This document shows, piece after piece, positions 1 to 64,000 of a DNA stretch of 64,000 bases (the stretch's first letter is position 1; each line of letters opens with the position of its first letter). Origin of the DNA: a virus. The position numbers were made by a program, and so were the translations under genes. Where the stretch lies: the IMG/VR virus record IMGVR_UViG_3300034108_000145, positions 62,001 to 126,000 of that record. The stretch is one strand, 5' to 3'. The notes under the pieces were generated by a model. The model saw only the letters and a list, made by a program, of their open reading frames with translations, did not search any database and was not told the DNA's origin.

Positions 1-686
1 TCTTCTAACTCTTGAAGTTTAAACCTTTCTTCATCTACTGACATCTGGTGGGTAGCCCACTCTTCAATCATAGATCTGTAATCTTTACGGAAAAAGCTTT
101 CAATCTCAGGAAGTTTCTTTAAGTTATCTGGAGAAGTCTGCTCTTGAACTTGTTTCTGAACTTCTTCATCTTCAAGATCTAAGCCCTGATTCATAATCTC
201 CATCATCATCTTTTGCTGAGCATCCTGTAAAAGGACATCCTCAAGCATTTTACGCTTCTCTTCTAAAAGCTCATTGTAAGAAATATCATCTACAGCCTTA
301 AACATAATACGTGAGCTTCTTTTAGAAAACTCATTACATAATACGTTTACAACGTTAGGGATAATAGGATAGAACTTAAGCTCTAATGCAGATTGATCTT
401 CTTTAGTTAACTGATCAATAAGATCAGCCATTTCGTTATCTTCTTCAACGATATAATCTGTTTTGTCAATAATACCCTTAGCAAGCTTGTAGTTCTTCAT
501 AAGCCTACGAGCATTGCGTCTAAGCTGCTTCATACCTTGCCACTCAAGCCAGTCTAGATTCCAGGCTCTCCACTCATCATCTTTCTCTTTCTCGGGTAAA
601 AATTGAATAGGCTGGGTAAGAGTACCCATCTTGTTATACTCCGCCTTTTTCCCGGCCTTCAGATCCATTGCTGAATATATCTGCAT
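1..686 (-). CDS. Portal protein, N-terminal part (cut by window edge)
   Basis: The frame is open from the ATG at 686 to base 1, giving about 228 residues with no stop. The protein is charged and helix-rich and starts MQIYSAMDLKAG, with a Trp-rich segment (DEWRAWNLDWLEWQG) at about residues 37-51 and a Gln/Glu-rich stretch further on. A long gene directly downstream of the terminase with this kind of N-terminus is the usual place of the portal in crAss-like phages, where it forms the DNA entry ring of the head. The portal identity is inferred from position and general resemblance, as no portal motif can be checked in this fragment. A second in-frame ATG lies six codons in. The preceding gene ends 5 bp upstream. 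Confidence 0.7.
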   Translation of the reverse strand, partial: MQIYSAMDLKAGKKAEYNKMGTLTQPIQFLPEKEKDDEWRAWNLDWLEWQGMKQLRRNARRLMKNYKLAKGIIDKTDYIVEEDNEMADLIDQLTKEDQSALELKFYPIIPNVVNVLCNEFSKRSSRIMFKAVDDISYNELLEEKRKMLEDVLLQDAQQKMMMEIMNQGLDLEDEEVQKQVQEQTSPDNLKKLPEIESFFRKDYRSMIEEWATHQMSVDEERFKLQELE

Positions 687-691
687 GATAT

Positions 692-970
692 TTAGTTATT
701 TAGGTTTGCTGAATCATCAGCAATTGTATTAGTAATAGTTCCACCAGTAGTTGATATAAATGATGGCATATATGGTGCAGTGGAAGTACTCCATATACCC
801 GATGACGGATAAACAGGAAAACTACTACTTCCATTGGTAGTTCCAAAAGTTAATGTGGGTTTTTCTTCTTCCTTTAAAAGCAGCAAAGCTTCCTCTAGGG
901 TGAGGGAGCTTTCTTTAATCAACCTAGAAAGAACTGTTACTTTTTGGGCATGTAAGTCTAGAGTTTCCAT
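692..970 (-). CDS. Small hypothetical protein between terminase and portal
   Basis: A protein of 92 residues. The N-terminal third is helical (METLDLHAQKVTVLSRLIKE, then an EEALLLLKEEE stretch). The rest is Ser/Thr/Gly/Pro-rich and probably extended. It sits 3 bp after the terminase stop and 5 bp before the portal start, so it belongs to the packaging operon. I do not recognise a family. A short linker-type or scaffold-like virion protein would fit the position, but this is only inferred. Confidence 0.6.
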   Translation of the reverse strand: METLDLHAQKVTVLSRLIKESSLTLEEALLLLKEEEKPTLTFGTTNGSSSFPVYPSSGIWSTSTAPYMPSFISTTGGTITNTIADDSANLNN

Positions 971-973
971 ATT

Positions 974-3181
974 TTATCTCATATTTTTAAAAGGACTACG
1001 TGGCGGTCTCATATTTGTACCGTCACTACCCCTAGAATTACCCAGATGTCTAAAGGGGCTCCAATTTAATTTACTAAATTTCTGGGAGTTATCCAAGTTT
1101 TCTTTTGTAACTTCTACACGTTTAGAGAAGCCACGGTTAGATTGTTGCACCTTTGCAAAGGCTATAAGAGCACAAAAGGCTACCAATCTATCCACGTTTA
1201 GTCCATCTCTGTAAGCTTGCATCTCTCGTAAAAGCATAATGTCAGGGATTCTTTCAATACCGTATATGGTTTTTACAATATCCCCGTTTTCTTTTGTCTC
1301 ATGATCTAGCTCTTCTTTTGTATACTCAATACCGTAAGATAGGATGTTACCCTTAAAAAGCGTACCTACGTTCTTCCAGCCATATTCTTGGAATACGTTA
1401 CGGTTGGCACCAATGTCTTTTAAGAATAAGATCATGTCTTTAGGTACTAAGTAACGTTGCTTACGTTTAGAAATCATGTATTGTATAAACAAAGCTACGT
1501 TATTCTCCACTATTGTCCAGGCGTTGTACCACTCTATAAGTATTTCTAAACGCTCATGGGTTTTAGTAAGATCGTCAAAACGACCACACCAAGATGCCAC
1601 TATACCATCCCGTTCAATACTACTTTCTACCACTCCTCCACCAGAGTCTTTTATTACTTCTACAGGATTCTTGTATATGTATATAGAACATAGGGATTCC
1701 GATGTAGTAGTTTTACCTTCACCTACTGGATCCACAGAAGCATAGTATGTGCCAAACTGAGGATCTTTACAAGGTCTTTCGTAAATACAGATGACACCTT
1801 CTTTATCTTCTGTCTTTTTAGATATAGGAAACTCCATAATAGGAATCTTCCTAGACGGTTTGTCTATGATTTTACCTTCTGCGTTTCTAGAAAGTTCTAA
1901 GTATTCTACAGGATATTCTTTATCTTGAATACGCTGCATTTGTTTAGCCACAAGATGCGGAGGGAACACACTCACCTTACGTGTAGCAAAAGCCTCTTCT
2001 AGGGTCCTAGGATGCTGTGAAATCGTAAGCTGGTAAGCTCCTGGATCAAGATCCTTCTTCATCTTCTCAAACTCTTTATCTAGGGCTTCTAAGGCTTCTT
2101 TTACTAAAGAGTTACCATACTGATCAATATAAGGAGGCATTGACCATTGTTCAGGTATAAACAACCCTGTAATACCTGTTGTACCATCTTTATCTACAAG
2201 ATTAGATTCTATTCCATAGAACCCGTTTTCTTCTGGATGGTATACATACTCTTTCATGGGTTCACACTGATCGAGATCACCCACTGATCCTGCTGCAATA
2301 AACTGACCTGTAATAATATGACCAGACTTAAGGGCTGGTTTCATGAATCCATAAGTGTCATTCATCTTAGGTGCGATACCTGCTTCCTCGTGAAAGAAGT
2401 ATGTTACAGGTCCACCGACACCATGTGTAGGATCTTTCTCAAAAGAGTATAAGTTAATTGTACTTTTTAATCCTCTATATGTATCACGATTATTTACTCT
2501 CACTTTAATCTGCTGGTTCCACGCCCCCACCTTATCAGGTTCTGCCGGTCTATACCATGCAGTGTGTTCATTTAAGAAGTTACGATATTCATTAAGAAAC
2601 TTCCATGATCCTTTCTCATTAATGTAGTCTTTAAGACTAGCTCCAATTTTAAGAATAGATCCTTCTTCAAATACCCATTGGTTAATTAACTTAGCCATGT
2701 GAAAATAAGAAGATGCTATCTGACGTTTCTTTAGAATGATAGCGTGCCGCCAATGCAGTTCAGCAAGATGCTCATATAAAGCCATGTGATATTGTGCATC
2801 TCTCACCTTAGCAAAGTCAAACCTCTTTTCTTCTTTATCGTAAATAGGTAAAAAGTTTAACCACATGTAGTAGTCTCTGCTTATATACCATGTACCGTTT
2901 TCACTTTTTATAATAACTCCTTTACGACACTTGTTCTTTTGGTCGTCCCAATATGTTATAAAGTCTTTACTTTTTACTGGAGCAGCACAGTAATACCCTT
3001 GCTTTTGAAACTTACGAGCTTCTGCATTAAAGATTAAACTAGTCTCATCAAAGTTATACTCACCTGGTTCTTTGAATATAGATAGTAAAAAATCTCTAAA
3101 CTCTTCTCTACTATAAAAAGTGGAGACGGTCCAATGATCAACATCGTAAGTAGGTACTTCTATAAATATGTTAGCTTCCAA
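974..3181 (-). CDS. Terminase large subunit (TerL)
   Basis: The DNA-packaging motor ATPase and headful nuclease, 735 residues. The ATPase half has a degenerate Walker A region near residues 150-160 (KKRQIASS) and a Walker B with catalytic acids at 261-268 (YFFHEEAG). The C-terminal RNase H-like nuclease starts with ASVDPVGEGKT (about residues 481-491), whose Asp is the first metal ligand expected in TerL nucleases. Its length is typical for crAss-like TerL. It starts one base before the end of the upstream 92-residue gene and is followed by a small gene and the portal, the usual packaging order. No truncation is visible. Confidence 0.93.
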   Translation of the reverse strand: MEANIFIEVPTYDVDHWTVSTFYSREEFRDFLLSIFKEPGEYNFDETSLIFNAEARKFQKQGYYCAAPVKSKDFITYWDDQKNKCRKGVIIKSENGTWYISRDYYMWLNFLPIYDKEEKRFDFAKVRDAQYHMALYEHLAELHWRHAIILKKRQIASSYFHMAKLINQWVFEEGSILKIGASLKDYINEKGSWKFLNEYRNFLNEHTAWYRPAEPDKVGAWNQQIKVRVNNRDTYRGLKSTINLYSFEKDPTHGVGGPVTYFFHEEAGIAPKMNDTYGFMKPALKSGHIITGQFIAAGSVGDLDQCEPMKEYVYHPEENGFYGIESNLVDKDGTTGITGLFIPEQWSMPPYIDQYGNSLVKEALEALDKEFEKMKKDLDPGAYQLTISQHPRTLEEAFATRKVSVFPPHLVAKQMQRIQDKEYPVEYLELSRNAEGKIIDKPSRKIPIMEFPISKKTEDKEGVICIYERPCKDPQFGTYYASVDPVGEGKTTTSESLCSIYIYKNPVEVIKDSGGGVVESSIERDGIVASWCGRFDDLTKTHERLEILIEWYNAWTIVENNVALFIQYMISKRKQRYLVPKDMILFLKDIGANRNVFQEYGWKNVGTLFKGNILSYGIEYTKEELDHETKENGDIVKTIYGIERIPDIMLLREMQAYRDGLNVDRLVAFCALIAFAKVQQSNRGFSKRVEVTKENLDNSQKFSKLNWSPFRHLGNSRGSDGTNMRPPRSPFKNMR

Positions 3182-3460
3182 TTATTTAGTTGAGGTTATT
3201 TTATGAATCTCGTTAATATCACCCTTTGATCTATGCAATAAGTACAATAACGTAGTAATGTCTTTACTACGCAATACACCTTCTAGTTGAGAATCATCCC
3301 AATACTTATTATACAATTCTCGTGGTACAGCACACCATAAACTAGTGTACGGATTAAAATGAAATACCCAGTCGTGCATGTAATATTCTCCATCTGATGA
3401 TTGAGTTACAGGTGCAAACTCTTTAATGTTTTCATAATCTGTGTAAACTTCTTGTTTCAT
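3182..3460 (-). CDS. Hypothetical protein upstream of TerL
   Basis: A protein of 92 residues that ends exactly where TerL begins, so the two are probably translationally coupled. It is acidic and Tyr/Trp-rich (DGEYYMHDWVFHFNPYTSLW in the middle). No signal peptide or membrane segment is visible. I do not recognise the family. The position where a small terminase subunit could sit makes that role possible, but nothing in the sequence shows a helix-turn-helix, so it is left as hypothetical. Confidence 0.65.
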   Translation of the reverse strand: MKQEVYTDYENIKEFAPVTQSSDGEYYMHDWVFHFNPYTSLWCAVPRELYNKYWDDSQLEGVLRSKDITTLLYLLHRSKGDINEIHKITSTK

Positions 3461-3597
3461 AGTTTTATGTTTTAATATTTTTTAGGAAAGCAGAAGATGG
3501 GTGCGTGGACATCTGCTTTTACGACTGGCATTTCTAACCGATCACGTACTGCCCTTTCTACAGTTAAAAGTACGCTATTCCAATCAACCTAATAAGT
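3461..3597. repeat. Short gene gap with an inverted repeat
   Basis: This 137 bp gap between two minus-strand genes has no convincing gene. It contains an inverted repeat with arms AAAGCAG (3487-3493) and CTGCTTT (3513-3519), extendable by ATG/CAT across a 3-nt bulge. No T-run follows on the minus strand, so it is not a clear terminator. It may be an RNA processing site or mRNA hairpin between the two operon parts. Confidence 0.35.
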
Positions 3598-4305
3598 TTA
3601 TAGTTCAGATAATAATAGCATTTCTTTATCCCATGCTCCTAAAATCTGCCAGTAAAATCCAAATGGACTTTGTACTAATAAAATAGGATCTCTTTTCTCA
3701 TATGCTTTACGGAATTTATCAGGTTCAGCAATCACATAGAATACAGGTTTTTTCTTACACAGTTTCATCATCTGTTCTGTATACTTTTGCATTACTGCTA
3801 TAGCATCATCTGGAAACTCTGGTACAAATAAATCAGAAGTATTCATTTGTAAATCATACTTCTCTAACAATATACCAATCTTCTCATCTGTAGTATTCTG
3901 AAATCCGTTAAAAAAGTTTTGACAGCTTCCCCACTTTTTTCTATTTTCTAGTCTTTCTATAAGAGCACTTACTTCTCTTTTAGAATAATACTGTGTAATT
4001 AATTCTTCTTTAATTTTTAACACAGCAATTTTATCATCTATATTAGCAAGAGTCCATGGTGTAGGGACAGTTTCTAACTGATCTAATACATCAATAGGTT
4101 TAATAGCAATTTTATTACTTTCAGGTAAAGTAGCACCTTCTGCTACTGAACTCATTGTTATATAAGTGTTGCCGGTGTTACCTCCTCTATAAGCAGAAGC
4201 ATAGTTTTTAAAATCAAATAAAAAGTTATCATCTAATCCATCAGATACTCTTATAGCTTCAAACTTGTCTTTCTTTTTAAAAATACTTAATAGTTTTTTT
4301 ATCAT
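3598..4305 (-). CDS. Hypothetical crAss-like protein
   Basis: A protein of 235 residues starting MIKKLLSIFKKKDKFEA. A longer reading frame back to 4374 exists, but its first 23 codons run through the tRNA-like element, so the start at 4305 is preferred. The N-terminus is basic and amphipathic. The body has a charged helical segment near residues 95-140 and a hydrophobic C-terminus. No motif is recognised. Its place in the packaging/head operon suggests a virion or assembly role, by inference only. Confidence 0.65.
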   Translation of the reverse strand: MIKKLLSIFKKKDKFEAIRVSDGLDDNFLFDFKNYASAYRGGNTGNTYITMSSVAEGATLPESNKIAIKPIDVLDQLETVPTPWTLANIDDKIAVLKIKEELITQYYSKREVSALIERLENRKKWGSCQNFFNGFQNTTDEKIGILLEKYDLQMNTSDLFVPEFPDDAIAVMQKYTEQMMKLCKKKPVFYVIAEPDKFRKAYEKRDPILLVQSPFGFYWQILGAWDKEMLLLSEL

Positions 4306-4325
4306 TTTGTTTGGTTTTAAATTAG

Positions 4326-4495
4326 CTGTAGAGGGTGGACTCGAACCACCAAGGTGAGATTCAATTGATAACACAACGCTTGCAAGCTGGTGGTCTACCC
4401 CATATTATCAATCTATTTCTGCATCACCGCCCACGAGACAGGTGGGTACGTTTGCCAGGGTCATAACAGAGACAACCCAATTTCGTCACTCTACA
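4326..4495 (-). tRNA. tRNA-like element with enlarged body (possible interrupted tRNA)
   Basis: On the minus strand a canonical T-arm is present: stem GGTGG, loop TTCGAGT, stem CCACC (4350-4334). It is followed by a 7-nt acceptor strand CTCTACA (4333-4327) and a discriminator G, with no encoded CCA. The nearest sequence is not a normal 5' half, but the exact complement TGTAGAG lies at 4495-4489, followed by a D-arm-like TGACGAAATTGGG. The two acceptor halves are therefore about 160 nt apart instead of about 65. In between are hairpins with arms CCCAC/GTGGG and a long helix using AGATTGATAA on one side and TTATC plus AATCT on the other. No clean anticodon arm could be assigned. It exactly fills the gap between two genes. 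It may be a tRNA with an insertion, a tRNA-like RNA or a relic. Confidence 0.45.
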
Positions 4496-4501
4496 ATTTT
4501 A

Positions 4502-5014
4502 CTACTGATCATATGCCAATCTCTGGCCACCTCTTACAGAAGACTGTTGCTCTTCTTGTAAGTCTCTATACACACCTTTAAAACTTTGTCTTACAGAATC
4601 AAATCTTTCAGCAATACGTAATAGTGCTGTAGCAGAACCGTCACGTCCTGACGTAGGTTTTTCTGTAGCCATAAACGTTGCCATGTTATCTAATGCAATC
4701 TTGATACCCTGATATGCTCTATACGTAGGAGTCTCATACATTTTCTGGCACACTTTAAGTGCACCTCTTATAGATTCATCCTCTCCTGAGAAATCACCAT
4801 CCACCTCTGCTAGAATAAGTTCTTCCTTATCTTGCTCTGGTACATCAAAAAACGGATTAAGATCTGGGTTAGGACATGTCATATAAAACAGATATGCATA
4901 CACCTTTACAGCTTCTTCACCATACTCATCCATAATTCTTTTTAAAGAATTTAGGGTGTAACAATGTTCACTAGGAACTACTTGTCCATTCTGTATATCA
5001 AATAATCTTATCAT
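4502..5014 (-). CDS. Hypothetical protein of the packaging/head operon
   Basis: A protein of 170 residues, acidic in the middle (VPEQDKEELILAEVDGDFSG near residues 58-77) with a helical C-terminal half. It lacks a signal peptide or membrane segment. Its start overlaps the stop of the upstream 64-residue gene by 4 bp (ATGA type), which indicates coupled translation. I do not recognise a defined family. A structural or assembly role is inferred only from its neighbours. Confidence 0.7.
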   Translation of the reverse strand: MIRLFDIQNGQVVPSEHCYTLNSLKRIMDEYGEEAVKVYAYLFYMTCPNPDLNPFFDVPEQDKEELILAEVDGDFSGEDESIRGALKVCQKMYETPTYRAYQGIKIALDNMATFMATEKPTSGRDGSATALLRIAERFDSVRQSFKGVYRDLQEEQQSSVRGGQRLAYDQ

Positions 5015-5205
5015 ACTCTTCCAAATGTTATATTTTTTCTAACCTTAATATCTTTGTGTGTAAACTGCCAAAGCTCTGATGTCTCATCTATTATTACAGT
5101 GTACACAGTGTCTGTTTCATGACCATAGTCTGTAACCAACCAAATCACTCCATTACCTTTAGGAGTGGTAACTTCCACTCTATTAGTTGGTTCATACATT
5201 ATCAT
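5011..5205 (-). CDS. Small hypothetical beta-rich protein
   Basis: A protein of 64 residues with alternating hydrophobic and polar residues (NGVIWLVTDYGHETDTVYTV), suggesting a small beta-barrel of SH3/KOW type. An alternative start two codons in (5199) is equally possible. It overlaps both neighbours by a few bases, so it is embedded in the operon. Its function is unknown. Confidence 0.6.
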   Translation of the reverse strand: MIMYEPTNRVEVTTPKGNGVIWLVTDYGHETDTVYTVIIDETSELWQFTHKDIKVRKNITFGRV

Positions 5206-5866
5206 AACTTACAAGAGCTTTATCGTCTCTTTCACAAAGACTTTTATACAATTGTTTATCTTCACTCCATTCTGATCCTGTCCACCATTCAAAACCATAG
5301 AAGTCTGATTTGTACATACAGCATTTCTCATAACCTCCTAATATATAAACATGTGTACAGTCTAACATTTTTGCCACCTCACATTCATACATCTGTGCCA
5401 CTTTTCCTAAGGAAAGTTTTGGCGTCTCATAGTTCCATACAAATTGTGTTGCACAGAAGGCGTCATCATACTTTTCTACAGCTGAGTAACCAATTACTTT
5501 TCCAAACTGACTATAAGAAATAATATTGCCGGTAAACAACTGTTCCCATGTAATCGTGCGTTCAAAACCGTGGTGTTTACAATATGCTTCATAGAGTTCT
5601 CTGTATATAGGTTTATCTTCAAACTTCTCATACATAAAATCAACATGCCTAGACAATCTTTTAGTAGTCTCGTGAGGTTTGTATTTTGAAAGATCTATGC
5701 GTACAGATCTTAAATTATACCAAGCTCCGTCCCAGGGTATCCACCCTTTTTCAAAAGCTTCTGATGCACTCTCACCCTCTTCTAAAATACCATGCGGCTC
5801 TGAGTAAATAAAGTCTTGATCACTCACTTTACCAAAACCATTAATGTGATCAAACACTACTTTCAT
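5192..5866 (-). CDS. ATE1-like aminoacyl-tRNA-protein transferase / GNAT-fold protein
   Basis: A protein of 224 residues. The C-terminal half (about residues 115-205) has the pattern seen in arginyl-tRNA-protein transferases: a substrate strand (GKVIGYSAVEKYDD), the segment KLSLGKVAQMYECEVAKML, then a strand and turn HVYILGGYEKCCMYKSDFYG. This resembles the conserved ATE1 segment in which a Leu-Gly-Tyr-Tyr strand leads to a Lys-x-x-Tyr-Lys motif. Known ATE enzymes attach Arg to N-terminal acidic residues and so mark proteins for degradation. Whether the phage protein has that activity is inference. The N-terminal Cys cluster of eukaryotic ATE1 is not seen. Confidence 0.5.
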   Translation of the reverse strand: MKVVFDHINGFGKVSDQDFIYSEPHGILEEGESASEAFEKGWIPWDGAWYNLRSVRIDLSKYKPHETTKRLSRHVDFMYEKFEDKPIYRELYEAYCKHHGFERTITWEQLFTGNIISYSQFGKVIGYSAVEKYDDAFCATQFVWNYETPKLSLGKVAQMYECEVAKMLDCTHVYILGGYEKCCMYKSDFYGFEWWTGSEWSEDKQLYKSLCERDDKALVSYDNV

Positions 5867-6699
5867 TAATGCTTAGCTTTTAATTTATCTCTGTTATCTT
5901 CTAACCAATGTAATAAACTAATCACCTCAGACTTCATATATGGAATACTGTATTGAACAATGTCTTTCACTATAGGATTGCCACTAGTATCTAAAGCTGT
6001 AATAGGATTACCAAACTTATCTGTACCTACGGTTTCAAATAGAATATGATGAAGCACTAATGTACCTGGTTTAAGTCTTGGGTTGTGCTTTAAAATAATA
6101 TACATGTACATACTAAGTTGTAATGTATAGTGGTTTAAATTACAATCATCCAAATGAGCTACAGGAGCAGCCATTCTATCTACCTTTCCTTCCCAGTTGG
6201 TATAACCCTCAGACTTAATTTCTTTATTAGTCTTGTAGTCTGTAATATGCACTTCTCCGTTAATCACTTCTACAAGATCTGACTGACCACATAAGCCAGC
6301 AGATTTTAAATATACCATGTGCTCTGGATAGACACCGTTAGTAAGCTTTTGTAAAGGAGCTTGTTTAATACCGTCTGTTTCTACAGGCTTAAACACTGGT
6401 ACGACATGACCATGACGTTCCATTGTTGTAAGCTCGCATATATCTTTTTCTCTGCAGTTGTGATACCATGTTCCAAGATCTGTTGCACGTTTAGCTTCTG
6501 CTGCCCATGCATCTTTAATTTCTTCAGGTGTCATACCATACCATTTAGACTTCTTTGATTTAGAAGACTTAGCAGCAATAACATCTGATTCAAATGGTTT
6601 CTTGAAGTTAGAAATAAAACTTGTTACAGATATCCAATCTGTAAGGTCTGTTGCATCTACACTTCTATACTTGTGATTCTGTGGTGTGAAAACTATCAT
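5866..6699 (-). CDS. PD-(D/E)XK nuclease (RecB/Cas4-like)
   Basis: A protein of 277 residues. The segment GLCGQSDLVEVINGEVHITD followed by YKTNKE (about residues 135-160) is the GxxD...(D/E)xK signature of RecB-type PD-(D/E)XK nucleases. A Gln-containing helix (LQLSMYMYIL, near 192-201) matches motif QxxxY of that family. Such enzymes degrade or process DNA ends. It starts 4 bp before the end of its upstream neighbour and shares one base with the downstream gene, so it is operonic. A role in recombination or host DNA breakdown is inferred. No Cys cluster for a Fe-S centre is evident, which argues against a full Cas4/AddB type. Confidence 0.75.
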   Translation of the reverse strand: MIVFTPQNHKYRSVDATDLTDWISVTSFISNFKKPFESDVIAAKSSKSKKSKWYGMTPEEIKDAWAAEAKRATDLGTWYHNCREKDICELTTMERHGHVVPVFKPVETDGIKQAPLQKLTNGVYPEHMVYLKSAGLCGQSDLVEVINGEVHITDYKTNKEIKSEGYTNWEGKVDRMAAPVAHLDDCNLNHYTLQLSMYMYIILKHNPRLKPGTLVLHHILFETVGTDKFGNPITALDTSGNPIVKDIVQYSIPYMKSEVISLLHWLEDNRDKLKAKH

Positions 6700-7025
6700 A
6701 GTCCTAATTTTTCGTTTAACTTATCTTCTTCCTCTTGTGTCAACTCTGCTTTCCAATGCCCTTTAGGACATTCTGAACTTAAACTTCTAGTCTTAAATCC
6801 AAGACTGCATCCGCACCCTCCTAGTTTTTCATTACAACAAGGAGCTGTTCCTGCCACCATACATCCATCTCCTTGCACATCTAGAAGTGCACACTTGTAA
6901 CAAATCTGCATTCTCTGTTGTGCAATTTCTTCTACGTCTTCTTTTTTAAATATGGAGTTGGTTATACCTTCTATAATCTGACCCTTACTCTTCCATACCT
7001 TTATTATGTTTTCTCTTAGACTCAT
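6696..7025 (-). CDS. Cysteine-rich (zinc-ribbon-like) small protein
   Basis: A protein of 109 residues with about nine Cys residues in the middle: CYKC, then GDGCMVAGTAPCCNE, GGCGCSLG and SSECPKGHW. The pairs suggest one or two zinc-binding sites. The ends are charged and helical. It overlaps the IHF-like gene upstream by 41 bp. A DNA- or protein-binding role is plausible, but no named family is assigned. Confidence 0.65.
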   Translation of the reverse strand: MSLRENIIKVWKSKGQIIEGITNSIFKKEDVEEIAQQRMQICYKCALLDVQGDGCMVAGTAPCCNEKLGGCGCSLGFKTRSLSSECPKGHWKAELTQEEEDKLNEKLGL

Positions 7026-7383
7026 GTGTTTTGTGTAGTTTAATAAAGTCAGCTCTTTGTTTCTCTTCAGTCATTATAGCTTTTAAAGCTTTAAGGTCAA
7101 ACAATGTTTCTGCTGTTTTAAATCTAGCAGTCATTTGCTGTAGACCCTTTTGTCTGTTGTTCTCTTCAAACTTTTCAAGCATCTCTATCTTATCATCTAT
7201 CTTCCAATGCTTTGTTACAAAATCTCCAAGATTTGTAATATGCACTCTGGAATGCTTTAATGAAGATAGACTTTTCCTCACCTCTCTCCAATAGAAGCCT
7301 ATAATATTATTTATAGTTTCTTCTGAGAGGTTGGTTTCTTTTGCCACCTGTGGGATAAGATCTTTAGCTTTCCGTGGATGCAA
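6985..7383 (-). CDS. IHF/HU-like DNA-binding protein
   Basis: A protein of 132 residues. The N-terminus (AKDLIPQVAKETNLSEETIN, then a FYWREVRKSLSS helix, then HVHITNLGDFVTK) follows the HU/IHF pattern of two helices and then a beta strand with the conserved Gly-x-Phe. Instead of the usual long beta arms with a Pro tip it continues into a charged helical C-terminus. A diverged IHF-type protein is a known marker of crAss-like phages, where it is packaged or binds DNA near the head genes. The call rests on pattern and synteny. Confidence 0.75.
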   Translation of the reverse strand: MHPRKAKDLIPQVAKETNLSEETINNIIGFYWREVRKSLSSLKHSRVHITNLGDFVTKHWKIDDKIEMLEKFEENNRQKGLQQMTARFKTAETLFDLKALKAIMTEEKQRADFIKLHKTHESKRKHNKGMEE

Positions 7384-7735
7384 TGCTTAAGAATTTAAAG
7401 TCCAACAAAATATTACCTCTAGAGTGTACTTTTAGCTCTGGGTTAATAAATATCTTTTTCTTGTTCTTTCCTTCTTTTTTAATCAAGCCTTTCTTTTCAG
7501 ACTTAGTTAAACAGTTGCGTACAGATTGTGTACTAGAAAAGATTTGTTTATCATGTGCTTTATTACAAAAACTTGTAAGTTCTTGATCTCCTTCTAAAGC
7601 TAAGAGAGTAAGACAATTTAGATCAGCTTCACTCACTTGTATGTTATATAAATAACAATGGGTTAAGATCTGATATTTAACTATTTGCCAGGCACTCATC
7701 CGCACTCTCTTATCTACTTGGTTTACTAATGCCAT
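7364..7735 (-). CDS. Winged-helix-like small protein
   Basis: A protein of 123 residues with a helix-turn-helix-like segment (IFSSTQSVRNCLTKSEKKGL) followed by a basic wing (IKKEGKNKKKIFINPEL). This looks like a winged helix as found in plasmid and phage replication or regulatory proteins. It overlaps the IHF-like gene by 20 bp and ends a run of overlapping genes. Its function is not known. Confidence 0.6.
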   Translation of the reverse strand: MALVNQVDKRVRMSAWQIVKYQILTHCYLYNIQVSEADLNCLTLLALEGDQELTSFCNKAHDKQIFSSTQSVRNCLTKSEKKGLIKKEGKNKKKIFINPELKVHSRGNILLDFKFLSIASTES

Positions 7736-8181
7736 TATAATTCTATTTTAAAACTCATATAATCTTCACCTGTGTTGCTCCAGTTTTTATATAGAAGCAC
7801 CGAGGCAGCACCCATACTTTTAAAGATGTGCCACGATGCTCCTATTCTAGCTTCTCCTATTAGATGGGTGTAGTCCATTTCTTGAGCCCAATCTATTACA
7901 TGCTGTATAAGCTGATAGCCTATGCCCTTTCCTCTATAAGAAGGAACGACAGTGAAACTATCTATATGTAATATGTTATCACTCTGCCATGTTACAATAG
8001 CTTCTGCTATTAAACCATTCTTCCCATCTCTCATCCATATTCCTTGACAGTTTTCATTTTGTGTGAGCATAAAGATTTTATACTTATCGTCCCAACGTAA
8101 TTGTTTAGGATGCTCACGCTCAAAAGGTAAACATTCTTTATAATCTTTTAACTTATAAAGAACGGAATATTCAGAGGTCAT
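7735..8181 (-). CDS. GNAT-family N-acetyltransferase
   Basis: A protein of 148 residues. The acetyl-CoA binding motif A is clear: a strand IDSFTVVPSYRGKGIGYQLI (about residues 91-110) with the R-x-x-G-x-G/A loop RGKGIG, followed by a helix. Preceding strands and a C-terminal segment (GASWHIFKSMGA) fit the GNAT fold. The substrate is unknown; phage GNATs may modify host proteins, antibiotics or tRNA. It shares one base with the downstream gene. Confidence 0.8.
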   Translation of the reverse strand: MTSEYSVLYKLKDYKECLPFEREHPKQLRWDDKYKIFMLTQNENCQGIWMRDGKNGLIAEAIVTWQSDNILHIDSFTVVPSYRGKGIGYQLIQHVIDWAQEMDYTHLIGEARIGASWHIFKSMGAASVLLYKNWSNTGEDYMSFKIEL

Positions 8182-8182
8182 T

Positions 8183-8551
8183 CTATTTCTTTTTTAACTT
8201 TTTAGGAGCTTCTTCCTGTACAGGAACATCATTAGGAATAATAATATCATCTCCAACTTCTACACCTGCTTCTACCAACTCAGGATTATTATCTAAATCT
8301 TCCTGTGTGATTTTATGCGGGGTGCCTTCTGGAGCTCCTTGGTATGCATTAGCATCAGGACGAGGATTAGTCATTTGACCAATAAAGCTTAAAGCTTTTA
8401 GTTCCTCAGCTCTAGCTGTAGCTAAACCTGTGTTGATTTGTTGAAGCTCAAGTTGCAGCTTCTTTACATCAATCTGTTCTTGTAAAAACTCCATCACTTG
8501 TTCTTTTGTGGGAGCCTTAGCTTCTTCGTTTACATTTGTTTGTTCTGACAT
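8183..8551 (-). CDS. Acidic coiled-coil protein, probable virion component
   Basis: A protein of 122 residues. A helical, Gln/Leu-rich segment (EFLQEQIDVKKLQLELQQIN, about residues 22-41) suggests a coiled coil. The C-terminus ends in a Lys-rich tail (EEAPKKLKKK). It has no membrane segment. It is located just 1 bp from the GNAT gene. A head or assembly role is guessed from context. Confidence 0.6.
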   Translation of the reverse strand: MSEQTNVNEEAKAPTKEQVMEFLQEQIDVKKLQLELQQINTGLATARAEELKALSFIGQMTNPRPDANAYQGAPEGTPHKITQEDLDNNPELVEAGVEVGDDIIIPNDVPVQEEAPKKLKKK

Positions 8552-8572
8552 GATTTGGTTTTTTTAATTGGT

Positions 8573-8866
8573 TTATAATTCTACATCCTTCTTTACCTCT
8601 GGATCTGTATTGTGGTAAAGCTGAAATATATTTAAAAATTCTTCATAGGGTGTATCAATAATATACGTATCCCCGGGCTCTGTAAAAATAGTGGTGCAGC
8701 CATTAACTAATGCATCCTCTTCATCAGAAGTGAGCTTGCATGCTATCACTATATCTATATGGAAAGCAAAGGGCATCCATCTACCCCTATCTTCTAAACC
8801 CATTAACTCTATCTTATCCACATCTATGGTGTGGCAATGTATATTACATGTATGTATCATAAGCAT
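8573..8866 (-). CDS. Hypothetical protein
   Basis: A protein of 97 residues with a Cys/His-containing N-terminus (MLMIHTCNIHCHTIDVDKIE) and an acidic C-terminus. The family is not recognised. Its start overlaps the stop of the upstream gene by one base, indicating the same transcript. Confidence 0.55.
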   Translation of the reverse strand: MLMIHTCNIHCHTIDVDKIELMGLEDRGRWMPFAFHIDIVIACKLTSDEEDALVNGCTTIFTEPGDTYIIDTPYEEFLNIFQLYHNTDPEVKKDVEL

Positions 8867-9078
8867 TATTGTCTTTTACGTGAAACGTGATATTCATTAT
8901 AATTAATAAACTTGCTTCTATTGCTACCCTTTACAAGTTGGTAACCTAAGACTCTCTCTGCAACTCCATCCCTGACGTCTATAACAGGAATATTAATTGG
9001 GTTGCCGTACTTATCCGATGTCTGGATGTAATGACTTAATGCTGACTCTTCAGACGTAACGATTTTATCTGTTGACAT
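8866..9078 (-). CDS. Hypothetical protein, first gene of the left minus-strand operon
   Basis: A protein of 70 residues with a basic C-terminus (FINYNEYHVSRKRQ). It is the first gene of the leftward block, reading away from the control region at 9,079-9,342. No family is recognised. Its leader contains a Bacteroidota-type -7 box candidate. Confidence 0.6.
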   Translation of the reverse strand: MSTDKIVTSEESALSHYIQTSDKYGNPINIPVIDVRDGVAERVLGYQLVKGSNRSKFINYNEYHVSRKRQ

Positions 9079-9089
9079 ATTGTTTGGTT

Positions 9090-9104
9090 TACATTATAAT
9101 ATAC
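9090..9104. promoter_or_regulatory. 15-bp element shared by both divergent control regions
   Basis: The sequence TACATTATAATATAC occurs here and, identically, at 35141-35155, the only other divergent gene boundary of this type. It contains the self-complementary core ATTATAAT, so a TATAAT-like box reads in both directions. A shared promoter or operator is the simplest explanation, inferred from position. Confidence 0.5.
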
Positions 9105-9123
9105 TTAAAAAGTTTAAACTTAA

Positions 9124-9131
9124 CAAATTTA
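9124..9131 (-). promoter_or_regulatory. Candidate Bacteroidota -7 box
   Basis: On the minus strand the sequence TAAATTTG fits the Bacteroidota -7 consensus TAnnTTTG. It lies about 45 bp upstream of the first leftward gene. No good -33 TTTG was found at the right distance, so the assignment is weak. Confidence 0.35.
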
Positions 9132-9342
9132 ATATTATATAATTCTTAATGCAATAGTAAGTTATCCCCCCGTTGTTAATATCTACTATGCAACCCCCTA
9201 GGGTTTCCTATACAGACTTACTATGTTAGAGGATGAGATGGGGTATTAGTTTTTTGACCCCGACTCAATCTTGGCGTTGCGGGTACCCCGGTACTTTGCA
9301 ACAGCAGTTCTTCTTTTTTTATAAACTCTAAAATCATTAAAA
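9132..9342 (+). promoter_or_regulatory. Structured leader of the first rightward gene
   Basis: About 210 bp without a gene, upstream of the 95-residue protein. It can form several hairpins: ATAGTAAG (9154-9161) with CTTACTAT (9222-9229), GGGGT (9240-9244) with ACCCC (9257-9261), and a nested GTTGC (9276-9280) with GCAAC (9298-9302) around GTACC/GGTAC (9283-9294). This is more structure than its neighbours and suggests a regulatory 5' leader or small RNA. No known riboswitch class is recognised. Confidence 0.45.
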
Positions 9343-9630
9343 ATGGGAAAGATTAAAGTAACAGTCAGCAAATGTTCTACACAAGCTTCAAAGAACGGTA
9401 ACTTCATCCACACTCTTAAAACAGAGGGTAAGGAAGTGAACGTGCTCGGTCAAAGTAAAGTAAGTGGTCAACTCACATACTTCATAGCTTTAAGTAAGCC
9501 TACGAAGGTGGGTACAGTAGACGAGCTTGATATGGACCAGTTCCGTATCGAAGAGCGTCCTTACGAAGTGGTTAACCAAACTACGGGCGAGATGGAGAAG
9601 ATTATGTTGAAGTGGCTACACGTTAAATAA
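9343..9630 (+). CDS. Small conserved-type early protein, possibly OB-fold
   Basis: A protein of 95 residues starting MGKIKVTVSKCSTQASKNGN. Its alternating strands and Gly/Asn turns suggest a compact beta fold such as an OB-fold nucleic-acid binder. It is the first rightward gene after the control region and is followed directly by a strong terminator, so it is probably a separate, abundant early transcript. The start has the leader CTAAAATCATT four bases upstream, the same as at 10,788. The ssDNA-binding idea is inference only. Confidence 0.7.
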   Translation: MGKIKVTVSKCSTQASKNGNFIHTLKTEGKEVNVLGQSKVSGQLTYFIALSKPTKVGTVDELDMDQFRIEERPYEVVNQTTGEMEKIMLKWLHVK

Positions 9631-9636
9631 CGTGCA

Positions 9637-9672
9637 AGGCATACGAGGGAAAACTCTCGTATGCCTTTTTTT
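9637..9672 (+). terminator. Rho-independent terminator
   Basis: Stem GGCATACGAG (9638-9647) pairs perfectly with CTCGTATGCC (9656-9665) and is followed by seven T residues. It ends the transcript of the 95-residue gene. Confidence 0.92.
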
Positions 9673-10035
9673 ACCTCTTTTTAGTTTATCAGTTTATATC
9701 AGTTCAGTTTATCCTAGTATCATCATATCAACCTTTAACCCACTAAAAAATGATTGGACTTATTCTGACTGACGGAACAATCACTATGGTCTCTTCTATG
9801 ATAGAAGCTGCCACAGTGGCTGCGAGTATACGCCAAGCGTAGCTCACGTCCACGGTTCTACGTTATCCGTGTCAAATAAAACGTTGATTTTCAAACAGTT
9901 ACGTGTGTATCTGTTAGTGGTAGTAACACCTACCTACTATCTTTCATCCAACTCTTAGAGCCAAATAACTGACCTAGTCAGACGGATAAGATAGCTATAA
10001 CTCTTTGTATTCATTCACTCCTTAAATATTGTCTT
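9673..10035 (+). other. Gene-poor interval with inverted repeats
   Basis: About 360 bp with at most one tiny reading frame (9750-9842). Inverted repeats such as CACGG/CCGTG near 9,858-9,875 and a GTAG/CTAC hairpin near 9,924-9,937 indicate RNA structure after the small frame. No promoter was identified with confidence. Confidence 0.4.
9750..9842 (+). CDS. Possible 30-residue peptide
   Basis: The frame starts with ATG after an A-run leader (CACTAAAAA) like those of neighbouring genes and encodes MIGLILTDGTITMVSSMIEA plus ten more residues (AT.. ending IRQA). It is too short to judge by composition and could be chance. It is listed because the start context matches its neighbours. Confidence 0.3.
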   Translation: MIGLILTDGTITMVSSMIEAATVAASIRQA

Positions 10036-10254
10036 ATGAAATCAGTAGTATTAATCAGCATCTACATCATTTCTTTCATCTCTTTCTTCTTTCTTATATC
10101 TTCTATTGGTTTACTATGGTGTACGCCATCAGAAGTTTATCAAGATAAGAACTGGTTTATGATATACTCTCTGTTCTTTGGTTGGTGGTTAGCCATCTTC
10201 CCAACACGTGAGTATTATATCAAACACAGCCAAGAGTTTGACAAGATATTTTAA
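10036..10254 (+). CDS. Small membrane protein
   Basis: A protein of 72 residues with two hydrophobic segments (about residues 3-28 and 40-56) and a charged C-terminal tail, so a two-pass inner-membrane protein is likely. No family is recognised. A host-membrane or exclusion function is possible but unsupported. Its stop overlaps the first arm of a large inverted repeat. Confidence 0.6.
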   Translation: MKSVVLISIYIISFISFFFLISSIGLLWCTPSEVYQDKNWFMIYSLFFGWWLAIFPTREYYIKHSQEFDKIF

Positions 10255-10338
10255 ACAGCTCATATTTGAACCCTTTAACATAGTAGTATATAGTATATTA
10301 TATCTACTATGTTAAGGAGAGCTCACTGGTGAGCTGTT
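10254..10338 (+). repeat. Nested inverted repeat / RNA hairpin
   Basis: Outer arms AACAGCTCA (10254-10262) and TGAGCTGTT (10330-10338) enclose a perfect 12-bp repeat TTAACATAGTAG (10275-10286) / CTACTATGTTAA (10304-10315). Its loop is AT-only apart from one G. A third palindrome, AGCTCAC/GTGAGCT (10320-10335), competes with the outer arm. There is no T-run, so this is not a simple terminator. It lies between two small genes. Confidence 0.7.
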
Positions 10339-10374
10339 AAGAACTTATTTCATCACCGTTTAAATCATTTCAGT

Positions 10375-10539
10375 ATGCGTATATATGTTATCATCTTCAA
10401 GCATAACAACCAGTTAGCTGATAACTTCTTCTTCTCTTCATTTGAAGAGGCATGGGAGTTTAAAAAGACTAGGATAGCAGAGGGTTATTGTCTTAATCCT
10501 ATATCCATGTATGATGTTACATGTTTATCTGCTGCGTAA
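10375..10539 (+). CDS. Small hypothetical protein, 54 residues
   Basis: The frame encodes MRIYVIIFKHNNQLADNFFF and continues through SSFEEAWEFKKTRIAEGY to a stop at 10539. The start has the local leader AAATCATT five bases upstream, as several neighbouring genes do, which supports it. The composition is mixed helix/strand. No family is recognised. Confidence 0.6.
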   Translation: MRIYVIIFKHNNQLADNFFFSSFEEAWEFKKTRIAEGYCLNPISMYDVTCLSAA

Positions 10540-10802
10540 TGTTTAATCTAGGTTGTTGGTGTATTCCTTGGAAACCAACCAGCGTTAGTCAGTATGTCCT
10601 GTATTTACAATCTGACACCATGAAACCCAAACGATATTCCCTGCAAAGGGTTACTGGAATTGTAGGCCAACCAGTGTAATATAAAACCAACCTTCTGATG
10701 ACACCAAAGTGTTAGCCCTAGAAGCGGGGCTTAGTAGAGATATAATGCGAAGTGAAACTCTACTATGTTTTCCATTACACACAAACCCTAAAATCATTCA
10801 AT
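10540..10802 (+). ncRNA. Structured non-coding interval
   Basis: No gene is seen. Inverted repeats are frequent: GTTGGT (10555-10560) with ACCAAC (10574-10579), AGCCC with GGGCT near 10,713-10,731, and a perfect 7-bp pair AGTAGAG (10733-10739) / CTCTACT (10758-10764) directly before the next gene's leader. It also carries GTTAGTCAGTATGT (10584-10597), repeated exactly at 13603-13616. It may be a small RNA or a long structured 5' leader of the next gene. Confidence 0.4.
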
Positions 10803-11108
10803 ATGAGAAAGTCAGAACTATACGCTAGATATGATATGTTTAATCAAGACATAGAAGAGATTGACATGTCAGAGTTTCACGACCACTTTGTTCAAGAGAA
10901 TAAAGAGTTTATTTCTTTTATAGATCAGGATAGTACAAACATTACAACTATCAGACTAGACGGTTGTAAGTATATGAAGTATGCTTCACACTGGAATGTT
11001 GGCTGGCAAGGCGACATAGATGGTGATGTATTCTATTGTAAGATAAAAACTATGACTGAGAAAGAGACAGAAGAATTGAGACAGTTACTTACGTCAGATG
11101 CATTTTAA
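10803..11108 (+). CDS. Hypothetical acidic protein, 101 residues
   Basis: The start at 10803 (MRKSELYARYDMFNQ) is preferred to an ATG-like extension upstream because the shared leader CTAAAATCATT lies four bases before it, the same spacing as at 9343. The protein is acidic, with a strand-rich C-terminal half (WNVGWQGDIDGDVFYCKIKT). Its function is unknown. Confidence 0.65.
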   Translation: MRKSELYARYDMFNQDIEEIDMSEFHDHFVQENKEFISFIDQDSTNITTIRLDGCKYMKYASHWNVGWQGDIDGDVFYCKIKTMTEKETEELRQLLTSDAF

Positions 11109-11869
11109 CAAGATTTAGTGGTGAACTGGGCCTGTTGTGGGTCTGGTTCACCTTAAAATATTCTCCTTTGGAGACTCGGCCGCTTATGGTCGTTAGGATA
11201 AACCTGGTGACAGGTATATAAGGTGTGCGTAAACAAGCGTATCATCTACAGCTTTGTGCTGGCCATGTAAGCAAGCAAGCAACGATTGCAATGGGGAAAT
11301 CTCTGAGCAATTACAGTGTTAGCATACACTGTTGAGTGGGAAACCACAATAGGACAACTTGTAGAATATATGTGAGAGCTCTTTACCAAGAGAGCAATTG
11401 CGTTATTCAGTGAGCAATAGGTGCGGTAACAGCATCTGTTTTTCACCGTAGACTGGTAATCTACACTGGGGCGTTGTAGTACGCATTCCTCAAAAGGGAG
11501 TGAGCTGCAATCTAATGGCACGTCCTGGATTATGCTATTGTAAAAATTAATCTAATTAATTTAACGAAAGTCTGTTAGTTCTCTAGGTCAAAGTACCTTA
11601 TCTGTATGAAATATGACAGCACAGCCAGTACCGTAAGGAAAACTGTGAGATGGCAAGAGTATATCTAAGTAGCTGCAGGGATGTAGCTAAGGATCATCCA
11701 ATCCACTTGGTAGAAATTAATATCTATGTAGTCTAGAGAGAGATCCCTCAGGAGTGAGGCAAAACACTGGTACTATCATCTACAATGGAGTAATCTATTG
11801 TGTGTATAAGCGGGGGTAACCCTGTGAAAACGGTGATACACTAAAGGTCAACACTCAGCCTATTAGTAT
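11109..11869 (+). ncRNA. Large structured non-coding region, candidate giant phage RNA
   Basis: This 760-nt stretch has no credible gene but many hairpins. These include GGTGAAC/GTTCACC (11120-11162), ACCTG-GTGA-CAGGT (11202-11215, GNRA tetraloop), ACAGTGT/ACACTGT (11323-11342), CTCTT-TACC-AAGAG near 11,380, GTAGA/TCTAC and GCGT/ACGC near 11,450-11,485, TAGCT/AGCTA near 11,672, CCTCA-GGAG-TGAGG near 11,750 and GGG-GTAA-CCC near 11,816. A tRNA-like sequence follows at its 3' end. Large ornate phage RNAs of the GOLLD and ROOL type are known to sit beside tRNA genes. Membership in either class cannot be tested by eye. Confidence 0.55.
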
Positions 11870-11939
11870 AATCAGGTAGCTTAATGTAAAGCATCTAACG
11901 ATTAATTAGAAGACGTGGGTTCGAGTCCCATCCTGGTTA
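11870..11939 (+). tRNA. tRNA-like gene, anticodon unclear (ATT by position)
   Basis: Acceptor AATCAGG (11870-11876) pairs with CCTGGTT (11932-11938). D-stem GCTT/AAGC has a short 6-nt loop, the anticodon stem is TCTAA/TTAGA with 7-nt loop CGATTAA, and the T-arm is GTGGG-TTCGAGT-CCCAT. Counting gives anticodon ATT (Asn), but position 33 is G rather than the near-universal T, and the D-loop lacks the GG pair. CCA is not encoded. It is either a degenerate tRNA or a tRNA-like 3' domain of the preceding structured RNA. Confidence 0.65.
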
Positions 11940-12102
11940 CAAAACCGGCATTGTTAACTGTTTTATGAGATTGGTGTTACTCATCTAGAAATCCTCCCTA
12001 TAGAAGTGTCTGCAGCACCATATGTATAATTGGATTTAAACATTAACAATGCGGTTTTACCTTTTAAACTATTTACACATCACTTAAAAAAATTAATCCA
12101 TC
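11940..12102 (+). other. Short interval after the tRNA-like gene
   Basis: About 160 bp with no gene. CGGCATTGTTAA near 11,944 and a TTAACAATGCGG-type complement near 12,043 form an inverted repeat (arms AACCGGCATTGTTAA / TTAACAATGCGGTTT with one mismatch), which would fold the interval into one long hairpin domain. Confidence 0.45.
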
Positions 12103-12264
12103 ATGGAAAAAACTTTAATTAGAGGAAAAAGATTCCATCTAAAATTCATCAAGAACACAGTATTATTTGGCATTAGCTATGATAAGCCAGACTTATTCAT
12201 AGCTTTCCTATTCTTTGTAGCAGAAATAACCTTCTCTAAAAGAAGAGGACCAAGAACCTTTTAA
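12103..12264 (+). CDS. Small basic protein with hydrophobic segment, 53 residues
   Basis: The frame starts MEKTLIRGKRFHLKF, has a hydrophobic stretch LFIAFLFFVAEI (about residues 31-42) and a basic end (KRRGPRTF). It is followed within 25 bp by a terminator, which supports a real gene. Its function is unknown; it may be a single-pass membrane peptide. Confidence 0.55.
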   Translation: MEKTLIRGKRFHLKFIKNTVLFGISYDKPDLFIAFLFFVAEITFSKRRGPRTF

Positions 12265-12286
12265 GATTTTCATAAGGCAAGCAAAA

Positions 12287-12321
12287 AGCTCCTGCGTTTC
12301 TACGTGGGGGCTCTATTTTTT
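12287..12321 (+). terminator. Rho-independent terminator
   Basis: AGCTCCTGCG (12287-12296) pairs with CGTGGGGGCT (12303-12312), including three G-T pairs, with loop TTTCTA and six T residues at 12316-12321. Confidence 0.75.
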
Positions 12322-12341
12322 AATCCCTTAAATCAATCACA

Positions 12342-12452
12342 TTGAAAAAGTTATTAATCATTAGCATTATTACTATGCTAGGAACAAGTTGTGCAGTTTA
12401 TAACCCACAGCATCCACCTAAATACTATCGTTGTACGGTAGTAGTAAGATAA
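12342..12452 (+). CDS. Short lipoprotein, TTG start
   Basis: A 36-residue peptide read from a TTG start: (M)KKLLIISIITMLGTSC followed by AVYNPQHPPKYYRCTVVVR. The basic start, hydrophobic core and lipobox LGTSC are a clear lipoprotein signal, leaving a mature peptide of about 20 residues, Pro/Tyr-rich. No ATG is available upstream. Such tiny lipoproteins can be Rz1-like or act at the envelope. The small size makes it uncertain. Confidence 0.5.
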   Translation: MKKLLIISIITMLGTSCAVYNPQHPPKYYRCTVVVR

Positions 12453-12478
12453 TTTTCCACCCACAAAATTCATTTAAC

Positions 12479-12997
12479 ATGAAACAGTTTAAACTAACTA
12501 ATCCATTCACTTGTGAAGATATCCAAGTGACTGTGAACATACGTCATTATAACAATGGACGTCCGGCAATTGAGTTATTAGAAATGGATCCAGATTATGG
12601 TCCTACACCTTACATGACTGCAAGTGTAAACTTACCAGATGTATTACTTCAACCTAATGAAGTTTTAATCAAGGATTACTCTGAGAATGAGGGCATTACA
12701 AACTTTTTACATAAACATAATATAGTTACACCAACTAATAATTGGGTTAGAAGCGGTTATGTAGAAGTACAAGTGTGTGTTCTTAATCCTGAATCAGAGT
12801 GGGGTATTACACCTGAGGTTTATTCATTAGATGAAGAACCTGAATACTTTGTAAAAGAGAATAATATTATGGATCCTATACCAGAAGAAATTAATATAGA
12901 AACTGGTAAATGTTTATGGACAATTAACGGGTATAAAATCTGGGCTGATGATTATAAACAAGCCACAGAACTATTACCTATGATAGAATCATTCTAA
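12479..12997 (+). CDS. Hypothetical protein, 172 residues
   Basis: The start MKQFKLTNPFTCEDI at 12479 is preferred over an upstream ATG that would overlap the short lipoprotein. It is acidic with many strands. The C-terminus (ETGKCLWTINGYKIWADDYK) resembles a small repeat unit of the N-terminal half in style. Similar proteins of unknown function (DUF4313-like) occur in Bacteroidota mobile elements, but the match is only an impression. Confidence 0.65.
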   Translation: MKQFKLTNPFTCEDIQVTVNIRHYNNGRPAIELLEMDPDYGPTPYMTASVNLPDVLLQPNEVLIKDYSENEGITNFLHKHNIVTPTNNWVRSGYVEVQVCVLNPESEWGITPEVYSLDEEPEYFVKENNIMDPIPEEINIETGKCLWTINGYKIWADDYKQATELLPMIESF

Positions 12998-13007
12998 ATA
13001 ACAACTT

Positions 13008-13238
13008 ATGAAAGGTATAAACAAATTTGCAGTGGCTATAATAGCTGTTCTTCTATTATGTATAGCTGTCTCTTACTATAATGTATTAAAGCATTATAAA
13101 TTACAACAGGTTGCTTATGATCTACCTGAGGAATTTAACACTGAGACTATATCACGTGATAGAACTAAACCAACAGAAATGATGGTGGTGTATGATACAC
13201 TTACAAACACCTACGTTTTTGAATTTATGGACAATTAA
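13008..13238 (+). CDS. Small single-pass membrane protein
   Basis: A protein of 76 residues with one hydrophobic segment at about residues 6-24 (KFAVAIIAVLLLCIAVSYY) after a short basic start, and a soluble tail ending in strand-like residues (MMVVYDTLTNTYVFEFMDN). An N-in or secreted topology is likely. Its function is unknown. It lies 10 bp after the previous gene. Confidence 0.6.
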   Translation: MKGINKFAVAIIAVLLLCIAVSYYNVLKHYKLQQVAYDLPEEFNTETISRDRTKPTEMMVVYDTLTNTYVFEFMDN

Positions 13239-13247
13239 AACTAGTAC

Positions 13248-13457
13248 ATGAAAAAGTTATTAGAAATATTATTTAACGTTAAGCCTGCTGTTACAGTGGG
13301 CTTAACTTACATCTCTCGTAGAGAGCCAATGATAGTAACACCAGAGTTTCAACAATGGTGTACCCAGTTAAATGTATCGGTATTAGCAGACAAACGTTCT
13401 ATTAATATACCTGTACTTATGGGTGATAATATTAAGTATGTTACATTACATACTTAA
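13248..13457 (+). CDS. Hypothetical protein, 69 residues
   Basis: It starts MKKLLEILFNVKPAVTVGLT and is mostly strand-like, without a clear signal. It follows the membrane protein by 9 bp and is the last gene before a structured non-coding interval. No family is recognised. Confidence 0.5.
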   Translation: MKKLLEILFNVKPAVTVGLTYISRREPMIVTPEFQQWCTQLNVSVLADKRSINIPVLMGDNIKYVTLHT

Positions 13458-13680
13458 AAGACGGTGAAGCTAGCAGGAGCTAGTAGGGCACGCTCATGCT
13501 CAAATCTTGAAAACAGGTCTGATCAACCGTGAGCTGCTACAGATGATATGGCTGTCGTGACGGGGGCTTACGAAAAATAATTACTGCTTTGATTAACTTC
13601 ATGTTAGTCAGTATGTTTTAGTAGTATATACAATACCGACACTAGCAGCTGAGCTGTCTAGAATTAGGAAACACCAATCA
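13458..13680 (+). ncRNA. Structured non-coding RNA candidate with its own terminator
   Basis: No gene is seen. CTAGC-AGGA-GCTAG (13470-13483) and the nested CTAG/CAGC...GCTG/CTAG hairpin near 13,644-13,662 are evident. AGACGG near 13,459 can pair with CTGTCT near 13,657 to close the whole domain. A perfect terminator follows at once, so a transcript of about 250 nt would end here. The 14-mer GTTAGTCAGTATGT (13603-13616) also occurs at 10584. Confidence 0.5.
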
Positions 13681-13710
13681 TAATCAGTACGTTAAGCTGA
13701 TTATTTTTTT
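13681..13710 (+). terminator. Rho-independent terminator
   Basis: TAATCAG (13681-13687) pairs with CTGATTA (13697-13703) and is followed by seven T residues. Confidence 0.85.
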
Positions 13711-13739
13711 AATTAATTAACTATTAAATATAAATAACT

Positions 13740-14351
13740 ATGTCTTTTAAAGATAGAAATTTTAACCATGATGAAGATAACTTTCATCTGGCATTAGGTG
13801 TCAGTGATGAGACCAAGAACATTTGTAGAGAACGTATATTCTTTGCAATATTTAGTAACTCTTTACAAGCAGATGAGTTATTTGATGATGTAGATGATAT
13901 TCCAAAAGAGTTTCGTACAGTTACAGGTGATCTACAAAGATTACTTTCTATGATTACTAATCCTGTAGAGTATGAATACACTTTGTTAACTTTCATGATG
14001 TACCAGCGTATGGCCAAAGAAGTATATTCTGTGTACAGAAATACCAATGTGGAAAATGCAGAGTCACGTGAAGAGAGAATTAAGATGGAAATCATCAGGA
14101 GTATTATGAAGCTTAAAGAATTAAAAGATCGTGAAGAATCTGGTTTAGAAGCTGATGAGGATGATGTAGAAGTATTTACAAAAGAGAGCATCATGCAGCG
14201 TATAGGTTTGGTTAAGAAGAGTGGTTATAATTTTGATAAGTATTTATTACTTGTTAGAAACGATAACAACACTACATCTTCTAAACAAAAGGGTTCAGAT
14301 TTTGATATCAATGATCTTTTATCAGGATTATTTTCTAAGGATGATGAATAA
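13740..14351 (+). CDS. Hypothetical helical protein, 203 residues
   Basis: Mostly helical and acidic, with a charged coiled-coil-like segment (SREERIKMEIIRSIMKLKEL, about residues 109-128) and an acidic tail ending LFSKDDE. Its insulation by terminators on both sides (13681-13710 and 14364-14397) points to a separately controlled early gene. No family is recognised. Confidence 0.7.
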   Translation: MSFKDRNFNHDEDNFHLALGVSDETKNICRERIFFAIFSNSLQADELFDDVDDIPKEFRTVTGDLQRLLSMITNPVEYEYTLLTFMMYQRMAKEVYSVYRNTNVENAESREERIKMEIIRSIMKLKELKDREESGLEADEDDVEVFTKESIMQRIGLVKKSGYNFDKYLLLVRNDNNTTSSKQKGSDFDINDLLSGLFSKDDE

Positions 14352-14363
14352 GGGTTGGTAAAT

Positions 14364-14397
14364 AAGAGAGTCTATATTTTAGGCTCTCTTTTTTTTA
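14364..14397 (+). terminator. Rho-independent terminator
   Basis: AAGAGAG (14364-14370) pairs with CTCTCTT (14384-14390), and the T-run continues to 14397. Confidence 0.85.
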
Positions 14398-14417
14398 TTA
14401 CTTACAATCAAATCACT

Positions 14418-14705
14418 ATGGCAGTTAGTAACTATAGATTAAAAGGTGGGTTTGGGCAGGTATCTAATGCAGTGATGAGAGACCCTAAAATCTCTATTAG
14501 AGACAAAGGTTTTTATTCTTACCTATGTACATACGCTAATAGTTCTACAAATGAACTGATTCTTAGTGTGAGTAGAATGACTGCGGAATTAGAAACTACA
14601 GAATCCACTATTAAGCGTTGTATTGATTCCCTCAAAAGTAAAGGTGTTATAGAAAGAGTGTATATGGGAAAAGGTAGAACATGGAAGACAATCATATTAA
14701 AATAA
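14418..14705 (+). CDS. Winged-helix DNA-binding protein
   Basis: A protein of 95 residues starting MAVSNYRLKGGFGQV. An upstream in-frame ATG lies inside the preceding terminator and is not used. The N-terminus contains the segment DPKISIRDKGFYSYL, typical of phage replisome-organiser helix-turn-helix domains, followed by MTAELETTESTIKRCIDSLK as recognition helix region and a wing (VIERVYMGKGRTWKT). A transcription regulator or replication initiator role is likely. Confidence 0.75.
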   Translation: MAVSNYRLKGGFGQVSNAVMRDPKISIRDKGFYSYLCTYANSSTNELILSVSRMTAELETTESTIKRCIDSLKSKGVIERVYMGKGRTWKTIILK

Positions 14706-14795
14706 AGTCCTTAAGGCAAGTGGGACACGTGCACATATATTAGATGTACATACATGCAAATATATGATTAAGTCCTTGTCTCCACGCCAGTCATT
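14706..14795 (+). other. Gene-free lead-in to structured RNA
   Basis: About 90 bp after the winged-helix gene. It has GTGGGAC and GTCTCCAC elements about 60 nt apart that can pair (GGGAC with GTCTC including one G-T), and a CAGTC-ATT-GACTG hairpin at its end. No coding frame is seen. Confidence 0.35.
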
Positions 14796-14860
14796 GACTG
14801 ATTATTATAGATCCGAGTAAGTCAACGCTCTTCGAGCCGCATCGGCCTGTAATAATAGTC
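14796..14860 (+). ncRNA. Compact nested hairpin element
   Basis: GACT plus ATTATTATAG (14796-14810, one bulged G) pairs with CTGTAATAAT plus AGTC (14847-14860). Inside, CCGA (14813-14816) pairs with TCGG (14842-14845) and GCTC (14827-14830) with GAGC (14834-14837). The result is one continuous 65-nt stem structure, well beyond chance for this AT-rich background. Confidence 0.6.
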
Positions 14861-14865
14861 TTTAA

Positions 14866-15058
14866 AAAAGTCTGATCTCAGGAGCTACATAGCGTATTAA
14901 CCATAATTACCAGGACAAGTGTGAAGCGAACAGTTTCCTTACTCAGTAGTACGACATGATGATAGAGCTCCGTCAAACGAACAGTAAACATAACTTATTA
15001 GCCGTGACCAAGGACAGCGTAGACCCATAAGAACTATGGAACCCTGAGATAGACTTTT
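14866..15058 (+). ncRNA. Closed ~190-nt structured RNA domain
   Basis: AAAAGTCT and TCTCAGG (14866-14882, separated by GA) pair perfectly with CCTGAGA and AGACTTTT (15043-15058, separated by T), a 15-bp closing helix around about 160 nt. Inside is a competing GGAGCT (14881-14886) / AGCTCC (14966-14971) pair and a repeated CGAACAGT. No gene is present. The ParB-like gene starts 36 bp later, so it could be a free RNA or a regulatory leader. Confidence 0.6.
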
Positions 15059-15094
15059 AAACCAACATCAGTTTATTCCTTAACAAAATAATAT

Positions 15095-15829
15095 ATGAAA
15101 GATTCAAAAAAAATTGGAAACATCTTCCAAACAAGTAATTATTCTCAGTTCAAGACAAGAGCTGACAATAGACCAATTAACCAAGCCAACGTACAAAAGT
15201 TGGTTAAAAGCTTTGAAGTAATGGGTCAGAAAATCCCAATCAAAGTAGATTCTAAAATGCACGTATTAGATGGTCAACACCGTTTAAAAGCATGTGCACA
15301 CCTAAAGATTCCTGTAATATTCATCGTAGATGATGAATCAATGTCTACATCAGAAATAGCTCAGCTACAAGCTACAGCTACTAAATGGAACTATGCAGAC
15401 TATGCACAAAGTTTCTCTACTGATGAGAATTTAGCAGATTATAGATTATACAGAACATTCTGTAGTACTTATTCAGAATTTCCACATAGTACAGCTATTC
15501 TTATGTTGGGTAACCAACGTGCAGCTGGTGGTAATGCACATGATGTCTTTATATCAGGTAGATTTAAAGTTAAAAGCTACAACAAAGCTAAAGAAGTTGC
15601 TGAAACTTTAAGAAGAATGTCTGTCTATTACAAAAACTACAACCGTAAAGGTTTTGTATCATCAGTTATTGTAATGATGAATCACAAAGATTTTAACGTA
15701 GATAGATTGTTTAGAAAGCTACCAAAGCGTTGTAAAGAGCTCCATGACTTCAGTAAAACTGAAGATTATTTGGATACACTACAAGATATATACAATTGGA
15801 AAGAGACTAAGAAAGTATATTTCCATTAA
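15095..15829 (+). CDS. ParB/Srx-like nuclease-domain protein
   Basis: A protein of 244 residues. The segment NRPINQANVQKLVKSFEVMG, then QKIPIKVDSKMHVLDGQHRL (about residues 43-62) carries the ParB/sulfiredoxin-fold signature with DGQHR. The rest is helical (ATKWNYADYAQSF). ParB-like phage proteins can be nucleases or chromosome-takeover factors. It stands alone between two structured non-coding intervals, so it probably has its own promoter. Confidence 0.8.
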   Translation: MKDSKKIGNIFQTSNYSQFKTRADNRPINQANVQKLVKSFEVMGQKIPIKVDSKMHVLDGQHRLKACAHLKIPVIFIVDDESMSTSEIAQLQATATKWNYADYAQSFSTDENLADYRLYRTFCSTYSEFPHSTAILMLGNQRAAGGNAHDVFISGRFKVKSYNKAKEVAETLRRMSVYYKNYNRKGFVSSVIVMMNHKDFNVDRLFRKLPKRCKELHDFSKTEDYLDTLQDIYNWKETKKVYFH

Positions 15830-15833
15830 GAGA

Positions 15834-16052
15834 TTACTAGATTGAAGCCAGCACATAATAAAACCGAGTGCGTGATCATGTCCCATGTAACTTGTTATGT
15901 GGAGCCGTTATAAAGCCGGACATCTAGGAGCAGTTAACGAAAAAATACCACGTCTGGAAGCTACATGTATATATCCGGGTAGCAGAAGCAGAATAAACAA
16001 ACGGTAAATTTTTCCAGGTCTGAAACCGTATGAGTAGTTAATGAACTAGTAA
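15834..16052 (+). ncRNA. Structured non-coding RNA candidate
   Basis: TTACTAG (15834-15840, overlapping nothing but the gene's 3' flank) pairs with CTAGTAA (16046-16052), closing about 205 nt without a gene. Short internal repeats (AACTTGTTA, GGAAGCTACAT) resemble pieces of the 14.9-kb element. The hairpin at 16053-16086 follows directly. Confidence 0.45.
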
Positions 16053-16086
16053 AGGTGGTGAAGCTTGACATTGGTCTTCACCACCT
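16053..16086 (+). terminator. Strong hairpin, probable terminator
   Basis: AGGTGGTGAAG (16053-16063) pairs perfectly over 11 bp with CTTCACCACCT (16076-16086). The downstream sequence CTTACTTTT is only partly T-rich, so termination efficiency is uncertain. Confidence 0.6.
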
Positions 16087-16107
16087 CTTACTTTTAAATC
16101 AAACATT

Positions 16108-16383
16108 ATGGATAAGCATATGTTATTACTCTGTAGCTGTTATAGCTCAGAACATCAAATGATTATACACCTAGATGAAGGTGGAGATTTGTTTCCTCCA
16201 GAAGCATTTGTTCATGTACATTTAGTAAGACGATCCTTTTGGTACCGTCTTGTATATGGAATTAAATACATATTTGGATATAAATCTAAATATGGAGCAT
16301 GGGATGAATTTATATTAGATAAAACTCATGCAAACTCACTTAGAGAAATAGCTAAACACTTAGATGATGAAACAGTATACTAA
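16108..16383 (+). CDS. Hypothetical protein, 91 residues
   Basis: It starts MDKHMLLLCSCYSSEHQMII and contains a basic aromatic stretch RSFWYRLVYGIKYIFGYKSK (about residues 47-66). It overlaps the next gene by 20 bp. Short proteins of this style are common in Bacteroidota phages, but no function is known to me. Confidence 0.65.
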   Translation: MDKHMLLLCSCYSSEHQMIIHLDEGGDLFPPEAFVHVHLVRRSFWYRLVYGIKYIFGYKSKYGAWDEFILDKTHANSLREIAKHLDDETVY

Positions 16384-16930
16384 ACTGCCTATACCTGCTG
16401 ATACAGCATGGGATACCAACAGAAAACCTAAATGGTTACGTGTTGTAAATTGGCGTATAAAAGAATTTTTTAGATCAGTTAGCAACGTGATACGTTGGTT
16501 ACCAATCATCTGGAAAGACAGAGATTGGGATGACTATTATATTACTAAACTCTTACAGAAGAAGATAGAATTTCAAAGAGAGTATTTAGTTAAAGCTAAT
16601 AGACACGAGCATGTAGATAGAGATAACTATTGGATGACAGTAGTTCTTAATCTTTTAGAGCGTAAGCATAACCAGTACTATCAAATGGAGAAGTTTAAAT
16701 ATGTAGTTATGGGTGATGAAGTCTTTTCTGACTATAAATCAGACACCTTAGAAGAATACATTAAGAAATATCCTAGTGCTGAAAGAGCTGCTAGAAAGAA
16801 ATACTCTACATACTCTCACTTTAATGATAAAGATGCATTAGCACACTTTATGTGTTTTGTACGTCAACAGAAAGCTGATGACTTAATATTTGAGATTCTT
16901 AAAAGACATTCTGCCGAGTGGTGGGATTAA
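16364..16930 (+). CDS. Hypothetical protein, 188 residues
   Basis: Trp- and Lys-rich near the N-terminus (KWLRVVNWRIKEFFRS), helical afterwards, with a second start codon immediately downstream of the first. It ends RHSAEWWD. Probably a nucleic-acid-associated or small regulatory protein, but this is unproven. The overlap with the preceding gene indicates coupled translation. Confidence 0.65.
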   Translation: MMKQYTKLPIPADTAWDTNRKPKWLRVVNWRIKEFFRSVSNVIRWLPIIWKDRDWDDYYITKLLQKKIEFQREYLVKANRHEHVDRDNYWMTVVLNLLERKHNQYYQMEKFKYVVMGDEVFSDYKSDTLEEYIKKYPSAERAARKKYSTYSHFNDKDALAHFMCFVRQQKADDLIFEILKRHSAEWWD

Positions 16931-16940
16931 ATAAAACTAT

Positions 16941-17486
16941 ATGACACAAGAACAGTTTATAGAAATCAAGGAAGACTACATCCAAAATATGAAAGATATG
17001 TTATTAGAAACTGGTAACATACAACCAATGGTAACTGTTATTGGTGACCATTTAGAAGAAAACAAGCCTGCTCTTGTGCACATACCTCTTCCTGGAAAGA
17101 TAGCTAACTCAGACCACGGCAAACAGATGTTTGTAGATGAAATGATACCAGAAATATCTAAAGAGATTAGAAAGAAGTTTGAGATAAAAGCAATAGCTTG
17201 GGCATCAGAAGCTTGGATGCGTGAAGGGTTAAAAGAAAACTATGACCCAATAGTAGATGATTACAAGAAATTACCTATTAAGAAAGAAATCTTAATTATT
17301 AGCGTAGATACAGGAGTTGAAACAGAAAACTTTGTATACGAGATAATAAGAATGGCTGTATCACCTGAAGGTGACTTAGTAGAAACTATTGAACTTGTAG
17401 AATTACCTGAGTTAAGTAAGAAATTTGATGAAAATAGTGGTAGATTTGGTAACTTGTATACAAAGTTTACCAAGAGTATTAATTAG
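16941..17486 (+). CDS. Hypothetical protein, 181 residues
   Basis: Alpha/beta in appearance, with strands such as PALVHIPLPGKI and KEILIISVDTG and no membrane part. It follows the previous gene by 10 bp. No recognisable catalytic motif is visible. Found in the middle of a run of unknown early genes. Confidence 0.65.
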   Translation: MTQEQFIEIKEDYIQNMKDMLLETGNIQPMVTVIGDHLEENKPALVHIPLPGKIANSDHGKQMFVDEMIPEISKEIRKKFEIKAIAWASEAWMREGLKENYDPIVDDYKKLPIKKEILIISVDTGVETENFVYEIIRMAVSPEGDLVETIELVELPELSKKFDENSGRFGNLYTKFTKSIN

Positions 17487-17494
17487 TTTAAATT

Positions 17495-17671
17495 ATGTAT
17501 ATGTTAAAATGGATTAACAAGATTTTTCCTCACTTGAAAGTGAAAGAGCTAGAAGCCGAGAATCAAGAACTTAAAGAAAAGCTTGTGGAGCGGCAGGAAA
17601 CTATCAACAAAACAAATGCATACTGGAAGAAAAAACTATATCAAAGTAATAAAAAACCTAAAGAGTCTTAA
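17495..17671 (+). CDS. Small coiled-coil protein, 58 residues
   Basis: The frame reads MYMLKWINKIFPHLKVKELE and continues as a strongly helical heptad-like segment (AENQELKEKLVERQETINKT) to a Lys-rich tail. A second Met at codon 3 is an alternative start. It begins 8 bp after the previous stop. Its composition is clearly protein-like, supporting a real gene. Confidence 0.6.
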   Translation: MYMLKWINKIFPHLKVKELEAENQELKEKLVERQETINKTNAYWKKKLYQSNKKPKES

Positions 17672-17758
17672 GTTATAGCTCTATTATCCGTACTTTATAA
17701 TATAGTTCTTTGCAATATAATATCAATGGTTTAGCTTTATACAGCTAACTATAGTAAT

Positions 17759-18022
17759 ATGTTGTACCAATTGCCTAACGGAAGAGTTATAGAGATTAGT
17801 ACAGAACAATACTTTGAGATGTCGGATGAAGAGTTAGAATACTTGATAGCATATAACTATGGTGACACACTAGAAGATCCATGGTTTGGATCTGTTATAA
17901 CAAGTAAATCTATTCCTCAACCAGATGAGACTCCAGAAGTATTACCTGATCTAACAGATATACCTCAAATAGATAAATTAACTGATTTAGATATAGATTA
18001 TAACTATTCTGAAGATGATTAA
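17759..18022 (+). CDS. Acidic hypothetical protein, 87 residues
   Basis: Very acidic (DEELEYLIAYNYGDTLEDPW, and an acidic tail DLDIDYNYSEDD). The start MLYQLPNGRVIEISTEQYFE looks like a short N-terminal strand unit. Its charge recalls DNA-mimic or anti-restriction proteins, but this is a guess. It is followed by a strong terminator. Confidence 0.6.
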   Translation: MLYQLPNGRVIEISTEQYFEMSDEELEYLIAYNYGDTLEDPWFGSVITSKSIPQPDETPEVLPDLTDIPQIDKLTDLDIDYNYSEDD

Positions 18023-18045
18023 ATAATTTATTTTAAATAATTTAT

Positions 18046-18088
18046 ACCCCCAGTATCACCTTAACCGGTGTGCTGGGGGTTTTTTTTA
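18046..18088 (+). terminator. Rho-independent terminator
   Basis: ACCCCCAG (18046-18053) pairs with CTGGGGGT (18073-18080), with an inner CACC/GGTG pair, followed by a long T-run. Confidence 0.93.
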
Positions 18089-18111
18089 CAAATTACTAAA
18101 ACAATAAATAT

Positions 18112-18594
18112 ATGACTAAAGTCGTAGTAACAGCTGACCAACTCGGAAATGTAGTTGGCGTATCAGCAAACAATCCTGAATATGGATATGTAAGAGTAGA
18201 ACAAACAACTACTCAAATTAATGATCAAGGATGGCTAAGACCATCTAAGCGTTCAGCATTAATCAAGGGTCTTGTAAAAGATCTTATAGAAGCTGGATTT
18301 AAACAAGGTAAGGAATTACCAGGTAAGATTGTAGTGGTAGAATCTTTGACACCGTTCAACCAGGATAATCCTGATCGTGATTTAAAGGTGGCAGGTACTA
18401 CAGGTGTAATCTGTACTATTGATGATCAACCTATTTATCGTCAAGCATTTTATACAACTAATGAGAACAGTTATGACCAATTGATCACTCACAATAATAC
18501 AGAGGAGATCAAAGAAGTTATAGCTGCACAACGTGCAATGACTAGTGGCTTACAAAGCTTAACGTCTCGCAAAGCTGCAGAAGCAAACTTATAA
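18112..18594 (+). CDS. Abundant-type early protein, 160 residues
   Basis: It starts MTKVVVTADQLGNVVGVSAN, is mixed alpha/beta, and lacks Cys and membrane segments. It is bracketed by two strong terminators, the arrangement seen for a monocistronic, highly expressed gene. I do not recognise the family. A ssDNA-binding or other stoichiometric DNA-associated role is possible. The C-terminus (TSRKAAEANL) lacks the acidic tip typical of SSB. Confidence 0.7.
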   Translation: MTKVVVTADQLGNVVGVSANNPEYGYVRVEQTTTQINDQGWLRPSKRSALIKGLVKDLIEAGFKQGKELPGKIVVVESLTPFNQDNPDRDLKVAGTTGVICTIDDQPIYRQAFYTTNENSYDQLITHNNTEEIKEVIAAQRAMTSGLQSLTSRKAAEANL

Positions 18595-18598
18595 ATTA

Positions 18599-18627
18599 AG
18601 GGCCCAGTGTAAAAGCTGGGCCTTTTA
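18599..18627 (+). terminator. Rho-independent terminator
   Basis: GGCCCAG (18601-18607) pairs with CTGGGCC (18616-18622), followed by TTTT. Confidence 0.85.
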
Positions 18628-18654
18628 TATTTACCCACCACAAAAAGCAGATTC

Positions 18655-19176
18655 ATGTCACACAATCCAAACAAAGCCATTTCGGCTAACTCTAAAGGTA
18701 TAGTTATATCTTTTAGAGATGCAAACAAGCATAAGTTTATAGCTTACGAATCTCCCGTAGTTAAATCTATTCAGATTAACGGTACAGCTAAATACCAAAA
18801 GCTTGAAAGACCTGTATTCAACAAACCTCAGCAAAAGTTATATGCTGAAGTTATATATGGTCTAAATGTATATACTCCTATACAACTAAAAGAACTTTCT
18901 AAAGAAAGACGGATTGAAATTTTAGAACGTTATAATAAAGCACAAGATGTACTTAATGAATGGAAGAAACAGATTGTTGACCATAAGATTAATACACTCT
19001 TAACTATATTATTTCCAAACTCAATTATGGCTAAGAAAATGTGTGAGATTCCTACCTATGATCGTCATCATAAGGATACACACACGTTTAAAGAGCTAGG
19101 ATTAACAAAACACAAAATAGCTAACAAACTTATAGAAGTTGGCGTTTTACCAAACAATTTTTTTAACTTAACTTAG
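18655..19176 (+). CDS. Hypothetical protein, 173 residues
   Basis: A strand-rich N-terminal third (SKGIVISFRDANKHKFIAYE) and a helical, Lys-rich remainder with His-rich piece TYDRHHKDTHTFKELG near residue 135. It ends in two TAG stops in a row with the start of the next gene 6 bp later. No family is recognised. Confidence 0.65.
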   Translation: MSHNPNKAISANSKGIVISFRDANKHKFIAYESPVVKSIQINGTAKYQKLERPVFNKPQQKLYAEVIYGLNVYTPIQLKELSKERRIEILERYNKAQDVLNEWKKQIVDHKINTLLTILFPNSIMAKKMCEIPTYDRHHKDTHTFKELGLTKHKIANKLIEVGVLPNNFFNLT

Positions 19177-19182
19177 TAGATT

Positions 19183-19413
19183 ATGCAATGTACTTTTGTA
19201 ATTAATGGTGCAGCACAGTTAGTGTTGGTACCAGAAAATGAATTAGACAAACTCCTTTTAGATAAGGTGTTGGATGGCGGTAGCTATATTGAAGCTGAAA
19301 GAATCAGCCAACCTATTAGTATTTTAGGTAAACCTGTAACAGACAGTGTTATATTAAAAAGAAAAGTTCATTCATCTCAAACTAGTAAAGATGGGGATAC
19401 AAGCGAAACTTAA
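19183..19413 (+). CDS. Hypothetical protein, 76 residues
   Basis: It starts MQCTFVINGAAQLVLVPENE with a strand-helix-strand appearance and ends with a Ser/Thr-rich tail. It overlaps the following HNH-type gene by 23 bp. The function is unknown. Confidence 0.6.
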   Translation: MQCTFVINGAAQLVLVPENELDKLLLDKVLDGGSYIEAERISQPISILGKPVTDSVILKRKVHSSQTSKDGDTSET

Positions 19414-19777
19414 GATGTGTGCCGGCTGTAACGAGCCTAAACACATATGGAAGTCTCACGGTAAAGATAAATACTGTAAAGACTGCTGGTACAATATTGA
19501 GAAGCCAAAGTCTATAGCTCCTATGTCTAAAAAGATGAAGGAAACTGTAGATCAGTATTCTAAAATACGTACTGCATACCTTATAGTAAATACTTTATGT
19601 AAAGCTAAACTAGCTGGTTGTACAGCAAATGCAACAGAAGTACATCATAAAGCAGGTAGAGGTAAGAACCATCTACGTATTGCTACATGGTTACCTGTGT
19701 GCAGAAACTGTCATACATGGATAGAACTCCATCCTAATGAAGCAAAAGAACTTGGATTATCAGAAAACCGATTATAA
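19391..19777 (+). CDS. Zinc-ribbon HNH-type nuclease
   Basis: A protein of 128 residues. The N-terminus has a zinc ribbon (CAGCNEPKHIWKSHGKDKYC, then KDC). The C-terminal half has an HNH-like core: a His pair in ATEVHHKAGRGKNH (about residues 79-92) and CRNCHTWIELHP with a CxxC and the final His. Such proteins occur in phages as recombination junction (NinG/Rap-type) or homing nucleases. The neighbouring repair genes favour a recombination or DNA-processing role. Confidence 0.75.
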   Translation: MGIQAKLKMCAGCNEPKHIWKSHGKDKYCKDCWYNIEKPKSIAPMSKKMKETVDQYSKIRTAYLIVNTLCKAKLAGCTANATEVHHKAGRGKNHLRIATWLPVCRNCHTWIELHPNEAKELGLSENRL

Positions 19778-19778
19778 T

Positions 19779-20060
19779 ATGGAAAACAATTGGCAAGAAA
19801 TAAGGGACAATTACAGAACAGCTGTAGTCCACTTTGCAAACAGATACAACGAACAAGTATCTGAACACATTATAGATGTAATGATATCTGTAATGATGAC
19901 TAGAGATAATGTTTTACAAGGCGGTAGCTTTGTACAAGCAGTAGTTGCTAACAACTTAAAAGAAACTGTCAGTAGAGCTGACAATGAATGTGGTAAGCAC
20001 ATAAGACTCATTACACTATGTTGTAGTTTCTGTTATGTAGAATCAGAGATGTATGTCTAA
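19779..20060 (+). CDS. Hypothetical protein, 93 residues
   Basis: The start MENNWQEIRDNYRTAVVHFA at 19779 is chosen because it begins just after the stop of the HNH gene; an upstream frame extension would overlap it. Helical, with Cys residues at the end (TLCCSFCYVESEMYV). It overlaps the helicase start by 8 bp. No family is recognised. Confidence 0.6.
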   Translation: MENNWQEIRDNYRTAVVHFANRYNEQVSEHIIDVMISVMMTRDNVLQGGSFVQAVVANNLKETVSRADNECGKHIRLITLCCSFCYVESEMYV

Positions 20061-21150
20061 AAGAGAAGAGATCCAACAAGAAGCTCTTGATATAGCTACA
20101 AAACACGAAAGGTGTGGACTAGCTATATCAATGGGTGTTGGTAAAACCTTAATAGGTTTGAAGTATATAGATCACTTTCAGAAAATCTATAAAGATAGAC
20201 TGAAAGTATTAGTCGTAGCACCTAAACTATCTATATTTGATAGTTGGGTAGACGATGCTTCCAAGTTTAATATATCATTAGAAGGTGTAGAGTTTACTAC
20301 TTACTTATCCTTAAGCAAAAAAGATCCTAAAGAGTATGATGTTCTAGTGCTTGATGAGTGTCACAGCTTATTAAACACGCATGCTCCATTCTTTAACTTT
20401 TATAAAGGTAGAATATTAGGATTAACTGGTACTCCTCCTAGACATACAAATAGTGAAAAAGGTATATTAGTACATGTTTATTGTCCGATAGTATTCAAGT
20501 ATATTACAGATGACGCTATAGATGATGACATCTTAAATGACTATAGAATTATAGTACATAAGATGCCGCTTTCTGTAGATAACGTTATGCCTGTAAAGCT
20601 TAAAGACAAAGAGTTTTTTACATCAGAACGTAAAAACTATGAGTATTGGACAAAAAGACTAATGGAAGCTCAGTCTAAAAAGCAAGAGCAGATTGCTTCT
20701 GTAATGAGAATGCGTACACTAATGGATTTTAAGACAAAAGAAAAGTATGCTAAGTATCTACTCAATGAGATAGAAGACAAGTGTATAGTATTTTGTAACA
20801 CGCAAGTACAAGCTGATAGAATTTGTAAAAGTTCATACCACTCAAGCAATCCTGATGCAGAAGAAAATCTTCTAAAATTCAAGAATGATGAGATTGATCA
20901 ACTGTCTTGTGTACTACAATTAAATGAGGGTATCAACATACCTAATCTTAGAGCAGGTATCATTATGCATGCTTACGGTAATGAGCGTAAAAGCAACCAA
21001 CGTATTGGTAGACTTTTAAGACTTAATCCAGATGACACAGCTATTATACATATACTGTGTTATAAAGGAACCGTAGATGAAAAGTGGGTTAATGAAGCAT
21101 TAAAAGATCTTGACTCTACTAAAATAACATTTCATGACGTAGAATCTTAA
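20053..21150 (+). CDS. SNF2-type DEAD-like DNA helicase
   Basis: Superfamily 2 helicase/translocase of 365 residues. Walker A is GVGKT (residues 28-32), motif II is DECH (101-104), motif III region LTGTPPR (124-130), and the C-terminal RecA domain holds an arginine finger motif QRIGRLLRL near residue 312. Small SNF2-like helicases are a marker of crAss-like replication regions, where they remodel or unwind DNA. It is shorter than bacterial SNF2 proteins but has all core motifs, so it is not obviously truncated. Confidence 0.9.
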   Translation: MSKREEIQQEALDIATKHERCGLAISMGVGKTLIGLKYIDHFQKIYKDRLKVLVVAPKLSIFDSWVDDASKFNISLEGVEFTTYLSLSKKDPKEYDVLVLDECHSLLNTHAPFFNFYKGRILGLTGTPPRHTNSEKGILVHVYCPIVFKYITDDAIDDDILNDYRIIVHKMPLSVDNVMPVKLKDKEFFTSERKNYEYWTKRLMEAQSKKQEQIASVMRMRTLMDFKTKEKYAKYLLNEIEDKCIVFCNTQVQADRICKSSYHSSNPDAEENLLKFKNDEIDQLSCVLQLNEGINIPNLRAGIIMHAYGNERKSNQRIGRLLRLNPDDTAIIHILCYKGTVDEKWVNEALKDLDSTKITFHDVES

Positions 21151-21154
21151 AATT

Positions 21155-21550
21155 ATGAGTATTCACTTTACAGGTAAGTATATAAAGAAAGATGGTAAGT
21201 TAGAGTTTTCTAGCTTAGCACAAGCTAAACAGTTTGAAGTGTTTACTGGTCACATTCCTAACGGTCAAATTGTAGAAGTGTTCTATGAAATGACACACGA
21301 TGACGGTACACTACCACAATTAGCTAAGCTACATGTTGTAATAAAACAACTAGCTATGCATATTGGTGAGACTGTAGAGAATATGAAAATATTAGTTAAA
21401 GACCGAGCTGGATTATGTATTGCACGTAATGTAGCAGGTAAAGAATATTTTCTAGCTAAAAGTTTTGCAGATTGTTCTAGGGAAGAACTATCATTAGCTA
21501 TACAAGCATCTATAGAGATTGGAGAAGATATTGGTTTTATTGTTAACTAA
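21155..21550 (+). CDS. Hypothetical protein, 131 residues
   Basis: The middle segment GTLPQLAKLHVVIKQLAMHI and the following ETVENMKILVKDRAG resemble the N-terminal architecture of recombination-mediator-like phage proteins such as NinB, but the match is weak. It follows the helicase by 4 bp and its stop overlaps the 3' end of the lone minus-strand gene by 8 bp. Confidence 0.6.
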   Translation: MSIHFTGKYIKKDGKLEFSSLAQAKQFEVFTGHIPNGQIVEVFYEMTHDDGTLPQLAKLHVVIKQLAMHIGETVENMKILVKDRAGLCIARNVAGKEYFLAKSFADCSREELSLAIQASIEIGEDIGFIVN

Positions 21551-21833
21551 CCTCATCAATATCATCTACATCTTTTTCATATGTCTGTCCTGACGCAATA
21601 GCTTGTTGCTCAATAGATCTAAGTAACGTATTGACAATTAAAAGATTTTCCATCCACGGTTCTGGAAGCTCTTCAAGAGTAACATCTTGTATGAGTTTTT
21701 TAAATTCTTCAATCTCTTCATCTGTTCTATCAGAGATGAGTTGAACCATAACCTTTTGAACTCTTTTAAGAAATGCTGAGCCTATACTAATAGTAACTAC
21801 AGCATCATTTTTAATCATCGTGATTTTAGACAT
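21543..21833 (-). CDS. Lone minus-strand hypothetical protein, 96 residues
   Basis: The start MSKITMIKNDAVVTISIGSA at 21833 is preferred over a longer frame that would cross the uracil-DNA glycosylase leader. The protein is acidic and helical with a C-terminal tail DVDDIDEVS. It is the only minus-strand gene among about 60 kb of replication-type plus-strand genes here, and it is divergent from the glycosylase with a 36-bp gap. Such genes are often late regulators or virion proteins. The family is unknown. Confidence 0.65.
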   Translation of the reverse strand: MSKITMIKNDAVVTISIGSAFLKRVQKVMVQLISDRTDEEIEEFKKLIQDVTLEELPEPWMENLLIVNTLLRSIEQQAIASGQTYEKDVDDIDEVS

Positions 21834-21869
21834 AACTTGAGGGGTTTGAACTTCAAATATACAATAAAT

Positions 21870-22586
21870 ATGGAACAAACTATAAACTTAGCAGAAATTA
21901 AAGAAAAACTTATAGAAAAGCTTAAACCATCTGGTTGGGCTAACAAACTTAAAGGTTTTATACAAAGCTCAGACTTTGATAAAATATTAGAAACTCTTTA
22001 TAATGAAAGAGAAGCTGGTAAAAGATTTACTCCTCCTTTAAAGCAAGTATTCAGAGCCTTTGAAGAGTGTCCAGAAAAAGATCTTAAGGTAATTATTGTT
22101 GGACAAGATCCTTATCCTATGATGGGTGTAGCAGATGGCTTAGCTTTTAGCTGTAGCATCACACAGAAGCCACAACCTAGTTTAAGAAACATGTTTGAAG
22201 CTATAGAACAGACTGTGTATCAAGAGTTTCCAACTTATCAGGATCCAAACCTAGCTAGATGGGCTAATCAAGGAGTATTATTACTAAACACAGCATTAAC
22301 ATGTCAGATAGATAAAATAGGAAGTCATCACCATATATGGAATGAGTTTGTTATGTACCTATTTGATATGCTAAACTTTACAAACTCAGGTTTGATATTT
22401 GTACTACTAGGAGCTAAAGCTCAAGAACTAGAGTCAATCATTGGACCTAATCATTATATTCTTAAAGCTTCACATCCTGCATCAGCAGCCTATACTAAAA
22501 CTACATGGGACTGTAACAATGTGTTTGTAAGAGTAAATGAAATCATAGAAGCTAATAACGGCAAACCGTATACAATTAATTGGTAA
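21870..22586 (+). CDS. ung: Uracil-DNA glycosylase, family 1
   Basis: It removes uracil from DNA as the first step of base-excision repair. The protein is 238 residues from the start MEQTINLAEI; an ATG 11 codons earlier lies inside the divergent gene. The catalytic water-activating motif GQDPYP is at residues 78-83, the uracil-specificity segment LLNTALT near 138-144 and the minor-groove loop HPASAAY at 202-208 (the usual form is HPSPLS, so this is a variant). Uracil-DNA glycosylase is a regular component of crAss-like genomes. Confidence 0.93.
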   Translation: MEQTINLAEIKEKLIEKLKPSGWANKLKGFIQSSDFDKILETLYNEREAGKRFTPPLKQVFRAFEECPEKDLKVIIVGQDPYPMMGVADGLAFSCSITQKPQPSLRNMFEAIEQTVYQEFPTYQDPNLARWANQGVLLLNTALTCQIDKIGSHHHIWNEFVMYLFDMLNFTNSGLIFVLLGAKAQELESIIGPNHYILKASHPASAAYTKTTWDCNNVFVRVNEIIEANNGKPYTINW

Positions 22587-22606
22587 ACATTCAAAAACAA
22601 CATAAC

Positions 22607-23011
22607 ATGGCTATTCAAAAAGAAGAAGTATCTATTGATGTACAAGACATTATAGATTTATTACACAGTGGTTACACTTGGTATAAAAAGGATGACTTGG
22701 GCTACGGCTCCATCCAAGAGAAATATAATGCATTAGATATGCATATTAAAGTTATTCAGAAACATCCTGAATTACAGAACGTAGATACAATTGCAAGAGT
22801 TTTTGTAATAACTAATAACAAATCAAATGCTACCCTTAGAGAAACCACCAGTACCGTTGGAAAACCATCTTTTACTGAGACTTTGGAACAAGTATCAGGA
22901 AGAACTGATAATAGATCCAATATCAGCGAGGCAGTACCTGCAAATGATGGAGATAGTTTCACAAACGTACCAGAAAACTCAGAAGAACTCTCAGCATTTG
23001 CAAACTTATAG
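22607..23011 (+). CDS. Hypothetical protein, 134 residues
   Basis: The start MAIQKEEVSIDVQDIIDLLH at 22607 follows the leader ACAACATAAC, which also precedes the next gene. The N-terminal half is helical, the C-terminal half is Ser/Thr/Asn-rich and probably disordered (ETTSTVGKPSFTETLEQVSG). It lies between the glycosylase and an AAA+ ATPase. Function unknown. Confidence 0.65.
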   Translation: MAIQKEEVSIDVQDIIDLLHSGYTWYKKDDLGYGSIQEKYNALDMHIKVIQKHPELQNVDTIARVFVITNNKSNATLRETTSTVGKPSFTETLEQVSGRTDNRSNISEAVPANDGDSFTNVPENSEELSAFANL

Positions 23012-23036
23012 TAATCAACCTACAAAACAACATAAC

Positions 23037-24167
23037 ATGTCAAAAGTAAAATCTATAACAAAAAGAACAACACAGGAAATTCGTACTATTGAAACTTCTC
23101 TTATAAACAAAGAAGAGGTATTTAAAATGCTAGCGTTAGCAGAATCTACAGGACTACCATGTCTTCTAGTAGGTGAACCAGGTGTTGCTAAAACAAAAAC
23201 CGTATTAGACTATGCCAAAGCATGGCTTAACAAAGACGGTAAAATGACAGCTCAAGATTTTGCTAATAAGATTTACATCTTAGAAACAGATGAGGGTACT
23301 AAAGCATCAGAAATTAAGGGTATGCCTGACTTAGGTAAATTATTTACTGACAACGTGTATGATCTTAATACACCAATTGCAGATGCAGAGATTGTTATCA
23401 TTAACGAGGTAGATAAAGCTTCTTCAGCTATACGTAACGCTATGTTAGGTGTAATGAACGAGAAGTTCTTATTTAACGGTAAGCACAAGATTCCATGTAA
23501 GTGGAAGCTATTCATTGCTACCTGTAACGAAATTCCTAAAGAAGAGGCAGACTCTCCATTCTGGGATCGTTTCATGTTAAAGATGACGGTTAACCGTGTA
23601 TCTGCAGGTGAGTTAGTTAAGTATTATACTAAAGGAGCAAGAGACTACCGTGAGAAGTTTAACATCGGTATTCCTACTAATCAAGAGATTAACTCTTTAG
23701 AAGTACCAGTTAACAAACTAGAAAAGTATCTAGAAGTGGGTTACCAGCACAGTTCAGATCGTACATTAACTTTTGTACCGAAACTAACTAAAGCTGTATC
23801 TTACATCTGGGATATTAGTCTAGACAAAGCTCTTGTAAAGACAGCACAAATTATGATTGGTCAATCTGCAGGTTCTGAATTACAGAACAAGCTAATGAGC
23901 CCTGAAGTAAAAGCAGTGATGTCTAAAGTAGAAATGCTTCACAGCTATAACAGCAACGAACAACTTGAGTTAGCTGTAGCTGAAATTGAGAGCTTGGTTA
24001 ATACTTATACTTCAAGAGGTATTATGGACGAAACACAAGTAGAAGAGATTGAGCTATCAATGCAATATATCATTCAAAACCACCCTGCTCGTAAAGACTA
24101 TCAAACTTCAGAAGAGTTTGACAATATGATGGCAGAGGCTGTGGTTGAAGCTTCAGCTCCTTACTAA
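23037..24167 (+). CDS. MoxR-family AAA+ ATPase
   Basis: 376 residues from MSKVKSITKRTTQ. Walker A is GEPGVAKT (46-53), Walker B region VIINEVDKA (120-128) has the modified Asp/Glu-like motif NEVDK, and sensor 1 is ATCNE near residue 162. The overall layout (lysine-rich start, AAA+ module, C-terminal helical lid) is MoxR/RavA. It sits directly before a von Willebrand A-domain gene, the classical chaperone partner. In bacteria such pairs load metal ions or remodel complexes. The phage target is unknown. Confidence 0.88.
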   Translation: MSKVKSITKRTTQEIRTIETSLINKEEVFKMLALAESTGLPCLLVGEPGVAKTKTVLDYAKAWLNKDGKMTAQDFANKIYILETDEGTKASEIKGMPDLGKLFTDNVYDLNTPIADAEIVIINEVDKASSAIRNAMLGVMNEKFLFNGKHKIPCKWKLFIATCNEIPKEEADSPFWDRFMLKMTVNRVSAGELVKYYTKGARDYREKFNIGIPTNQEINSLEVPVNKLEKYLEVGYQHSSDRTLTFVPKLTKAVSYIWDISLDKALVKTAQIMIGQSAGSELQNKLMSPEVKAVMSKVEMLHSYNSNEQLELAVAEIESLVNTYTSRGIMDETQVEEIELSMQYIIQNHPARKDYQTSEEFDNMMAEAVVEASAPY

Positions 24168-24204
24168 GTAGAGGTCCACAAAATAATGTAACCTTCGGAG
24201 AATT

Positions 24205-24230
24205 ACAGATGGCCTTTTATGGTCATCTGT
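24205..24230 (+). terminator. Intercistronic hairpin (attenuator-like)
   Basis: ACAGATGGCC (24205-24214) pairs with GGTCATCTGT (24221-24230) with one G-T pair and a TTTTAT loop. It lies between the AAA+ and the vWA gene. No T-run follows, so it may stabilise or modulate the mRNA rather than terminate it. Confidence 0.5.
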
Positions 24231-24271
24231 ATCTCTTAAGGATCTCATAAATAAAATAAAAGAAGGTAATA

Positions 24272-25798
24272 ATGTCAACAGGAAAACAATATAAGAATGT
24301 ATATACCATTCTTGAAAAAGTAAAGAAAGGTGAGATACAATCTCATTATAATAATGAAGACGGAGGTCTATTTAGCAAGCTAAACTTCTATAAAAAATCT
24401 GATATGATTAAACCTTACATTCACTATATTGATGAACGTAAGATACAGAATATCATAGAGTCTCAATTAAAAGTTTACGGTACCAATATTAGAAAAATAC
24501 AAGATGAATATAATAATTTTTCTAAGACTGCTGCTTTTGCTAAAATACCAGACGATAAAAAACCAGACTTCAACAGTTTTGCACAAAAAGTTAATGAAAA
24601 CTATAACAAGTTTCCATCACATCTTAAGTATGATGTATTTAAGATGTACTATAACAAGATGGAAAAGTTAGAGTTTGAAGAACGTGATGAAAAAAACTAT
24701 ACTAAGTATAAATTTTTAGAGAAAGCTAATAATCCTGTGGGTAAGATTATGACCGAGAATGCAAATTTAAAGTCTAGTGTATTTACCCGTAACATGATGA
24801 TGTACTATCTACTACAAATGACTCAAATGGAGTATGTAGACCCAGATGCTCATCAGAGTGTACAAAACGGATTGAACGGCTCTTCTGATTTTGACAACGA
24901 TGGTGTAGATAAAGCTTTAGACAAACTGTTTAATAGTCAAACATCAAAGAACATGTTAGATAGAATGATGAAAGATGCACAAGAAACATGTAAAATGATG
25001 GATGACAATCTTGACCAAGATGTACAAGATCGTATGTTCCAAGAAGCTAATACAAACTCTGGCGGTGAAGAAGCTGGTAAACTTAGTCCTAATTACATGA
25101 GACAAATAGAGTCTCGTTTAGCTAGAATCAAACTATCAACAGGGTCATTAAAAGAAAAGATCAAAAAGCTTCTTGATAAATCATCTTCTTATTTCTCTTC
25201 TAAAAAGATTGTAAAGTATGATGATTTATTTAACGCAGATGACGTATCAGGACTTGAAGACTATGTATTCTTACACCCAAGGTTACGCAAGATTTTTGCT
25301 GAAGACCTTATGGTTAAAGAAACAAAGTCTGTAGGTAAAGTAGATGTGTATGTAGACGTATCAGGATCTATGAGCTCAAGCTGTGGTGTAAGAGATGTGA
25401 ACGATGATACTATTAGCAAGATAGACTTTTCTAAAGCTTTAATAGCTAAGCTAAAAGAAATGGATATGCTCAACAACATATATCTATTTGACACCCGTCT
25501 TAAAAAATCAAAGACAGACTTAATAAGTATTTCTATGATTGATTGTAACGGTGGTACAACTATTGATGTGGCTATTAATTCTATAGAAAAGAATGATATG
25601 AACGCGTTAGTTATCACTGATGCAGAAGACAGATGTCGTGTGTATTCAGATAAAGCTTTCTTTATAGGTGTAGAAGGATCTAACTTCAGACACTTTGATA
25701 GTGAGATTATAGAAAAGTACTCACAACGTAATCAAGTTGTCGTATTTAATGGCACTAAGATTAGTAAAGTAAATAAAGACGGTTATGTTATAAGTTGA
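24272..25798 (+). CDS. vWA-domain protein, partner of the MoxR ATPase
   Basis: 508 residues. The C-terminal von Willebrand A domain has the metal-ion adhesion motif DVSGSM (Asp 362, Ser 364, Ser 366) and further MIDAS ligands in CNGGTTIDVAI and ITDAEDR. The N-terminal two thirds are helical and charged without recognised domains. MoxR-vWA pairs (RavA-ViaA, CbbQ-CbbO, NorQ-NorD) act as metal-insertion chaperones or membrane-complex remodellers. Its stop overlaps the convergent barrel-like gene by 11 bp. Confidence 0.85.
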   Translation: MSTGKQYKNVYTILEKVKKGEIQSHYNNEDGGLFSKLNFYKKSDMIKPYIHYIDERKIQNIIESQLKVYGTNIRKIQDEYNNFSKTAAFAKIPDDKKPDFNSFAQKVNENYNKFPSHLKYDVFKMYYNKMEKLEFEERDEKNYTKYKFLEKANNPVGKIMTENANLKSSVFTRNMMMYYLLQMTQMEYVDPDAHQSVQNGLNGSSDFDNDGVDKALDKLFNSQTSKNMLDRMMKDAQETCKMMDDNLDQDVQDRMFQEANTNSGGEEAGKLSPNYMRQIESRLARIKLSTGSLKEKIKKLLDKSSSYFSSKKIVKYDDLFNADDVSGLEDYVFLHPRLRKIFAEDLMVKETKSVGKVDVYVDVSGSMSSSCGVRDVNDDTISKIDFSKALIAKLKEMDMLNNIYLFDTRLKKSKTDLISISMIDCNGGTTIDVAINSIEKNDMNALVITDAEDRCRVYSDKAFFIGVEGSNFRHFDSEIIEKYSQRNQVVVFNGTKISKVNKDGYVIS

Positions 25799-27146
25799 TT
25801 TTTGAACCAACTACCCCAAAAAACAGCATAGGTATCTCAGGATTAGTAGAAATACTAGTCTTGAGACCCATGTTGAATTTAAATCTTTTAGTAATAGAAT
25901 AGTCAACACCAAAGCCTGTCAGTATACCTACATCATTAGATTCAGTGAATGTACCTTCTTTAGTAAGATAAACTAAAGGACTACCTGATAAGTATATATC
26001 AGGAGATATAGACAATCGTTTAGTTAAAGTAAACGGTTTAGTATAAAACAATAGAATAGAACTAGTCAAACTAAATTGACTAGCTGCTTCTGCTGCAGGA
26101 TCAGGTTGATAAGCCGCCTCAGCAAAGCTTAAAGTGTAATTGACACCAGTTACACCCCATTTACCAAGAGGTTTAATATACGCATAAGTTGCAAAACCAA
26201 ACTTAGTACCAAATGCGTATGCTACTGTAGCACCAAAGTTAGATATACCTTGAAGTTTACCTTCATCAAAATGCATAGCTGTATATCTACCACTAAGAGC
26301 AAACTGTTGAAGGTTGCTCCACACCATACCGGTTAGTCCCCAGGAAGATTGTCCAGTCATAGAAGACTGAGATATCCCACCGGTCATAATAACACTGAAA
26401 CTATTATCTAGACTTTGCCCACCAGTAAAGTCAGAGTTAAATAATATAGGATTTACTTTAGCAGGGCCCTTGGCGGCACTCTTAGATTTAGATCCACCAC
26501 TAGATTTTGATTCTGATTTAGATTCTGATTTAGACTCAGAACTAGATTCTGAGCTACTAGATGATTCAGAACTACTAGATTCAGAACTAGATGAACTCTC
26601 CCCGCTGCTAGATGAGCTGCTGCTGCTAGATTCCGAGCTCGATCCTTGAGAATTGCTTGAACTACTAGCAGAGCTGCTAGCAGAAGATGAAGCTGAACTT
26701 GCTGCAGAAGAACTTGCAGATGATGCTGCACTACTAGAAGCAGAAGAAGCCGCAGAACTAGCGGCTGATGACGCTGCACTAGCGGCAGCTGAAGATGCGG
26801 CTGTAGAAGCAGCTGCTGAAGCGGCAGCACTTACTGCAGCAGATACAGCACCGGCTGTAATCTGAGTGCTAGTAACTGAAGCTTGAGCCACAGAACATGG
26901 AGATAACTTTCTATAATCTTCATATACTTGATTAAGCCATGAATTAAATGCACCACTGCGGACATCAGCTGCAGTGAAAACACGAGACTTATTATAAAAA
27001 ACAATAGTAGTACTACCAGTGATAGGGATAATAAACGTAGAAACAACTTTAGTACAAGGATCAATGAATGTTTGAACAAGAGTTTGAGACAACGCATAGA
27101 ACGGTAGTATTAATACTACAATGAATAAAAATATAAACTTTTTCAT
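25788..27146 (-). CDS. Exported protein: Ser/Ala-rich linker plus outer-membrane barrel-like C-terminus
   Basis: 452 residues. A signal peptide (MKKFIFLFIVVLILPFYALS, cleavage near 21-22) is followed by a short folded region. A long Ser/Ala stretch (about residues 100-230) runs through repeated AAS/SAS and SSES units with KSES near its end. The last ~220 residues alternate aromatic/hydrophobic and polar residues with Gly turns, as in outer-membrane beta-barrels, and begin with NPILFNSDFTGGQSL. It has no recognised enzyme motif. The linker region is a DNA-level repeat as well. A phage-encoded outer-membrane protein is unusual. It is the last gene of its operon. Confidence 0.75.
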   Translation of the reverse strand: MKKFIFLFIVVLILPFYALSQTLVQTFIDPCTKVVSTFIIPITGSTTIVFYNKSRVFTAADVRSGAFNSWLNQVYEDYRKLSPCSVAQASVTSTQITAGAVSAAVSAAASAAASTAASSAAASAASSAASSAASSASSSAASSASSSAASSASSSASSSASSSSNSQGSSSESSSSSSSSSGESSSSSESSSSESSSSSESSSESKSESKSESKSSGGSKSKSAAKGPAKVNPILFNSDFTGGQSLDNSFSVIMTGGISQSSMTGQSSWGLTGMVWSNLQQFALSGRYTAMHFDEGKLQGISNFGATVAYAFGTKFGFATYAYIKPLGKWGVTGVNYTLSFAEAAYQPDPAAEAASQFSLTSSILLFYTKPFTLTKRLSISPDIYLSGSPLVYLTKEGTFTESNDVGILTGFGVDYSITKRFKFNMGLKTSISTNPEIPMLFFGVVGSKINL

Positions 27147-27877
27147 TATTTAGTGAAGATTCCTTTCTTCACCATTCTATCTAAGATCCTAGCACAAGCT
27201 ATATCTAAAGCTTTTTTAGTAGCAATAGATATGGTTGATTGATTAAACTTAACAGGGTCTAAAGAAGCATCTGATAAACCTGAAGTTTCTTTTGTACTCT
27301 TAGCTTCCCCTAATCCAGAACCAGATATAATGGTCCCCGTCTCGGCATCAGTAAATCTTACTTGCAAACCGATACGAGTAACCATTAACTGTTTCGTGTC
27401 CCCCTTTATATATACAGATTCGTCTTCTGATATAGAGTAATCATAGCATTCTATAGTAACAAAGTACTTAGCTAAATTAATCTTACCACGACCATCTAGT
27501 TTATTCTCAGAGATACCAGCTTGGGAAGCCTGAAACTGCTTCACCATACGGTTTTTGATCTCTGTTTTATCCTCTGTAAATTTAAATCTATTTAAGTTTT
27601 CAAGGTATTCCATAGAGATATTAGCTACGCCAAGACCCACACGCTTCTCTTTAAGCTCAGGGTATTGTTCGTACATATCATCTGATATACCACACTTCAG
27701 GATTTGTATAGGAACCTGAGGCCCTTCATAATCTAAGAACTGACTGATGTCTATAGCTTTCTCAAAAGAAGCTTTATAGTTTTCAGTAGTAGTCTTAGCT
27801 ATTTGTGAAAAGCCAGCATGAACCAAAAGGAACATGCTAGCTAAAAACATAACAACAAATATTATTTTCTTTCTCAT
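27146..27877 (-). CDS. CsgG-like outer-membrane secretion protein
   Basis: 243 residues with a signal peptide (MRKKIIFVVMFLASMFLLVH; cleavage near residue 24). The body resembles the CsgG/curli-assembly family: strand-turn VGLGVANISMEYLENL, TIECYDYSISED, GLQVRFTDAETGTIISGSG with the Asp-x-x-Thr-Gly-x-Ile pattern, and a terminal helix ATKKALDIACARILDRMVKK. CsgG forms a nonameric outer-membrane pore. There is no lipobox Cys near the cleavage site. It overlaps the downstream barrel-like gene by one base and the upstream membrane gene by 4 bp (ATGA). Confidence 0.6.
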   Translation of the reverse strand: MRKKIIFVVMFLASMFLLVHAGFSQIAKTTTENYKASFEKAIDISQFLDYEGPQVPIQILKCGISDDMYEQYPELKEKRVGLGVANISMEYLENLNRFKFTEDKTEIKNRMVKQFQASQAGISENKLDGRGKINLAKYFVTIECYDYSISEDESVYIKGDTKQLMVTRIGLQVRFTDAETGTIISGSGLGEAKSTKETSGLSDASLDPVKFNQSTISIATKKALDIACARILDRMVKKGIFTK

Positions 27878-28095
27878 ACTTTAAGTTTATTGGAGTATCT
27901 GGAAAGTAGCCAATACAACAGCCAGAACACCCCGGACAAGCAATAGAATATGATATCGGTAGCCCAAAAGCTCCCAGTAGCGTTTAAGAGCGTCTTGAAT
28001 AAAAGATCGTATCCCAAAGGCAGGAAGAACATGGCCAGCATTAAACTGATATCTTTGAGAGAGTTTACTCTCCTTAGTCTGTTTCTTTTGTTCAT
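27874..28095 (-). CDS. Small two-pass membrane protein (start uncertain)
   Basis: A 73-residue frame, MNKRNRLRRVNSLKDISLML then hydrophobic segments (LAMFFLPLGYDLLF and DIIFYCLSGVFWLLYWLL) and a basic tail. The positive N-terminus and overlap with the CsgG-like gene favour it. A second frame starting at 28105 with MDPDEQKKQTKESKLS overlaps it and has an attractive N-terminus but then turns into a non-membrane sequence. The two could join by a +1 shift at the CTCTCTC run near 28,064. Holin-like or an export helper by position. Confidence 0.6.
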   Translation of the reverse strand: MNKRNRLRRVNSLKDISLMLAMFFLPLGYDLLFKTLLNATGSFWATDIIFYCLSGVFWLLYWLLSRYSNKLKV

Positions 28096-28119
28096 CAGGA
28101 TCCATGGGAGTTAATTAAG

Positions 28120-28749
28120 TTAAACAATATCTTTTATCTTGCCACACTTAAGACATTCTTCATCTCCGTCTCCATCAACGTCACCCCAAACGTGCTCACA
28201 CTGACGATGTGCAAAGTATTCATCAATCTTACCATCACCATCAAAGTCTAGACCATCCATTACACCGTCTCCATCCTCATCAATTTCTACACCTTTTTTA
28301 GCTGGTGCAGCAACTGGAGCTTCAGACTTTACTTCTTCTTTAACCTCTTCTTTAGAAGCTTGTGATTGAGCATTAGCTCTATCAGCAGCAGCTAAGAAAG
28401 CAGGATCTACTAATGGTGTATAGTTTTTAGGAGAATCTTTCATGTCATTAGTATTAGACATTGAAACTCCGTCTTCTTCATCCATCTTCTGTACAAGCAT
28501 CTTATCCTTGTCTGTATCAGAGAACCAGTAATCAATAATCTTACCATAAGAGCCAATGAAAGCTCCCAACAATAATAATAATAATTCTTTCCATTCACCT
28601 TGGATTGCTGTACCATAAGTAATAGCGGTAAAGATACCAGCTATAATAAGCATAAAAGATCCAAGTACTAACGCTGTAATAAACCAGCGTCTCATCATCA
28701 TAGAGCTAAGTAGTTCTTTAAAACCACTAGGTTGTGTGTTGTTTTCCAT
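28120..28749 (-). CDS. Membrane protein with calcium-binding-like DxDGDG repeats
   Basis: 209 residues. Two N-terminal hydrophobic segments (about residues 22-46 and 54-68) form a hairpin in the membrane. A charged, Ala/Glu-rich linker follows. The C-terminus carries EF-hand/thrombospondin-type repeats: IDEDGDGVMDG, then LDFDGDGKIDEYF, then VDGDGDEECLKCG with a CxxC pair. This suggests binding of Ca2+ in the periplasm or outside. A holin-like gene with such a domain is not one I recognise. Confidence 0.65.
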   Translation of the reverse strand: MENNTQPSGFKELLSSMMMRRWFITALVLGSFMLIIAGIFTAITYGTAIQGEWKELLLLLLGAFIGSYGKIIDYWFSDTDKDKMLVQKMDEEDGVSMSNTNDMKDSPKNYTPLVDPAFLAAADRANAQSQASKEEVKEEVKSEAPVAAPAKKGVEIDEDGDGVMDGLDFDGDGKIDEYFAHRQCEHVWGDVDGDGDEECLKCGKIKDIV

Positions 28750-28768
28750 ATAAATGTTTATTAATTAA

Positions 28769-29086
28769 TTACCACTTTGGAGCTTCTTCCTTAAACTCAT
28801 CACCTTCTTTCTTTTTAACTTTAGCAGCAGGTTGAGCTGGCTGAGCTGCAGGTTTTTCAATTACTCTTTCAATTACTTTAGTACCTCCACCAGCTTGTTG
28901 AGCTTGTTGGTTAGAGTTAGTAATATTAATTACAGGGGCTGGAGCTGGAGCAGGAGCTGCTTCTTTATCTCCACCACCTAATAGTGTACTTAACCATACA
29001 CCACCGGCTGTAACAACAGTACCTAATACACCTACTACAGTCTTTTTAAGACTTGACCAGGTTCCTTCTTGTGTTTCTTCTGACAT
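28769..29086 (-). CDS. Small single-pass membrane protein with Pro/Ala-rich tail
   Basis: 105 residues. One hydrophobic segment (TVVGVLGTVVTAGGVWLSTL, about residues 15-35) and a low-complexity Ala/Pro/Gln region (PAPAPAPVINITNSNQQAQQ) with Lys-rich end. It may be a holin-type or scaffold protein in the envelope. The family is unknown. Confidence 0.55.
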   Translation of the reverse strand: MSEETQEGTWSSLKKTVVGVLGTVVTAGGVWLSTLLGGGDKEAAPAPAPAPVINITNSNQQAQQAGGGTKVIERVIEKPAAQPAQPAAKVKKKEGDEFKEEAPKW

Positions 29087-29092
29087 GATATT

Positions 29093-29470
29093 CTATTTTA
29101 TAATTATTGGATGTTTTACTTCTTTACCGTTTATATCTATAAAGATAAAATCATAATCTTGTTTATTCAAACTAGATAGATCATATACTTTTTTAGTTAC
29201 TTCTTCTGTAGCAGTGAAGCCTTCTTTCTTTACAGGATCTTCTTTACCAAAAGGTACTACCTGTACAGAATATTTAGCTCCCACTGTAGTTGCAAACTCA
29301 GCTGTAACTACGTTACCTACTTGAGTGATTGACTTAATAGCAGTAGCTTCTGACTTTACCCCCATATTAATAGGCTCTGGAGCTGGAATGTCTATCTTAG
29401 TACAAGCATACACTATAAGAGTTGCTACAAGAATAAGATAGATAGCTAATAGTTTATTTGTTTCTTTCAT
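29093..29470 (-). CDS. Lipoprotein, 125 residues
   Basis: Signal peptide with lipobox (LLAIYLILVATLIVYAC, Cys near residue 23) followed by a beta-rich domain (VVTAEFATTVGAKYSVQVVP, about residues 53-72) of Ig/FN3-like appearance. The mature protein would be anchored in the outer membrane. It ends one base before the large exported gene's stop region. A role in the export cluster is inferred. Confidence 0.7.
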   Translation of the reverse strand: MKETNKLLAIYLILVATLIVYACTKIDIPAPEPINMGVKSEATAIKSITQVGNVVTAEFATTVGAKYSVQVVPFGKEDPVKKEGFTATEEVTKKVYDLSSLNKQDYDFIFIDINGKEVKHPIIIK

Positions 29471-29471
29471 C

Positions 29472-31604
29472 TTAGAAATTATTATAACCGGTTAACTTAA
29501 TTTGTGTAGAGTTAAGATTAATTCCTAACTGATTTCCTTTTGCATCTGCAGCATCCATAAGCGGACTAACTTTTACAGATGTAACAATATCAACACCTTG
29601 ACCAATTGTACTAAACTTAAGTTTAAAAGGAACTTTAACTCCAGTAATAACTTCAGAGTTATTCTTATCTAGAGCACCAAACTTAACACGTCCATCTTTA
29701 GAACTAGCAAACACATACCAAGTATTTGGTACAGTAGCTAATAGCTCTTCAAACTTAATCTTAGCAGGATCAAAGGTAAACTCAAACTGAAGACCAGAAA
29801 CACTAGATGATTTAGTATCTACGCTTACTGGAATTTCAATAGTATTAGAAGTTACAGTGAGGTTATTAAGATTTACATCAATTGAGCTAATATCAGCTGT
29901 AGAATTTAAAGAAGTTCCTGTAGCCTGAGTCTGCATAGATTGTGTTTGGAATGCAGAATTAGTAGCTAAACTATTAACAGCATTAGTTTGCACAGTAGCT
30001 GTACCGGCAGAACTTGTAACAACTTGAGAAGAATGAGATCTATTTACATCACCCCATAAAAGATACTTAAGATCTAAAATAGCATTAGTACCAAGCGTAC
30101 CTGTTGTAAAGTAAGTCTTAGGGTATGTAATGTTTTTCCAGTTAGCTGCAGTAATTGTTCCCCAAGAACGGTTAACATCTGCATCAAATGAAAACTCAGC
30201 TCTTAAACCGTAATCAACATTCTGATTATTAATATTACGTATAGAGCTTACATATAATGAACTACCGTCTTTAGCTTTAATTAAACTAGATGGTACAGTA
30301 TATAACGCCCATGTAGCATCTTCAGATACATATTCAACTGGTCCAGTGTATATGTCAAACAATTGAACACTTTTAATAGTGTTTGGAGCTACACCAGCAG
30401 GAAATTCTCTCATATCAATACGTAAACTACTAGATGAAGAACCAGGTGTTACATAACCCCATTCTACTTGACCAGCAATAGTCATAACATCTGATGCTTT
30501 CCATGTTGGAAGACTCATATGACCACCACTTCCAACAGTATAACCAGTAGGAAGCATAAATAAAGTATCTATACCAGCTACTTGTGCTAGCAATTGTGGT
30601 AGATCACCACCATCAATCGTCTTATTACGATTAATATCTGCAGCATATAATGATTGGCCAGTTTTAATACTTTGACCTCTTGAACCGTCCAGACCCATAG
30701 ATGAGAATTCACCTTGAGCTGTAGTAAAATCAGATATAGTGATTGCATTACCATAGATAGTATACAACTTGTCCATCTCATGCATTACACTAACTTCATA
30801 CACCTTATTAGCAGCTAAAGAGTTTTGATTAATATCAACTTCTCCTGTAGATGTAATAGGAAATAGCACTCCTGTATTAGTAAGAGTGTCTCTAAAAGAT
30901 ACTTTTAAATTTGATAAGCTATACAAGTTAGAATTTACATCCACTTTAGCTGTTACATACTTACCAAAGTTCTGGTTCATAACTACTGCTGTAGATAATG
31001 GAGTTTCCATTACAGTATTATCATATTGGCCAGCATCGTTCCAACCAGCTACAAAGTTTAGTTTAATAGGATTAAATGTATATGCAGTAGATGCAGCTTT
31101 AAGTCTAAATCTTATTCTAATAAAATCACTGTACCCGCTATAAGGCATAGCTGAGTTAGTAGCCCAAGATAATGTAGTTCTTAAAATAGCATACGGATTA
31201 TTAGCAGCATAGTTATACTGAGCATACTGATAATTAGTAGTACCGTTAGTAGTAGTATTACTACTAGATCCAGATGTTACAGGTACAAAATTATATCCTG
31301 GGTAATTATACCAAGATAAACTAATAGTAGACTGTTGTGGCAAAATACCACCGTTACCTCCAGTACCAGTGTGATCTACAGATACTATTTCAAAGTTATC
31401 TCTATCATACTGTACATCAAATAACAACTGACGTGTAGTGTTATTGTTCATACCATTACCATAAATGATATAATCAAAAACATCTCCTCTGTTAAGAGAA
31501 GACCCTCCTACAAATGTAGCAGCTTTAAACTTTTGCTGACCATAAGAAAGTGTCACAATAAAAGTAAAAAGTGTCACAAAAAGTGTCGTAATAATATTCT
31601 TCAT
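29472..31604 (-). CDS. Large exported protein with cohesin/dockerin-like segments
   Basis: 710 residues. An N-terminal signal peptide (MKNIITTLFVTLFTFIVTLS) is followed by Gly/Asn/Thr-rich beta domains. The segment YAADINRNKTIDGGDLPQLL (about residues 320-340) resembles a dockerin or calcium-binding repeat. Another, WGDVNRSHSSQVV, resembles its partner near residue 520. The C-terminal ~110 residues (VSGLQFEFTFDPAKIKFEEL start) look like a cohesin fold. No type IX secretion C-terminal signal was recognised. It could be an adhesin, a cell-surface fibre or a decoration factor. Similar architecture occurs in Bacteroidota surface proteins. Confidence 0.7.
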   Translation of the reverse strand: MKNIITTLFVTLFTFIVTLSYGQQKFKAATFVGGSSLNRGDVFDYIIYGNGMNNNTTRQLLFDVQYDRDNFEIVSVDHTGTGGNGGILPQQSTISLSWYNYPGYNFVPVTSGSSSNTTTNGTTNYQYAQYNYAANNPYAILRTTLSWATNSAMPYSGYSDFIRIRFRLKAASTAYTFNPIKLNFVAGWNDAGQYDNTVMETPLSTAVVMNQNFGKYVTAKVDVNSNLYSLSNLKVSFRDTLTNTGVLFPITSTGEVDINQNSLAANKVYEVSVMHEMDKLYTIYGNAITISDFTTAQGEFSSMGLDGSRGQSIKTGQSLYAADINRNKTIDGGDLPQLLAQVAGIDTLFMLPTGYTVGSGGHMSLPTWKASDVMTIAGQVEWGYVTPGSSSSSLRIDMREFPAGVAPNTIKSVQLFDIYTGPVEYVSEDATWALYTVPSSLIKAKDGSSLYVSSIRNINNQNVDYGLRAEFSFDADVNRSWGTITAANWKNITYPKTYFTTGTLGTNAILDLKYLLWGDVNRSHSSQVVTSSAGTATVQTNAVNSLATNSAFQTQSMQTQATGTSLNSTADISSIDVNLNNLTVTSNTIEIPVSVDTKSSSVSGLQFEFTFDPAKIKFEELLATVPNTWYVFASSKDGRVKFGALDKNNSEVITGVKVPFKLKFSTIGQGVDIVTSVKVSPLMDAADAKGNQLGINLNSTQIKLTGYNNF

Positions 31605-32260
31605 TATAATAGTTTATTTACCAATGAAACAGAAGCCTTCTTTAAAGCAGAACTTAAATTTTGTTGGTTAAACTTACCTCCTTCATCTACAAGAAGAGCA
31701 GACATGCTCACCTCGTCAGCTGATTCTTCTACCATTGCTTTCTTCTCAACCTTACCATCTTTGTATAAATAGCCTTTAAGTCTAATAACAACGGACTCTT
31801 TATTGTTGTGTAACACTGAAAAACTAGACTGTGTTTTTAATACATCTAGATATACAATTTCTGCAGTAATTTTAAGATTAGAAGTCTTATCTAGTTCATA
31901 ATCTTTCTCTTGAACTACCTCTTCTAAAATATTCTTTAGCCCAAACTCTAAATTGCGGTTACCGGCTAAAGACCCTACAACAACTTTATTACTTACAGAA
32001 GATATATCTATCTTCTTAGGTTCTTCATACCAGATATTATCTGGATTATTCTTAAAAGTACCATCAAACTTCCAACTGAACCAGTTAGAAATTGCTAAAG
32101 TCTTATCTTCTTGCCCAGAAAAGTGCAAGTAGAGCATATAACCTTGAATGGTTAATGCAAATATCATCCATAGTCCAACAAAGACTATGAATATTTTAAC
32201 TAACAGTTCTGAAAGTTTCTGAAAAAACTTTTGACTGTAACTAATAACGAGTGCTCTCAT
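31604..32260 (-). CDS. Membrane-anchored protein with CsgG/LptE-like C-terminus
   Basis: 218 residues. A hydrophobic anchor (about residues 21-46, LVKIFIVFVGLWMIFALTIQ) is followed by a periplasmic domain. The C-terminal half (LKITAEIVYLDVLKTQSSFS, then VVIRLKGYLYKDGKVEKKAM, then a helix ALKKASVSLVNKLL) has the strand-strand-helix order of CsgG-like and related lipoproteins. It overlaps the large exported gene by one base. An accessory factor of the export cluster is a fair guess. Confidence 0.55.
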   Translation of the reverse strand: MRALVISYSQKFFQKLSELLVKIFIVFVGLWMIFALTIQGYMLYLHFSGQEDKTLAISNWFSWKFDGTFKNNPDNIWYEEPKKIDISSVSNKVVVGSLAGNRNLEFGLKNILEEVVQEKDYELDKTSNLKITAEIVYLDVLKTQSSFSVLHNNKESVVIRLKGYLYKDGKVEKKAMVEESADEVSMSALLVDEGGKFNQQNLSSALKKASVSLVNKLL

Positions 32261-32293
32261 AACTCTATATATTTTTTAGAGAGCTAAGTATTT

Positions 32294-32419
32294 CTACTTC
32301 CCCTGCCCTCTGTATTTTTTAACATGCTTATCTTTAGGACCATCACTTTTACGTGATCTTCCTCCCTTTCTTTTACCAAAGGTGACCTTTCTAGATTCAC
32401 CAGCTTTAGGTTTAGCCAT
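32294..32419 (-). CDS. Small basic protein, 41 residues
   Basis: MAKPKAGESRKVTFGKRKGG then RSRKSDGPKDKHVKKYRGQG K: strongly Lys/Arg-rich with Gly, possibly a nucleic-acid-binding or virion peptide. It starts just before the endolysin stop and lies in the lysis block. It is short, so confidence is moderate. Confidence 0.5.
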   Translation of the reverse strand: MAKPKAGESRKVTFGKRKGGRSRKSDGPKDKHVKKYRGQGK

Positions 32420-32431
32420 AACTATTGGTTT

Positions 32432-33031
32432 TTATGCAAGTAATGCGTGATATTCTTTAAAGTGTTTGATACGATCAGCTAAACCAATAGTACCACCGTT
32501 TACACGCTTGGTAATTTTGGTTACTACTTCTGTAGAAGAGCCAGTATCAGCAATAAGATTTAAACCGTTCTTTTTCCAGAACCAAGCTGCAGACGCTAAC
32601 GCATGTTTAGTAGATACTAAATCAGGATTAGCAAGGATATCATCAGGTACAGCTAAGTCAAAAGCAGTATAGTTTTGCTTACCCGTCAATTGGATATAGC
32701 CTCTTCCACGGAACTTGAACCCCTCTCCTGATGCTTCAGGACCATTACCCATTCTATTACCGTATACACGGTTAGCAATCTTTTCCGGTTTACGAGCATA
32801 AGCATCAGCTAACGCTTGTGTAGGAAAGTATTTCTTAAAAATACCCATCAAACCTTTAGCTGAGTAGTTAAGGTTTTCTTGAGTAAGTCTGAATCCACCT
32901 GATTCATGACCACACTGTGCTAAAAAATGTGCAAGACGCAGTGGTGTATTAACACCAAATGCATCCATGACACCTGGGATCTGTGCAATTACAGTATCCG
33001 GAACGTGCCCCCTAAGCTTTTCTAAATTCAT
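32432..33031 (-). CDS. Endolysin, glycoside hydrolase family 19-like
   Basis: It degrades peptidoglycan at the end of infection. 199 residues with the GH19 chitinase-type lysozyme pattern: LAHFLAQCGHESGGFRLTQE (about residues 33-52) with the catalytic Glu in HESGGF, then NLNYSAKGLMGIFKKYFPTQ, YGNRMGNG, GFKFRGRGYIQLTGKQNY (about residues 106-123) and a helical C-terminus. There is no signal peptide, so a holin is needed; holin-like genes follow upstream in the same operon. Confidence 0.9.
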   Translation of the reverse strand: MNLEKLRGHVPDTVIAQIPGVMDAFGVNTPLRLAHFLAQCGHESGGFRLTQENLNYSAKGLMGIFKKYFPTQALADAYARKPEKIANRVYGNRMGNGPEASGEGFKFRGRGYIQLTGKQNYTAFDLAVPDDILANPDLVSTKHALASAAWFWKKNGLNLIADTGSSTEVVTKITKRVNGGTIGLADRIKHFKEYHALLA

Positions 33032-33045
33032 ATGTATAGTGTTTA

Positions 33046-33177
33046 TTACTTCTTCTTCTTACCTGTAGCTTTAGGAGCTACTTTCTTAACTTCTTTTACT
33101 ACTTCAGCAGCAACTACAGCCTTCTGTATCTTGCTACCAAATAAGAACTTCTTTACTAATTCAATAATCTTTTTCAT
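33046..33177 (-). CDS. Small Lys-rich protein, 43 residues
   Basis: MKKIIELVKKFLFGSKIQKA followed by VVAAEVVKEVKKVAPKATGK and a Lys tail. An amphipathic basic helix, short enough to be a membrane-active peptide or an expression-control peptide. It lies between the endolysin and the spanin-like gene on the same strand. Its reality is uncertain. Confidence 0.45.
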   Translation of the reverse strand: MKKIIELVKKFLFGSKIQKAVVAAEVVKEVKKVAPKATGKKKK

Positions 33178-33178
33178 A

Positions 33179-33805
33179 CTATTTATTTTTTTTACCAATC
33201 TTCCAGTACGTCTGGAATCCATAAGAAATGTTACCGTTTATATCAGATCCGGCTTTAAGTCCGTAAATCTTATCTGATTTAGTTTTTAGAATAAGCCCTG
33301 CTTCTGCAGAGTTAATTCCTAAGGTTTGAGTTGTACCAATGCCACCACCTACATACAATTGTGTTTTAGCAGGAGCTTGGTTAGTAATTGTCACAGTTTT
33401 AGTGACAAATGGGATCTTGTAGTTATACTTCCAAGATCTCCCTGTAAGTTTATTCTCTCTAATAGTATCAGTAACCATAACATAGCCTAGTGTATCTAAT
33501 TTTACACTGTCTACATAAATAGCTAACGCAGTATACATCTTAACAAGATTGTCAAACTGTATCTTTAGAGCAGCATAATTAGTATCAGCTAAGTATTCTG
33601 TCTTACCTTCTATAAACAAGCTATCATGAATAATCTTAGCCGGCAAAGGCTTAGAATAAATCAAGCTATCGTGTACAGACCAAGTAGTGTCATGCACTAC
33701 AAGCGTATCAGATTTTGGACGGTCCCCTCCTCCAACACACCCTTTATTCTGTAAAAGAACAAAGACTACTAACAAGCCTATAATAAAGATGTATATCTTA
33801 TTCAT
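33179..33805 (-). CDS. Spanin-like membrane protein (inner/outer membrane linker)
   Basis: 208 residues from MNKIYIFIIGLLVVFVLLQN; an earlier frame start at 33847 would add 14 residues and overlap the holin-like gene. One N-terminal hydrophobic segment is followed by a helical, Asp/Lys-rich region (KSDTLVVHDTTWSVHDSLIY) and a beta-strand, Gly-rich end (TQLYVGGGIGTTQTLGINSA) that could insert in the outer membrane. This is similar to DUF6808-type proteins of Bacteroidota phages. It overlaps the next gene by 8 bp. Confidence 0.6.
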   Translation of the reverse strand: MNKIYIFIIGLLVVFVLLQNKGCVGGGDRPKSDTLVVHDTTWSVHDSLIYSKPLPAKIIHDSLFIEGKTEYLADTNYAALKIQFDNLVKMYTALAIYVDSVKLDTLGYVMVTDTIRENKLTGRSWKYNYKIPFVTKTVTITNQAPAKTQLYVGGGIGTTQTLGINSAEAGLILKTKSDKIYGLKAGSDINGNISYGFQTYWKIGKKNK

Positions 33806-34040
33806 CGGTTTTCTTTTTAAATGAGAACTTATCACCTGTATCACCAATCAAGGCTGCTATACAGATATACATAACAGATTCTACTAAAGCATCTGATGGT
33901 TTAATATCACCATGAGAGAAGCTATTAGCAGTTAATGTTACACACAGAAACAATGCACACATAAAACCTACCACTGGTTTAATAGAGGTAGATCCACGCT
34001 CATCTTTAAAAAGATCTAAAGCCCATTGTTTAAAAGTCAT
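33798..34040 (-). CDS. Holin-like membrane protein
   Basis: 80 residues with two hydrophobic segments (about residues 21-38 and 53-67: IKPVVGFMCALFLCVTLTAN, YICIAALIGDTG). The lysis position next to the endolysin and the small size support holin. The stretch IAALIGDTGDKFSF resembles phage holins of other Bacteroidota phages. Confidence 0.7.
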   Translation of the reverse strand: MTFKQWALDLFKDERGSTSIKPVVGFMCALFLCVTLTANSFSHGDIKPSDALVESVMYICIAALIGDTGDKFSFKKKTDE

Positions 34041-34326
34041 ACTTAATTGTTTTTAGTTTAAAAGCTTTATCATCAGGTAAAACTGCTACAACTTCTTGAT
34101 GTTCAGGAACTTGTGGTGCAGGAGCTACTGGTGCTGATGCTGCTTTAAATATCTGACGTTCCAAGTTATCAATCCTGGTCTTGTCTATATTAGACTGAGC
34201 CATTAACAACTTAACGTCAGCTTTTATTTCGTTTACATCATTCCAAATGAGTAAACTTACAAGAGACACTAAGGATGGAAATATCCACACCTTAAAAGCT
34301 GCTATAGATGGATTCTCTTTAGTCAT
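34030..34326 (-). CDS. Membrane protein with coiled coil (lysis block)
   Basis: 98 residues. One hydrophobic segment (about residues 11-27, KVWIFPSLVSLVSLLIWND) and then a heptad-like segment NEIKADVKLLMAQSNIDKTR with Ala/Pro-rich tail. It resembles an antiholin or XhlA-type protein. It overlaps the holin-like gene by 11 bp and lies in the lysis operon. Confidence 0.55.
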   Translation of the reverse strand: MTKENPSIAAFKVWIFPSLVSLVSLLIWNDVNEIKADVKLLMAQSNIDKTRIDNLERQIFKAASAPVAPAPQVPEHQEVVAVLPDDKAFKLKTIKYDF

Positions 34327-34341
34327 GACTTAACAAATGAT

Positions 34342-35088
34342 TTAGTAGGTTCTAATAGCTCTTACATACATTCCTTGATCTTTAGGGTAACCAAACTGTA
34401 CACCATTCGTGAAGTTTTGACCCCATGCTGTAGTATCACTAGCTTCAGTAGAACTTATGTAAAAAGCACCAAAAGCACCAAGACCTGAACCAAGAGCTAC
34501 TCTATTTGCATATATTTTACTTAATTCATCTTTACTAGGTAAGAACCAGTCAGTATAACCACCTAAATCTAAATCGTTACATATTGCTGCAGCACTAACA
34601 GGGAAGTTACAACCTGCCACAACATCTAGTGTATTTTGTCTACCTGTACCAATAGCTGTACCATCTGCACCGGTAATAGTAGTTCCACTACATCCCCATA
34701 TAGCTGAAGTATCAATATTGCTACTACTAACAACAATTCCATGTTGAACATTAGCATCATAACCAGGATCACCAGCTTGTAAAATGTAAGCAATTGTACC
34801 ACCTAAAGCTGATTGAGCTATAGTGTAGTTTACTGAAAGAGGTTGTTGAAGACTTACTATATCAGTTTCACTTGAAGGTCCATAATGAATGAACAAACTA
34901 TTAGGTAGAATATCTCCTTTTCTATCTACACGAATGTAGTAGTAAAGCCCAGCAGGATGAGCTGGTAAATTCATTACTTTAGTGATTTCCAATACGTTAG
35001 CTACTGCAGGAACTTCTGATGCACTCATCATAATACCCGGGATTGGGAACCCTAGAGCGTCTTTTTGGGCATAAAATTTTTTAGCCAT
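34342..35088 (-). CDS. DUF1566-type (Lcl C-lectin-like) adhesin-like protein
   Basis: 248 residues. The C-terminal ~110 residues follow the DUF1566/Lcl pattern: CNDLDLGGYTDWFLPSKDEL, KIYANRVALGSGL, FYISSTEASDTTAWGQNF and the closing strand YVRAIRTY. The N-terminal half is Gly/Ser/Asn-rich. Such domains occur in phage fibres and surface adhesins that bind glycans. There is no signal peptide, so a virion decoration or fibre is more likely than a secreted adhesin. It is the first gene of the leftward operon. Confidence 0.7.
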   Translation of the reverse strand: MAKKFYAQKDALGFPIPGIMMSASEVPAVANVLEITKVMNLPAHPAGLYYYIRVDRKGDILPNSLFIHYGPSSETDIVSLQQPLSVNYTIAQSALGGTIAYILQAGDPGYDANVQHGIVVSSSNIDTSAIWGCSGTTITGADGTAIGTGRQNTLDVVAGCNFPVSAAAICNDLDLGGYTDWFLPSKDELSKIYANRVALGSGLGAFGAFYISSTEASDTTAWGQNFTNGVQFGYPKDQGMYVRAIRTY

Positions 35089-35140
35089 GGTATAAATAGT
35101 TTATATATAAACGTAAAAAGTGTAGATTTTCTATAAACTC

Positions 35141-35155
35141 TACATTATAATATAC
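35141..35155. promoter_or_regulatory. 15-bp element shared by both divergent control regions
   Basis: TACATTATAATATAC is identical to the element at 9090-9104. It lies between the first leftward gene (start 35088) and the first rightward gene (start 35204), again with the palindromic TATAAT-like core. A hairpin with arms TGTAGA/TCTACA lies on its left flank (35121-35144). Confidence 0.5.
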
Positions 35156-35175
35156 GAAATATTAAGGAAATAATC

Positions 35176-35183
35176 TACATTTG
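35176..35183 (+). promoter_or_regulatory. Candidate Bacteroidota -7 box
   Basis: TACATTTG fits TAnnTTTG and lies about 20 bp before the start of the DnaA-domain IV-like gene. No convincing -33 box is seen, so this is weak. Confidence 0.35.
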
Positions 35184-35203
35184 TGAATAAACATTAGAAA
35201 TTT

Positions 35204-35725
35204 ATGGATACAGTAATCTATGCCAAAAAGCTTGAGAGAAAGCTTATTGATGAGTTTAAAGAAACCTTCTTTAAGAAGATGGGGTATTACCCTTTAGTTA
35301 TTACTAAAATTAATACAGAGAAAGATGATTATTTACCCATAATCAGCCTTGAGAACCTAGAAGAAGTGTTTGAACCTTTTTTACCAGAGAAGTTTGGCAA
35401 GAAAGTACCTTTAGGGTCTGTCCGCAGATACCGTGAAATAGTAGAGCTTAGAAACATATTCTGTGCTATAGCTAGAATGATGAGGTATACCTGCACGCAT
35501 GTTGGAGAATACCTTGGTGACCGAGATCACACTACAGTGTTACACAACACCACTACATTCTCTAACCTTATTGAAACTAGTGACCCTTTTAAAGAAAAGT
35601 ACTTAAAAATTATCAAACACATAAAACAAAAATACAATGACACATCAGCTATGGATGACCTTGATCAAGAACAATTTGAGTCCGAATCAAGTATACTTTT
35701 TGGATTGCTGCAGACAGAAGATTAA
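35204..35725 (+). CDS. DnaA domain IV-like replication protein
   Basis: 173 residues. The C-terminal part (about residues 95-135) has the DnaA DNA-binding signature: TCTHVGEYLGDRDHTTVLHN, in which GDRDHTTVLH corresponds to the DnaA-box recognition motif G-x-RDHTTVLHA. The helices before and after fit domain IV. The AAA+ part of DnaA is absent. This suggests binding to DnaA-box-like sites, perhaps to start phage replication or to titrate host DnaA. It is the first rightward gene of the replication block. Confidence 0.8.
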   Translation: MDTVIYAKKLERKLIDEFKETFFKKMGYYPLVITKINTEKDDYLPIISLENLEEVFEPFLPEKFGKKVPLGSVRRYREIVELRNIFCAIARMMRYTCTHVGEYLGDRDHTTVLHNTTTFSNLIETSDPFKEKYLKIIKHIKQKYNDTSAMDDLDQEQFESESSILFGLLQTED

Positions 35726-36215
35726 GCCTACAGGCATTATAAATGTAGAAGCAGAAGCTCTAATATGTCAGAGCAAAGGGTTAATTGACGCAGATGGTAA
35801 GCTAAGTCATGTTGCTCAAAACATACTTAATGAGTTTGAAACTTACTTAGTAAAGACTAAGAAAAAAGTAGCCACCGAAGTATTAGGTGATAACTTCTTA
35901 GACAGAATTAAAGAATATAGAGAATTATTTCCAGCTATTAAACTACCATCAGGTGAATTAGCTAGACAGTCTGTACAAGAGCTTAAAGACAAGTTTGTAT
36001 GGTTTTTTAAAACCTATCCAGAATATGACTGGAACCTTGTATTAGATGCTACAGACTTTTATATATTTAACAAGCATAAAGAGAACTATTCTTTCATGGT
36101 TACAAGCAGTTATTTTATACAGAAGACTGACTTAAAAACCAAACTTAGTAGATCAATATTAGCTGACTATTGTCAGATGATATTAGATAATCCAGACATT
36201 TTAAAAAGCATATAA
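35637..36215 (+). CDS. Hypothetical protein, 192 residues (start uncertain)
   Basis: The frame begins inside the previous gene; starts at 35637 or 35655 (MTLIKNNLSPNQ) are both possible, the first overlapping by 89 bp. The body is helical with Lys/Glu-rich segments (ETYLVKTKKKVATEVLGDNF) and a segment LDATDFYIFNKHKENYSFMV. A replication accessory role is guessed from its neighbours. Confidence 0.6.
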   Translation: MTHQLWMTLIKNNLSPNQVYFLDCCRQKIKPTGIINVEAEALICQSKGLIDADGKLSHVAQNILNEFETYLVKTKKKVATEVLGDNFLDRIKEYRELFPAIKLPSGELARQSVQELKDKFVWFFKTYPEYDWNLVLDATDFYIFNKHKENYSFMVTSSYFIQKTDLKTKLSRSILADYCQMILDNPDILKSI

Positions 36216-36218
36216 CAT

Positions 36219-36404
36219 ATGGGAAAATATGAAAAAGCCATAAACAGAACCATATTATCAATTCTTTTCAGTATTTTAAACTGGAAGCTGATAAATATCT
36301 TTCTTATAGACATACCGTTTTACAAGTATTTTATCATAGAAATATTTTTGATTGTTTCAATGAAACTGTTTATATTTACAACCCAAAAATTCAAACTACA
36401 ATGA
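36219..36404 (+). CDS. Small membrane protein, 61 residues
   Basis: Hydrophobic segments (LSILFSILNWKLINIFLI, FIIEIFLIVSMKLFIFTT) interrupted by a charged turn suggest a two-pass membrane protein. It overlaps the next gene by 4 bp. Function unknown. Confidence 0.5.
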   Translation: MGKYEKAINRTILSILFSILNWKLINIFLIDIPFYKYFIIEIFLIVSMKLFIFTTQKFKLQ

Positions 36405-36604
36405 CACAAGAACAACAAGAAAAAGTAGAAGAAATCTACAACTCCCTCCCTGATGTTATAGGTCCTATAGCACAAGATTATAAATACATAAGTAAAGAAG
36501 TTTTGATTTCAGTAGTTGATCATATGATAACTACAGCAGTTTATGATGCTAAAATGGAATCATTAGACGAGTTTAGAAATATTGTAGAAGAAACATTTAA
36601 TTAA
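36401..36604 (+). CDS. Hypothetical acidic protein, 67 residues
   Basis: Helical and acidic (MTQEQQEKVEEIYNSLPDVI start). It is translationally coupled to the preceding gene (ATGA overlap) and ends 8 bp before the helicase. The function is unknown; a loader or regulator of the helicase would fit its position. Confidence 0.55.
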   Translation: MTQEQQEKVEEIYNSLPDVIGPIAQDYKYISKEVLISVVDHMITTAVYDAKMESLDEFRNIVEETFN

Positions 36605-36612
36605 CTCTACAT

Positions 36613-37683
36613 ATGGATAAGCCAAAAAAGAAATACGGGCGTAAAAGCTACGTTAACGTTTTAGAAAAAGGTTTCAAGTATATAACAAAAAGAAGAAACG
36701 GTGAGATAAAGTCCTTACTCACTCCATGGCCCAGCTTAAATGAAGCTGGTATCAATGGTTTAGAATGGGGATCTATGCTCACTATTGGTGCTAGACCTGG
36801 TGCAGGTAAGACTATGATTGTCTCTCAAATATTAAGAGAGGCACGTAGACTAAATCCAGATCAGAAGTTTAACATCCTAGAGTTTCAGTTTGAGATGGGT
36901 GATGAGCAGTATGCTGCACGTCAGTTTGCTGGTGAAATGGCCCAAGACTACGGTGTTATACTAAGTACTAAAAAACAACTTGATGACTTCACTCTAAAGA
37001 ACATCAACAAGTATATAGAAGATTGTAGAGATATGGAAACCCACGGTCTTATAAGAGAAGTGATATCAGAATCACTAACTCATACAGACATGGAAGAAGC
37101 TATACAAGAAGCTTATGTAGAAGGTGGAAGTAAACCTATGATTGTTACTATAGATCATAGTTGGTTGATTAAGAAAAGATTAGATGAGAAAGAAAAGATA
37201 GCTACTCTGTACAACACTACAGAAATGCTTATGAAGCTTAAGAATAAGATTCCCATCATTGTTATCATGATCACTCAGCTTAACCGTTCTATAGATGAAG
37301 CATCTAGAAAAACAGCTGGTACTATTGCAAACTACCCAACATCTGGTGACATATTTGGCGGTGACGCTCTTATGCAAGGATCAGATTTAGTAATTGCACT
37401 AAGTAGACCTGCTAAAGCAGATGTAAAAGTATACGGACCTTATGCTTATCAAGTAGAAGACGAAGATGTATTCATGCATCTATTAAAGATTAGAAACGGT
37501 AATGATAATAATAATCTTGTGTTCTTAAAGATGGACGGTCAACGTCAACAGATGGTAGAAGTACCAGAGTTTAAAGCTTTAAGACCAGAAGGTGCTACAT
37601 CAGCTTACCAAAGATATAGTGAAAGAAGTGGCGGTGGGGGCGGTAGAAGAACTGTAACAGCAGAAGTTGGACAAGAACTTTAA
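36613..37683 (+). CDS. DnaB-like replicative helicase (C-terminal domain type)
   Basis: RecA-fold helicase of 356 residues. Walker A GARPGAGKT is at 59-67, Walker B VTIDHSWL near residue 180, then IIVIMITQLNRSI as the motif-3 region. A Lys/Gly-rich C-terminus (SGGGGGRRTVTAEVGQEL) follows. It lacks the N-terminal primase-interacting domain of bacterial DnaB. It is expected to unwind the phage fork with the primase and polymerase encoded downstream. Confidence 0.9.
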   Translation: MDKPKKKYGRKSYVNVLEKGFKYITKRRNGEIKSLLTPWPSLNEAGINGLEWGSMLTIGARPGAGKTMIVSQILREARRLNPDQKFNILEFQFEMGDEQYAARQFAGEMAQDYGVILSTKKQLDDFTLKNINKYIEDCRDMETHGLIREVISESLTHTDMEEAIQEAYVEGGSKPMIVTIDHSWLIKKRLDEKEKIATLYNTTEMLMKLKNKIPIIVIMITQLNRSIDEASRKTAGTIANYPTSGDIFGGDALMQGSDLVIALSRPAKADVKVYGPYAYQVEDEDVFMHLLKIRNGNDNNNLVFLKMDGQRQQMVEVPEFKALRPEGATSAYQRYSERSGGGGGRRTVTAEVGQEL

Positions 37684-37711
37684 TATATTACAAAACACAA
37701 AAAAACGCAAA

Positions 37712-38254
37712 ATGACACAAGAAGAAATCAAAGAGCTTAAAAAGAATAAGCTTGAAAGTATCAGAGATTATCATCAAAACTTGATAGATAATCTTGAGAT
37801 TCCTAGAACAGATTTCAATATGAAGATGGCTTTCTATGATAAACAAGGCCGTAACGTAGTTGGAATCTTTGCATCAGAGTTTAAGAAAGAAAAAGGTTTC
37901 TATTTTGAACTTATCACTAGAGACTTAGAACCTCTAGATGCAGAACGCACAGTTTATAAAATCCCATCTAACTCATCTTTTGAAGAAGAATATGAACTTA
38001 ATGAAAAAGGTTCGTATCTTGTACCCTTAGAAGAGCTAAGAGTAGTTAATGCAACATCTGTAGCAATCAGCGGCAGATCAGCAGTAGCAGATAAACCTTC
38101 ATTTAAACCACCAGTAGCTGCATACAAAGCTCCTGCACCAATGGAAGACGCTCCTTATAGTGATATGACTATAAGAGATTATTATGCCATTCAAACAGGA
38201 AAGCCTGTAAGCTCTAAGACTTGGTTAAATGATCTAATAAAGAGTAACAAATAA
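37712..38254 (+). CDS. Hypothetical protein, 180 residues
   Basis: Start MTQEEIKELKKNKLESIRDY at 37712 is preferred to an upstream ATG lying inside the helicase end. Charged helical N-terminus, strand-rich middle, and a Pro/Ala-rich linker before the end (FKPPVAAYKAPAPMEDAPYS). It sits between the DnaB helicase and the Sak4-like gene. Function unknown. Confidence 0.65.
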   Translation: MTQEEIKELKKNKLESIRDYHQNLIDNLEIPRTDFNMKMAFYDKQGRNVVGIFASEFKKEKGFYFELITRDLEPLDAERTVYKIPSNSSFEEEYELNEKGSYLVPLEELRVVNATSVAISGRSAVADKPSFKPPVAAYKAPAPMEDAPYSDMTIRDYYAIQTGKPVSSKTWLNDLIKSNK

Positions 38255-38264
38255 CACAACCCAT

Positions 38265-38948
38265 ATGGCACAAGGAATCCTTATTATTGCAGAAAGTGGG
38301 TCAGGTAAGTCTACATCTATAGAACAACTTGATCCAAAAGAAACGTTTATTATAAACGTTGCAAACAAACCCCTACCTTTCAAAGGTTGGAAAAGCAAAT
38401 ATGTAACTTGGAGTAAAGATAATCCTACAGGTAATCTTTATGCCGGTTCATCATCAGCTCAGATAGAAGCATGCTTAAAGTATGTAAGTGAAAAGCGTCC
38501 AGACATCAAGAATATTGTAGTGGATGACTTTCAGTATATGAGCTCATTTGAGTTCTTTGATAGAAGTGATGAAAAAGGTTATGAAAAGTTCACTCAGATC
38601 GGTGCAAACTTAGCTCGTATAGCAAGAATGCCTAAAGATCTTAGAGAAGACCTTACAATATTCTTTATGACGCATGCTGAAGAATCTACAGATCTAGAAG
38701 GCAAACGTAAGTTTAAAGCAAAGACTATCGGTAAGATGGTTGATGAAAAGCTTAGCTTAGAAGGCTTATTTAGTATTGTACTCTTTGGTAAAGTAAAGAA
38801 AGACAAAGACGGGAATATCCGTTATGTGTTTGAAACACAAAACAATGGTGAGAATACATGTAAAAGCCCTAAGGGTATGTTCTCTACTGTTGAGATACCT
38901 AATGATCTAGACTTTGTAAAAAAGTCTATAACAGAATACGAAAATTAA
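38265..38948 (+). CDS. Sak4-like AAA ATPase (single-strand annealing recombinase)
   Basis: 227 residues. Walker A AESGSGKST is at residues 9-17, Walker B IVVDDFQYM near residue 84, and FFMTHAEES follows as a sensor-like segment. Phage Sak4 proteins are RecA-fold mediators that anneal ssDNA in partnership with a phage SSB. The adjacent downstream gene is SSB-like, the classic arrangement. Annealing activity is inferred. Confidence 0.8.
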   Translation: MAQGILIIAESGSGKSTSIEQLDPKETFIINVANKPLPFKGWKSKYVTWSKDNPTGNLYAGSSSAQIEACLKYVSEKRPDIKNIVVDDFQYMSSFEFFDRSDEKGYEKFTQIGANLARIARMPKDLREDLTIFFMTHAEESTDLEGKRKFKAKTIGKMVDEKLSLEGLFSIVLFGKVKKDKDGNIRYVFETQNNGENTCKSPKGMFSTVEIPNDLDFVKKSITEYEN

Positions 38949-38981
38949 TTTCTCATTTTTCACAATTAAACTCAAACAAGT

Positions 38982-39605
38982 ATGTTTAGTACAACAGGAC
39001 AAGAAGTAAAACAAGGTGGCGGTACTTTAAAGTCATTACAGCCAGGAGTTGCTTATGCACACATCCACAGTTCACAGGTTAGAACATCTAACAAAGGAGA
39101 CAAAAAAGTTTTAGAATTAACACTAGTAGGTCAAGGCTCAGAAGGTTTTGAAGGCTGGCCTATTGACAAAGACAACCCAGAAGGAGCAAAGTATTCTGGA
39201 CCATCTTCTCGTGTTTCAGCTACTATTTGGACAGACCAATTTAACTCTGATGATATTAATAAAAACGATATTTTAAACAAGCTTATTGTTGTAGCAACAG
39301 AGCTTGGACTTAGAACAGAACTTGATGCTATTTCTTCTAAAGAAAACATCACGTCTATTGAGCAATGGGTAGCAGCAGCTACTGACGTATTAAAAGGACA
39401 CAACATCTATTGGTTCTTAAAAGGTACAGAAGAAGAATACAACGGTAAAACTATTACCAAGTTATCTTTACCTAAATACAAGTTTGCTTCTAAAGAAGAG
39501 TCTAAGTTAGATAAGTTTGATAAGAACAATCAGTATCACTTTAAAGCTTTACCTAACAAACCAGTTAGCAGCTTTGAACCAGCTACTGATGACTTTGAAA
39601 TGTAA
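38982..39605 (+). CDS. Single-stranded DNA-binding protein candidate
   Basis: 207 residues with beta-strand-rich N-terminal part (LKSLQPGVAYAHIHSSQVRT, then KKVLELTLVGQGS) of OB-fold appearance. It ends with an acidic tip SFEPATDDFEM resembling the C-terminal acidic tail of SSBs. It lies directly downstream of the Sak4-like gene and before a terminator. Assigned by fold impression and context. Confidence 0.65.
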   Translation: MFSTTGQEVKQGGGTLKSLQPGVAYAHIHSSQVRTSNKGDKKVLELTLVGQGSEGFEGWPIDKDNPEGAKYSGPSSRVSATIWTDQFNSDDINKNDILNKLIVVATELGLRTELDAISSKENITSIEQWVAAATDVLKGHNIYWFLKGTEEEYNGKTITKLSLPKYKFASKEESKLDKFDKNNQYHFKALPNKPVSSFEPATDDFEM

Positions 39606-39630
39606 TATGGTTCAGTAAATATACAAACAA

Positions 39631-39663
39631 GAGGGGGGAGTTTCTACTCCCCCCAATTTTTTT
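39631..39663 (+). terminator. Rho-independent terminator
   Basis: GGGGGGAGT (39633-39641) pairs with ACTCCCCCC (39646-39654), with a TTCT loop and a T-run at 39657-39663. Confidence 0.93.
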
Positions 39664-39684
39664 CTTAAATACTTAACGTAACTT

Positions 39685-40656
39685 ATGTTTAAGACTAAAA
39701 ATTTAGTACATGATATCAAAGATGTTCCTGTACCCTGGATATTTGAACACTTCTGTAAACTAAAAGAAAAACTAAGTGGTCAAGATATAAAAATTAAAAG
39801 CTTGTTTAATGATAAAGAGCGTACACCCAGCATGTGTATTTATCTAGATACTAAACAAGTTTATAAGTTTAAAGACTTTTCAACCGGTAAAGGCGGATCT
39901 GCTATAGATCTTGTAAAAGAGTTAACATCTCTTTCTTACCATAAAGTGTGTCAGCTTATTGTAGAAAGCTACAATGATTTTGTACTACACAATAATGGTG
40001 GTTATGACGTAAAAGAATTTAAACAGTCTTCTAGATATAAAGTATCTAAATTTATTTTCAGATCATGGTCAACTCAAGACCAGTACTTCTGGACCCAGTT
40101 TAACATTGGAACTAAACTTCTTACAGAACATAACATAAGACCTTTAGATTCTTATTGTATGCTTAAGGATGACAAAGAACTATGCATTAGAGGCAACTAT
40201 CTATACGGTTACTTTAAAGCAGACGGAACTCTGTACAAGATCTATCAACCCAAAACTTTAGATAAGAAATTTATTAAAGTGGCAGACTACGTTCAAGGTT
40301 CAGAACAACTTAAAAACAATAAGTATTTGATTATTACATCTTCTTTAAAGGATGTGATGGCTTTGAAGAGTCTTAAGATTCCTGTAGATATAATAGCACC
40401 TGACTCTGAAAACTCTATGATTCGTAAAGAACTCATGGAACAGTATATTAAAAAGTATAAAAAAGTAATTTTAGTCTTTGACTTTGATGACCCAGGTATT
40501 AAAGCTATGGAAAAATATAAAGAACTTTATCCAGAGATTGAATACACGGCTTTACCTATGAGTAAAGACCCATCAGACTCTATAAAAGACTATGGAGCTA
40601 AAGAAGTTTATTACAGACTGGTTCTACTGCTTAACAAAAAACTAGAAGATTGCTAA
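39685..40656 (+). CDS. DNA primase (Toprim)
   Basis: 323 residues. The N-terminal part (LFNDKERTPSMCIYLDTKQV, about residues 40-60, then a KFKDFSTGKGGSAIDLV segment) is like phage primase substrate-binding regions. The C-terminal Toprim domain has the motif VFDFDDPGIKAM (Asp 266, Asp 268, Asp 269). A Zn ribbon is not obvious. It primes DNA synthesis beside the DnaB helicase and PolB of this block. crAss-like phages carry such a primase. Confidence 0.85.
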   Translation: MFKTKNLVHDIKDVPVPWIFEHFCKLKEKLSGQDIKIKSLFNDKERTPSMCIYLDTKQVYKFKDFSTGKGGSAIDLVKELTSLSYHKVCQLIVESYNDFVLHNNGGYDVKEFKQSSRYKVSKFIFRSWSTQDQYFWTQFNIGTKLLTEHNIRPLDSYCMLKDDKELCIRGNYLYGYFKADGTLYKIYQPKTLDKKFIKVADYVQGSEQLKNNKYLIITSSLKDVMALKSLKIPVDIIAPDSENSMIRKELMEQYIKKYKKVILVFDFDDPGIKAMEKYKELYPEIEYTALPMSKDPSDSIKDYGAKEVYYRLVLLLNKKLEDC

Positions 40657-40687
40657 CATAGCATATCTTTGTAGTATAACATATTAT

Positions 40688-41068
40688 ATGGCTAAACAAA
40701 CTAAACCAAAGACTCCTAAAACACGCAACGCTGGTACTATGACAGAATCAGCATTCTGGAGTTTTATTAGGAGTGCTCTAAGACAAAAGTCTAGATGGTG
40801 GAAACCAATAACTCAATGCAAAATAGATGCTCGTAGAGCTTATAAAGGTTCTAACAAGCGTCAGAAGTTTGAGTATGAATGCAACGCATGTCACAAATGG
40901 TTTCCTGAAAAGAAAATAAACGTAGACCATATAATAGGAGCAGGAAGTCTAAACTGTGCAGATGACCTACCAGGGTTTGTAGAAAGATTGTTCTGTGAGC
41001 AAGATAACTTACAAGTCTTGTGTGAAAAATGTCACGACATTAAAACACAATCAGAAAAACAAAAGTAG
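40688..41068 (+). CDS. HNH endonuclease
   Basis: 126 residues. A CNACHKWFPEKKINVDHIIG segment (about residues 66-85) has CxxC zinc ligands followed by the HNH His in VDHIIG, and the C-terminus has CEQDNLQVLCEKCHDIKTQS with the second CxxC. The N-terminus is basic (TKPKTPKTRNAG). Similar free-standing HNH nucleases are common near replication genes. The cleavage target is unknown. It is followed by a TAG stop and an immediate next start. Confidence 0.8.
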   Translation: MAKQTKPKTPKTRNAGTMTESAFWSFIRSALRQKSRWWKPITQCKIDARRAYKGSNKRQKFEYECNACHKWFPEKKINVDHIIGAGSLNCADDLPGFVERLFCEQDNLQVLCEKCHDIKTQSEKQK

Positions 41069-41069
41069 T

Positions 41070-41276
41070 ATGGAAGATATACATAAAGATACTTTTAGAG
41101 CAGAAGACTGCAGAGCAGAATTAGCGGAAGCTACAGCTAAGCTTAACAACTGCAACACTCTTATAAAAGAGTTAGTACACTTTCTTGAATATGAGGAAGC
41201 TATGACCGTAGATACAAAATCTCAACAACGTATGAGTGAAAAATTAATAGAGCTAGGACTATGGCCTAGCAGATAA
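41070..41276 (+). CDS. Hypothetical protein, 68 residues
   Basis: Start MEDIHKDTFRAEDCRAELAE at 41070 directly follows the stop of the HNH gene. It is helical and acidic. A longer frame starting upstream overlaps the HNH gene and is not used. Function unknown. Confidence 0.55.
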   Translation: MEDIHKDTFRAEDCRAELAEATAKLNNCNTLIKELVHFLEYEEAMTVDTKSQQRMSEKLIELGLWPSR

Positions 41277-41299
41277 ACTAAAACAACCAACACAATAAC

Positions 41300-42331
41300 A
41301 TGGAACTAGAAAATTTAATGGAAGAGTCTATAAAAGTTATGCAAGATGACTTTTATAGTAAGAAGTTTTACTTCTCATATAGTAGTTTAAGTAAACTATT
41401 ATGGAACCCTATAGTGTTTCATCAGCTATATGTAATGGGGATTAAGGAAGAAAGAGTAGATCAGCATCTTGTTCAAGGTAAGATTATCCATACTCTTTTA
41501 TTAGAAGAAGATAAGTTTAACGACCAGTTTATTGTAAGCCCAAGTAAACTTCCTGGTGACAGTATTAAACAAGTAGTAGATAGAATATATGCACACCACT
41601 TAGAACTATCACAAAGCGGTGACCAACGCACAAACTTAGAAGAGTTTGATCAAGCTATCCTTGATGTAATGATAGACATGAACTACCATCAGAGCTTAAA
41701 GACAGATCAACAACGTCTAGATAAAATTATCACCGCAGAAGCTACTAACTATTGGGCATTCTTAAAAGCAAAAGGAAACAAAACACTTATAGATCAAGAC
41801 ACTCTTGATTTCTGTAAGTCAGCTGTAGAGCTTGTTAAAAAAGATAAACACTTATGTAAACTTATAGGATGTAACGTATCAGAATTTGATAACATTGAAG
41901 TTTACAACGAGATTTTATTACAAGCAGAAGCTACAGACAAACCTTTTGGTATTAAAGGAATTATTGATAACTTAGTAGTCAATCATGATGAAAAAACTAT
42001 ATACATCAATGACGTTAAAACTACTAGTAAAGATTTAAAAGACTTCCCTGAAACAGTTGAGTTTTATTCTTATTGGTTACAAGCTGTTATCTATTGCAGC
42101 TTAGTAGCTAACAAGTATAAGAACGAACTTGAGCTAGGAGGTTATAGTCTTAAGTTCCACTTTGTAGTTATAGATAGAATGTTTCAAACATATTCATTCC
42201 CGGTGTCTGATAACACTCTTAAGCTTTGGCTAAATAGACTAAACGAGTCTTTAAACAAAGCTGAGTGGCATTATGTAAATAAAAGTTACGATCTTCCGTA
42301 TGATTTTGCTACAGGATCAGTAACTTTGTAA
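41300..42331 (+). CDS. PD-(D/E)XK exonuclease (RecE/YqaJ-like)
   Basis: 343 residues. The core PD-(D/E)XK pattern is GIIDNLVVNHDEKTIYINDV followed by KTTS (about residues 217-245), and a preceding Glu in QHLVQGKIIHTLLLEEDKF as the first motif. The order matches RecE/lambda-Exo-type nucleases. A partner to the Sak4/SSB annealing pair for DNA-end processing is likely. Confidence 0.75.
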   Translation: MELENLMEESIKVMQDDFYSKKFYFSYSSLSKLLWNPIVFHQLYVMGIKEERVDQHLVQGKIIHTLLLEEDKFNDQFIVSPSKLPGDSIKQVVDRIYAHHLELSQSGDQRTNLEEFDQAILDVMIDMNYHQSLKTDQQRLDKIITAEATNYWAFLKAKGNKTLIDQDTLDFCKSAVELVKKDKHLCKLIGCNVSEFDNIEVYNEILLQAEATDKPFGIKGIIDNLVVNHDEKTIYINDVKTTSKDLKDFPETVEFYSYWLQAVIYCSLVANKYKNELELGGYSLKFHFVVIDRMFQTYSFPVSDNTLKLWLNRLNESLNKAEWHYVNKSYDLPYDFATGSVTL

Positions 42332-42344
42332 ACAAATTGTATAA

Positions 42345-42905
42345 ATGATAGAGAGCTTATACACCAAATACTTCCAAAAGTCTAGATCCTTTTTATTCCC
42401 TGCCCTGGGAATAAAGAGGACTAGTAACTTTACACCTACAGGTGTATACTTATCAATTGATGAAGTTATACAACCTGAAGATACTAAACTTATATGCAGT
42501 TATAAAAAAGATACATCTGAAGGATTCAAAAAGTTTGAGTCACAGATGTTGATTGGTAACCCACTGTTTAGTCATGTTCTAGATATAGAAGATTATAATC
42601 TGTATGTGTTTGATTTTGAGATATATCAAACAGACTGGTATAGTTTTTTATTAGGTAAGTATTCCAAGCTCTCACCTGTACTTAAAAGGGCCATCAAATC
42701 ATACTATGGAGACACTTCTAGTGAGTACAAGTATATAGAAACCTATTTATATCCAGATAAGTATTTTGACACCTATGCAAAGCTATTGGATGTACCCGCC
42801 ACCACCCTTAAAGAATTAGGTGAACTTTGTGATCCTTGTGACTTAGAAAAAGAAACTTTAAAAATTCCAGTAAAAGATTTGGATATGTTAAAGAAAACAG
42901 TGTAA
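42345..42905 (+). CDS. Hypothetical protein, 186 residues
   Basis: Tyr- and Lys-rich, with a segment LYVFDFEIYQTDWYSFLLGK (about residues 86-105) and an acidic-Cys region ELCDPCDLEKETLK. No recognised motif. It lies between the exonuclease and another small gene in the same operon. Function unknown. Confidence 0.65.
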   Translation: MIESLYTKYFQKSRSFLFPALGIKRTSNFTPTGVYLSIDEVIQPEDTKLICSYKKDTSEGFKKFESQMLIGNPLFSHVLDIEDYNLYVFDFEIYQTDWYSFLLGKYSKLSPVLKRAIKSYYGDTSSEYKYIETYLYPDKYFDTYAKLLDVPATTLKELGELCDPCDLEKETLKIPVKDLDMLKKTV

Positions 42906-42928
42906 TTTTACAGTATAAAAAACAAACA

Positions 42929-43333
42929 ATGAACAAATCAATGATTCTTATTACTGGGACCTGGGCTAATGGTAAAACATTTAAGATGATCCCAGCTACT
43001 CCAGACAGTCCTTATAATGAGGCTATTTTTGATCCTGAAGCTAAAGTGTTAGCTCTTATTGGTAAAGAGAAGAAACAATCTTTACACATGCTAGCTAAGC
43101 TTAATGAGTTTGGAGACCCACAAACAATGAAGATAGGAAAAAGATCTAATGGTAAAGAGTACGCAGAAGAGCGTAAGACTATTGAGACTTACTATGAGTA
43201 CTACGTAGAATCACCAGAAGAGATTAAAGATATAATCAATTTACTAGCTTTAAATGCAGACACCTTTGATTACAATCAATACGTAGATGCTGTTAAAGCT
43301 CCTGTGAAACAAAGCAGTATTGTTACGGTGTAA
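42929..43333 (+). CDS. Hypothetical protein, 134 residues
   Basis: Start MNKSMILITGTWANGKTFKM looks faintly like a P-loop but the Gly-Lys-Thr is in the wrong spacing, so a nucleotide-binding call is not supported. Mixed alpha/beta. It is the last gene before a terminator that precedes PolB. Confidence 0.6.
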   Translation: MNKSMILITGTWANGKTFKMIPATPDSPYNEAIFDPEAKVLALIGKEKKQSLHMLAKLNEFGDPQTMKIGKRSNGKEYAEERKTIETYYEYYVESPEEIKDIINLLALNADTFDYNQYVDAVKAPVKQSSIVTV

Positions 43334-43373
43334 TTCCGTAGCTATTTTTTTAGAGTTTAAGATGACCATTAAG

Positions 43374-43399
43374 AGGCAGTTACCCATCTGCCTTTTTTT
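43374..43399 (+). terminator. Rho-independent terminator
   Basis: AGGCAG (43374-43379) pairs with CTGCCT (43388-43393), followed by a T-run to 43399. It separates the upstream unit from PolB. Confidence 0.85.
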
Positions 43400-43442
43400 G
43401 GCTTCTTATATTGGGGGGACAGCTTAACTGAACACCACACAT

Positions 43443-45383
43443 ATGAGCGATAGGCCAATGACACATTGGGTAATGGACTACGAAACTCTTTCTAATTGTT
43501 TTGTAGCAGTATTCCAACACTACAAAGATGAATCTGTCAAACATCTTTTTGTAATACACAAAGACAGAAACGATCTCCCTAAGTTTATAGCTTTCTTAAA
43601 TAACTGTGTAGCTCAGAAGCAATACCATATTTCTTATAACGGTATAGCGTTTGATGCTCAGATAAGCCAAAGTATATTAGATAACCAAGCTAAGCTTTTA
43701 AAGCTTGATACAGAAGCTGTTATCAAATATATCTATGACTATGCACAGAAGACTATAAACAAATCTGACAAAGGAGAGTTTGCAGAATACCCTCTATATA
43801 AACTTAAGATCCGCCAGATAGATTTATTTAAGATGAACCACTGGGACAACCGTGCCAAGATGAGCTCTCTTAAATGGATACAGTATTCTATGGATTGGCA
43901 GAATGTAGAAGAGATGCCTCACCCGCATTACATGCCTGTTGAAACTCCAGAGCAGTTACAGATGATCATAAAGTATTGTCACAATGATGTTCTTAGTACT
44001 AAAATGATACTAGAACATTCTAAAGAACAAATACAACTTAGACAGACTCTTACTAAAGAATATAACATTGACTTGTATTCTGCGTCAGAGCCCCGCATAT
44101 CTAAAGAGTTATTCGTACACTTCTTGCACCAGAAGCTAGGTATACCAAAATCTGAAATCAAACAGATGAGAACGCCAAGAGATTATATAATCCTTGCAGA
44201 GTGTATACTACCTTACATTAAATTTCAAACACCAGAGTTTCAGAAAGTATTAGACTACCTACGTACTAAAGTAATTACATCTACTAAAGATGGATTTAAG
44301 TTTAGTATGAACTATAAAGGTGTTAAAACTGATTACGGTCTAGGCGGTATTCACGGTGCAGCAGATGCAGGAGTATATGAAGCTAAACCAGGATGGACTA
44401 TTATGACATCCGATGTAACTAGCTTCTATCCTAATCTAGCTATTAGAAATGGATTTCATCCAGAGCATCTACCAGCACAAGAGTTTTGCAATCTATATGA
44501 GTGGTTCTTTGAAGAGCGTAAGAAGATTCCTAAGTCTGACCCTAAAAACTACGTGTATAAGATTATTCTTAACAGCACATACGGTTTAACAGGTGATGAA
44601 AATAGTTTCCTGTACGATCCAAAGATGACTATGCAGATTACCATCAACGGTCAGCTTAGCTTAAGCATGCTCTATGAAATGATCTGTGAGCAAATACCAG
44701 AAGCTGTGCCTCTTATGCAAAACACTGATGGTCTTGAGACTTTACTACCTAATGACAAAATCGAGAAATACCACGAGATATGTCGTAAGTGGGAGCTAAT
44801 GACTCAGTTAAGTCTAGAGCATGATGAGTATAGTAAACTTATCTTAGCTGACGTTAACAACTATATAGCAATTTATAAAAACGGTAAAACTAAATGTAAA
44901 GGTAAGTTTGAGTGGGAAGATCTTGAAAAGAAAAAAGTATCTATCTTCCATAAGAACAAAAGCTGCCTTGTTGTACCTAAAGCAGTGTATGCATATTTTA
45001 CTAAAGGTATAATGCCTGAAGACTTTCTTGCACAAGATCAAAACATATTTGACTACTGTGCAGGAGTTAAATCTAAAGGTGGTTGGTACTTTGAAGAGCG
45101 TAGTGTAAAAGACGGTGCTCTACATGTAAACAAGCTACAAAAAATTATAAGATATTTTATCTCTAACAGAGGATCTAAACTTGTTAAATGCAACAAGGAT
45201 GGTAGAGAAATACAGGCTGAAGCTGGACAATGGTTACAAACTGTAATAAATAAGATAGATCCAAATAAACCGTTCAGTGAGTATGATATAAACAAGTCAT
45301 ACTATTTAGAAGAAATCTATAAACAAATTGAACAAATAGAAAAGGTCAAACCAAGATCTTCAACACAACTCTCACTCTTTTAA
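43443..45383 (+). CDS. Family B DNA polymerase with 3'-5' exonuclease
   Basis: 646 residues. Exonuclease motifs: DYE (12-14), SYNGIAFDAQ (64-73) and YCHNDVLS (178-185). Polymerase motif A is MTSDVTSFYPNLAIRN with the catalytic Asp at 324, motif B is KIILNSTYG (373-381) and motif C is QNTDG (426-430), where the second Asp carries catalysis. Short for a PolB but complete. It is the replicative polymerase of this phage, with helicase, primase and SSB nearby. The C-terminus (QIEKVKPRSSTQLSLF) resembles a clamp-binding tail. Confidence 0.92.
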   Translation: MSDRPMTHWVMDYETLSNCFVAVFQHYKDESVKHLFVIHKDRNDLPKFIAFLNNCVAQKQYHISYNGIAFDAQISQSILDNQAKLLKLDTEAVIKYIYDYAQKTINKSDKGEFAEYPLYKLKIRQIDLFKMNHWDNRAKMSSLKWIQYSMDWQNVEEMPHPHYMPVETPEQLQMIIKYCHNDVLSTKMILEHSKEQIQLRQTLTKEYNIDLYSASEPRISKELFVHFLHQKLGIPKSEIKQMRTPRDYIILAECILPYIKFQTPEFQKVLDYLRTKVITSTKDGFKFSMNYKGVKTDYGLGGIHGAADAGVYEAKPGWTIMTSDVTSFYPNLAIRNGFHPEHLPAQEFCNLYEWFFEERKKIPKSDPKNYVYKIILNSTYGLTGDENSFLYDPKMTMQITINGQLSLSMLYEMICEQIPEAVPLMQNTDGLETLLPNDKIEKYHEICRKWELMTQLSLEHDEYSKLILADVNNYIAIYKNGKTKCKGKFEWEDLEKKKVSIFHKNKSCLVVPKAVYAYFTKGIMPEDFLAQDQNIFDYCAGVKSKGGWYFEERSVKDGALHVNKLQKIIRYFISNRGSKLVKCNKDGREIQAEAGQWLQTVINKIDPNKPFSEYDINKSYYLEEIYKQIEQIEKVKPRSSTQLSLF

Positions 45384-45393
45384 CCCCACAATT

Positions 45394-46221
45394 ATGCCAA
45401 TTAAAACAACGTTTGTAACAGAACAACACATTAGAAACACAGCTCTTCCTACACACGGGAAGACTTACACTGTAATTCCTCACGGCTATGTAATTGATCA
45501 AGCCAAACAAGAGCTAGCATCTGCTGGCTTAGAGGTAACAAAATCACTATATAAATGTAGCTTAGATGGTCAGATAGCACAAGGTATCTATCATCTTAAC
45601 TCTACTACAGATAAAGATATGGGTATGATGTTTGCGTGGAGCAACTCATACAACAAGATGATGAAGTTTAAATGTGCTATAGGAGCACAAGTATTTGTAT
45701 GCATGAACGGTGTAGTATCTGGAGATCTAGGTAACTACAAGCGTAAACATACAGGTACAGCTTTAGCAGATGTTACATCATCTATTCAATTTCAGATAGC
45801 TAATGCTACACAATACTATAACAATCTTATTGCAGATAAAGAGATGCTTAAGCAAACACGTTTATCTAAAAGAGACCAAAGTAGTATTATTGGACAGCTT
45901 TACGCTGATAAAGAAATCTTAACTTTAACTCAGCTTGCTCAAGTTAAAAGAGAGATGACTACTCCTTCTCATAGTTACAATGCAGATCCTAATTCAGCAT
46001 GGAGCTTATACAATCATATAACTCTTGCTTTAAAAGAATCTCATCCGCTAACTTTCTTAAACGACCATCAAGAAGTACATAACTTCTTTGTTAACGAATT
46101 TGGTCAACTACAAACACTTTCTATACCAGAGATAACTCCAGATGATATTGTATCTTCAGAACAAGAAGAACCATCTTTTGAGTTGGTAGACCAAGATAGC
46201 TTTGGAGTAACATTCATGTAA
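45394..46221 (+). CDS. DUF932-like phage protein
   Basis: 275 residues. MFAWSNSYNKMMKFKCAIGA then VFVCMNGVVSGDLGNYKRKH (about residues 79-118) resembles the DUF932 pattern of a Ser-rich strand, then an NG-centred Cys segment and a basic His end. Proteins of this family are found in phages and plasmids near replication and are of unknown role. An acidic tail (SEQEEPSFELVDQDSFGVTF) follows. It ends before a terminator. Confidence 0.7.
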   Translation: MPIKTTFVTEQHIRNTALPTHGKTYTVIPHGYVIDQAKQELASAGLEVTKSLYKCSLDGQIAQGIYHLNSTTDKDMGMMFAWSNSYNKMMKFKCAIGAQVFVCMNGVVSGDLGNYKRKHTGTALADVTSSIQFQIANATQYYNNLIADKEMLKQTRLSKRDQSSIIGQLYADKEILTLTQLAQVKREMTTPSHSYNADPNSAWSLYNHITLALKESHPLTFLNDHQEVHNFFVNEFGQLQTLSIPEITPDDIVSSEQEEPSFELVDQDSFGVTFM

Positions 46222-46230
46222 TTTAAAAAC

Positions 46231-46257
46231 AAGCAGGGGGGAAACCTCCTGCTTTTA
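46231..46257 (+). terminator. Rho-independent terminator
   Basis: AGCAGGGGG pairs with CCTCCTGCT (one G-T pair) around a GAAA loop, followed by TTTT. Confidence 0.85.
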
Positions 46258-46266
46258 ATATTTAGT

Positions 46267-46608
46267 ATGGACACCTTAAACGAAACGTCTATAGGAGAAC
46301 TATTTTCATCTGTTTTGCAGCATATGAAATGTATAGAAGTAAGAATTGACTATGCAAAAGCTGCTACATCACAGAAACAAAAGTATGTTTTGAACAACGC
46401 TTTACAAAAAGTTAAAGCAGCTATTAATCACGTATGTGATTTACTACCCGATTCTGAATCAGCCCTTATAGTAAAAAAAGAATTAGATAAAGCAGATTTA
46501 GTTTATGTAATGCTTATTACAGAACAACTTATAGCTCTTCCACAAGAAGATATGGAAGAAGTTATAGAATTAATAGAAGCCCATATTAATAAAAAATACA
46601 AACAATAA
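46267..46608 (+). CDS. Helical hypothetical protein, 113 residues
   Basis: Helical and charged (LQHMKCIEVRIDYAKAATSQ, then a Lys-rich helix). Acidic C-terminal helix (QEDMEEVIELIEAHINKKYK). No recognised family. It follows the terminator by about 10 bp, so it may begin a new unit. Confidence 0.65.
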   Translation: MDTLNETSIGELFSSVLQHMKCIEVRIDYAKAATSQKQKYVLNNALQKVKAAINHVCDLLPDSESALIVKKELDKADLVYVMLITEQLIALPQEDMEEVIELIEAHINKKYKQ

Positions 46609-46610
46609 TT

Positions 46611-46952
46611 ATGAGATGGTATAAATTAAATGAAGATCATACAGTAGAAATGCTACCAGAAGGTAAGTATCCTATGCTAGGTGACTTTAGTGGGCCTACA
46701 AAACATGTTGGCAATACACTTATAGGTAACCAAAGAATATCTACAGTATTCTTACACTTTGACCACAGCTTAAACTTTGGTACAACTGAAGAATCATCTG
46801 ACCCAGTATTATTTGAGTCTATGATATTTGAAGGCCCGCATAATGAATATCAGCGTAGATACAATACTTATGATGAAGCTTTACAAGGACACAACAACTT
46901 AGTAAAAGCTTTAGAAGAAGAAAGACATCCTGACTTTTACTTTAATGATTAA
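46611..46952 (+). CDS. Hypothetical protein, 113 residues
   Basis: Beta-rich N-terminus (MRWYKLNEDHTVEMLPEGKY) with a Phe/His-rich middle (RISTVFLHFDHSLNFGTTEE). Similar proteins occur in Bacteroidota phages but no function is known to me. It begins 2 bp after the previous gene. Confidence 0.65.
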   Translation: MRWYKLNEDHTVEMLPEGKYPMLGDFSGPTKHVGNTLIGNQRISTVFLHFDHSLNFGTTEESSDPVLFESMIFEGPHNEYQRRYNTYDEALQGHNNLVKALEEERHPDFYFND

Positions 46953-46962
46953 AAATACAATA

Positions 46963-47247
46963 ATGGAACTAATTAACGCCAGAGAACTGGCAATCAAATA
47001 TCCCTCTACTTTTAACGCTCCTTGTGAAGATTGTCTTAATGACATTCAAGAAGGTGATTATGTAAAAATATGTCCAGGTGAAGAAAGATTCTGGTGTAAC
47101 GTTGTATCAATAGATAGAGACAAACGAAACATTACAGCATCTGTAGCTAATAATCTTGTTATCTACGATCTTCCTGTAGGGACACTAGTAGATATAGATT
47201 ATGATAACGTGTATGATATACTTAAACATGAAGATGTAAACTTATGA
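46963..47247 (+). CDS. Hypothetical protein, 94 residues
   Basis: Start MELINARELAIKYPSTFNAP at 46963; an in-frame ATG at 46945 is also possible but overlaps the preceding stop. CEDCLNDIQEGDYVKICPGE with CxxC and two further Cys suggests a small metal-binding SH3/KOW-like domain. It ends with the start of the kinase gene overlapping by 4 bp. Confidence 0.6.
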   Translation: MELINARELAIKYPSTFNAPCEDCLNDIQEGDYVKICPGEERFWCNVVSIDRDKRNITASVANNLVIYDLPVGTLVDIDYDNVYDILKHEDVNL

Positions 47248-47906
47248 TTATAGGAATTAGCGGATACTCCGGATCTGGAAAAGATTTAGCGGGTACTATT
47301 ATACAAGAGATTAGCCTAAACAAATGGGAGGTTAAGAAATGGGCTGGTAAATTAAAGACCATGGCTTCTATACTAACAGGCATCCCTGTAGAAAAGTTTG
47401 AAGACCAAGAGTTTAAGAAAACAGAATTAGGTCCAGAGTGGTCTTCATTAAAAATGAGACCTGGTAAAAGACAAGACGGTATCTTTCCAAAGAAGCAGGA
47501 TATGCAATTAGTACCAATGACTGTAAGAGACTTATTACAAAAACTAGGTACTGATGCAATTAGAGATGGTTTACATACTAATGCATGGGTCAACGCTGTT
47601 ATGGCTGACTATAAAAAACAGTCATCAGAATGCGGTACAAGTAAAATGGGAACAACAGTTAACTGTGTTGATTATCCTAATTGGATTATTACAGATACAC
47701 GTTTTCCTAATGAAGCAGAAGCTATTAAGAAAGCTGGTGGTATTGTTATACGTATAAACAGACCAGGTGTACAGCCCATCAATCCACATCCATCTGAGAC
47801 TAGTTTAGACAATTGGAGCTTTGATGCTGTAATTAATAATGACAGTCAAATAGACGATCTTATACAAAAGATCAGGGTAGTTTTATATAAACATCAAATC
47901 ATGTAA
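47244..47906 (+). CDS. Deoxynucleoside monophosphate kinase
   Basis: 220 residues. P-loop GYSGSGKD at residues 6-13, then the substrate region of T4 gene 1-type dNMP kinases (LLQKLGTDAIRDGLHTNAWV, about residues 94-113) and the closing strand WIITDTRFPNEAEAIKKAGG with the RFPNEA motif. It supplies dNTP precursors for phage DNA synthesis. It overlaps the following gene by one base. Confidence 0.85.
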   Translation: MIIGISGYSGSGKDLAGTIIQEISLNKWEVKKWAGKLKTMASILTGIPVEKFEDQEFKKTELGPEWSSLKMRPGKRQDGIFPKKQDMQLVPMTVRDLLQKLGTDAIRDGLHTNAWVNAVMADYKKQSSECGTSKMGTTVNCVDYPNWIITDTRFPNEAEAIKKAGGIVIRINRPGVQPINPHPSETSLDNWSFDAVINNDSQIDDLIQKIRVVLYKHQIM

Positions 47907-48307
47907 TGGGAAAGGTCCTACCAAGAAATCACAAGAAGTATAATTTAATCGTATACCACGCTCTATGTGGTATGATGACTAACTTTTTAGAAGAAGCTGT
48001 ACTTCCAGATAAAAGTTTGGTTAAACAACGTATTAAATTGTTAACCAAGCAATTATATGACGAACTTCAAAAACCAGTAGATGACTTTTTAGTCAAGCTT
48101 AAAAAAGATGGTTATGAAGGAGCAGTGTATGAAGGTCAGGATATGACTGAATTATTCCAGATTGCTACTATAGCAATGGAACATTATTTTAAACTTAGTC
48201 TACAAATAGAAGACATGGATGACATTAAGAAGCAAGGATTAACCACGCAGCTTAACATCTTCCTAAAGTCTTACGGTTTAGAGACTATGGATATACCAAC
48301 TTATTAG
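47906..48307 (+). CDS. Hypothetical helical protein, 133 residues
   Basis: Entirely helical in appearance with basic start (MGKVLPRNHKKYNLIVYHAL). No motif is recognised. It is coupled to the dNMP kinase and followed by the radical SAM gene after 1 bp. Confidence 0.6.
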   Translation: MGKVLPRNHKKYNLIVYHALCGMMTNFLEEAVLPDKSLVKQRIKLLTKQLYDELQKPVDDFLVKLKKDGYEGAVYEGQDMTELFQIATIAMEHYFKLSLQIEDMDDIKKQGLTTQLNIFLKSYGLETMDIPTY

Positions 48308-48308
48308 T

Positions 48309-49163
48309 ATGAAAATTATCCATCAAAAAACCAAAACCCTAATCACCCGTGATAATGGACGCAGCTCAGATGCTGTTAGTCCTAACTTTATTTACGGGTG
48401 CTTGGGTGGTTGTATGAATTCCTACTGCTATGTAGGTAGATACAACCATGACAAAGTATATATAAACGAAAACACTAATGATATTTTACAATCAGTTTGG
48501 GACTGGTTAGTAGATAAACCATGGCCCAAAGCTCCAAACCAATGTGACAAGAAGTATTACACTATAGATATTGGTTGTAGCACGGATGTAGCACTAATGA
48601 GTAAACACTATAACTGGGAACATGTTTTTGGCTGGTTTGAGAATCACAAAATGGCTAAGAGCACCTTTGCTACTAAGTATCCAACTATGTTTCGTCCTAA
48701 TGAAAGGTTTATAATTCATCCTGATAAACACCGGGTCCGGGTAAGCCTGATGCCTCAGATATACTCTGATGTATTAGAACCAGGTACAGACACTATAGAA
48801 GAGCGTATAAAAAGTATACCTAGGCTACAGCAGTACATGGAAGTACACATTAACTTTAGCCCTATCATTTATACAGATGGTTGGTTACAAGAATACCGTA
48901 AACTATTTGAGCAACTTAAAGCTGCCGGTATAGATGTTAAGTGTGAATGCATATTCCTTACACACAACGTACATCAGCATGAGCGTAACTCTGATATAGT
49001 AAGAGACATTTTATGGCGTCCTGATATACAAGAGTCTAAAGATTCTCAGTATGCTGCTGATAATATCCGTTACCAGTGGCAGCTAAAGAAAGAAATGATT
49101 AACCAGTTTACTAAACTCTATGCAGAGTTCTTTGATCCCGCTAACATTAGATACATATTTTAA
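48309..49163 (+). CDS. Radical SAM-like protein (spore photoproduct lyase-type)
   Basis: 284 residues. A Cys cluster CLGGCMNSYCY (about residues 33-43) is like the 4Fe-4S motif CxxxCxxC of radical SAM enzymes, but with four rather than two residues before the last Cys. Downstream strands (KKYYTIDIGCSTDVALM, VEVHINFSPII) fit the TIM-barrel body. Phage proteins of this group are related to photoproduct lyase and repair or modify DNA. The actual substrate is unknown. Conserved in several crAss-like phages in my judgement. Confidence 0.65.
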   Translation: MKIIHQKTKTLITRDNGRSSDAVSPNFIYGCLGGCMNSYCYVGRYNHDKVYINENTNDILQSVWDWLVDKPWPKAPNQCDKKYYTIDIGCSTDVALMSKHYNWEHVFGWFENHKMAKSTFATKYPTMFRPNERFIIHPDKHRVRVSLMPQIYSDVLEPGTDTIEERIKSIPRLQQYMEVHINFSPIIYTDGWLQEYRKLFEQLKAAGIDVKCECIFLTHNVHQHERNSDIVRDILWRPDIQESKDSQYAADNIRYQWQLKKEMINQFTKLYAEFFDPANIRYIF

Positions 49164-49165
49164 TT

Positions 49166-49393
49166 ATGAAAAGACAAACTCCTGTAGAAAGACTAGCAGA
49201 CTATGTACGATCAAGGTATGACACTACTGAAGTATTTAACAACCTGGTAACCAATCTGTTACACAGAGAAATGCTACAGCGTGTAGAAGACTATAATGCT
49301 GGACATGCTGACGGTCTATGCAATCATGTTAATGATGCTAATAATTATATAAACGAACAAAACTATTTAAACGATGAAGATACTACACATTAG
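49166..49393 (+). CDS. Hypothetical protein, 75 residues
   Basis: Arg/Asn-rich, helical (MKRQTPVERLADYVRSRYDT) with a His in CNHVNDANNYINEQNYLNDE. It overlaps the phosphoesterase gene by 20 bp. The function is unknown. Confidence 0.55.
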   Translation: MKRQTPVERLADYVRSRYDTTEVFNNLVTNLLHREMLQRVEDYNAGHADGLCNHVNDANNYINEQNYLNDEDTTH

Positions 49394-50066
49394 TGATACT
49401 CACGGATACCACAATCAGTTTCCTGATAGCACTTGGGAAGGTATAGATGTAGTAGTTCACAGCGGTGACTGCTCTAATTGGTTTGCTGTACATATGAATG
49501 AGCCAGAAGTTGTTAACTTCTTAAACTGGTACGAGATGATACCAGTAAAGCATAAGATATATGTAGCCGGTAATCATGATACTTCTATAGAAAGAAAGAA
49601 AGTCACACCAGCTGACTTTGCACAACGTGGTATTATCTATTTAGAGAATTCAGCTACTATTATAGACGGTGTCAAGTTCTACGGATCGCCCATTACTCCT
49701 ACGTTTGGTCAGTGGGCTTTTATGAAAGCTCGTGATAAAACACATGACGTTTGGGCTAAAATCCCAGATGACACTGATGTACTTATAGTACACGGCCCAC
49801 CTAAGGGAGTACGTGACTTATCATTTGATAGGCATGGACAGCTTGAATTCTGTGGAGATCAAGCTCTTACTAAAAGATGCTGGAAGCTACGTGATACATT
49901 AAAGCTAATGTGCTTTGGTCACATCCACAATATGGACGGTGTAGATACCAACCAAGGAGTATCTACCTACTCACACACTAAGACTAAGTTTTCTAACGCA
50001 GCTTGTGTATATGATGGCCGTTTTGATCTTGGACTTACATCTTTTGGTAATGTAATAGAAGTTTAA
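49374..50066 (+). CDS. Calcineurin-type metallophosphoesterase
   Basis: 230 residues. The five motifs are present: ISDTHG (6-11), VVVHSGDCSN (27-36), VAGNHDTSI near 64, LIVHGPP near 138 and FGHIHNMDG near 182. It dephosphorylates or cleaves a phosphodiester substrate with two metal ions. Phages use such enzymes for nucleotide recycling or RNA 3'-end processing. The substrate cannot be read. Confidence 0.9.
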   Translation: MKILHISDTHGYHNQFPDSTWEGIDVVVHSGDCSNWFAVHMNEPEVVNFLNWYEMIPVKHKIYVAGNHDTSIERKKVTPADFAQRGIIYLENSATIIDGVKFYGSPITPTFGQWAFMKARDKTHDVWAKIPDDTDVLIVHGPPKGVRDLSFDRHGQLEFCGDQALTKRCWKLRDTLKLMCFGHIHNMDGVDTNQGVSTYSHTKTKFSNAACVYDGRFDLGLTSFGNVIEV

Positions 50067-50094
50067 TAACTTTAATTTTATAAACAAACCAGCT

Positions 50095-50325
50095 ATGAAA
50101 GATTGTTGCGTATCCTGTGGTGTAGAAACCGCATATGACGAATCAACACACGTAGACATGAGAAATGGTTACGTGGAAGGTTTAGGTCAGCTATGCAGTA
50201 AATGTTACACTAGCGGTACTAATCGTACTCAGATTTTAGTACCAGAATCTACTATTATAAACACTCCTAATGATAACGAGTTAGGTAGTAAAGTAAGAAA
50301 GATTTATTATGGCTCGAAAGATTGA
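50095..50325 (+). CDS. Small zinc-finger-like protein, 76 residues
   Basis: CCVSCG at the N-terminus and CSKCYTS near residue 41 are two CxxC pairs, giving one zinc site. The rest is polar. Start MKDCCVSCGVETAYDESTHV. Function unknown. It overlaps the next gene by 17 bp. Confidence 0.6.
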   Translation: MKDCCVSCGVETAYDESTHVDMRNGYVEGLGQLCSKCYTSGTNRTQILVPESTIINTPNDNELGSKVRKIYYGSKD

Positions 50326-50563
50326 TGTAGCTAAAGCTATTATTGACCAGATGTTTATCATAGCCGGCTATCCAGAAGTCGGCTATGATGACGTTGTTGG
50401 TAGAAAAGATCAATGGTATCTCCAATGGACTATGACTGAAGCTCAAAGACAAGAGTGGATAGCGTGGGGAGTTAAGTATTTAAAAAAGAAAAGATACTAT
50501 AAAAAAATAGCTGAAAGAGAAATGGCTTTTATAGATCTTTATTGTGGACTAAAAACAGTTTGA
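50309..50563 (+). CDS. Hypothetical protein, 84 residues
   Basis: Helical, with a basic aromatic C-terminal half (YLKKKRYYKKIAEREMAFID). Start MARKIDVAKAIIDQMFIIAG. No family is recognised. Confidence 0.55.
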   Translation: MARKIDVAKAIIDQMFIIAGYPEVGYDDVVGRKDQWYLQWTMTEAQRQEWIAWGVKYLKKKRYYKKIAEREMAFIDLYCGLKTV

Positions 50564-50568
50564 TATTA

Positions 50569-50844
50569 ATGATTCAGTTAAACAATGAGTTAAACACTTT
50601 ACATAACAATGCTTGTATAAAAGTTTATGATCCTGAACATCAAAAACTTATAGGAGTATACAAGTCTTTTAGTAAAGCTGGTCAGAAATTAGGGATAAGA
50701 GCAACCTCTGTACAGAAGCATTGCTCTAGTAAGAAAAGAGTACTATCACCATTATTAAACAAAGAAGTAGCTTGTAGACTATCTTCTATAAAACAAGAAG
50801 ATAACGAGCTTATTGAAAAATCTTTAAAACGTTTTTTAACATGA
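50569..50844 (+). CDS. NUMOD-like DNA-binding domain protein
   Basis: 91 residues from MIQLNNELNTLHNNACIKVY. The middle (YDPEHQKLIGVYKSFSKAGQ, then KLGIRATSVQKHCSSKKRV) resembles the NUMOD1 helix-turn-helix module of homing endonucleases, with the strand, Ser, Ala-rich helix and C-terminal basic part. No nuclease domain is attached, so it may be a relic or a free-standing regulator. Confidence 0.5.
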   Translation: MIQLNNELNTLHNNACIKVYDPEHQKLIGVYKSFSKAGQKLGIRATSVQKHCSSKKRVLSPLLNKEVACRLSSIKQEDNELIEKSLKRFLT

Positions 50845-51110
50845 AAAAATATATAACTACAGCATTAAGCTTAGGTACAATAACACTATTGTTTTATACT
50901 ATGTTTGATTTAAAAGAACAAGTAAAACAAGTTCAAGTGCTACAGCACGAGCTAGATAGTGTTATGATTATAAAAGACAGCTTATATGAAGTAAACTTTG
51001 AAGCTCAAGTACAGAACGGCAGATATGAATTATCTCTAGACCATTTAAAGTCAGTAGATTCCATGGCAGCTTATGAATTTATAAACTTTATGGATCATGA
51101 AACGGAGTAA
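50841..51110 (+). CDS. Small membrane protein with coiled coil
   Basis: 89 residues. An N-terminal hydrophobic segment (TALSLGTITLLFYTMFDL) is followed by a heptad-like charged helix (QVKQVQVLQHELDSVMIIKD). Resembles a membrane-anchored spanin or envelope factor. It overlaps the gene before by 4 bp and the 34-residue peptide after by 14 bp. Confidence 0.55.
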   Translation: MKKYITTALSLGTITLLFYTMFDLKEQVKQVQVLQHELDSVMIIKDSLYEVNFEAQVQNGRYELSLDHLKSVDSMAAYEFINFMDHETE

Positions 51111-51201
51111 ATGGAACTGGGACTTTATATTAGTAAGTATAGTTGCAGCTGCTACTAGCTTTACATTGTGGTACAACATTATAAAATGGATAACAAAATA
51201 A
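51097..51201 (+). CDS. Small transmembrane peptide, 34 residues
   Basis: MKRSKWNWDFILVSIVAAAT followed by SFTLWYNIIKWITK, one hydrophobic segment with a basic start and end. The gene overlaps the previous one and ends 1 bp before the HAD gene, so it fits a tightly packed operon. Its function is unknown. Confidence 0.5.
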   Translation: MKRSKWNWDFILVSIVAAATSFTLWYNIIKWITK

Positions 51202-51202
51202 T

Positions 51203-51592
51203 ATGAAAGTAAGCTTTGACTTTGACGGAACATTAGAAAATAAAGATGTTCAACACTATGCTAAAGAATTAATAGAAGATGGCATAGAAGTATGGGTAGT
51301 TACTACCAGATGGGATGAAAACCACAAACATAAATATCCTCAGAACGCTACACTAGATGATCTATGGGAAGTAGTAGATAAACTAGGTATTCCTAGACAT
51401 CATGTAAGATTTACTTGTATGGAGTGGAAGCACAAGTATCTAAACGGTACCAACTTTGTATGGCACCTTGACGACAATGAAACAGAATTTGATTATGCTA
51501 GAAAGACTCAGTGTAACGTACCTATGGTAGATGTACATATGAACGGCTGGCAAAATAAATGTGAAAAACTGTTAAGAGATGCCATTAATTGA
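51203..51592 (+). CDS. HAD-like hydrolase
   Basis: 129 residues. The nucleophile motif DFDGTLE (residues 6-12) and the later Asp pair in HLDDNETEFDYAR (about residues 92-104) fit the HAD superfamily; VVTTRWDEN holds motif II. It is a small phosphatase of unknown substrate. It overlaps the DUF5522 gene by 14 bp. Confidence 0.8.
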   Translation: MKVSFDFDGTLENKDVQHYAKELIEDGIEVWVVTTRWDENHKHKYPQNATLDDLWEVVDKLGIPRHHVRFTCMEWKHKYLNGTNFVWHLDDNETEFDYARKTQCNVPMVDVHMNGWQNKCEKLLRDAIN

Positions 51593-51764
51593 GGATCAAG
51601 ATTATTACACAGAGAACGATAGGGTAATATTTACTGCCAGCTTTCACATCAAACGTGGGAGCTGTTGTGGTAATGGGTGTAGGCACTGTCCTTATACAAA
51701 GCCCCACAAGAAAAATAATACTAAACTAGAAAAGAAGTATGAAAAACCAACAGATAATCAATAG
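51579..51764 (+). CDS. DUF5522 family protein
   Basis: 61 residues with the distinctive segment FHIKRGSCCGNGCRHCPYTK (about residues 22-41), the Cys-rich signature of DUF5522 of Bacteroidota. Four Cys in CCGNGCRHC suggest metal binding. The function of the family is unknown. Confidence 0.75.
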   Translation: MPLIEDQDYYTENDRVIFTASFHIKRGSCCGNGCRHCPYTKPHKKNNTKLEKKYEKPTDNQ

Positions 51765-51897
51765 ACTTTCTTCTACAGGTATAGAAGACAGTTATATAAA
51801 AAGAATTCTTAGAAGAGCTGTTAGAAGATACAGATGTAATGGTATTAGGTTGGTATTTAGAAATTCTAAAGAAACATTACTTAACATAGAATTATGA
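51739..51897 (+). CDS. Small basic protein, 52 residues
   Basis: MKNQQIINRLSSTGIEDSYI then KRILRRAVRRYRCNGIRLVF: highly Arg-rich helix. It starts inside the DUF5522 gene and its stop overlaps the next start (ATGA). Possibly nucleic-acid binding; unproven. Confidence 0.5.
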   Translation: MKNQQIINRLSSTGIEDSYIKRILRRAVRRYRCNGIRLVFRNSKETLLNIEL

Positions 51898-52316
51898 AAA
51901 AAGCACTATACTTAGATGACCTGCGTACTCCTACAGAAACTATTCCAGGGTACGAGCCTTGGTTTGTAGTTAGAAACTACGCACAGTTTACAGAGTGGAT
52001 TAACACTCACGGTATTCCTGATCTTATATCATTTGATCATGACTTAGCCGAAGAGCATATAGACGATTATTTTAAACAGAAACTAGCGTTGGGGTACCAG
52101 CATCCAAACTATCATGAATACACTGAGAAGACTGGTTTAGATTGTGCTAAATGGTTAGTAGAATATTGTCAAGAAAAAAACGTACCTTTAAAGGGCTGTT
52201 CTGTTCACAGTCACAACCCTGTAGGTGCTAGCAATATCCATAGCTTGATAAATGGATTTAAAAAACACATGGGTTGGCCAGAAGATTGCTACATAGGCAA
52301 GCACCCCCATTCATAG
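51894..52316 (+). CDS. Cyclic-phosphate-processing receiver-like domain (cREC)
   Basis: 140 residues. The N-terminal YLDDLRTPTE with the paired Asp (LDD) and the following ISFDHDLAEEH (about residues 47-57) match the cREC family, which occurs beside RNA repair or cyclic-phosphate systems. His pairs (CSVHSHNPVG near residue 104) may be metal or phosphate ligands. The likely link to RNA-end processing is inferred from the family, not shown. Confidence 0.7.
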   Translation: MKKALYLDDLRTPTETIPGYEPWFVVRNYAQFTEWINTHGIPDLISFDHDLAEEHIDDYFKQKLALGYQHPNYHEYTEKTGLDCAKWLVEYCQEKNVPLKGCSVHSHNPVGASNIHSLINGFKKHMGWPEDCYIGKHPHS

Positions 52317-52333
52317 TAGAAAATAATAAATAA

Positions 52334-52516
52334 ATGGATATAAAAATTGTAGTATTTGACCCACACTATTTCATCTTTAGCATTGGTCTATCTTTACATA
52401 GATACGAAGAGTACGATGAGACTCACCAATGGGTAAGAAAAGAACTTGACTTTGGATTCTTATTATTCTCAGTCAGGTTTAGTATCATAAGAGATAAAGA
52501 AAAAAGAGAGGATTAG
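52334..52516 (+). CDS. Hypothetical protein, 60 residues
   Basis: Beta-strand and aromatic-rich (IVVFDPHYFIFSIGLSLHRY) with a charged tail. Last gene of the rightward block; its TAG stop lies inside the bidirectional terminator. The family is not recognised. Confidence 0.5.
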   Translation: MDIKIVVFDPHYFIFSIGLSLHRYEEYDETHQWVRKELDFGFLLFSVRFSIIRDKEKRED

Positions 52517-52530
52517 TTCCTCTCTTTTTT
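52503..52530. terminator. Bidirectional terminator between convergent genes
   Basis: AAAGAGAGGA (52503-52512) pairs with TCCTCTCTTT (52518-52527) with an A-run on one side and a T-run on the other, so it can end both the rightward replication block and the leftward giant-gene block. Confidence 0.9.
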
Positions 52531-52535
52531 TTATT

Positions 52536-55500
52536 CTATCTAGCATCTGATAACTTCTTCTGATAGTATATCATTCTGTTAATGTTATTCAATCCAGGTA
52601 TTGCTTTAGTTACTTTTAAAATAGTACGTTCACCATCATATAGAGGTTCCCCATCATCATTAGTTTCTAAGCCAGTAATACCGGCAGGGTAATGATACAA
52701 CGCAGCCCACAGTGCAGTCTTTAAGTTATTTAAAGATGTAATAGAAGGAACCATCTGAGTTGTAAGATCACCTAAAGAGTCAGTGTCAATATAAAACGTT
52801 AAGTCTCTTTTTAATAACTCCATCTGGTTTATAACCATATTCCATTTCTTTCTTTCCTCATCATCTTCATCTGGAGCTAAACCTTTGATTGCAAGGTATA
52901 TGCTTGTAATACTTATAATAGCTACTAACTCACTAAAAGCTTTACGTAAGTTTTCTTTTTCTAAATCATCAAGATCATCAGTGTTATCTGAGAACGTAGC
53001 TCTAAGCATTGCTTTAAAAGCATAAGGAACACCTTCTTCTACAAAAGCCAATCTACCTAAAGTTCTAAAATAACCTTCTACATCTCTTTCTAGAAACTCA
53101 TCATACTTTCTAGACTCATAACGGTTAGCTACAGTTTCAGGAAGCCAAGTCTTAAATAAGAACAGTAGTCTACCCATAACGTTATCCTTACCCATTATAC
53201 CTGTTCTGTTAGTAGCCAAGCCGTGTAGTCTTTTAGCTACTTGACCTGTCTTTAACATAAACTTATCATAAAGGTCTTCAAACTCTAACCCACCATTTAA
53301 TTCAGGATTATACTTACCATATAACTCTTCGTTAAATTCTAAGTTATCAGTTAAAGCTTTATACAAAGACACCTCACCTTTTTCAGTGACAATCTTAGTA
53401 TTTAAAGCCATGGCTAAAGCAGTCTGAGATTTAAATAAAAAGTCAGTACCTTTCATTAAAGTGAATGCATTAGGTAGCTTCTCTAGTATCTTATCAGCAG
53501 TAGTCTTTTTATTAATTATATTAGCCCTGTATAAACCGTCTTCACCTTCTACAGTTCCTGTATCTAACATAAACTTAAGGAGCTTAGCAGCATCTTCAGA
53601 AACCACATTACCTTTAGTCCAGAACTTAGTTATAGAACCTTTAATCATTGCAGTAGCTGTTCTTAACTCAGCAGAGTTAAAATCTCTAGCACCGGTAGCA
53701 TGAATAACATTATTAACACCACCAATCAAAAGGTTACGTAGAGCAGAAAAGGGTTGGAAAGCTAACGCAACAAGTCTTGAATACTTGATATTACTGTCAA
53801 GAGTTTTGGTAAGACTAAACAATCTACCACCTAAGTTAGAATGCTCTGACTTAAGCTTGTTAATTTCTTTCTCAATATTAACCCTTTCTATATCAGTTAA
53901 AGAATCTTTTTCTAATTCCTTATTTAAATCTTTAATCTTATTTTCAAGCTCTTGAGCTTTTCTATACTTTTCAGACTTGTGAGTACCTAACGTTATAAGC
54001 TCTTTAGCATTATAGAACTTTCTACCTTGGTACACCATAGACTCTTCTACAGGAGCCCCGTAAAAACTTCTTTTAATTTCAGACTCAACCATAGCCTGAG
54101 TATTCTTAGGAGCTACAGTTTCAACTTTAACTTCACCAAAGTTGTTTACACTCATTGTCTTACCAGTGTTCTGAATGATTTCATTCATAGCATCAACGTA
54201 ATCTTGCACCTGCAGCTTATGCTTGTATACAAGACCCATATCACCAAACATTTTCATCATCACAACCATGTCCTTAGAACGATCTTCTACAGCAACCTCT
54301 TCATTAATGAACTTAGGCTGTAAGTTGTAAACTTTTTTACCAGTAACTGGATCTACTGTTTCTCTACGCTGGTAGTCTATAGACGTAAACGTATTCATAA
54401 ACCAATCACCAAGACCTTTAGTGGCTTCTTTTAAATTAGTAAGCCCATACTCTTGAGCAATCTTTTCTGTAATAACAGGTAAGAAGTTAGACTGTAAGTC
54501 ATCAATCTCCTCTTCAGGAAGATAAGATAAGTTTTCTTTTATAAAATCTCTAAAGAATGTATAGAATTCATACAAGTCTTTATTAGCAGCAATACGAGTA
54601 AAGTTCTGATCGTAGTATCCGCTATCCTTATTATCTACCGTTTTACGTGGTATCTTAATAGTATAATACATACCCTTATAAGCATAGTTTGCTATAAGCT
54701 TTGGCTGCATCATTTGATCAATAAACTTAATAGGGTTGTGGTCATTATCCCACTTCTCTACAAGACTATTAATATATTGTTCTTTAGTCTGACCATCTGG
54801 TACAGCTAATTTATTATTTTCATAATCTACTTCTAGATCAATAGCGTAACGCTTCTTCTGATCTAAGAACTTATTATATAATCTTTCTGATTCTTTAACG
54901 ATATCAGCAATCTCATCACGAGTAAACCCTTGAGCTAACAAATCATTAACTACACTGACTCTTTGATCATCAGTATATTTATCCATCTGTAAAAAAGGTA
55001 CAGCATTAAATAAGATTGTATTCTTAGCTACCCAAGTGTTATACTGATCGTATGCCTCTTTCTTTTTAACGTTATCGTTACCGGCAGCTTCTAAAGTGTT
55101 GTTTAACACTTTACGCTTAGCTCTCATAGTATCATAATAGCTCTGAGAGTAACGACCAACTAAACCTAAAGTCTTAATTATATTATCACCAATCTTTTTA
55201 GACTGTTCTTTAAAGAAAATATTAAAGCCGTTAGCTTTAATTTCAGTATTACCTTTAATCTTGTTATAAGCATCATCAATCCTTTGATAGTTTTTATTAT
55301 GCTCTTTATCAATCTTAAGGTTGGCTTCTTGAATTATTTTAGCCAATAGACTAACAATAGGTATACCTGTTGTACTAATGTCTCTAGTTTGAGAGCTGAT
55401 CCAGTTTACATCCTCTAGACCTTTCAGATGATTGTATAAGTCATCAGGCTTGATCTCTTTGTTTTCACTAGAGAAAGTCTTAGCAATAAGTTTTACAGAG

Positions 55501-56348
55501 ATATCTGTAAGCTCACGACTAAGATTAATACTTCTTGCTTCTATAGCAGAGATACGCTTAGCATCATCATTAGATAACTCTGATAAGTTTTTAACTCCTA
55601 ATATCATAATGATATTCTTCCAAGCTTCTACCGCACGGTAAGCTATACGGATATCACCCATAGTAGATCTGCTGCTATTACGTAGCACATCTGTAGCCAT
55701 ATCAAGATCAGTTTCAGCTGTCAAGTATAAATACTCAAGCTCATTCTTTTCTTTTAACTGGGTCTTCTTTTCTATAGAGTCAGCTATAACGTCATTAAAA
55801 CGCTTAGCTTGCTTAGTCTTTTCTTCAAAGGAAAGCTTAGGGTTATTGTTAACCTTATCTCTAAGCTGTCTTGCTTCTTTAATACGTAAGTTTAAAACCT
55901 GTATAGTCTTTCTTACATAGTCAGTAAGATCACTAGTTTTTCTAGTGGCTACTGATCTATAGTAATCAGCTTTACTTTGTTTCTGACTACCCGTGTTATA
56001 AATGCTTCTAATCTCTCCTTTAGCATTCTTAAATACTTTCATACCATCAACTGTTACAACCTTTGGTTCTTCACCAGTGGTTGTCCAGTCATTACCATAC
56101 CAAGATTTAAAATCTTTAGAATACAAGTTAGCATATAAACCAAGGGCCACCTCACTAGGATCTGTAGAGTTTTTAATAAACTTACCTACATAACCCTCTA
56201 AAGATTGTTTTACATTTAGAATTACATCACTAGGTACGCCTTTCATTACCTCACTAAGTATATTATAGTAAGCTGTAGATTTTACTTCACCACCTGGTAA
56301 GTATACACTATCAATTGCATTTTGTGATCTTTTTACAAGACAAGCCAT
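52536..56348 (-). CDS. Large virion protein, 1270 residues
   Basis: A long, mostly helical protein starting MACLVKRSQNAIDSVYLPGG. It has charged coiled-coil-like stretches (NKELEKDSLTDIERVNIEKE near residue 795), a glycine-poor body, and segments with membrane-active or scaffold look near the end (VAIISITSIYLAIKGLAPDE). It lacks a recognised enzyme motif. Its place 2 bp after the giant polyprotein, on the late strand, matches crAss-like ejection/internal virion proteins. Confidence 0.75.
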   Translation of the reverse strand: MACLVKRSQNAIDSVYLPGGEVKSTAYYNILSEVMKGVPSDVILNVKQSLEGYVGKFIKNSTDPSEVALGLYANLYSKDFKSWYGNDWTTTGEEPKVVTVDGMKVFKNAKGEIRSIYNTGSQKQSKADYYRSVATRKTSDLTDYVRKTIQVLNLRIKEARQLRDKVNNNPKLSFEEKTKQAKRFNDVIADSIEKKTQLKEKNELEYLYLTAETDLDMATDVLRNSSRSTMGDIRIAYRAVEAWKNIIMILGVKNLSELSNDDAKRISAIEARSINLSRELTDISVKLIAKTFSSENKEIKPDDLYNHLKGLEDVNWISSQTRDISTTGIPIVSLLAKIIQEANLKIDKEHNKNYQRIDDAYNKIKGNTEIKANGFNIFFKEQSKKIGDNIIKTLGLVGRYSQSYYDTMRAKRKVLNNTLEAAGNDNVKKKEAYDQYNTWVAKNTILFNAVPFLQMDKYTDDQRVSVVNDLLAQGFTRDEIADIVKESERLYNKFLDQKKRYAIDLEVDYENNKLAVPDGQTKEQYINSLVEKWDNDHNPIKFIDQMMQPKLIANYAYKGMYYTIKIPRKTVDNKDSGYYDQNFTRIAANKDLYEFYTFFRDFIKENLSYLPEEEIDDLQSNFLPVITEKIAQEYGLTNLKEATKGLGDWFMNTFTSIDYQRRETVDPVTGKKVYNLQPKFINEEVAVEDRSKDMVVMMKMFGDMGLVYKHKLQVQDYVDAMNEIIQNTGKTMSVNNFGEVKVETVAPKNTQAMVESEIKRSFYGAPVEESMVYQGRKFYNAKELITLGTHKSEKYRKAQELENKIKDLNKELEKDSLTDIERVNIEKEINKLKSEHSNLGGRLFSLTKTLDSNIKYSRLVALAFQPFSALRNLLIGGVNNVIHATGARDFNSAELRTATAMIKGSITKFWTKGNVVSEDAAKLLKFMLDTGTVEGEDGLYRANIINKKTTADKILEKLPNAFTLMKGTDFLFKSQTALAMALNTKIVTEKGEVSLYKALTDNLEFNEELYGKYNPELNGGLEFEDLYDKFMLKTGQVAKRLHGLATNRTGIMGKDNVMGRLLFLFKTWLPETVANRYESRKYDEFLERDVEGYFRTLGRLAFVEEGVPYAFKAMLRATFSDNTDDLDDLEKENLRKAFSELVAIISITSIYLAIKGLAPDEDDEERKKWNMVINQMELLKRDLTFYIDTDSLGDLTTQMVPSITSLNNLKTALWAALYHYPAGITGLETNDDGEPLYDGERTILKVTKAIPGLNNINRMIYYQKKLSDAR

Positions 56349-56350
56349 AG

Positions 56351-59300
56351 TTATAATTTACATTGATTTTCTAATTCTAGTTCAGTAGGAAACTCAGCAG
56401 CAGTTACTTGTGTACCTACTGACTTCATTGGGTTCTCAAAAGTTGGCTGTACAAAAGCACCTGTTTCATTAGCTACAGTATTTGTAAGTACGTACACCTT
56501 ATTTCTAGCACGTGATACAGCAGTATAAAGTATCTGAGCATAAGACTTAGGAGTAAGAATCATTTCTCCTGATTGCATGCTCGGACGCACATGTTGTGCT
56601 ATGTTCTTATCATGTACAAAAGGATGATTATAAGTCTGACCTTGAACTTTATGAGCTGACATTATATATCCATGGAAAACATCAGTTATTCCACTGTCTT
56701 TCAATCTCATATATTTAAAGTAAGGTAAGAATGATCCATCTTCTAAAATATATCCTTTCCTTTGACTATCATATCTAGAAGGTATAAACTGCTCAACAAA
56801 CTTTTTATCAAAGGCATCAAAGCTAACAACCTGTTTACCGTAATGTGCAGTTATAGCATAAACAGGTACGTTGATTAAATCACTTTTTCTATTAGTACCT
56901 AGGTTATATGTTTTAACAACACTTTTAATAGACTTGATAACAACTCTACTATTCTTAGGCATCTCAATAGCTTTACCGTTTTCTGTTTTAGCGTTGATTG
57001 TAGACCCTAAGAATATAGGTTCTCCATCTACAAAATAACCCTCTTCAGCTTTAGCACCAAATAAATTAGTTCTTAAGATGTTATTAATAGTAACAGTGTT
57101 AATATGCTTTTCATTATTGTAAGCAATCATCACAGCATTCTGAGAGTTAAACGGATCTTGTTTAAAAATATTTACATAGTCTGTATAGAACTTCTTAATG
57201 TTTGAGGTGTAAAGTACATTCTCAGAAGATGTAGTTACAGTGTTATCTAACATCTTTTCAATTCTTAAGCCTGTAGCCGCAGAAGGCATACCTTTCTCTA
57301 ACTGCTGATTATAATAGTCTACAGCTCTACGGAATCTAAAACCAAGATCTGTAATATCTTGATTCTTAGTACGTTCTACTTTAGATAGGCCAATACTCTT
57401 AGATGGATTCTTCATTAGATTAATAGCAAATCCATCTTCATCAGGACGCACTCCAATAGGAGGAATCTGTGAGTAGTCACCCATAAACAAAATCTTAAGC
57501 TTACTATCTCCAAACTCACCACTTCTTTCTCTAAGACGTTGTTTAATAGCATCTATTTCACGCTGACCAATCATTGATGCTTCATCAATAACTAACCAGT
57601 CTACAGTAAATATTGGAGGATAAGGTTTTGGCTTATCACCATCAGTATATTCTGATAGAGGTATTAAGTCAAAGGTTTCTTCACCCGCAGAATTAATCTT
57701 AGGTCTAGACCCTAATAATGAAGCAAGTGTAACAGCTTCTTCATTACCTGCACGAACTAACTCACCTTTAGCAGTGTGAGATATAGCAGTGTAACCCACT
57801 TTAACTTTTTCAGCTGTATTACTTAAAGCTTTATTAATAGCACTTGCTACAGAAGCAGTCTTACCGGTACCACCTGGTCCGTACAGTAAGAACACGTTGT
57901 CTTCTAACTTCTCAGTAGTAGGCTTGTTTAAGAATTCAGATACAGTATCAATAGCTATTATCTGATCTTCGTTTGCTTTAAAGGAACCGTTTGGTGTTTT
58001 TAACATATAGAAATCTTGTGTTGTTGTATCTTGTGGGTTGTTTATGTCATCCATATTTAACTGACCTTCATTAGGATCTCCGTTAATAGTTTCTTCATCA
58101 GAATGATCTTGAATATCCGGTTCAGTTATAAGCTTTACAATAGTATCTACACCATTATATAAAGCTGATTTGTTATCAATTTTTACTCCAATAATATCAG
58201 CAAGAGAAGCTACCAAGTTTCTTAACATCTCTTTGAATCTCTCAAGGATACTTGTATTAGTATTCTCATTATACATAGTTTGGTTCATGAACTGTTGGAA
58301 GGTTCTATCAGTCATGATCATACTTACAAACTCATCAACATTTGTAAGACCATAGTACATAGACTTCTCTTTAGGAGAAAGATCTACATCCTGATTACTA
58401 CCAAACAACTTATCAATCACCTCAGTAAGCTTAGGACCATGCTCTTCAGAATCTATCATTCTTTCTTGTAGATCCTTAAACATGTTTGTAAGCCCTGTTG
58501 CAAAGATAATCTGTCTTTTGTTAAGACTAGCTTTATTTTCTCTAAAACGCTTAAGAATATCTGCAGTGGCAGCATGCATAACTTCATGCATAATCACTGT
58601 CTCTAAGTTAGCTTTAGCTGTTTGTTTAGGATTATCCTTCTTAGCTAGCTCAGCATTGATTCTAATTATACCCGGAGCGTAAGTTCCAGGGTGGGCCATC
58701 TCGTTATCTATAATAACATTAGCGTCTTTGATGCTACCAGACTGACCTAAAATCTTAATTAAGTCTTTAAAGAATGGATTAGTAGTAGTCTTAAAGATGT
58801 TATTTAAAACAGTCTTAACGCTATTATCACCATCCATATTAGGGATAAGCTCTTTTACTACAGGGTCTGTCTGTGCTTGACCAAACTCAACAGGTTGATT
58901 CTGAAGCTCTTCTAGATTAATCTCAGTAGTGTCATCCATATCCATACCTAACATGTCATCCAAGTTAAGAGTATCAGTAGGATCTGTGATAACTATCTCT
59001 TCTGTAGGGTTTATTTGTGTACTAACATCAGCAATAGAAGTTTCTGTTCTTACAGAGTTAAAGGTATTATCATATACGTCAAAGATAGCTTGTAAAGACT
59101 CCTCAGTCATTTTACCATTATCTTGTCTACTACCTATACCAGCAAAGTTTTTAGATAGAACAGGAACTCCAGAAGCAGCAAACTCCTTACCGTTCCATGT
59201 ATACCATGAATTATCTTTAAGGTTGAATACATGGGTTTCTTTATTGTTAGCTTGAGCCATAGCTACAGCCCAACCAGTACCACCTTCTACAAACATTTTA

Positions 59301-62300
59301 TTATCATCAATTGGTGCTATAGCAACCACTTGATCTGAATTCTTAACTTGGAACCAGTTACGTGCAAGTAAGTTAACAGTGCTAGCTTTCTGTGGATTTT
59401 TACCAAGAACTTCAGCTGCTTTACGCATCTGAGCTACACCTTCTTCTAACTGCTCTTTTGTAAGTTCTACATTACCCTTTGGTGTTTTAGCACCAAAGTA
59501 GTAATGATTATGATTAACCACACCAAATTCTCTACCAATAGTATCCCATGCACTGTCAGCACCAATTGCACCACCAGAGTGGTTAGTATACTCAGAAGGT
59601 TTGCCAACTTGCTTAGGCTGCTGAACCATAGGTTCTCGAGCTGCCATAACATCTAAATCTATGTTGTCAAACATATCAGCTTGATCTAAAAGATTATCCA
59701 AGTTGATATCATCTTCTAACATACCGTCAGCTAAGCTATCTACATCTATACTATCTTCAATACCAGGTGCGTCAGGATATTTTACTTTATACTCAGCAAG
59801 CTGTGCAGCAGTCATATTAATAGGTAATACAGAAGGAACTTGTTTCTCGTTCATCATGTATTCAGAGAAACCAGCCTTACGCGTACCTAAAGTATTAATT
59901 CTTTCGTACTTACCTATGTTCATAGCACTAGTTCTCTCATATAAGTATACTTGCTTACTTTGAGGATCTGTGTATGAAATAAAGTCAGCAAACTTTTCTC
60001 TAGCTAATGTATTGTCAGCTGGACCAGTTTTAACTAATAATCTATAATGTAGATCGTTAGTAGTGTCAATAGAAAACTTTTCTACGTTACCTAATTTAGT
60101 TAGCTCTGCAGCAGTTTCTTTAGTTAAACGAGTAGCCATGTCAGGGTTGTTCTGAACAAACTGACGATAGAACTGTGGAAGTCCTGTATTAAATACATCC
60201 TTCTTGAACCCTTTAACACCAGCTAAGAAATCAGCATCAGATATAAAATACTCAATTGGTATGAACTTACCAAAACTACTATTAGTCTGATTAGCCCCAG
60301 TCAAGTATGTATATAATGCTAAATCTTTAGCAATCTGAATCTGCTCATCATTACCAGAGAAGATTAAACTTAAGAAACCTTTATTGTTTTCTATCTCGTC
60401 TATGTCTCCAAATGGACTTTTATAATAAACCTGACTAGGTAAACCATCTTTAGTACTAAGCTTTAAGCCTAAGTTCTTAATAAAGTAGTTTTCTTCAAGT
60501 TCAGGGTAAGCAAGTTTAGCTTCATTAATACGCTTAGCTAAAGACTTATTTTCTGCAGTGTCTATCAGTAATCTTTCTCTTTCTTGTGCAGCGTTATCTG
60601 AAATATTTAATGTTGAGTTAGTAAACAAGTACGAGCGTACCCCCTTGATAATTTCTTTATTAAGTTTAATAAATCTAGAAGAACCAACTGTATTCTTATC
60701 TACATTTAAACCATTAAATATCTTTTCAGAAACGGTGTTGTAGAAACTACTAAAGTGTACAGGATATAACTCTCTATAAAGCTTTTCTGCAAACAATAAA
60801 GAACGATCTATAGAATGACCTATTTCACCAATTGGCTCCTCTATAGAGTATCTACCATTGTCAACCTGTACATCTACCTTACCAGCTAAGTTGTTAAGAC
60901 CAAGAAATACAGCTGATTTATTTAAACGTCCAAGCTTACGTATACCATCTATAACATCAAACACACTACTACCTACACCTTTTGTATATACATAAGACGC
61001 ACCAATCACACCGCTTAACTCACTACCAATAGTGCTTAAACGATCAAACAACATAAGAGCATCTATCTGTTTTTTAGCGTAGCTATCCATATCAGCAGGT
61101 TCACCCAAGCTGTCTTGTAGCATTTCTTTTAAGTTACCAGGTCCAAATACCTCTTCTTTATACTCACCATTCTTTGTATCTTCAATCATCTTATCCTGAG
61201 CTTGCTGACTCATCATGTCAAAGTATCTCTTAGACACTTTGTTCATTACAGCATCTTTAACATCTGGAGTATAGTCACTCAAGGTATCTCGTGCTGATTG
61301 AATCTCACTTACAAAGTCTTCAATAATTGGTTGCTTAAAGAATCTTGTAGCAAAGTTGATCCTAAGGATTTTACCGTTCTGATCTGATAATGCTATAAGA
61401 GCAGATAAAGCTCCCATAGTTTCTTCAGACCAGTTAAACTTGTATAAGTTTTTATTCTTAGAGTTATCCAAAGATTCACTCAAAGTCATAGAGTTATTAT
61501 CTCCTTTGGTTCTTGTGTTAGCTTTTGTATCACCTGTAGAACCTGGTGCAGTAATATTAGAAAGTTCTAACTTTTCACCATTCTCATCTAACACCACTAC
61601 AGGATCAAGAACAATCTTCTGACTTTTAGGATCAATGTGACCCAATACAATAGATTTGTCTTGGTTATCAGCTAAGAAAGATCCTAATGATGCAAAGATA
61701 CCTGTACCTAACTTACCACTTTTGTTATCGTTAAAGATCTGTACTTGCTCTTCAAAACCCATAGGAGAATAAGTTATGTCAGACTTAAAAAGTCCCATAG
61801 CTTCAAGCATGTCAGCTTCTTCTTTAATATCATTAAAGTCAATTGACTTAGTAATCTTATCAAAAGCAGATCTATGAGTTAACACTGACCAGTGAAGATC
61901 GCGGTACATTTGATGTAACTCATCTTCATTAAGACTAGATAGTGATTCCCAACCTTGCTTTTCGTCATACTTAGATATGTCATACTTAACTTTATCAGCA
62001 CCAACTATACCTTTAGACTTAGCTTCAACTATTTGATTACGAAGATCATCAAGCTCTTTACGAGTAGCTTGTTTGTTCTTCTCCTGCACTTGTCTAATCT
62101 TTAAGTATTCATCAGCATACTTTTCTCTAATGTTCTCATATACAGACTCAATTAGAGTGTTGATGCTATCTATACTCTTCTGCTTACGAGCCTTCTCTTT
62201 ATCAGAGATGTTCCACTTAAGCTTATTTACAATCTCGTTCTTATCTTCTTTAAGTTGCTTTATAGTAGCTAGCTCTTGCTTACTTAAGTAGTTTTTATAT

Positions 62301-64000
62301 AACTCTGTATTTTCAGCTTCACTCTTGTTCTTGATGTTAAGCATTTCTTTTTCAAGAGCTATCACCTTATTTTCAGTCTCTTTAGAATACCTTAATCTAA
62401 GTGAGCTAGTATACGCAAATAATTTATCTACGTCAAAGTCAGATCCCATCTGCTTTGTAATACCGTCCGGCACCACAATAGTGTTTTCCATATAGCTAGG
62501 TAAGAAACCTACCACTTCTATAGGAAGCATTGATGAGTGACCCTGGTTAGGAATACGTGAAGCAACTAATTGGAATAACTCTTCAGAAAAACTAGAAGTA
62601 TCAAGAGTTTTAATACCTGTCTTCTTATCTTCTGTCACAAACTTAGAAAGATCAATAAGGTTACCCTCTTCATCACGAATGAACTGAGATACTAAAACCT
62701 GAGCAGGTTTAACACCCTCTTTGGTTTTACGCATGTACTGCAAACCTTTAGTAGCATCGTAGTTAGGTAACCAGATAATATCGTTCTTAGTATCTTTATT
62801 TAGTTCATTTAACTTTAGCTTACTAGCAACACCGCTCACCTGAACTAATGAAGTACCAGGGTTTTTCAAACGTACTATCTTAGTAACCAATGAGTTAATA
62901 AGACCTTCAAACTTCTCACCTCTAGCCATTAGATACGGAGGGATGATAAGATCACCATCTTTATCTAATTTAATAGCAGCAATATCGTTGATAGAAAAGT
63001 TTCTTTCTAAAGCTTCTTCTCTAAGTAATTGTTCTAAAGCTTTTTTGTTTTTAAACACTACGCCACTACCGCGTTCTTCAATACCAAATCTTCTTACAAG
63101 ATCGTTCTTAGCTTTATCAAATAAGTTAATACGAATGTTTTCTTTTAAGTCTTTAAGCTGTTGACCAGTAAAAGATGTGTTCTCTAGTATAAAGTCTTGA
63201 ACGGTAAGTAAACCATCAAACAATACACGGTTAGCTTGAGAAATGTTAGATATCTCATCCTTTTGTAAAGGTATCTCTTGTTGTGTATGCAAGCCTTCTC
63301 TACCTAGAGTTTGTACACCAGCTGCTAAATCAGCGTTACTAGGTGTTATAAAGTTTTCATTCTCATCAAACACAGTTAGAACCTTTTCAGGTTGACCCGT
63401 CTTCTTAGCAGTCTTGAAGTTTGCAGATCTAATATTGTTAGACTCCATAAACTTACGTAGGTCATCTAATTGAGTACCTCTTGTAATGTCAGGAATCAAA
63501 GGATAAGTAGAAGACTTAACGTAGTCTATACGGTTAAACCCGTTACCATTCTCTACAGAGTTAGTATGAACAGGCTTAGCTGGCTGTAACACCATAGCCT
63601 TTTCTCTATCAGAAAGCTGAAAGTTTTCAATTTGATTCTTTTTACCAAGACGGTCTGTAATACTTTGCCATACATCTAAAGGTATTCTACCCTCACTCAT
63701 CATACGGTCAATATGCTCTTGTAGAGTGATAAACTCCTGAGCATCCGTAGTTTCTACATCTTTAAATAATTCAGTATCTTTTTTAACATCATTAATAGTA
63801 ATAGCCTTATAAGAACTTCTATCTACAAGATTACCTTTAGCATCATACCACTTCCATACACCTTGAGAACCAGGTGCAATAAACATAGCAGCACGCTTAG
63901 AGAATTCATCCATAGTAGATCTAACTACACTAGTCTTTTGAGCTAGAGTTAAATCAGCTAAGTTTGCATTTTTAAGTGAAGAAGGTTCCTTATAGTATAA
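56351..64000 (-). CDS. Giant virion RNA polymerase-type polyprotein (5' end outside window)
   Basis: Open to the window edge: 29 codons upstream of the ATG at 63913 are in frame without a stop, so the true start lies beyond 64000; more than 2,549 residues are seen. Counted from that Met: DFDVD (492-496) matches the catalytic DFDID-type motif of crAss-like virion RNA polymerase (phi14:2 gp66); a SLOG/YspA-like segment GGAIGAD near 1448; a zincin HEVMH (1776-1780) with VIMHEVMHAATADIL; and an SF1 helicase of RecD/Dda type with Walker A GPGGTGKT (2012-2019), IDEASMIG and a terminal YTAVSRARNKVYVLT. An injected transcription enzyme is expected from the family. Processing by the embedded protease is inference. 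Confidence 0.85.
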   Translation of the reverse strand, partial: LYYKEPSSLKNANLADLTLAQKTSVVRSTMDEFSKRAAMFIAPGSQGVWKWYDAKGNLVDRSSYKAITINDVKKDTELFKDVETTDAQEFITLQEHIDRMMSEGRIPLDVWQSITDRLGKKNQIENFQLSDREKAMVLQPAKPVHTNSVENGNGFNRIDYVKSSTYPLIPDITRGTQLDDLRKFMESNNIRSANFKTAKKTGQPEKVLTVFDENENFITPSNADLAAGVQTLGREGLHTQQEIPLQKDEISNISQANRVLFDGLLTVQDFILENTSFTGQQLKDLKENIRINLFDKAKNDLVRRFGIEERGSGVVFKNKKALEQLLREEALERNFSINDIAAIKLDKDGDLIIPPYLMARGEKFEGLINSLVTKIVRLKNPGTSLVQVSGVASKLKLNELNKDTKNDIIWLPNYDATKGLQYMRKTKEGVKPAQVLVSQFIRDEEGNLIDLSKFVTEDKKTGIKTLDTSSFSEELFQLVASRIPNQGHSSMLPIEVVGFLPSYMENTIVVPDGITKQMGSDFDVDKLFAYTSSLRLRYSKETENKVIALEKEMLNIKNKSEAENTELYKNYLSKQELATIKQLKEDKNEIVNKLKWNISDKEKARKQKSIDSINTLIESVYENIREKYADEYLKIRQVQEKNKQATRKELDDLRNQIVEAKSKGIVGADKVKYDISKYDEKQGWESLSSLNEDELHQMYRDLHWSVLTHRSAFDKITKSIDFNDIKEEADMLEAMGLFKSDITYSPMGFEEQVQIFNDNKSGKLGTGIFASLGSFLADNQDKSIVLGHIDPKSQKIVLDPVVVLDENGEKLELSNITAPGSTGDTKANTRTKGDNNSMTLSESLDNSKNKNLYKFNWSEETMGALSALIALSDQNGKILRINFATRFFKQPIIEDFVSEIQSARDTLSDYTPDVKDAVMNKVSKRYFDMMSQQAQDKMIEDTKNGEYKEEVFGPGNLKEMLQDSLGEPADMDSYAKKQIDALMLFDRLSTIGSELSGVIGASYVYTKGVGSSVFDVIDGIRKLGRLNKSAVFLGLNNLAGKVDVQVDNGRYSIEEPIGEIGHSIDRSLLFAEKLYRELYPVHFSSFYNTVSEKIFNGLNVDKNTVGSSRFIKLNKEIIKGVRSYLFTNSTLNISDNAAQERERLLIDTAENKSLAKRINEAKLAYPELEENYFIKNLGLKLSTKDGLPSQVYYKSPFGDIDEIENNKGFLSLIFSGNDEQIQIAKDLALYTYLTGANQTNSSFGKFIPIEYFISDADFLAGVKGFKKDVFNTGLPQFYRQFVQNNPDMATRLTKETAAELTKLGNVEKFSIDTTNDLHYRLLVKTGPADNTLAREKFADFISYTDPQSKQVYLYERTSAMNIGKYERINTLGTRKAGFSEYMMNEKQVPSVLPINMTAAQLAEYKVKYPDAPGIEDSIDVDSLADGMLEDDINLDNLLDQADMFDNIDLDVMAAREPMVQQPKQVGKPSEYTNHSGGAIGADSAWDTIGREFGVVNHNHYYFGAKTPKGNVELTKEQLEEGVAQMRKAAEVLGKNPQKASTVNLLARNWFQVKNSDQVVAIAPIDDNKMFVEGGTGWAVAMAQANNKETHVFNLKDNSWYTWNGKEFAASGVPVLSKNFAGIGSRQDNGKMTEESLQAIFDVYDNTFNSVRTETSIADVSTQINPTEEIVITDPTDTLNLDDMLGMDMDDTTEINLEELQNQPVEFGQAQTDPVVKELIPNMDGDNSVKTVLNNIFKTTTNPFFKDLIKILGQSGSIKDANVIIDNEMAHPGTYAPGIIRINAELAKKDNPKQTAKANLETVIMHEVMHAATADILKRFRENKASLNKRQIIFATGLTNMFKDLQERMIDSEEHGPKLTEVIDKLFGSNQDVDLSPKEKSMYYGLTNVDEFVSMIMTDRTFQQFMNQTMYNENTNTSILERFKEMLRNLVASLADIIGVKIDNKSALYNGVDTIVKLITEPDIQDHSDEETINGDPNEGQLNMDDINNPQDTTTQDFYMLKTPNGSFKANEDQIIAIDTVSEFLNKPTTEKLEDNVFLLYGPGGTGKTASVASAINKALSNTAEKVKVGYTAISHTAKGELVRAGNEEAVTLASLLGSRPKINSAGEETFDLIPLSEYTDGDKPKPYPPIFTVDWLVIDEASMIGQREIDAIKQRLRERSGEFGDSKLKILFMGDYSQIPPIGVRPDEDGFAINLMKNPSKSIGLSKVERTKNQDITDLGFRFRRAVDYYNQQLEKGMPSAATGLRIEKMLDNTVTTSSENVLYTSNIKKFYTDYVNIFKQDPFNSQNAVMIAYNNEKHINTVTINNILRTNLFGAKAEEGYFVDGEPIFLGSTINAKTENGKAIEMPKNSRVVIKSIKSVVKTYNLGTNRKSDLINVPVYAITAHYGKQVVSFDAFDKKFVEQFIPSRYDSQRKGYILEDGSFLPYFKYMRLKDSGITDVFHGYIMSAHKVQGQTYNHPFVHDKNIAQHVRPSMQSGEMILTPKSYAQILYTAVSRARNKVYVLTNTVANETGAFVQPTFENPMKSVGTQVTAAEFPTELELENQCKL

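Follow-up and report, generated by a model that had tools for sequence, protein, structure and literature searches.

The cages built by GOLLD RNAs exceed a ribosome in size. The GOLLD env-38 has been found by cryo-EM to assemble as a 14-mer cage, in which the P21 region closes two half-shells, joined by the self-complementary kissing loops L21a and L21b (PMC12286853). In phages, GOLLD is found close to tRNAs and is expressed more strongly during lysis (PMC12286853 and work cited there). The RNA described here is located in a 64,000-nt stretch of viral DNA (the window), part of an IMG/VR record of 129,765 bases. The terminase of this phage matches PHROG 6681 (terminase) and exhibits 24–26% identity to the terminases of human-gut crAss-like phages; the phage is a freshwater relative of the crAss phages. 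We consider it likely that the locus is best explained as a diverged GOLLD of a crAss-like phage, the 3' end of which would be released at a tRNA-like element by RNase P. GOLLD was not found in relatives with terminases 85–90% identical to that of this phage (L012, L014, L023 and L031, in records of 92–128 kb), and its distribution is therefore patchy.

Between a gene ending at position 11108 and the tRNA at 11870, the plus strand of the window (11109–11869) carries no gene that survives comparison with homologs, in keeping with the ~760 nt without a gene described in an earlier sequence-only reading of this DNA. The longest open reading frame, of 91 aa on the minus strand, is interrupted by stops in the homologs; a coding region was rejected on this ground, and the check for translation products that the same reading had suggested comes out in favour of RNA. 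The plus strand folds at -261 kcal/mol (z = -5.2), with none of 20 dinucleotide shuffles folding as well, and the minus-strand fold is no better than shuffles (z = -0.9), so that a minus-strand RNA was also rejected. RNAalifold on the homolog alignment yields 34 helices, most of them with compensatory changes, well above the at least nine hairpins first proposed, and the predicted two or three GNRA-type tetraloops number at least three (GUGA in 11203–11214, GAAA in 11336–11347 and GUAA in 11812–11823). The region 11114–11866 is a non-coding, highly structured RNA of ~750 nt that was previously unannotated. Its features are given in Table 1.

Table 1. Features of the GOLLD-class RNA and its neighbour in the window, and examples of a scaffold RNA from other loci.
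Feature	Position	Strand	Basis
GOLLD-class RNA, whole unit	11114–11866	+	End-to-end profile matches in many loci, full-length covariation, fold z = -5.2
5' domain, outside the Rfam model; starts with long hairpin 11114–11157	11114–11465	+	Alignments of 10 and 21 homologs, compensatory changes in most helices
GUGG-GAAA-CCAC hairpin, like L11a (GAAA) of env-38	11336–11347	+	Loop invariant in 21 homologs; PMC12286853
3' domain, RF02032 model 1–416	11466–11861	+	cmscan, 81 bits, E = 3.7e-21
UCAAAAG hairpin loop as in GOLLD consensus	11490–11496	+	Rfam alignment; near-invariant in homologs
AU-rich variable linker; env-38 counterpart is the disordered linker inside the cage	11540–11566	+	Sequence, variable in homologs; role by analogy, PMC12286853
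Pseudoknot 5' strand AGUACC	11592–11597	+	Covariation; partner 11769–11774
Pseudoknot 3' strand GGUACU	11769–11774	+	Covariation; partner 11592–11597
Terminal hairpin CUAAAGG / CCUAUUAG, contains conserved CUCAGCC	11841–11866	+	U-run (terminator) follows in several homologs, absent here
3-nt linker; predicted RNase P cut 11869/11870	11867–11869	+	Sequence; inference
tRNA-like element, tRNA-Asn-derived, G33, A34, short D-loop, no encoded CCA	11870–11940	+	tRNA model score, loop comparison
Scaffold RNA, examples	L229:2026–2149, L233:9333–9430, L250:6307–6448, L260:446–601, L287:3714–3848/4770–4838/4934–5101	+	
Scaffold RNA, examples	L315:5130–5251, 6171–6339	-	

Covariation was assessed on the alignment of 10 sequences used for RNAalifold, the 21-sequence alignment being too gappy and the MAFFT alignment imperfect for more distant sequences. 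Across the 186 predicted pairs, 95.4% of cells pair and 91 pairs change on both sides, a result equalled in none of 500 shuffles; this bears out the covariation among homologs that had been called for. Pairing falls to 36–43% when partners are slid by 1–3 columns, a control in which the structure is favoured by having been derived from the same 10 sequences and for which the Rfam match described below is the independent check. These data show strong selection on base pairing in this RNA. That the region is not a functional RNA, being either coding or neutral with chance hairpins, has practically no probability left: the 91-aa reading frame is present on the minus strand, but its breakage in homologs and a covariation far exceeding that of shuffles already refute this reading. 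In a structure-independent search for covarying helices in 21 sequences, the helix AGUACC/GGUACU ranked third, and it is a pseudoknot because it crosses P17. Its strands read ACCAUC/GAUGGU and AUAGCG/CGCUAU in homologs; counted by alignment columns, four of the six pairs show double changes, L229 and L248 being offset by one column in this part. The Rfam consensus also has complementary letters at these sites (the junctions after P17 and before P23), and the Rfam covariance model is of a kind that cannot score a pseudoknot.

A cmscan run, as the sequence-only reading had suggested, matched GOLLD (RF02032) under permissive filters over positions 1–416 of the 416-position model at 81 bits. When all Rfam families were scanned, ROOL did not match at E ≤ 10, and ROOL and the other Rfam families were rejected. 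This score is below the GOLLD gathering cut-off of 150 bits, which is a curator's threshold and no structural feature, and a default Rfam scan therefore reports only the tRNA. IMG/VR homologs with the same 3' end score 72–134 bits against the GOLLD model, and canonical GOLLDs retrieved by consensus pattern score 150–323 bits; the subfamily is thus connected to the GOLLD family through bridging homologs. The Rfam model covers the 3' domain only. With the full 750 nt as a profile, end-to-end homologs were recovered from many additional loci, and the 5' domain therefore belongs to the RNA unit. Other searches were less productive: the pattern TCAAAAG..GCACG..AAAGTCT gave mostly chance matches, none of the named phages and plasmids compared by blastn showed a GOLLD homolog, so that no named phage is known to carry this RNA, and a pattern search of genome contigs returned three matches, of which only L382 was GOLLD-like.

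By these comparisons the window RNA is almost certainly a member of the GOLLD class. The earlier choice between a new family and a diverged GOLLD- or ROOL-like member of the giant structured RNAs thus appears to resolve to a diverged GOLLD, neither a new class nor ROOL, on the full-model match, the covariation, the bridging homologs and the phage context. The helices of the 3' domain are backed by covariation in the window RNA's own homologs. The UCAAAAG hairpin loop and the CUCAGCC terminal hairpin both match Rfam GOLLD, and it is this match alone that counts, since many homologs were retrieved by the exact word GGTCAACACTCAGCC, the conservation of which is by construction. In the P21 region, one hairpin is inserted and one is missing relative to the GOLLD consensus, and the contacts that close the 14-mer are for this reason not to be assumed here. 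The GAAA loop of the 5' domain is invariant in 21 homologs and its stem covaries; it may correspond to the GAAA loop L11a of env-38. A separate large RNA class that resembles GOLLD in the 3' domain only is very improbable. It would fit the score of 81 bits against a cut-off of 150, the altered P21 region and a first hairpin in the window clade unlike that of other homologs, but the model is matched end to end with E = 3.7e-21, the homologs have bridging scores, and the UCAAAAG loop, the pseudoknot and the CUCAGCC end are held in common with GOLLD.

The tRNA-like element scores 57.6 bits, above the Rfam cut-off, and forms a cloverleaf in which the acceptor, anticodon and T stems are all complete. 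The anticodon loop, CGAUUAA, has G33 and A34, and the D-loop is short by one of G18/G19; the unusual position 33 and D-loop noted earlier are therefore real. Lak phage tRNA-Asn(GUU) has U33 and G34 at the corresponding positions, and the features of a functional tRNA-Asn (GUU anticodon, U33 and G18G19) are absent from the element. It is the only tRNA in the 129,765-base record, and there is no tRNA island here. The sequence was not found elsewhere in IMG/VR apart from a near-identical contig, so that a single population (L002/L139) accounts for the element. The closest homologs outside this population (L091/L120 and L138/L174) have the whole RNA with no tRNA at that spot, and most GOLLD homologs likewise lack the element. 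On these comparisons the tRNA-like element is best regarded as a separate, swappable module outside the conserved RNA. An RNA "ending in a tRNA-like domain" is thus accurate as a description of the DNA but not of the conserved RNA, and the boundaries first drawn hold overall, except that the RNA proper stops at the terminal hairpin (11866). Directly 3' of the element, at 11941–12060 (+), an inverted repeat (AAAACCGGCATTGTTAA / TTAACAATGCGGTTTT) surrounds ~85 nt; it folds with z = -3.0 and was found in the same population only.

The ends of 54 distinct GOLLDs were compared, with a U-run defined as at least 6 T in 8. A U-run is present at 21 of the 54 ends, and in L091, L120 and L174 the terminal hairpin followed by a U-run is an intrinsic terminator by sequence. 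Modules abutting the end comprise a tRNA or tRNA-like element at about +6 to +10 after CAGCC (the window, L394, L402, L401 and L419), a Pistol ribozyme (L214/L251 by Rfam matches, L336 by eye from the sequence) and a new scaffold RNA at +7 to +12 (eight loci, the copy in L235 being diverged). A U-run is found at 1 of 15 ends with an abutting module versus 20 of 39 without (Fisher p = 0.004; 0.008 to 0.016 after dropping loci with selection bias or weak calls), the p-value being no more than a guide, as the sequences are related. An abutting module and a U-run seldom occur at the same end, and we infer two routes to a GOLLD 3' end, transcription termination at the last hairpin or processing by a module directly after it.

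The abutting tRNA of other GOLLD phages is mostly an intact tRNA-Met. Four tRNA-Met genes, L402:1594–1669(-), L394:8675–8747(-), L401:4748–4822(-) and L419:4219–4289(-), start ~10 nt after canonical GOLLDs; GOLLD-abutting tRNA-Met genes have a 1:72 mismatch like that of initiator tRNAs and the 3' flank AAGTGACTCC in common. That of L419 is decayed (Rfam 30.5 bits, missed by ARAGORN) and sits beside an intact GOLLD. The Pistol ribozymes L251:2050–2111(+), L214:3451–3512(-) and L336 at about 9110–9040(-) start ~5 nt after the GOLLD 3' end, and those of L213, L240 and L260 lie 170–280 nt further on. GOLLD-carrying phages and contigs also contain tmRNA genes (L242:5449–5859(+), L235:2753–3226(-), L394, L395, L404, L406, L412 and L419), in permuted form in L247 and L262. 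Contigs L237, L247 and L262, of 344, 154 and 412 kb with big tRNA arrays, contain a sequence that ends in GGTCAACACTCAGCC preceded by a branched helix, possibly another GOLLD lineage, which gives no Rfam GOLLD match at the gathering cut-off.

RNase P reads the acceptor stem and T-arm of its substrates. The tRNA-like element keeps both, together with an anticodon loop without U33 and a D-loop without one conserved G, and for the window, where the abutting module is tRNA-like, RNase P would be the natural enzyme. In several relatives, the terminal hairpin and U-run would stop transcription; in the window phage, loss of the U-run would let the transcript continue into the tRNA-like element, where RNase P would cut before the acceptor stem and free the GOLLD 3' end 3 nt past the terminal hairpin. 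The element would then be retained as a processing signal and not for decoding. The chances of maturation by RNase P at this site are about even. By analogy with env-38, copies of the RNA would come together by loop-loop and A-minor contacts, forming a closed cage of RNA alone that holds the AU-rich linker in its interior, and the RNA would be made around the time of lysis. Cage formation by the window RNA is reasonably probable; the oligomer could differ or be absent because P21, which closes the half-shells in env-38, differs from the consensus. More tentatively, phages may supply GOLLD 3' ends via interchangeable modules, namely a hairpin with U-run, a tRNA or tRNA-like element for RNase P, Pistol, or the three-way-junction RNA as a possible processing or protecting element, the tRNA here having been stripped of decoding features and kept for that job only.

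It is unlikely that GOLLD and a working or decaying tRNA-Asn are independent neighbours that met by chance in a phage RNA island, with no role of the tRNA for GOLLD. Phage tRNAs come and go, GOLLD is known near tRNA islands, and the decaying tRNA in L419 abuts an intact GOLLD; against this, there is one tRNA in 130 kb here and no island, four distinct cases, each with a different tRNA, share a spacing of +9 or +10 after CAGCC, and the terminator U-run is nearly always gone where a module abuts. Still less probable is a mature GOLLD-tRNA fusion, in which a tRNA-like domain on each cage subunit serves to recruit or sequester a host factor, for example the ribosome or a synthetase. The acceptor stem does begin only 3 nt after the terminal hairpin, tRNAs or pseudo-tRNAs occur inside the linker of other GOLLDs (L385, L405 and L415; Mycobacterium, PMC6582537), and covalent attachment of tRNAs to a cage has been put forward (PMC12286853). 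However, the 3' end is a different place from the linker, a 7-bp acceptor stem with T-arm is expected to be cut by bacterial RNase P, and most homologs are without any tRNA. Release of the GOLLD 3' end by RNase P at the tRNA-like element is thus the reading we prefer.

The window locus is a non-coding RNA island. At 9640–10013 (+), a non-coding-looking stretch between two genes is 80–88% conserved in L200, L120 and L005; its 100 predicted pairs include 8 with double changes in four sequences, and it has no Rfam match. At 10714–10766 (+) lies a second RNA module with no Rfam match, in which a covarying stem that encloses the constant core GAUAUAAUGCGAAGUGAAAC comes after a constant CCCUAGAAGCGGGG hairpin; it is represented by 17 distinct IMG/VR sequences, several of them 7–10 nt upstream of the scaffold RNA. 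The scaffold RNA itself, which has no Rfam 15 match, reads TTAATGCACCA-[hairpin, loop UUCCCAAGG]-CAGTTGTAAT-[insert]-ATTACAACTGAGTGCAGAGGG. The loci fetched contain 119 copies, often abutting GOLLD, and no copy was found in the window phage genome. Its three helices covary across 73 copies (double changes at 16 of 19 pairs, a level reached by none of 500 shuffles) and meet in a three-way junction, and the CCC of the loop might pair with the GGG on the 3' side. A near-constant frame surrounds a hypervariable insert of about 10–200 nt, as in a display or clamp scaffold, by analogy. A role as the DNA-hairpin promoter of a phage polymerase was dropped, given the bipartite form around a variable insert, the RNA covariation and the one or few copies per record. 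Two inserts (L371:12540–12679(+) and L351:10124–10245(+)) contain a tRNA T-arm-like stretch (GGTTCAAGTCC and GGTTCAAATCC), and others are common to different phages (L283/L366, L301/L282 and L275/L353).

These findings place a diverged GOLLD subfamily, missed at Rfam's cut-off, in crAss-like phages. They indicate that GOLLD 3' anatomy is regular, consisting of a terminator or an abutting tRNA, ribozyme or new RNA, and that the long-noted nearness of GOLLD and tRNAs is in part tight and positional. Alongside, two RNA modules absent from Rfam were found, one of them a constant frame around a hypervariable insert. Among known systems, ROOL is also a giant, cage-forming phage RNA near tRNAs, but the window RNA has no ROOL match at E ≤ 10. 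Pistol (RF02679) in L214/L251 likewise abuts the GOLLD 3' end as a cleavage module, a few nt downstream; it is self-cleaving, not tRNA-like, and absent from the window phage. In Mycobacterium aubagnense a degenerate tRNA is also associated with GOLLD, although there the pseudo-tRNA is inside the GOLLD gene (PMC6582537) and that of the window comes after the last hairpin. The window RNA differs from GOLLD RF02032/env-38 (PMC12286853) in its score of 81 bits against the cut-off of 150, its rearranged P21 hairpins, its 5' domain outside Rfam, the tRNA-like element in place of the terminator U-run and its crAss-like phage host, and shares with it a 3' domain over the full model, the UCAAAAG loop, the same-junction pseudoknot, the CUCAGCC end hairpin, two domains with an AU-rich linker and a phage-borne position beside a tRNA.
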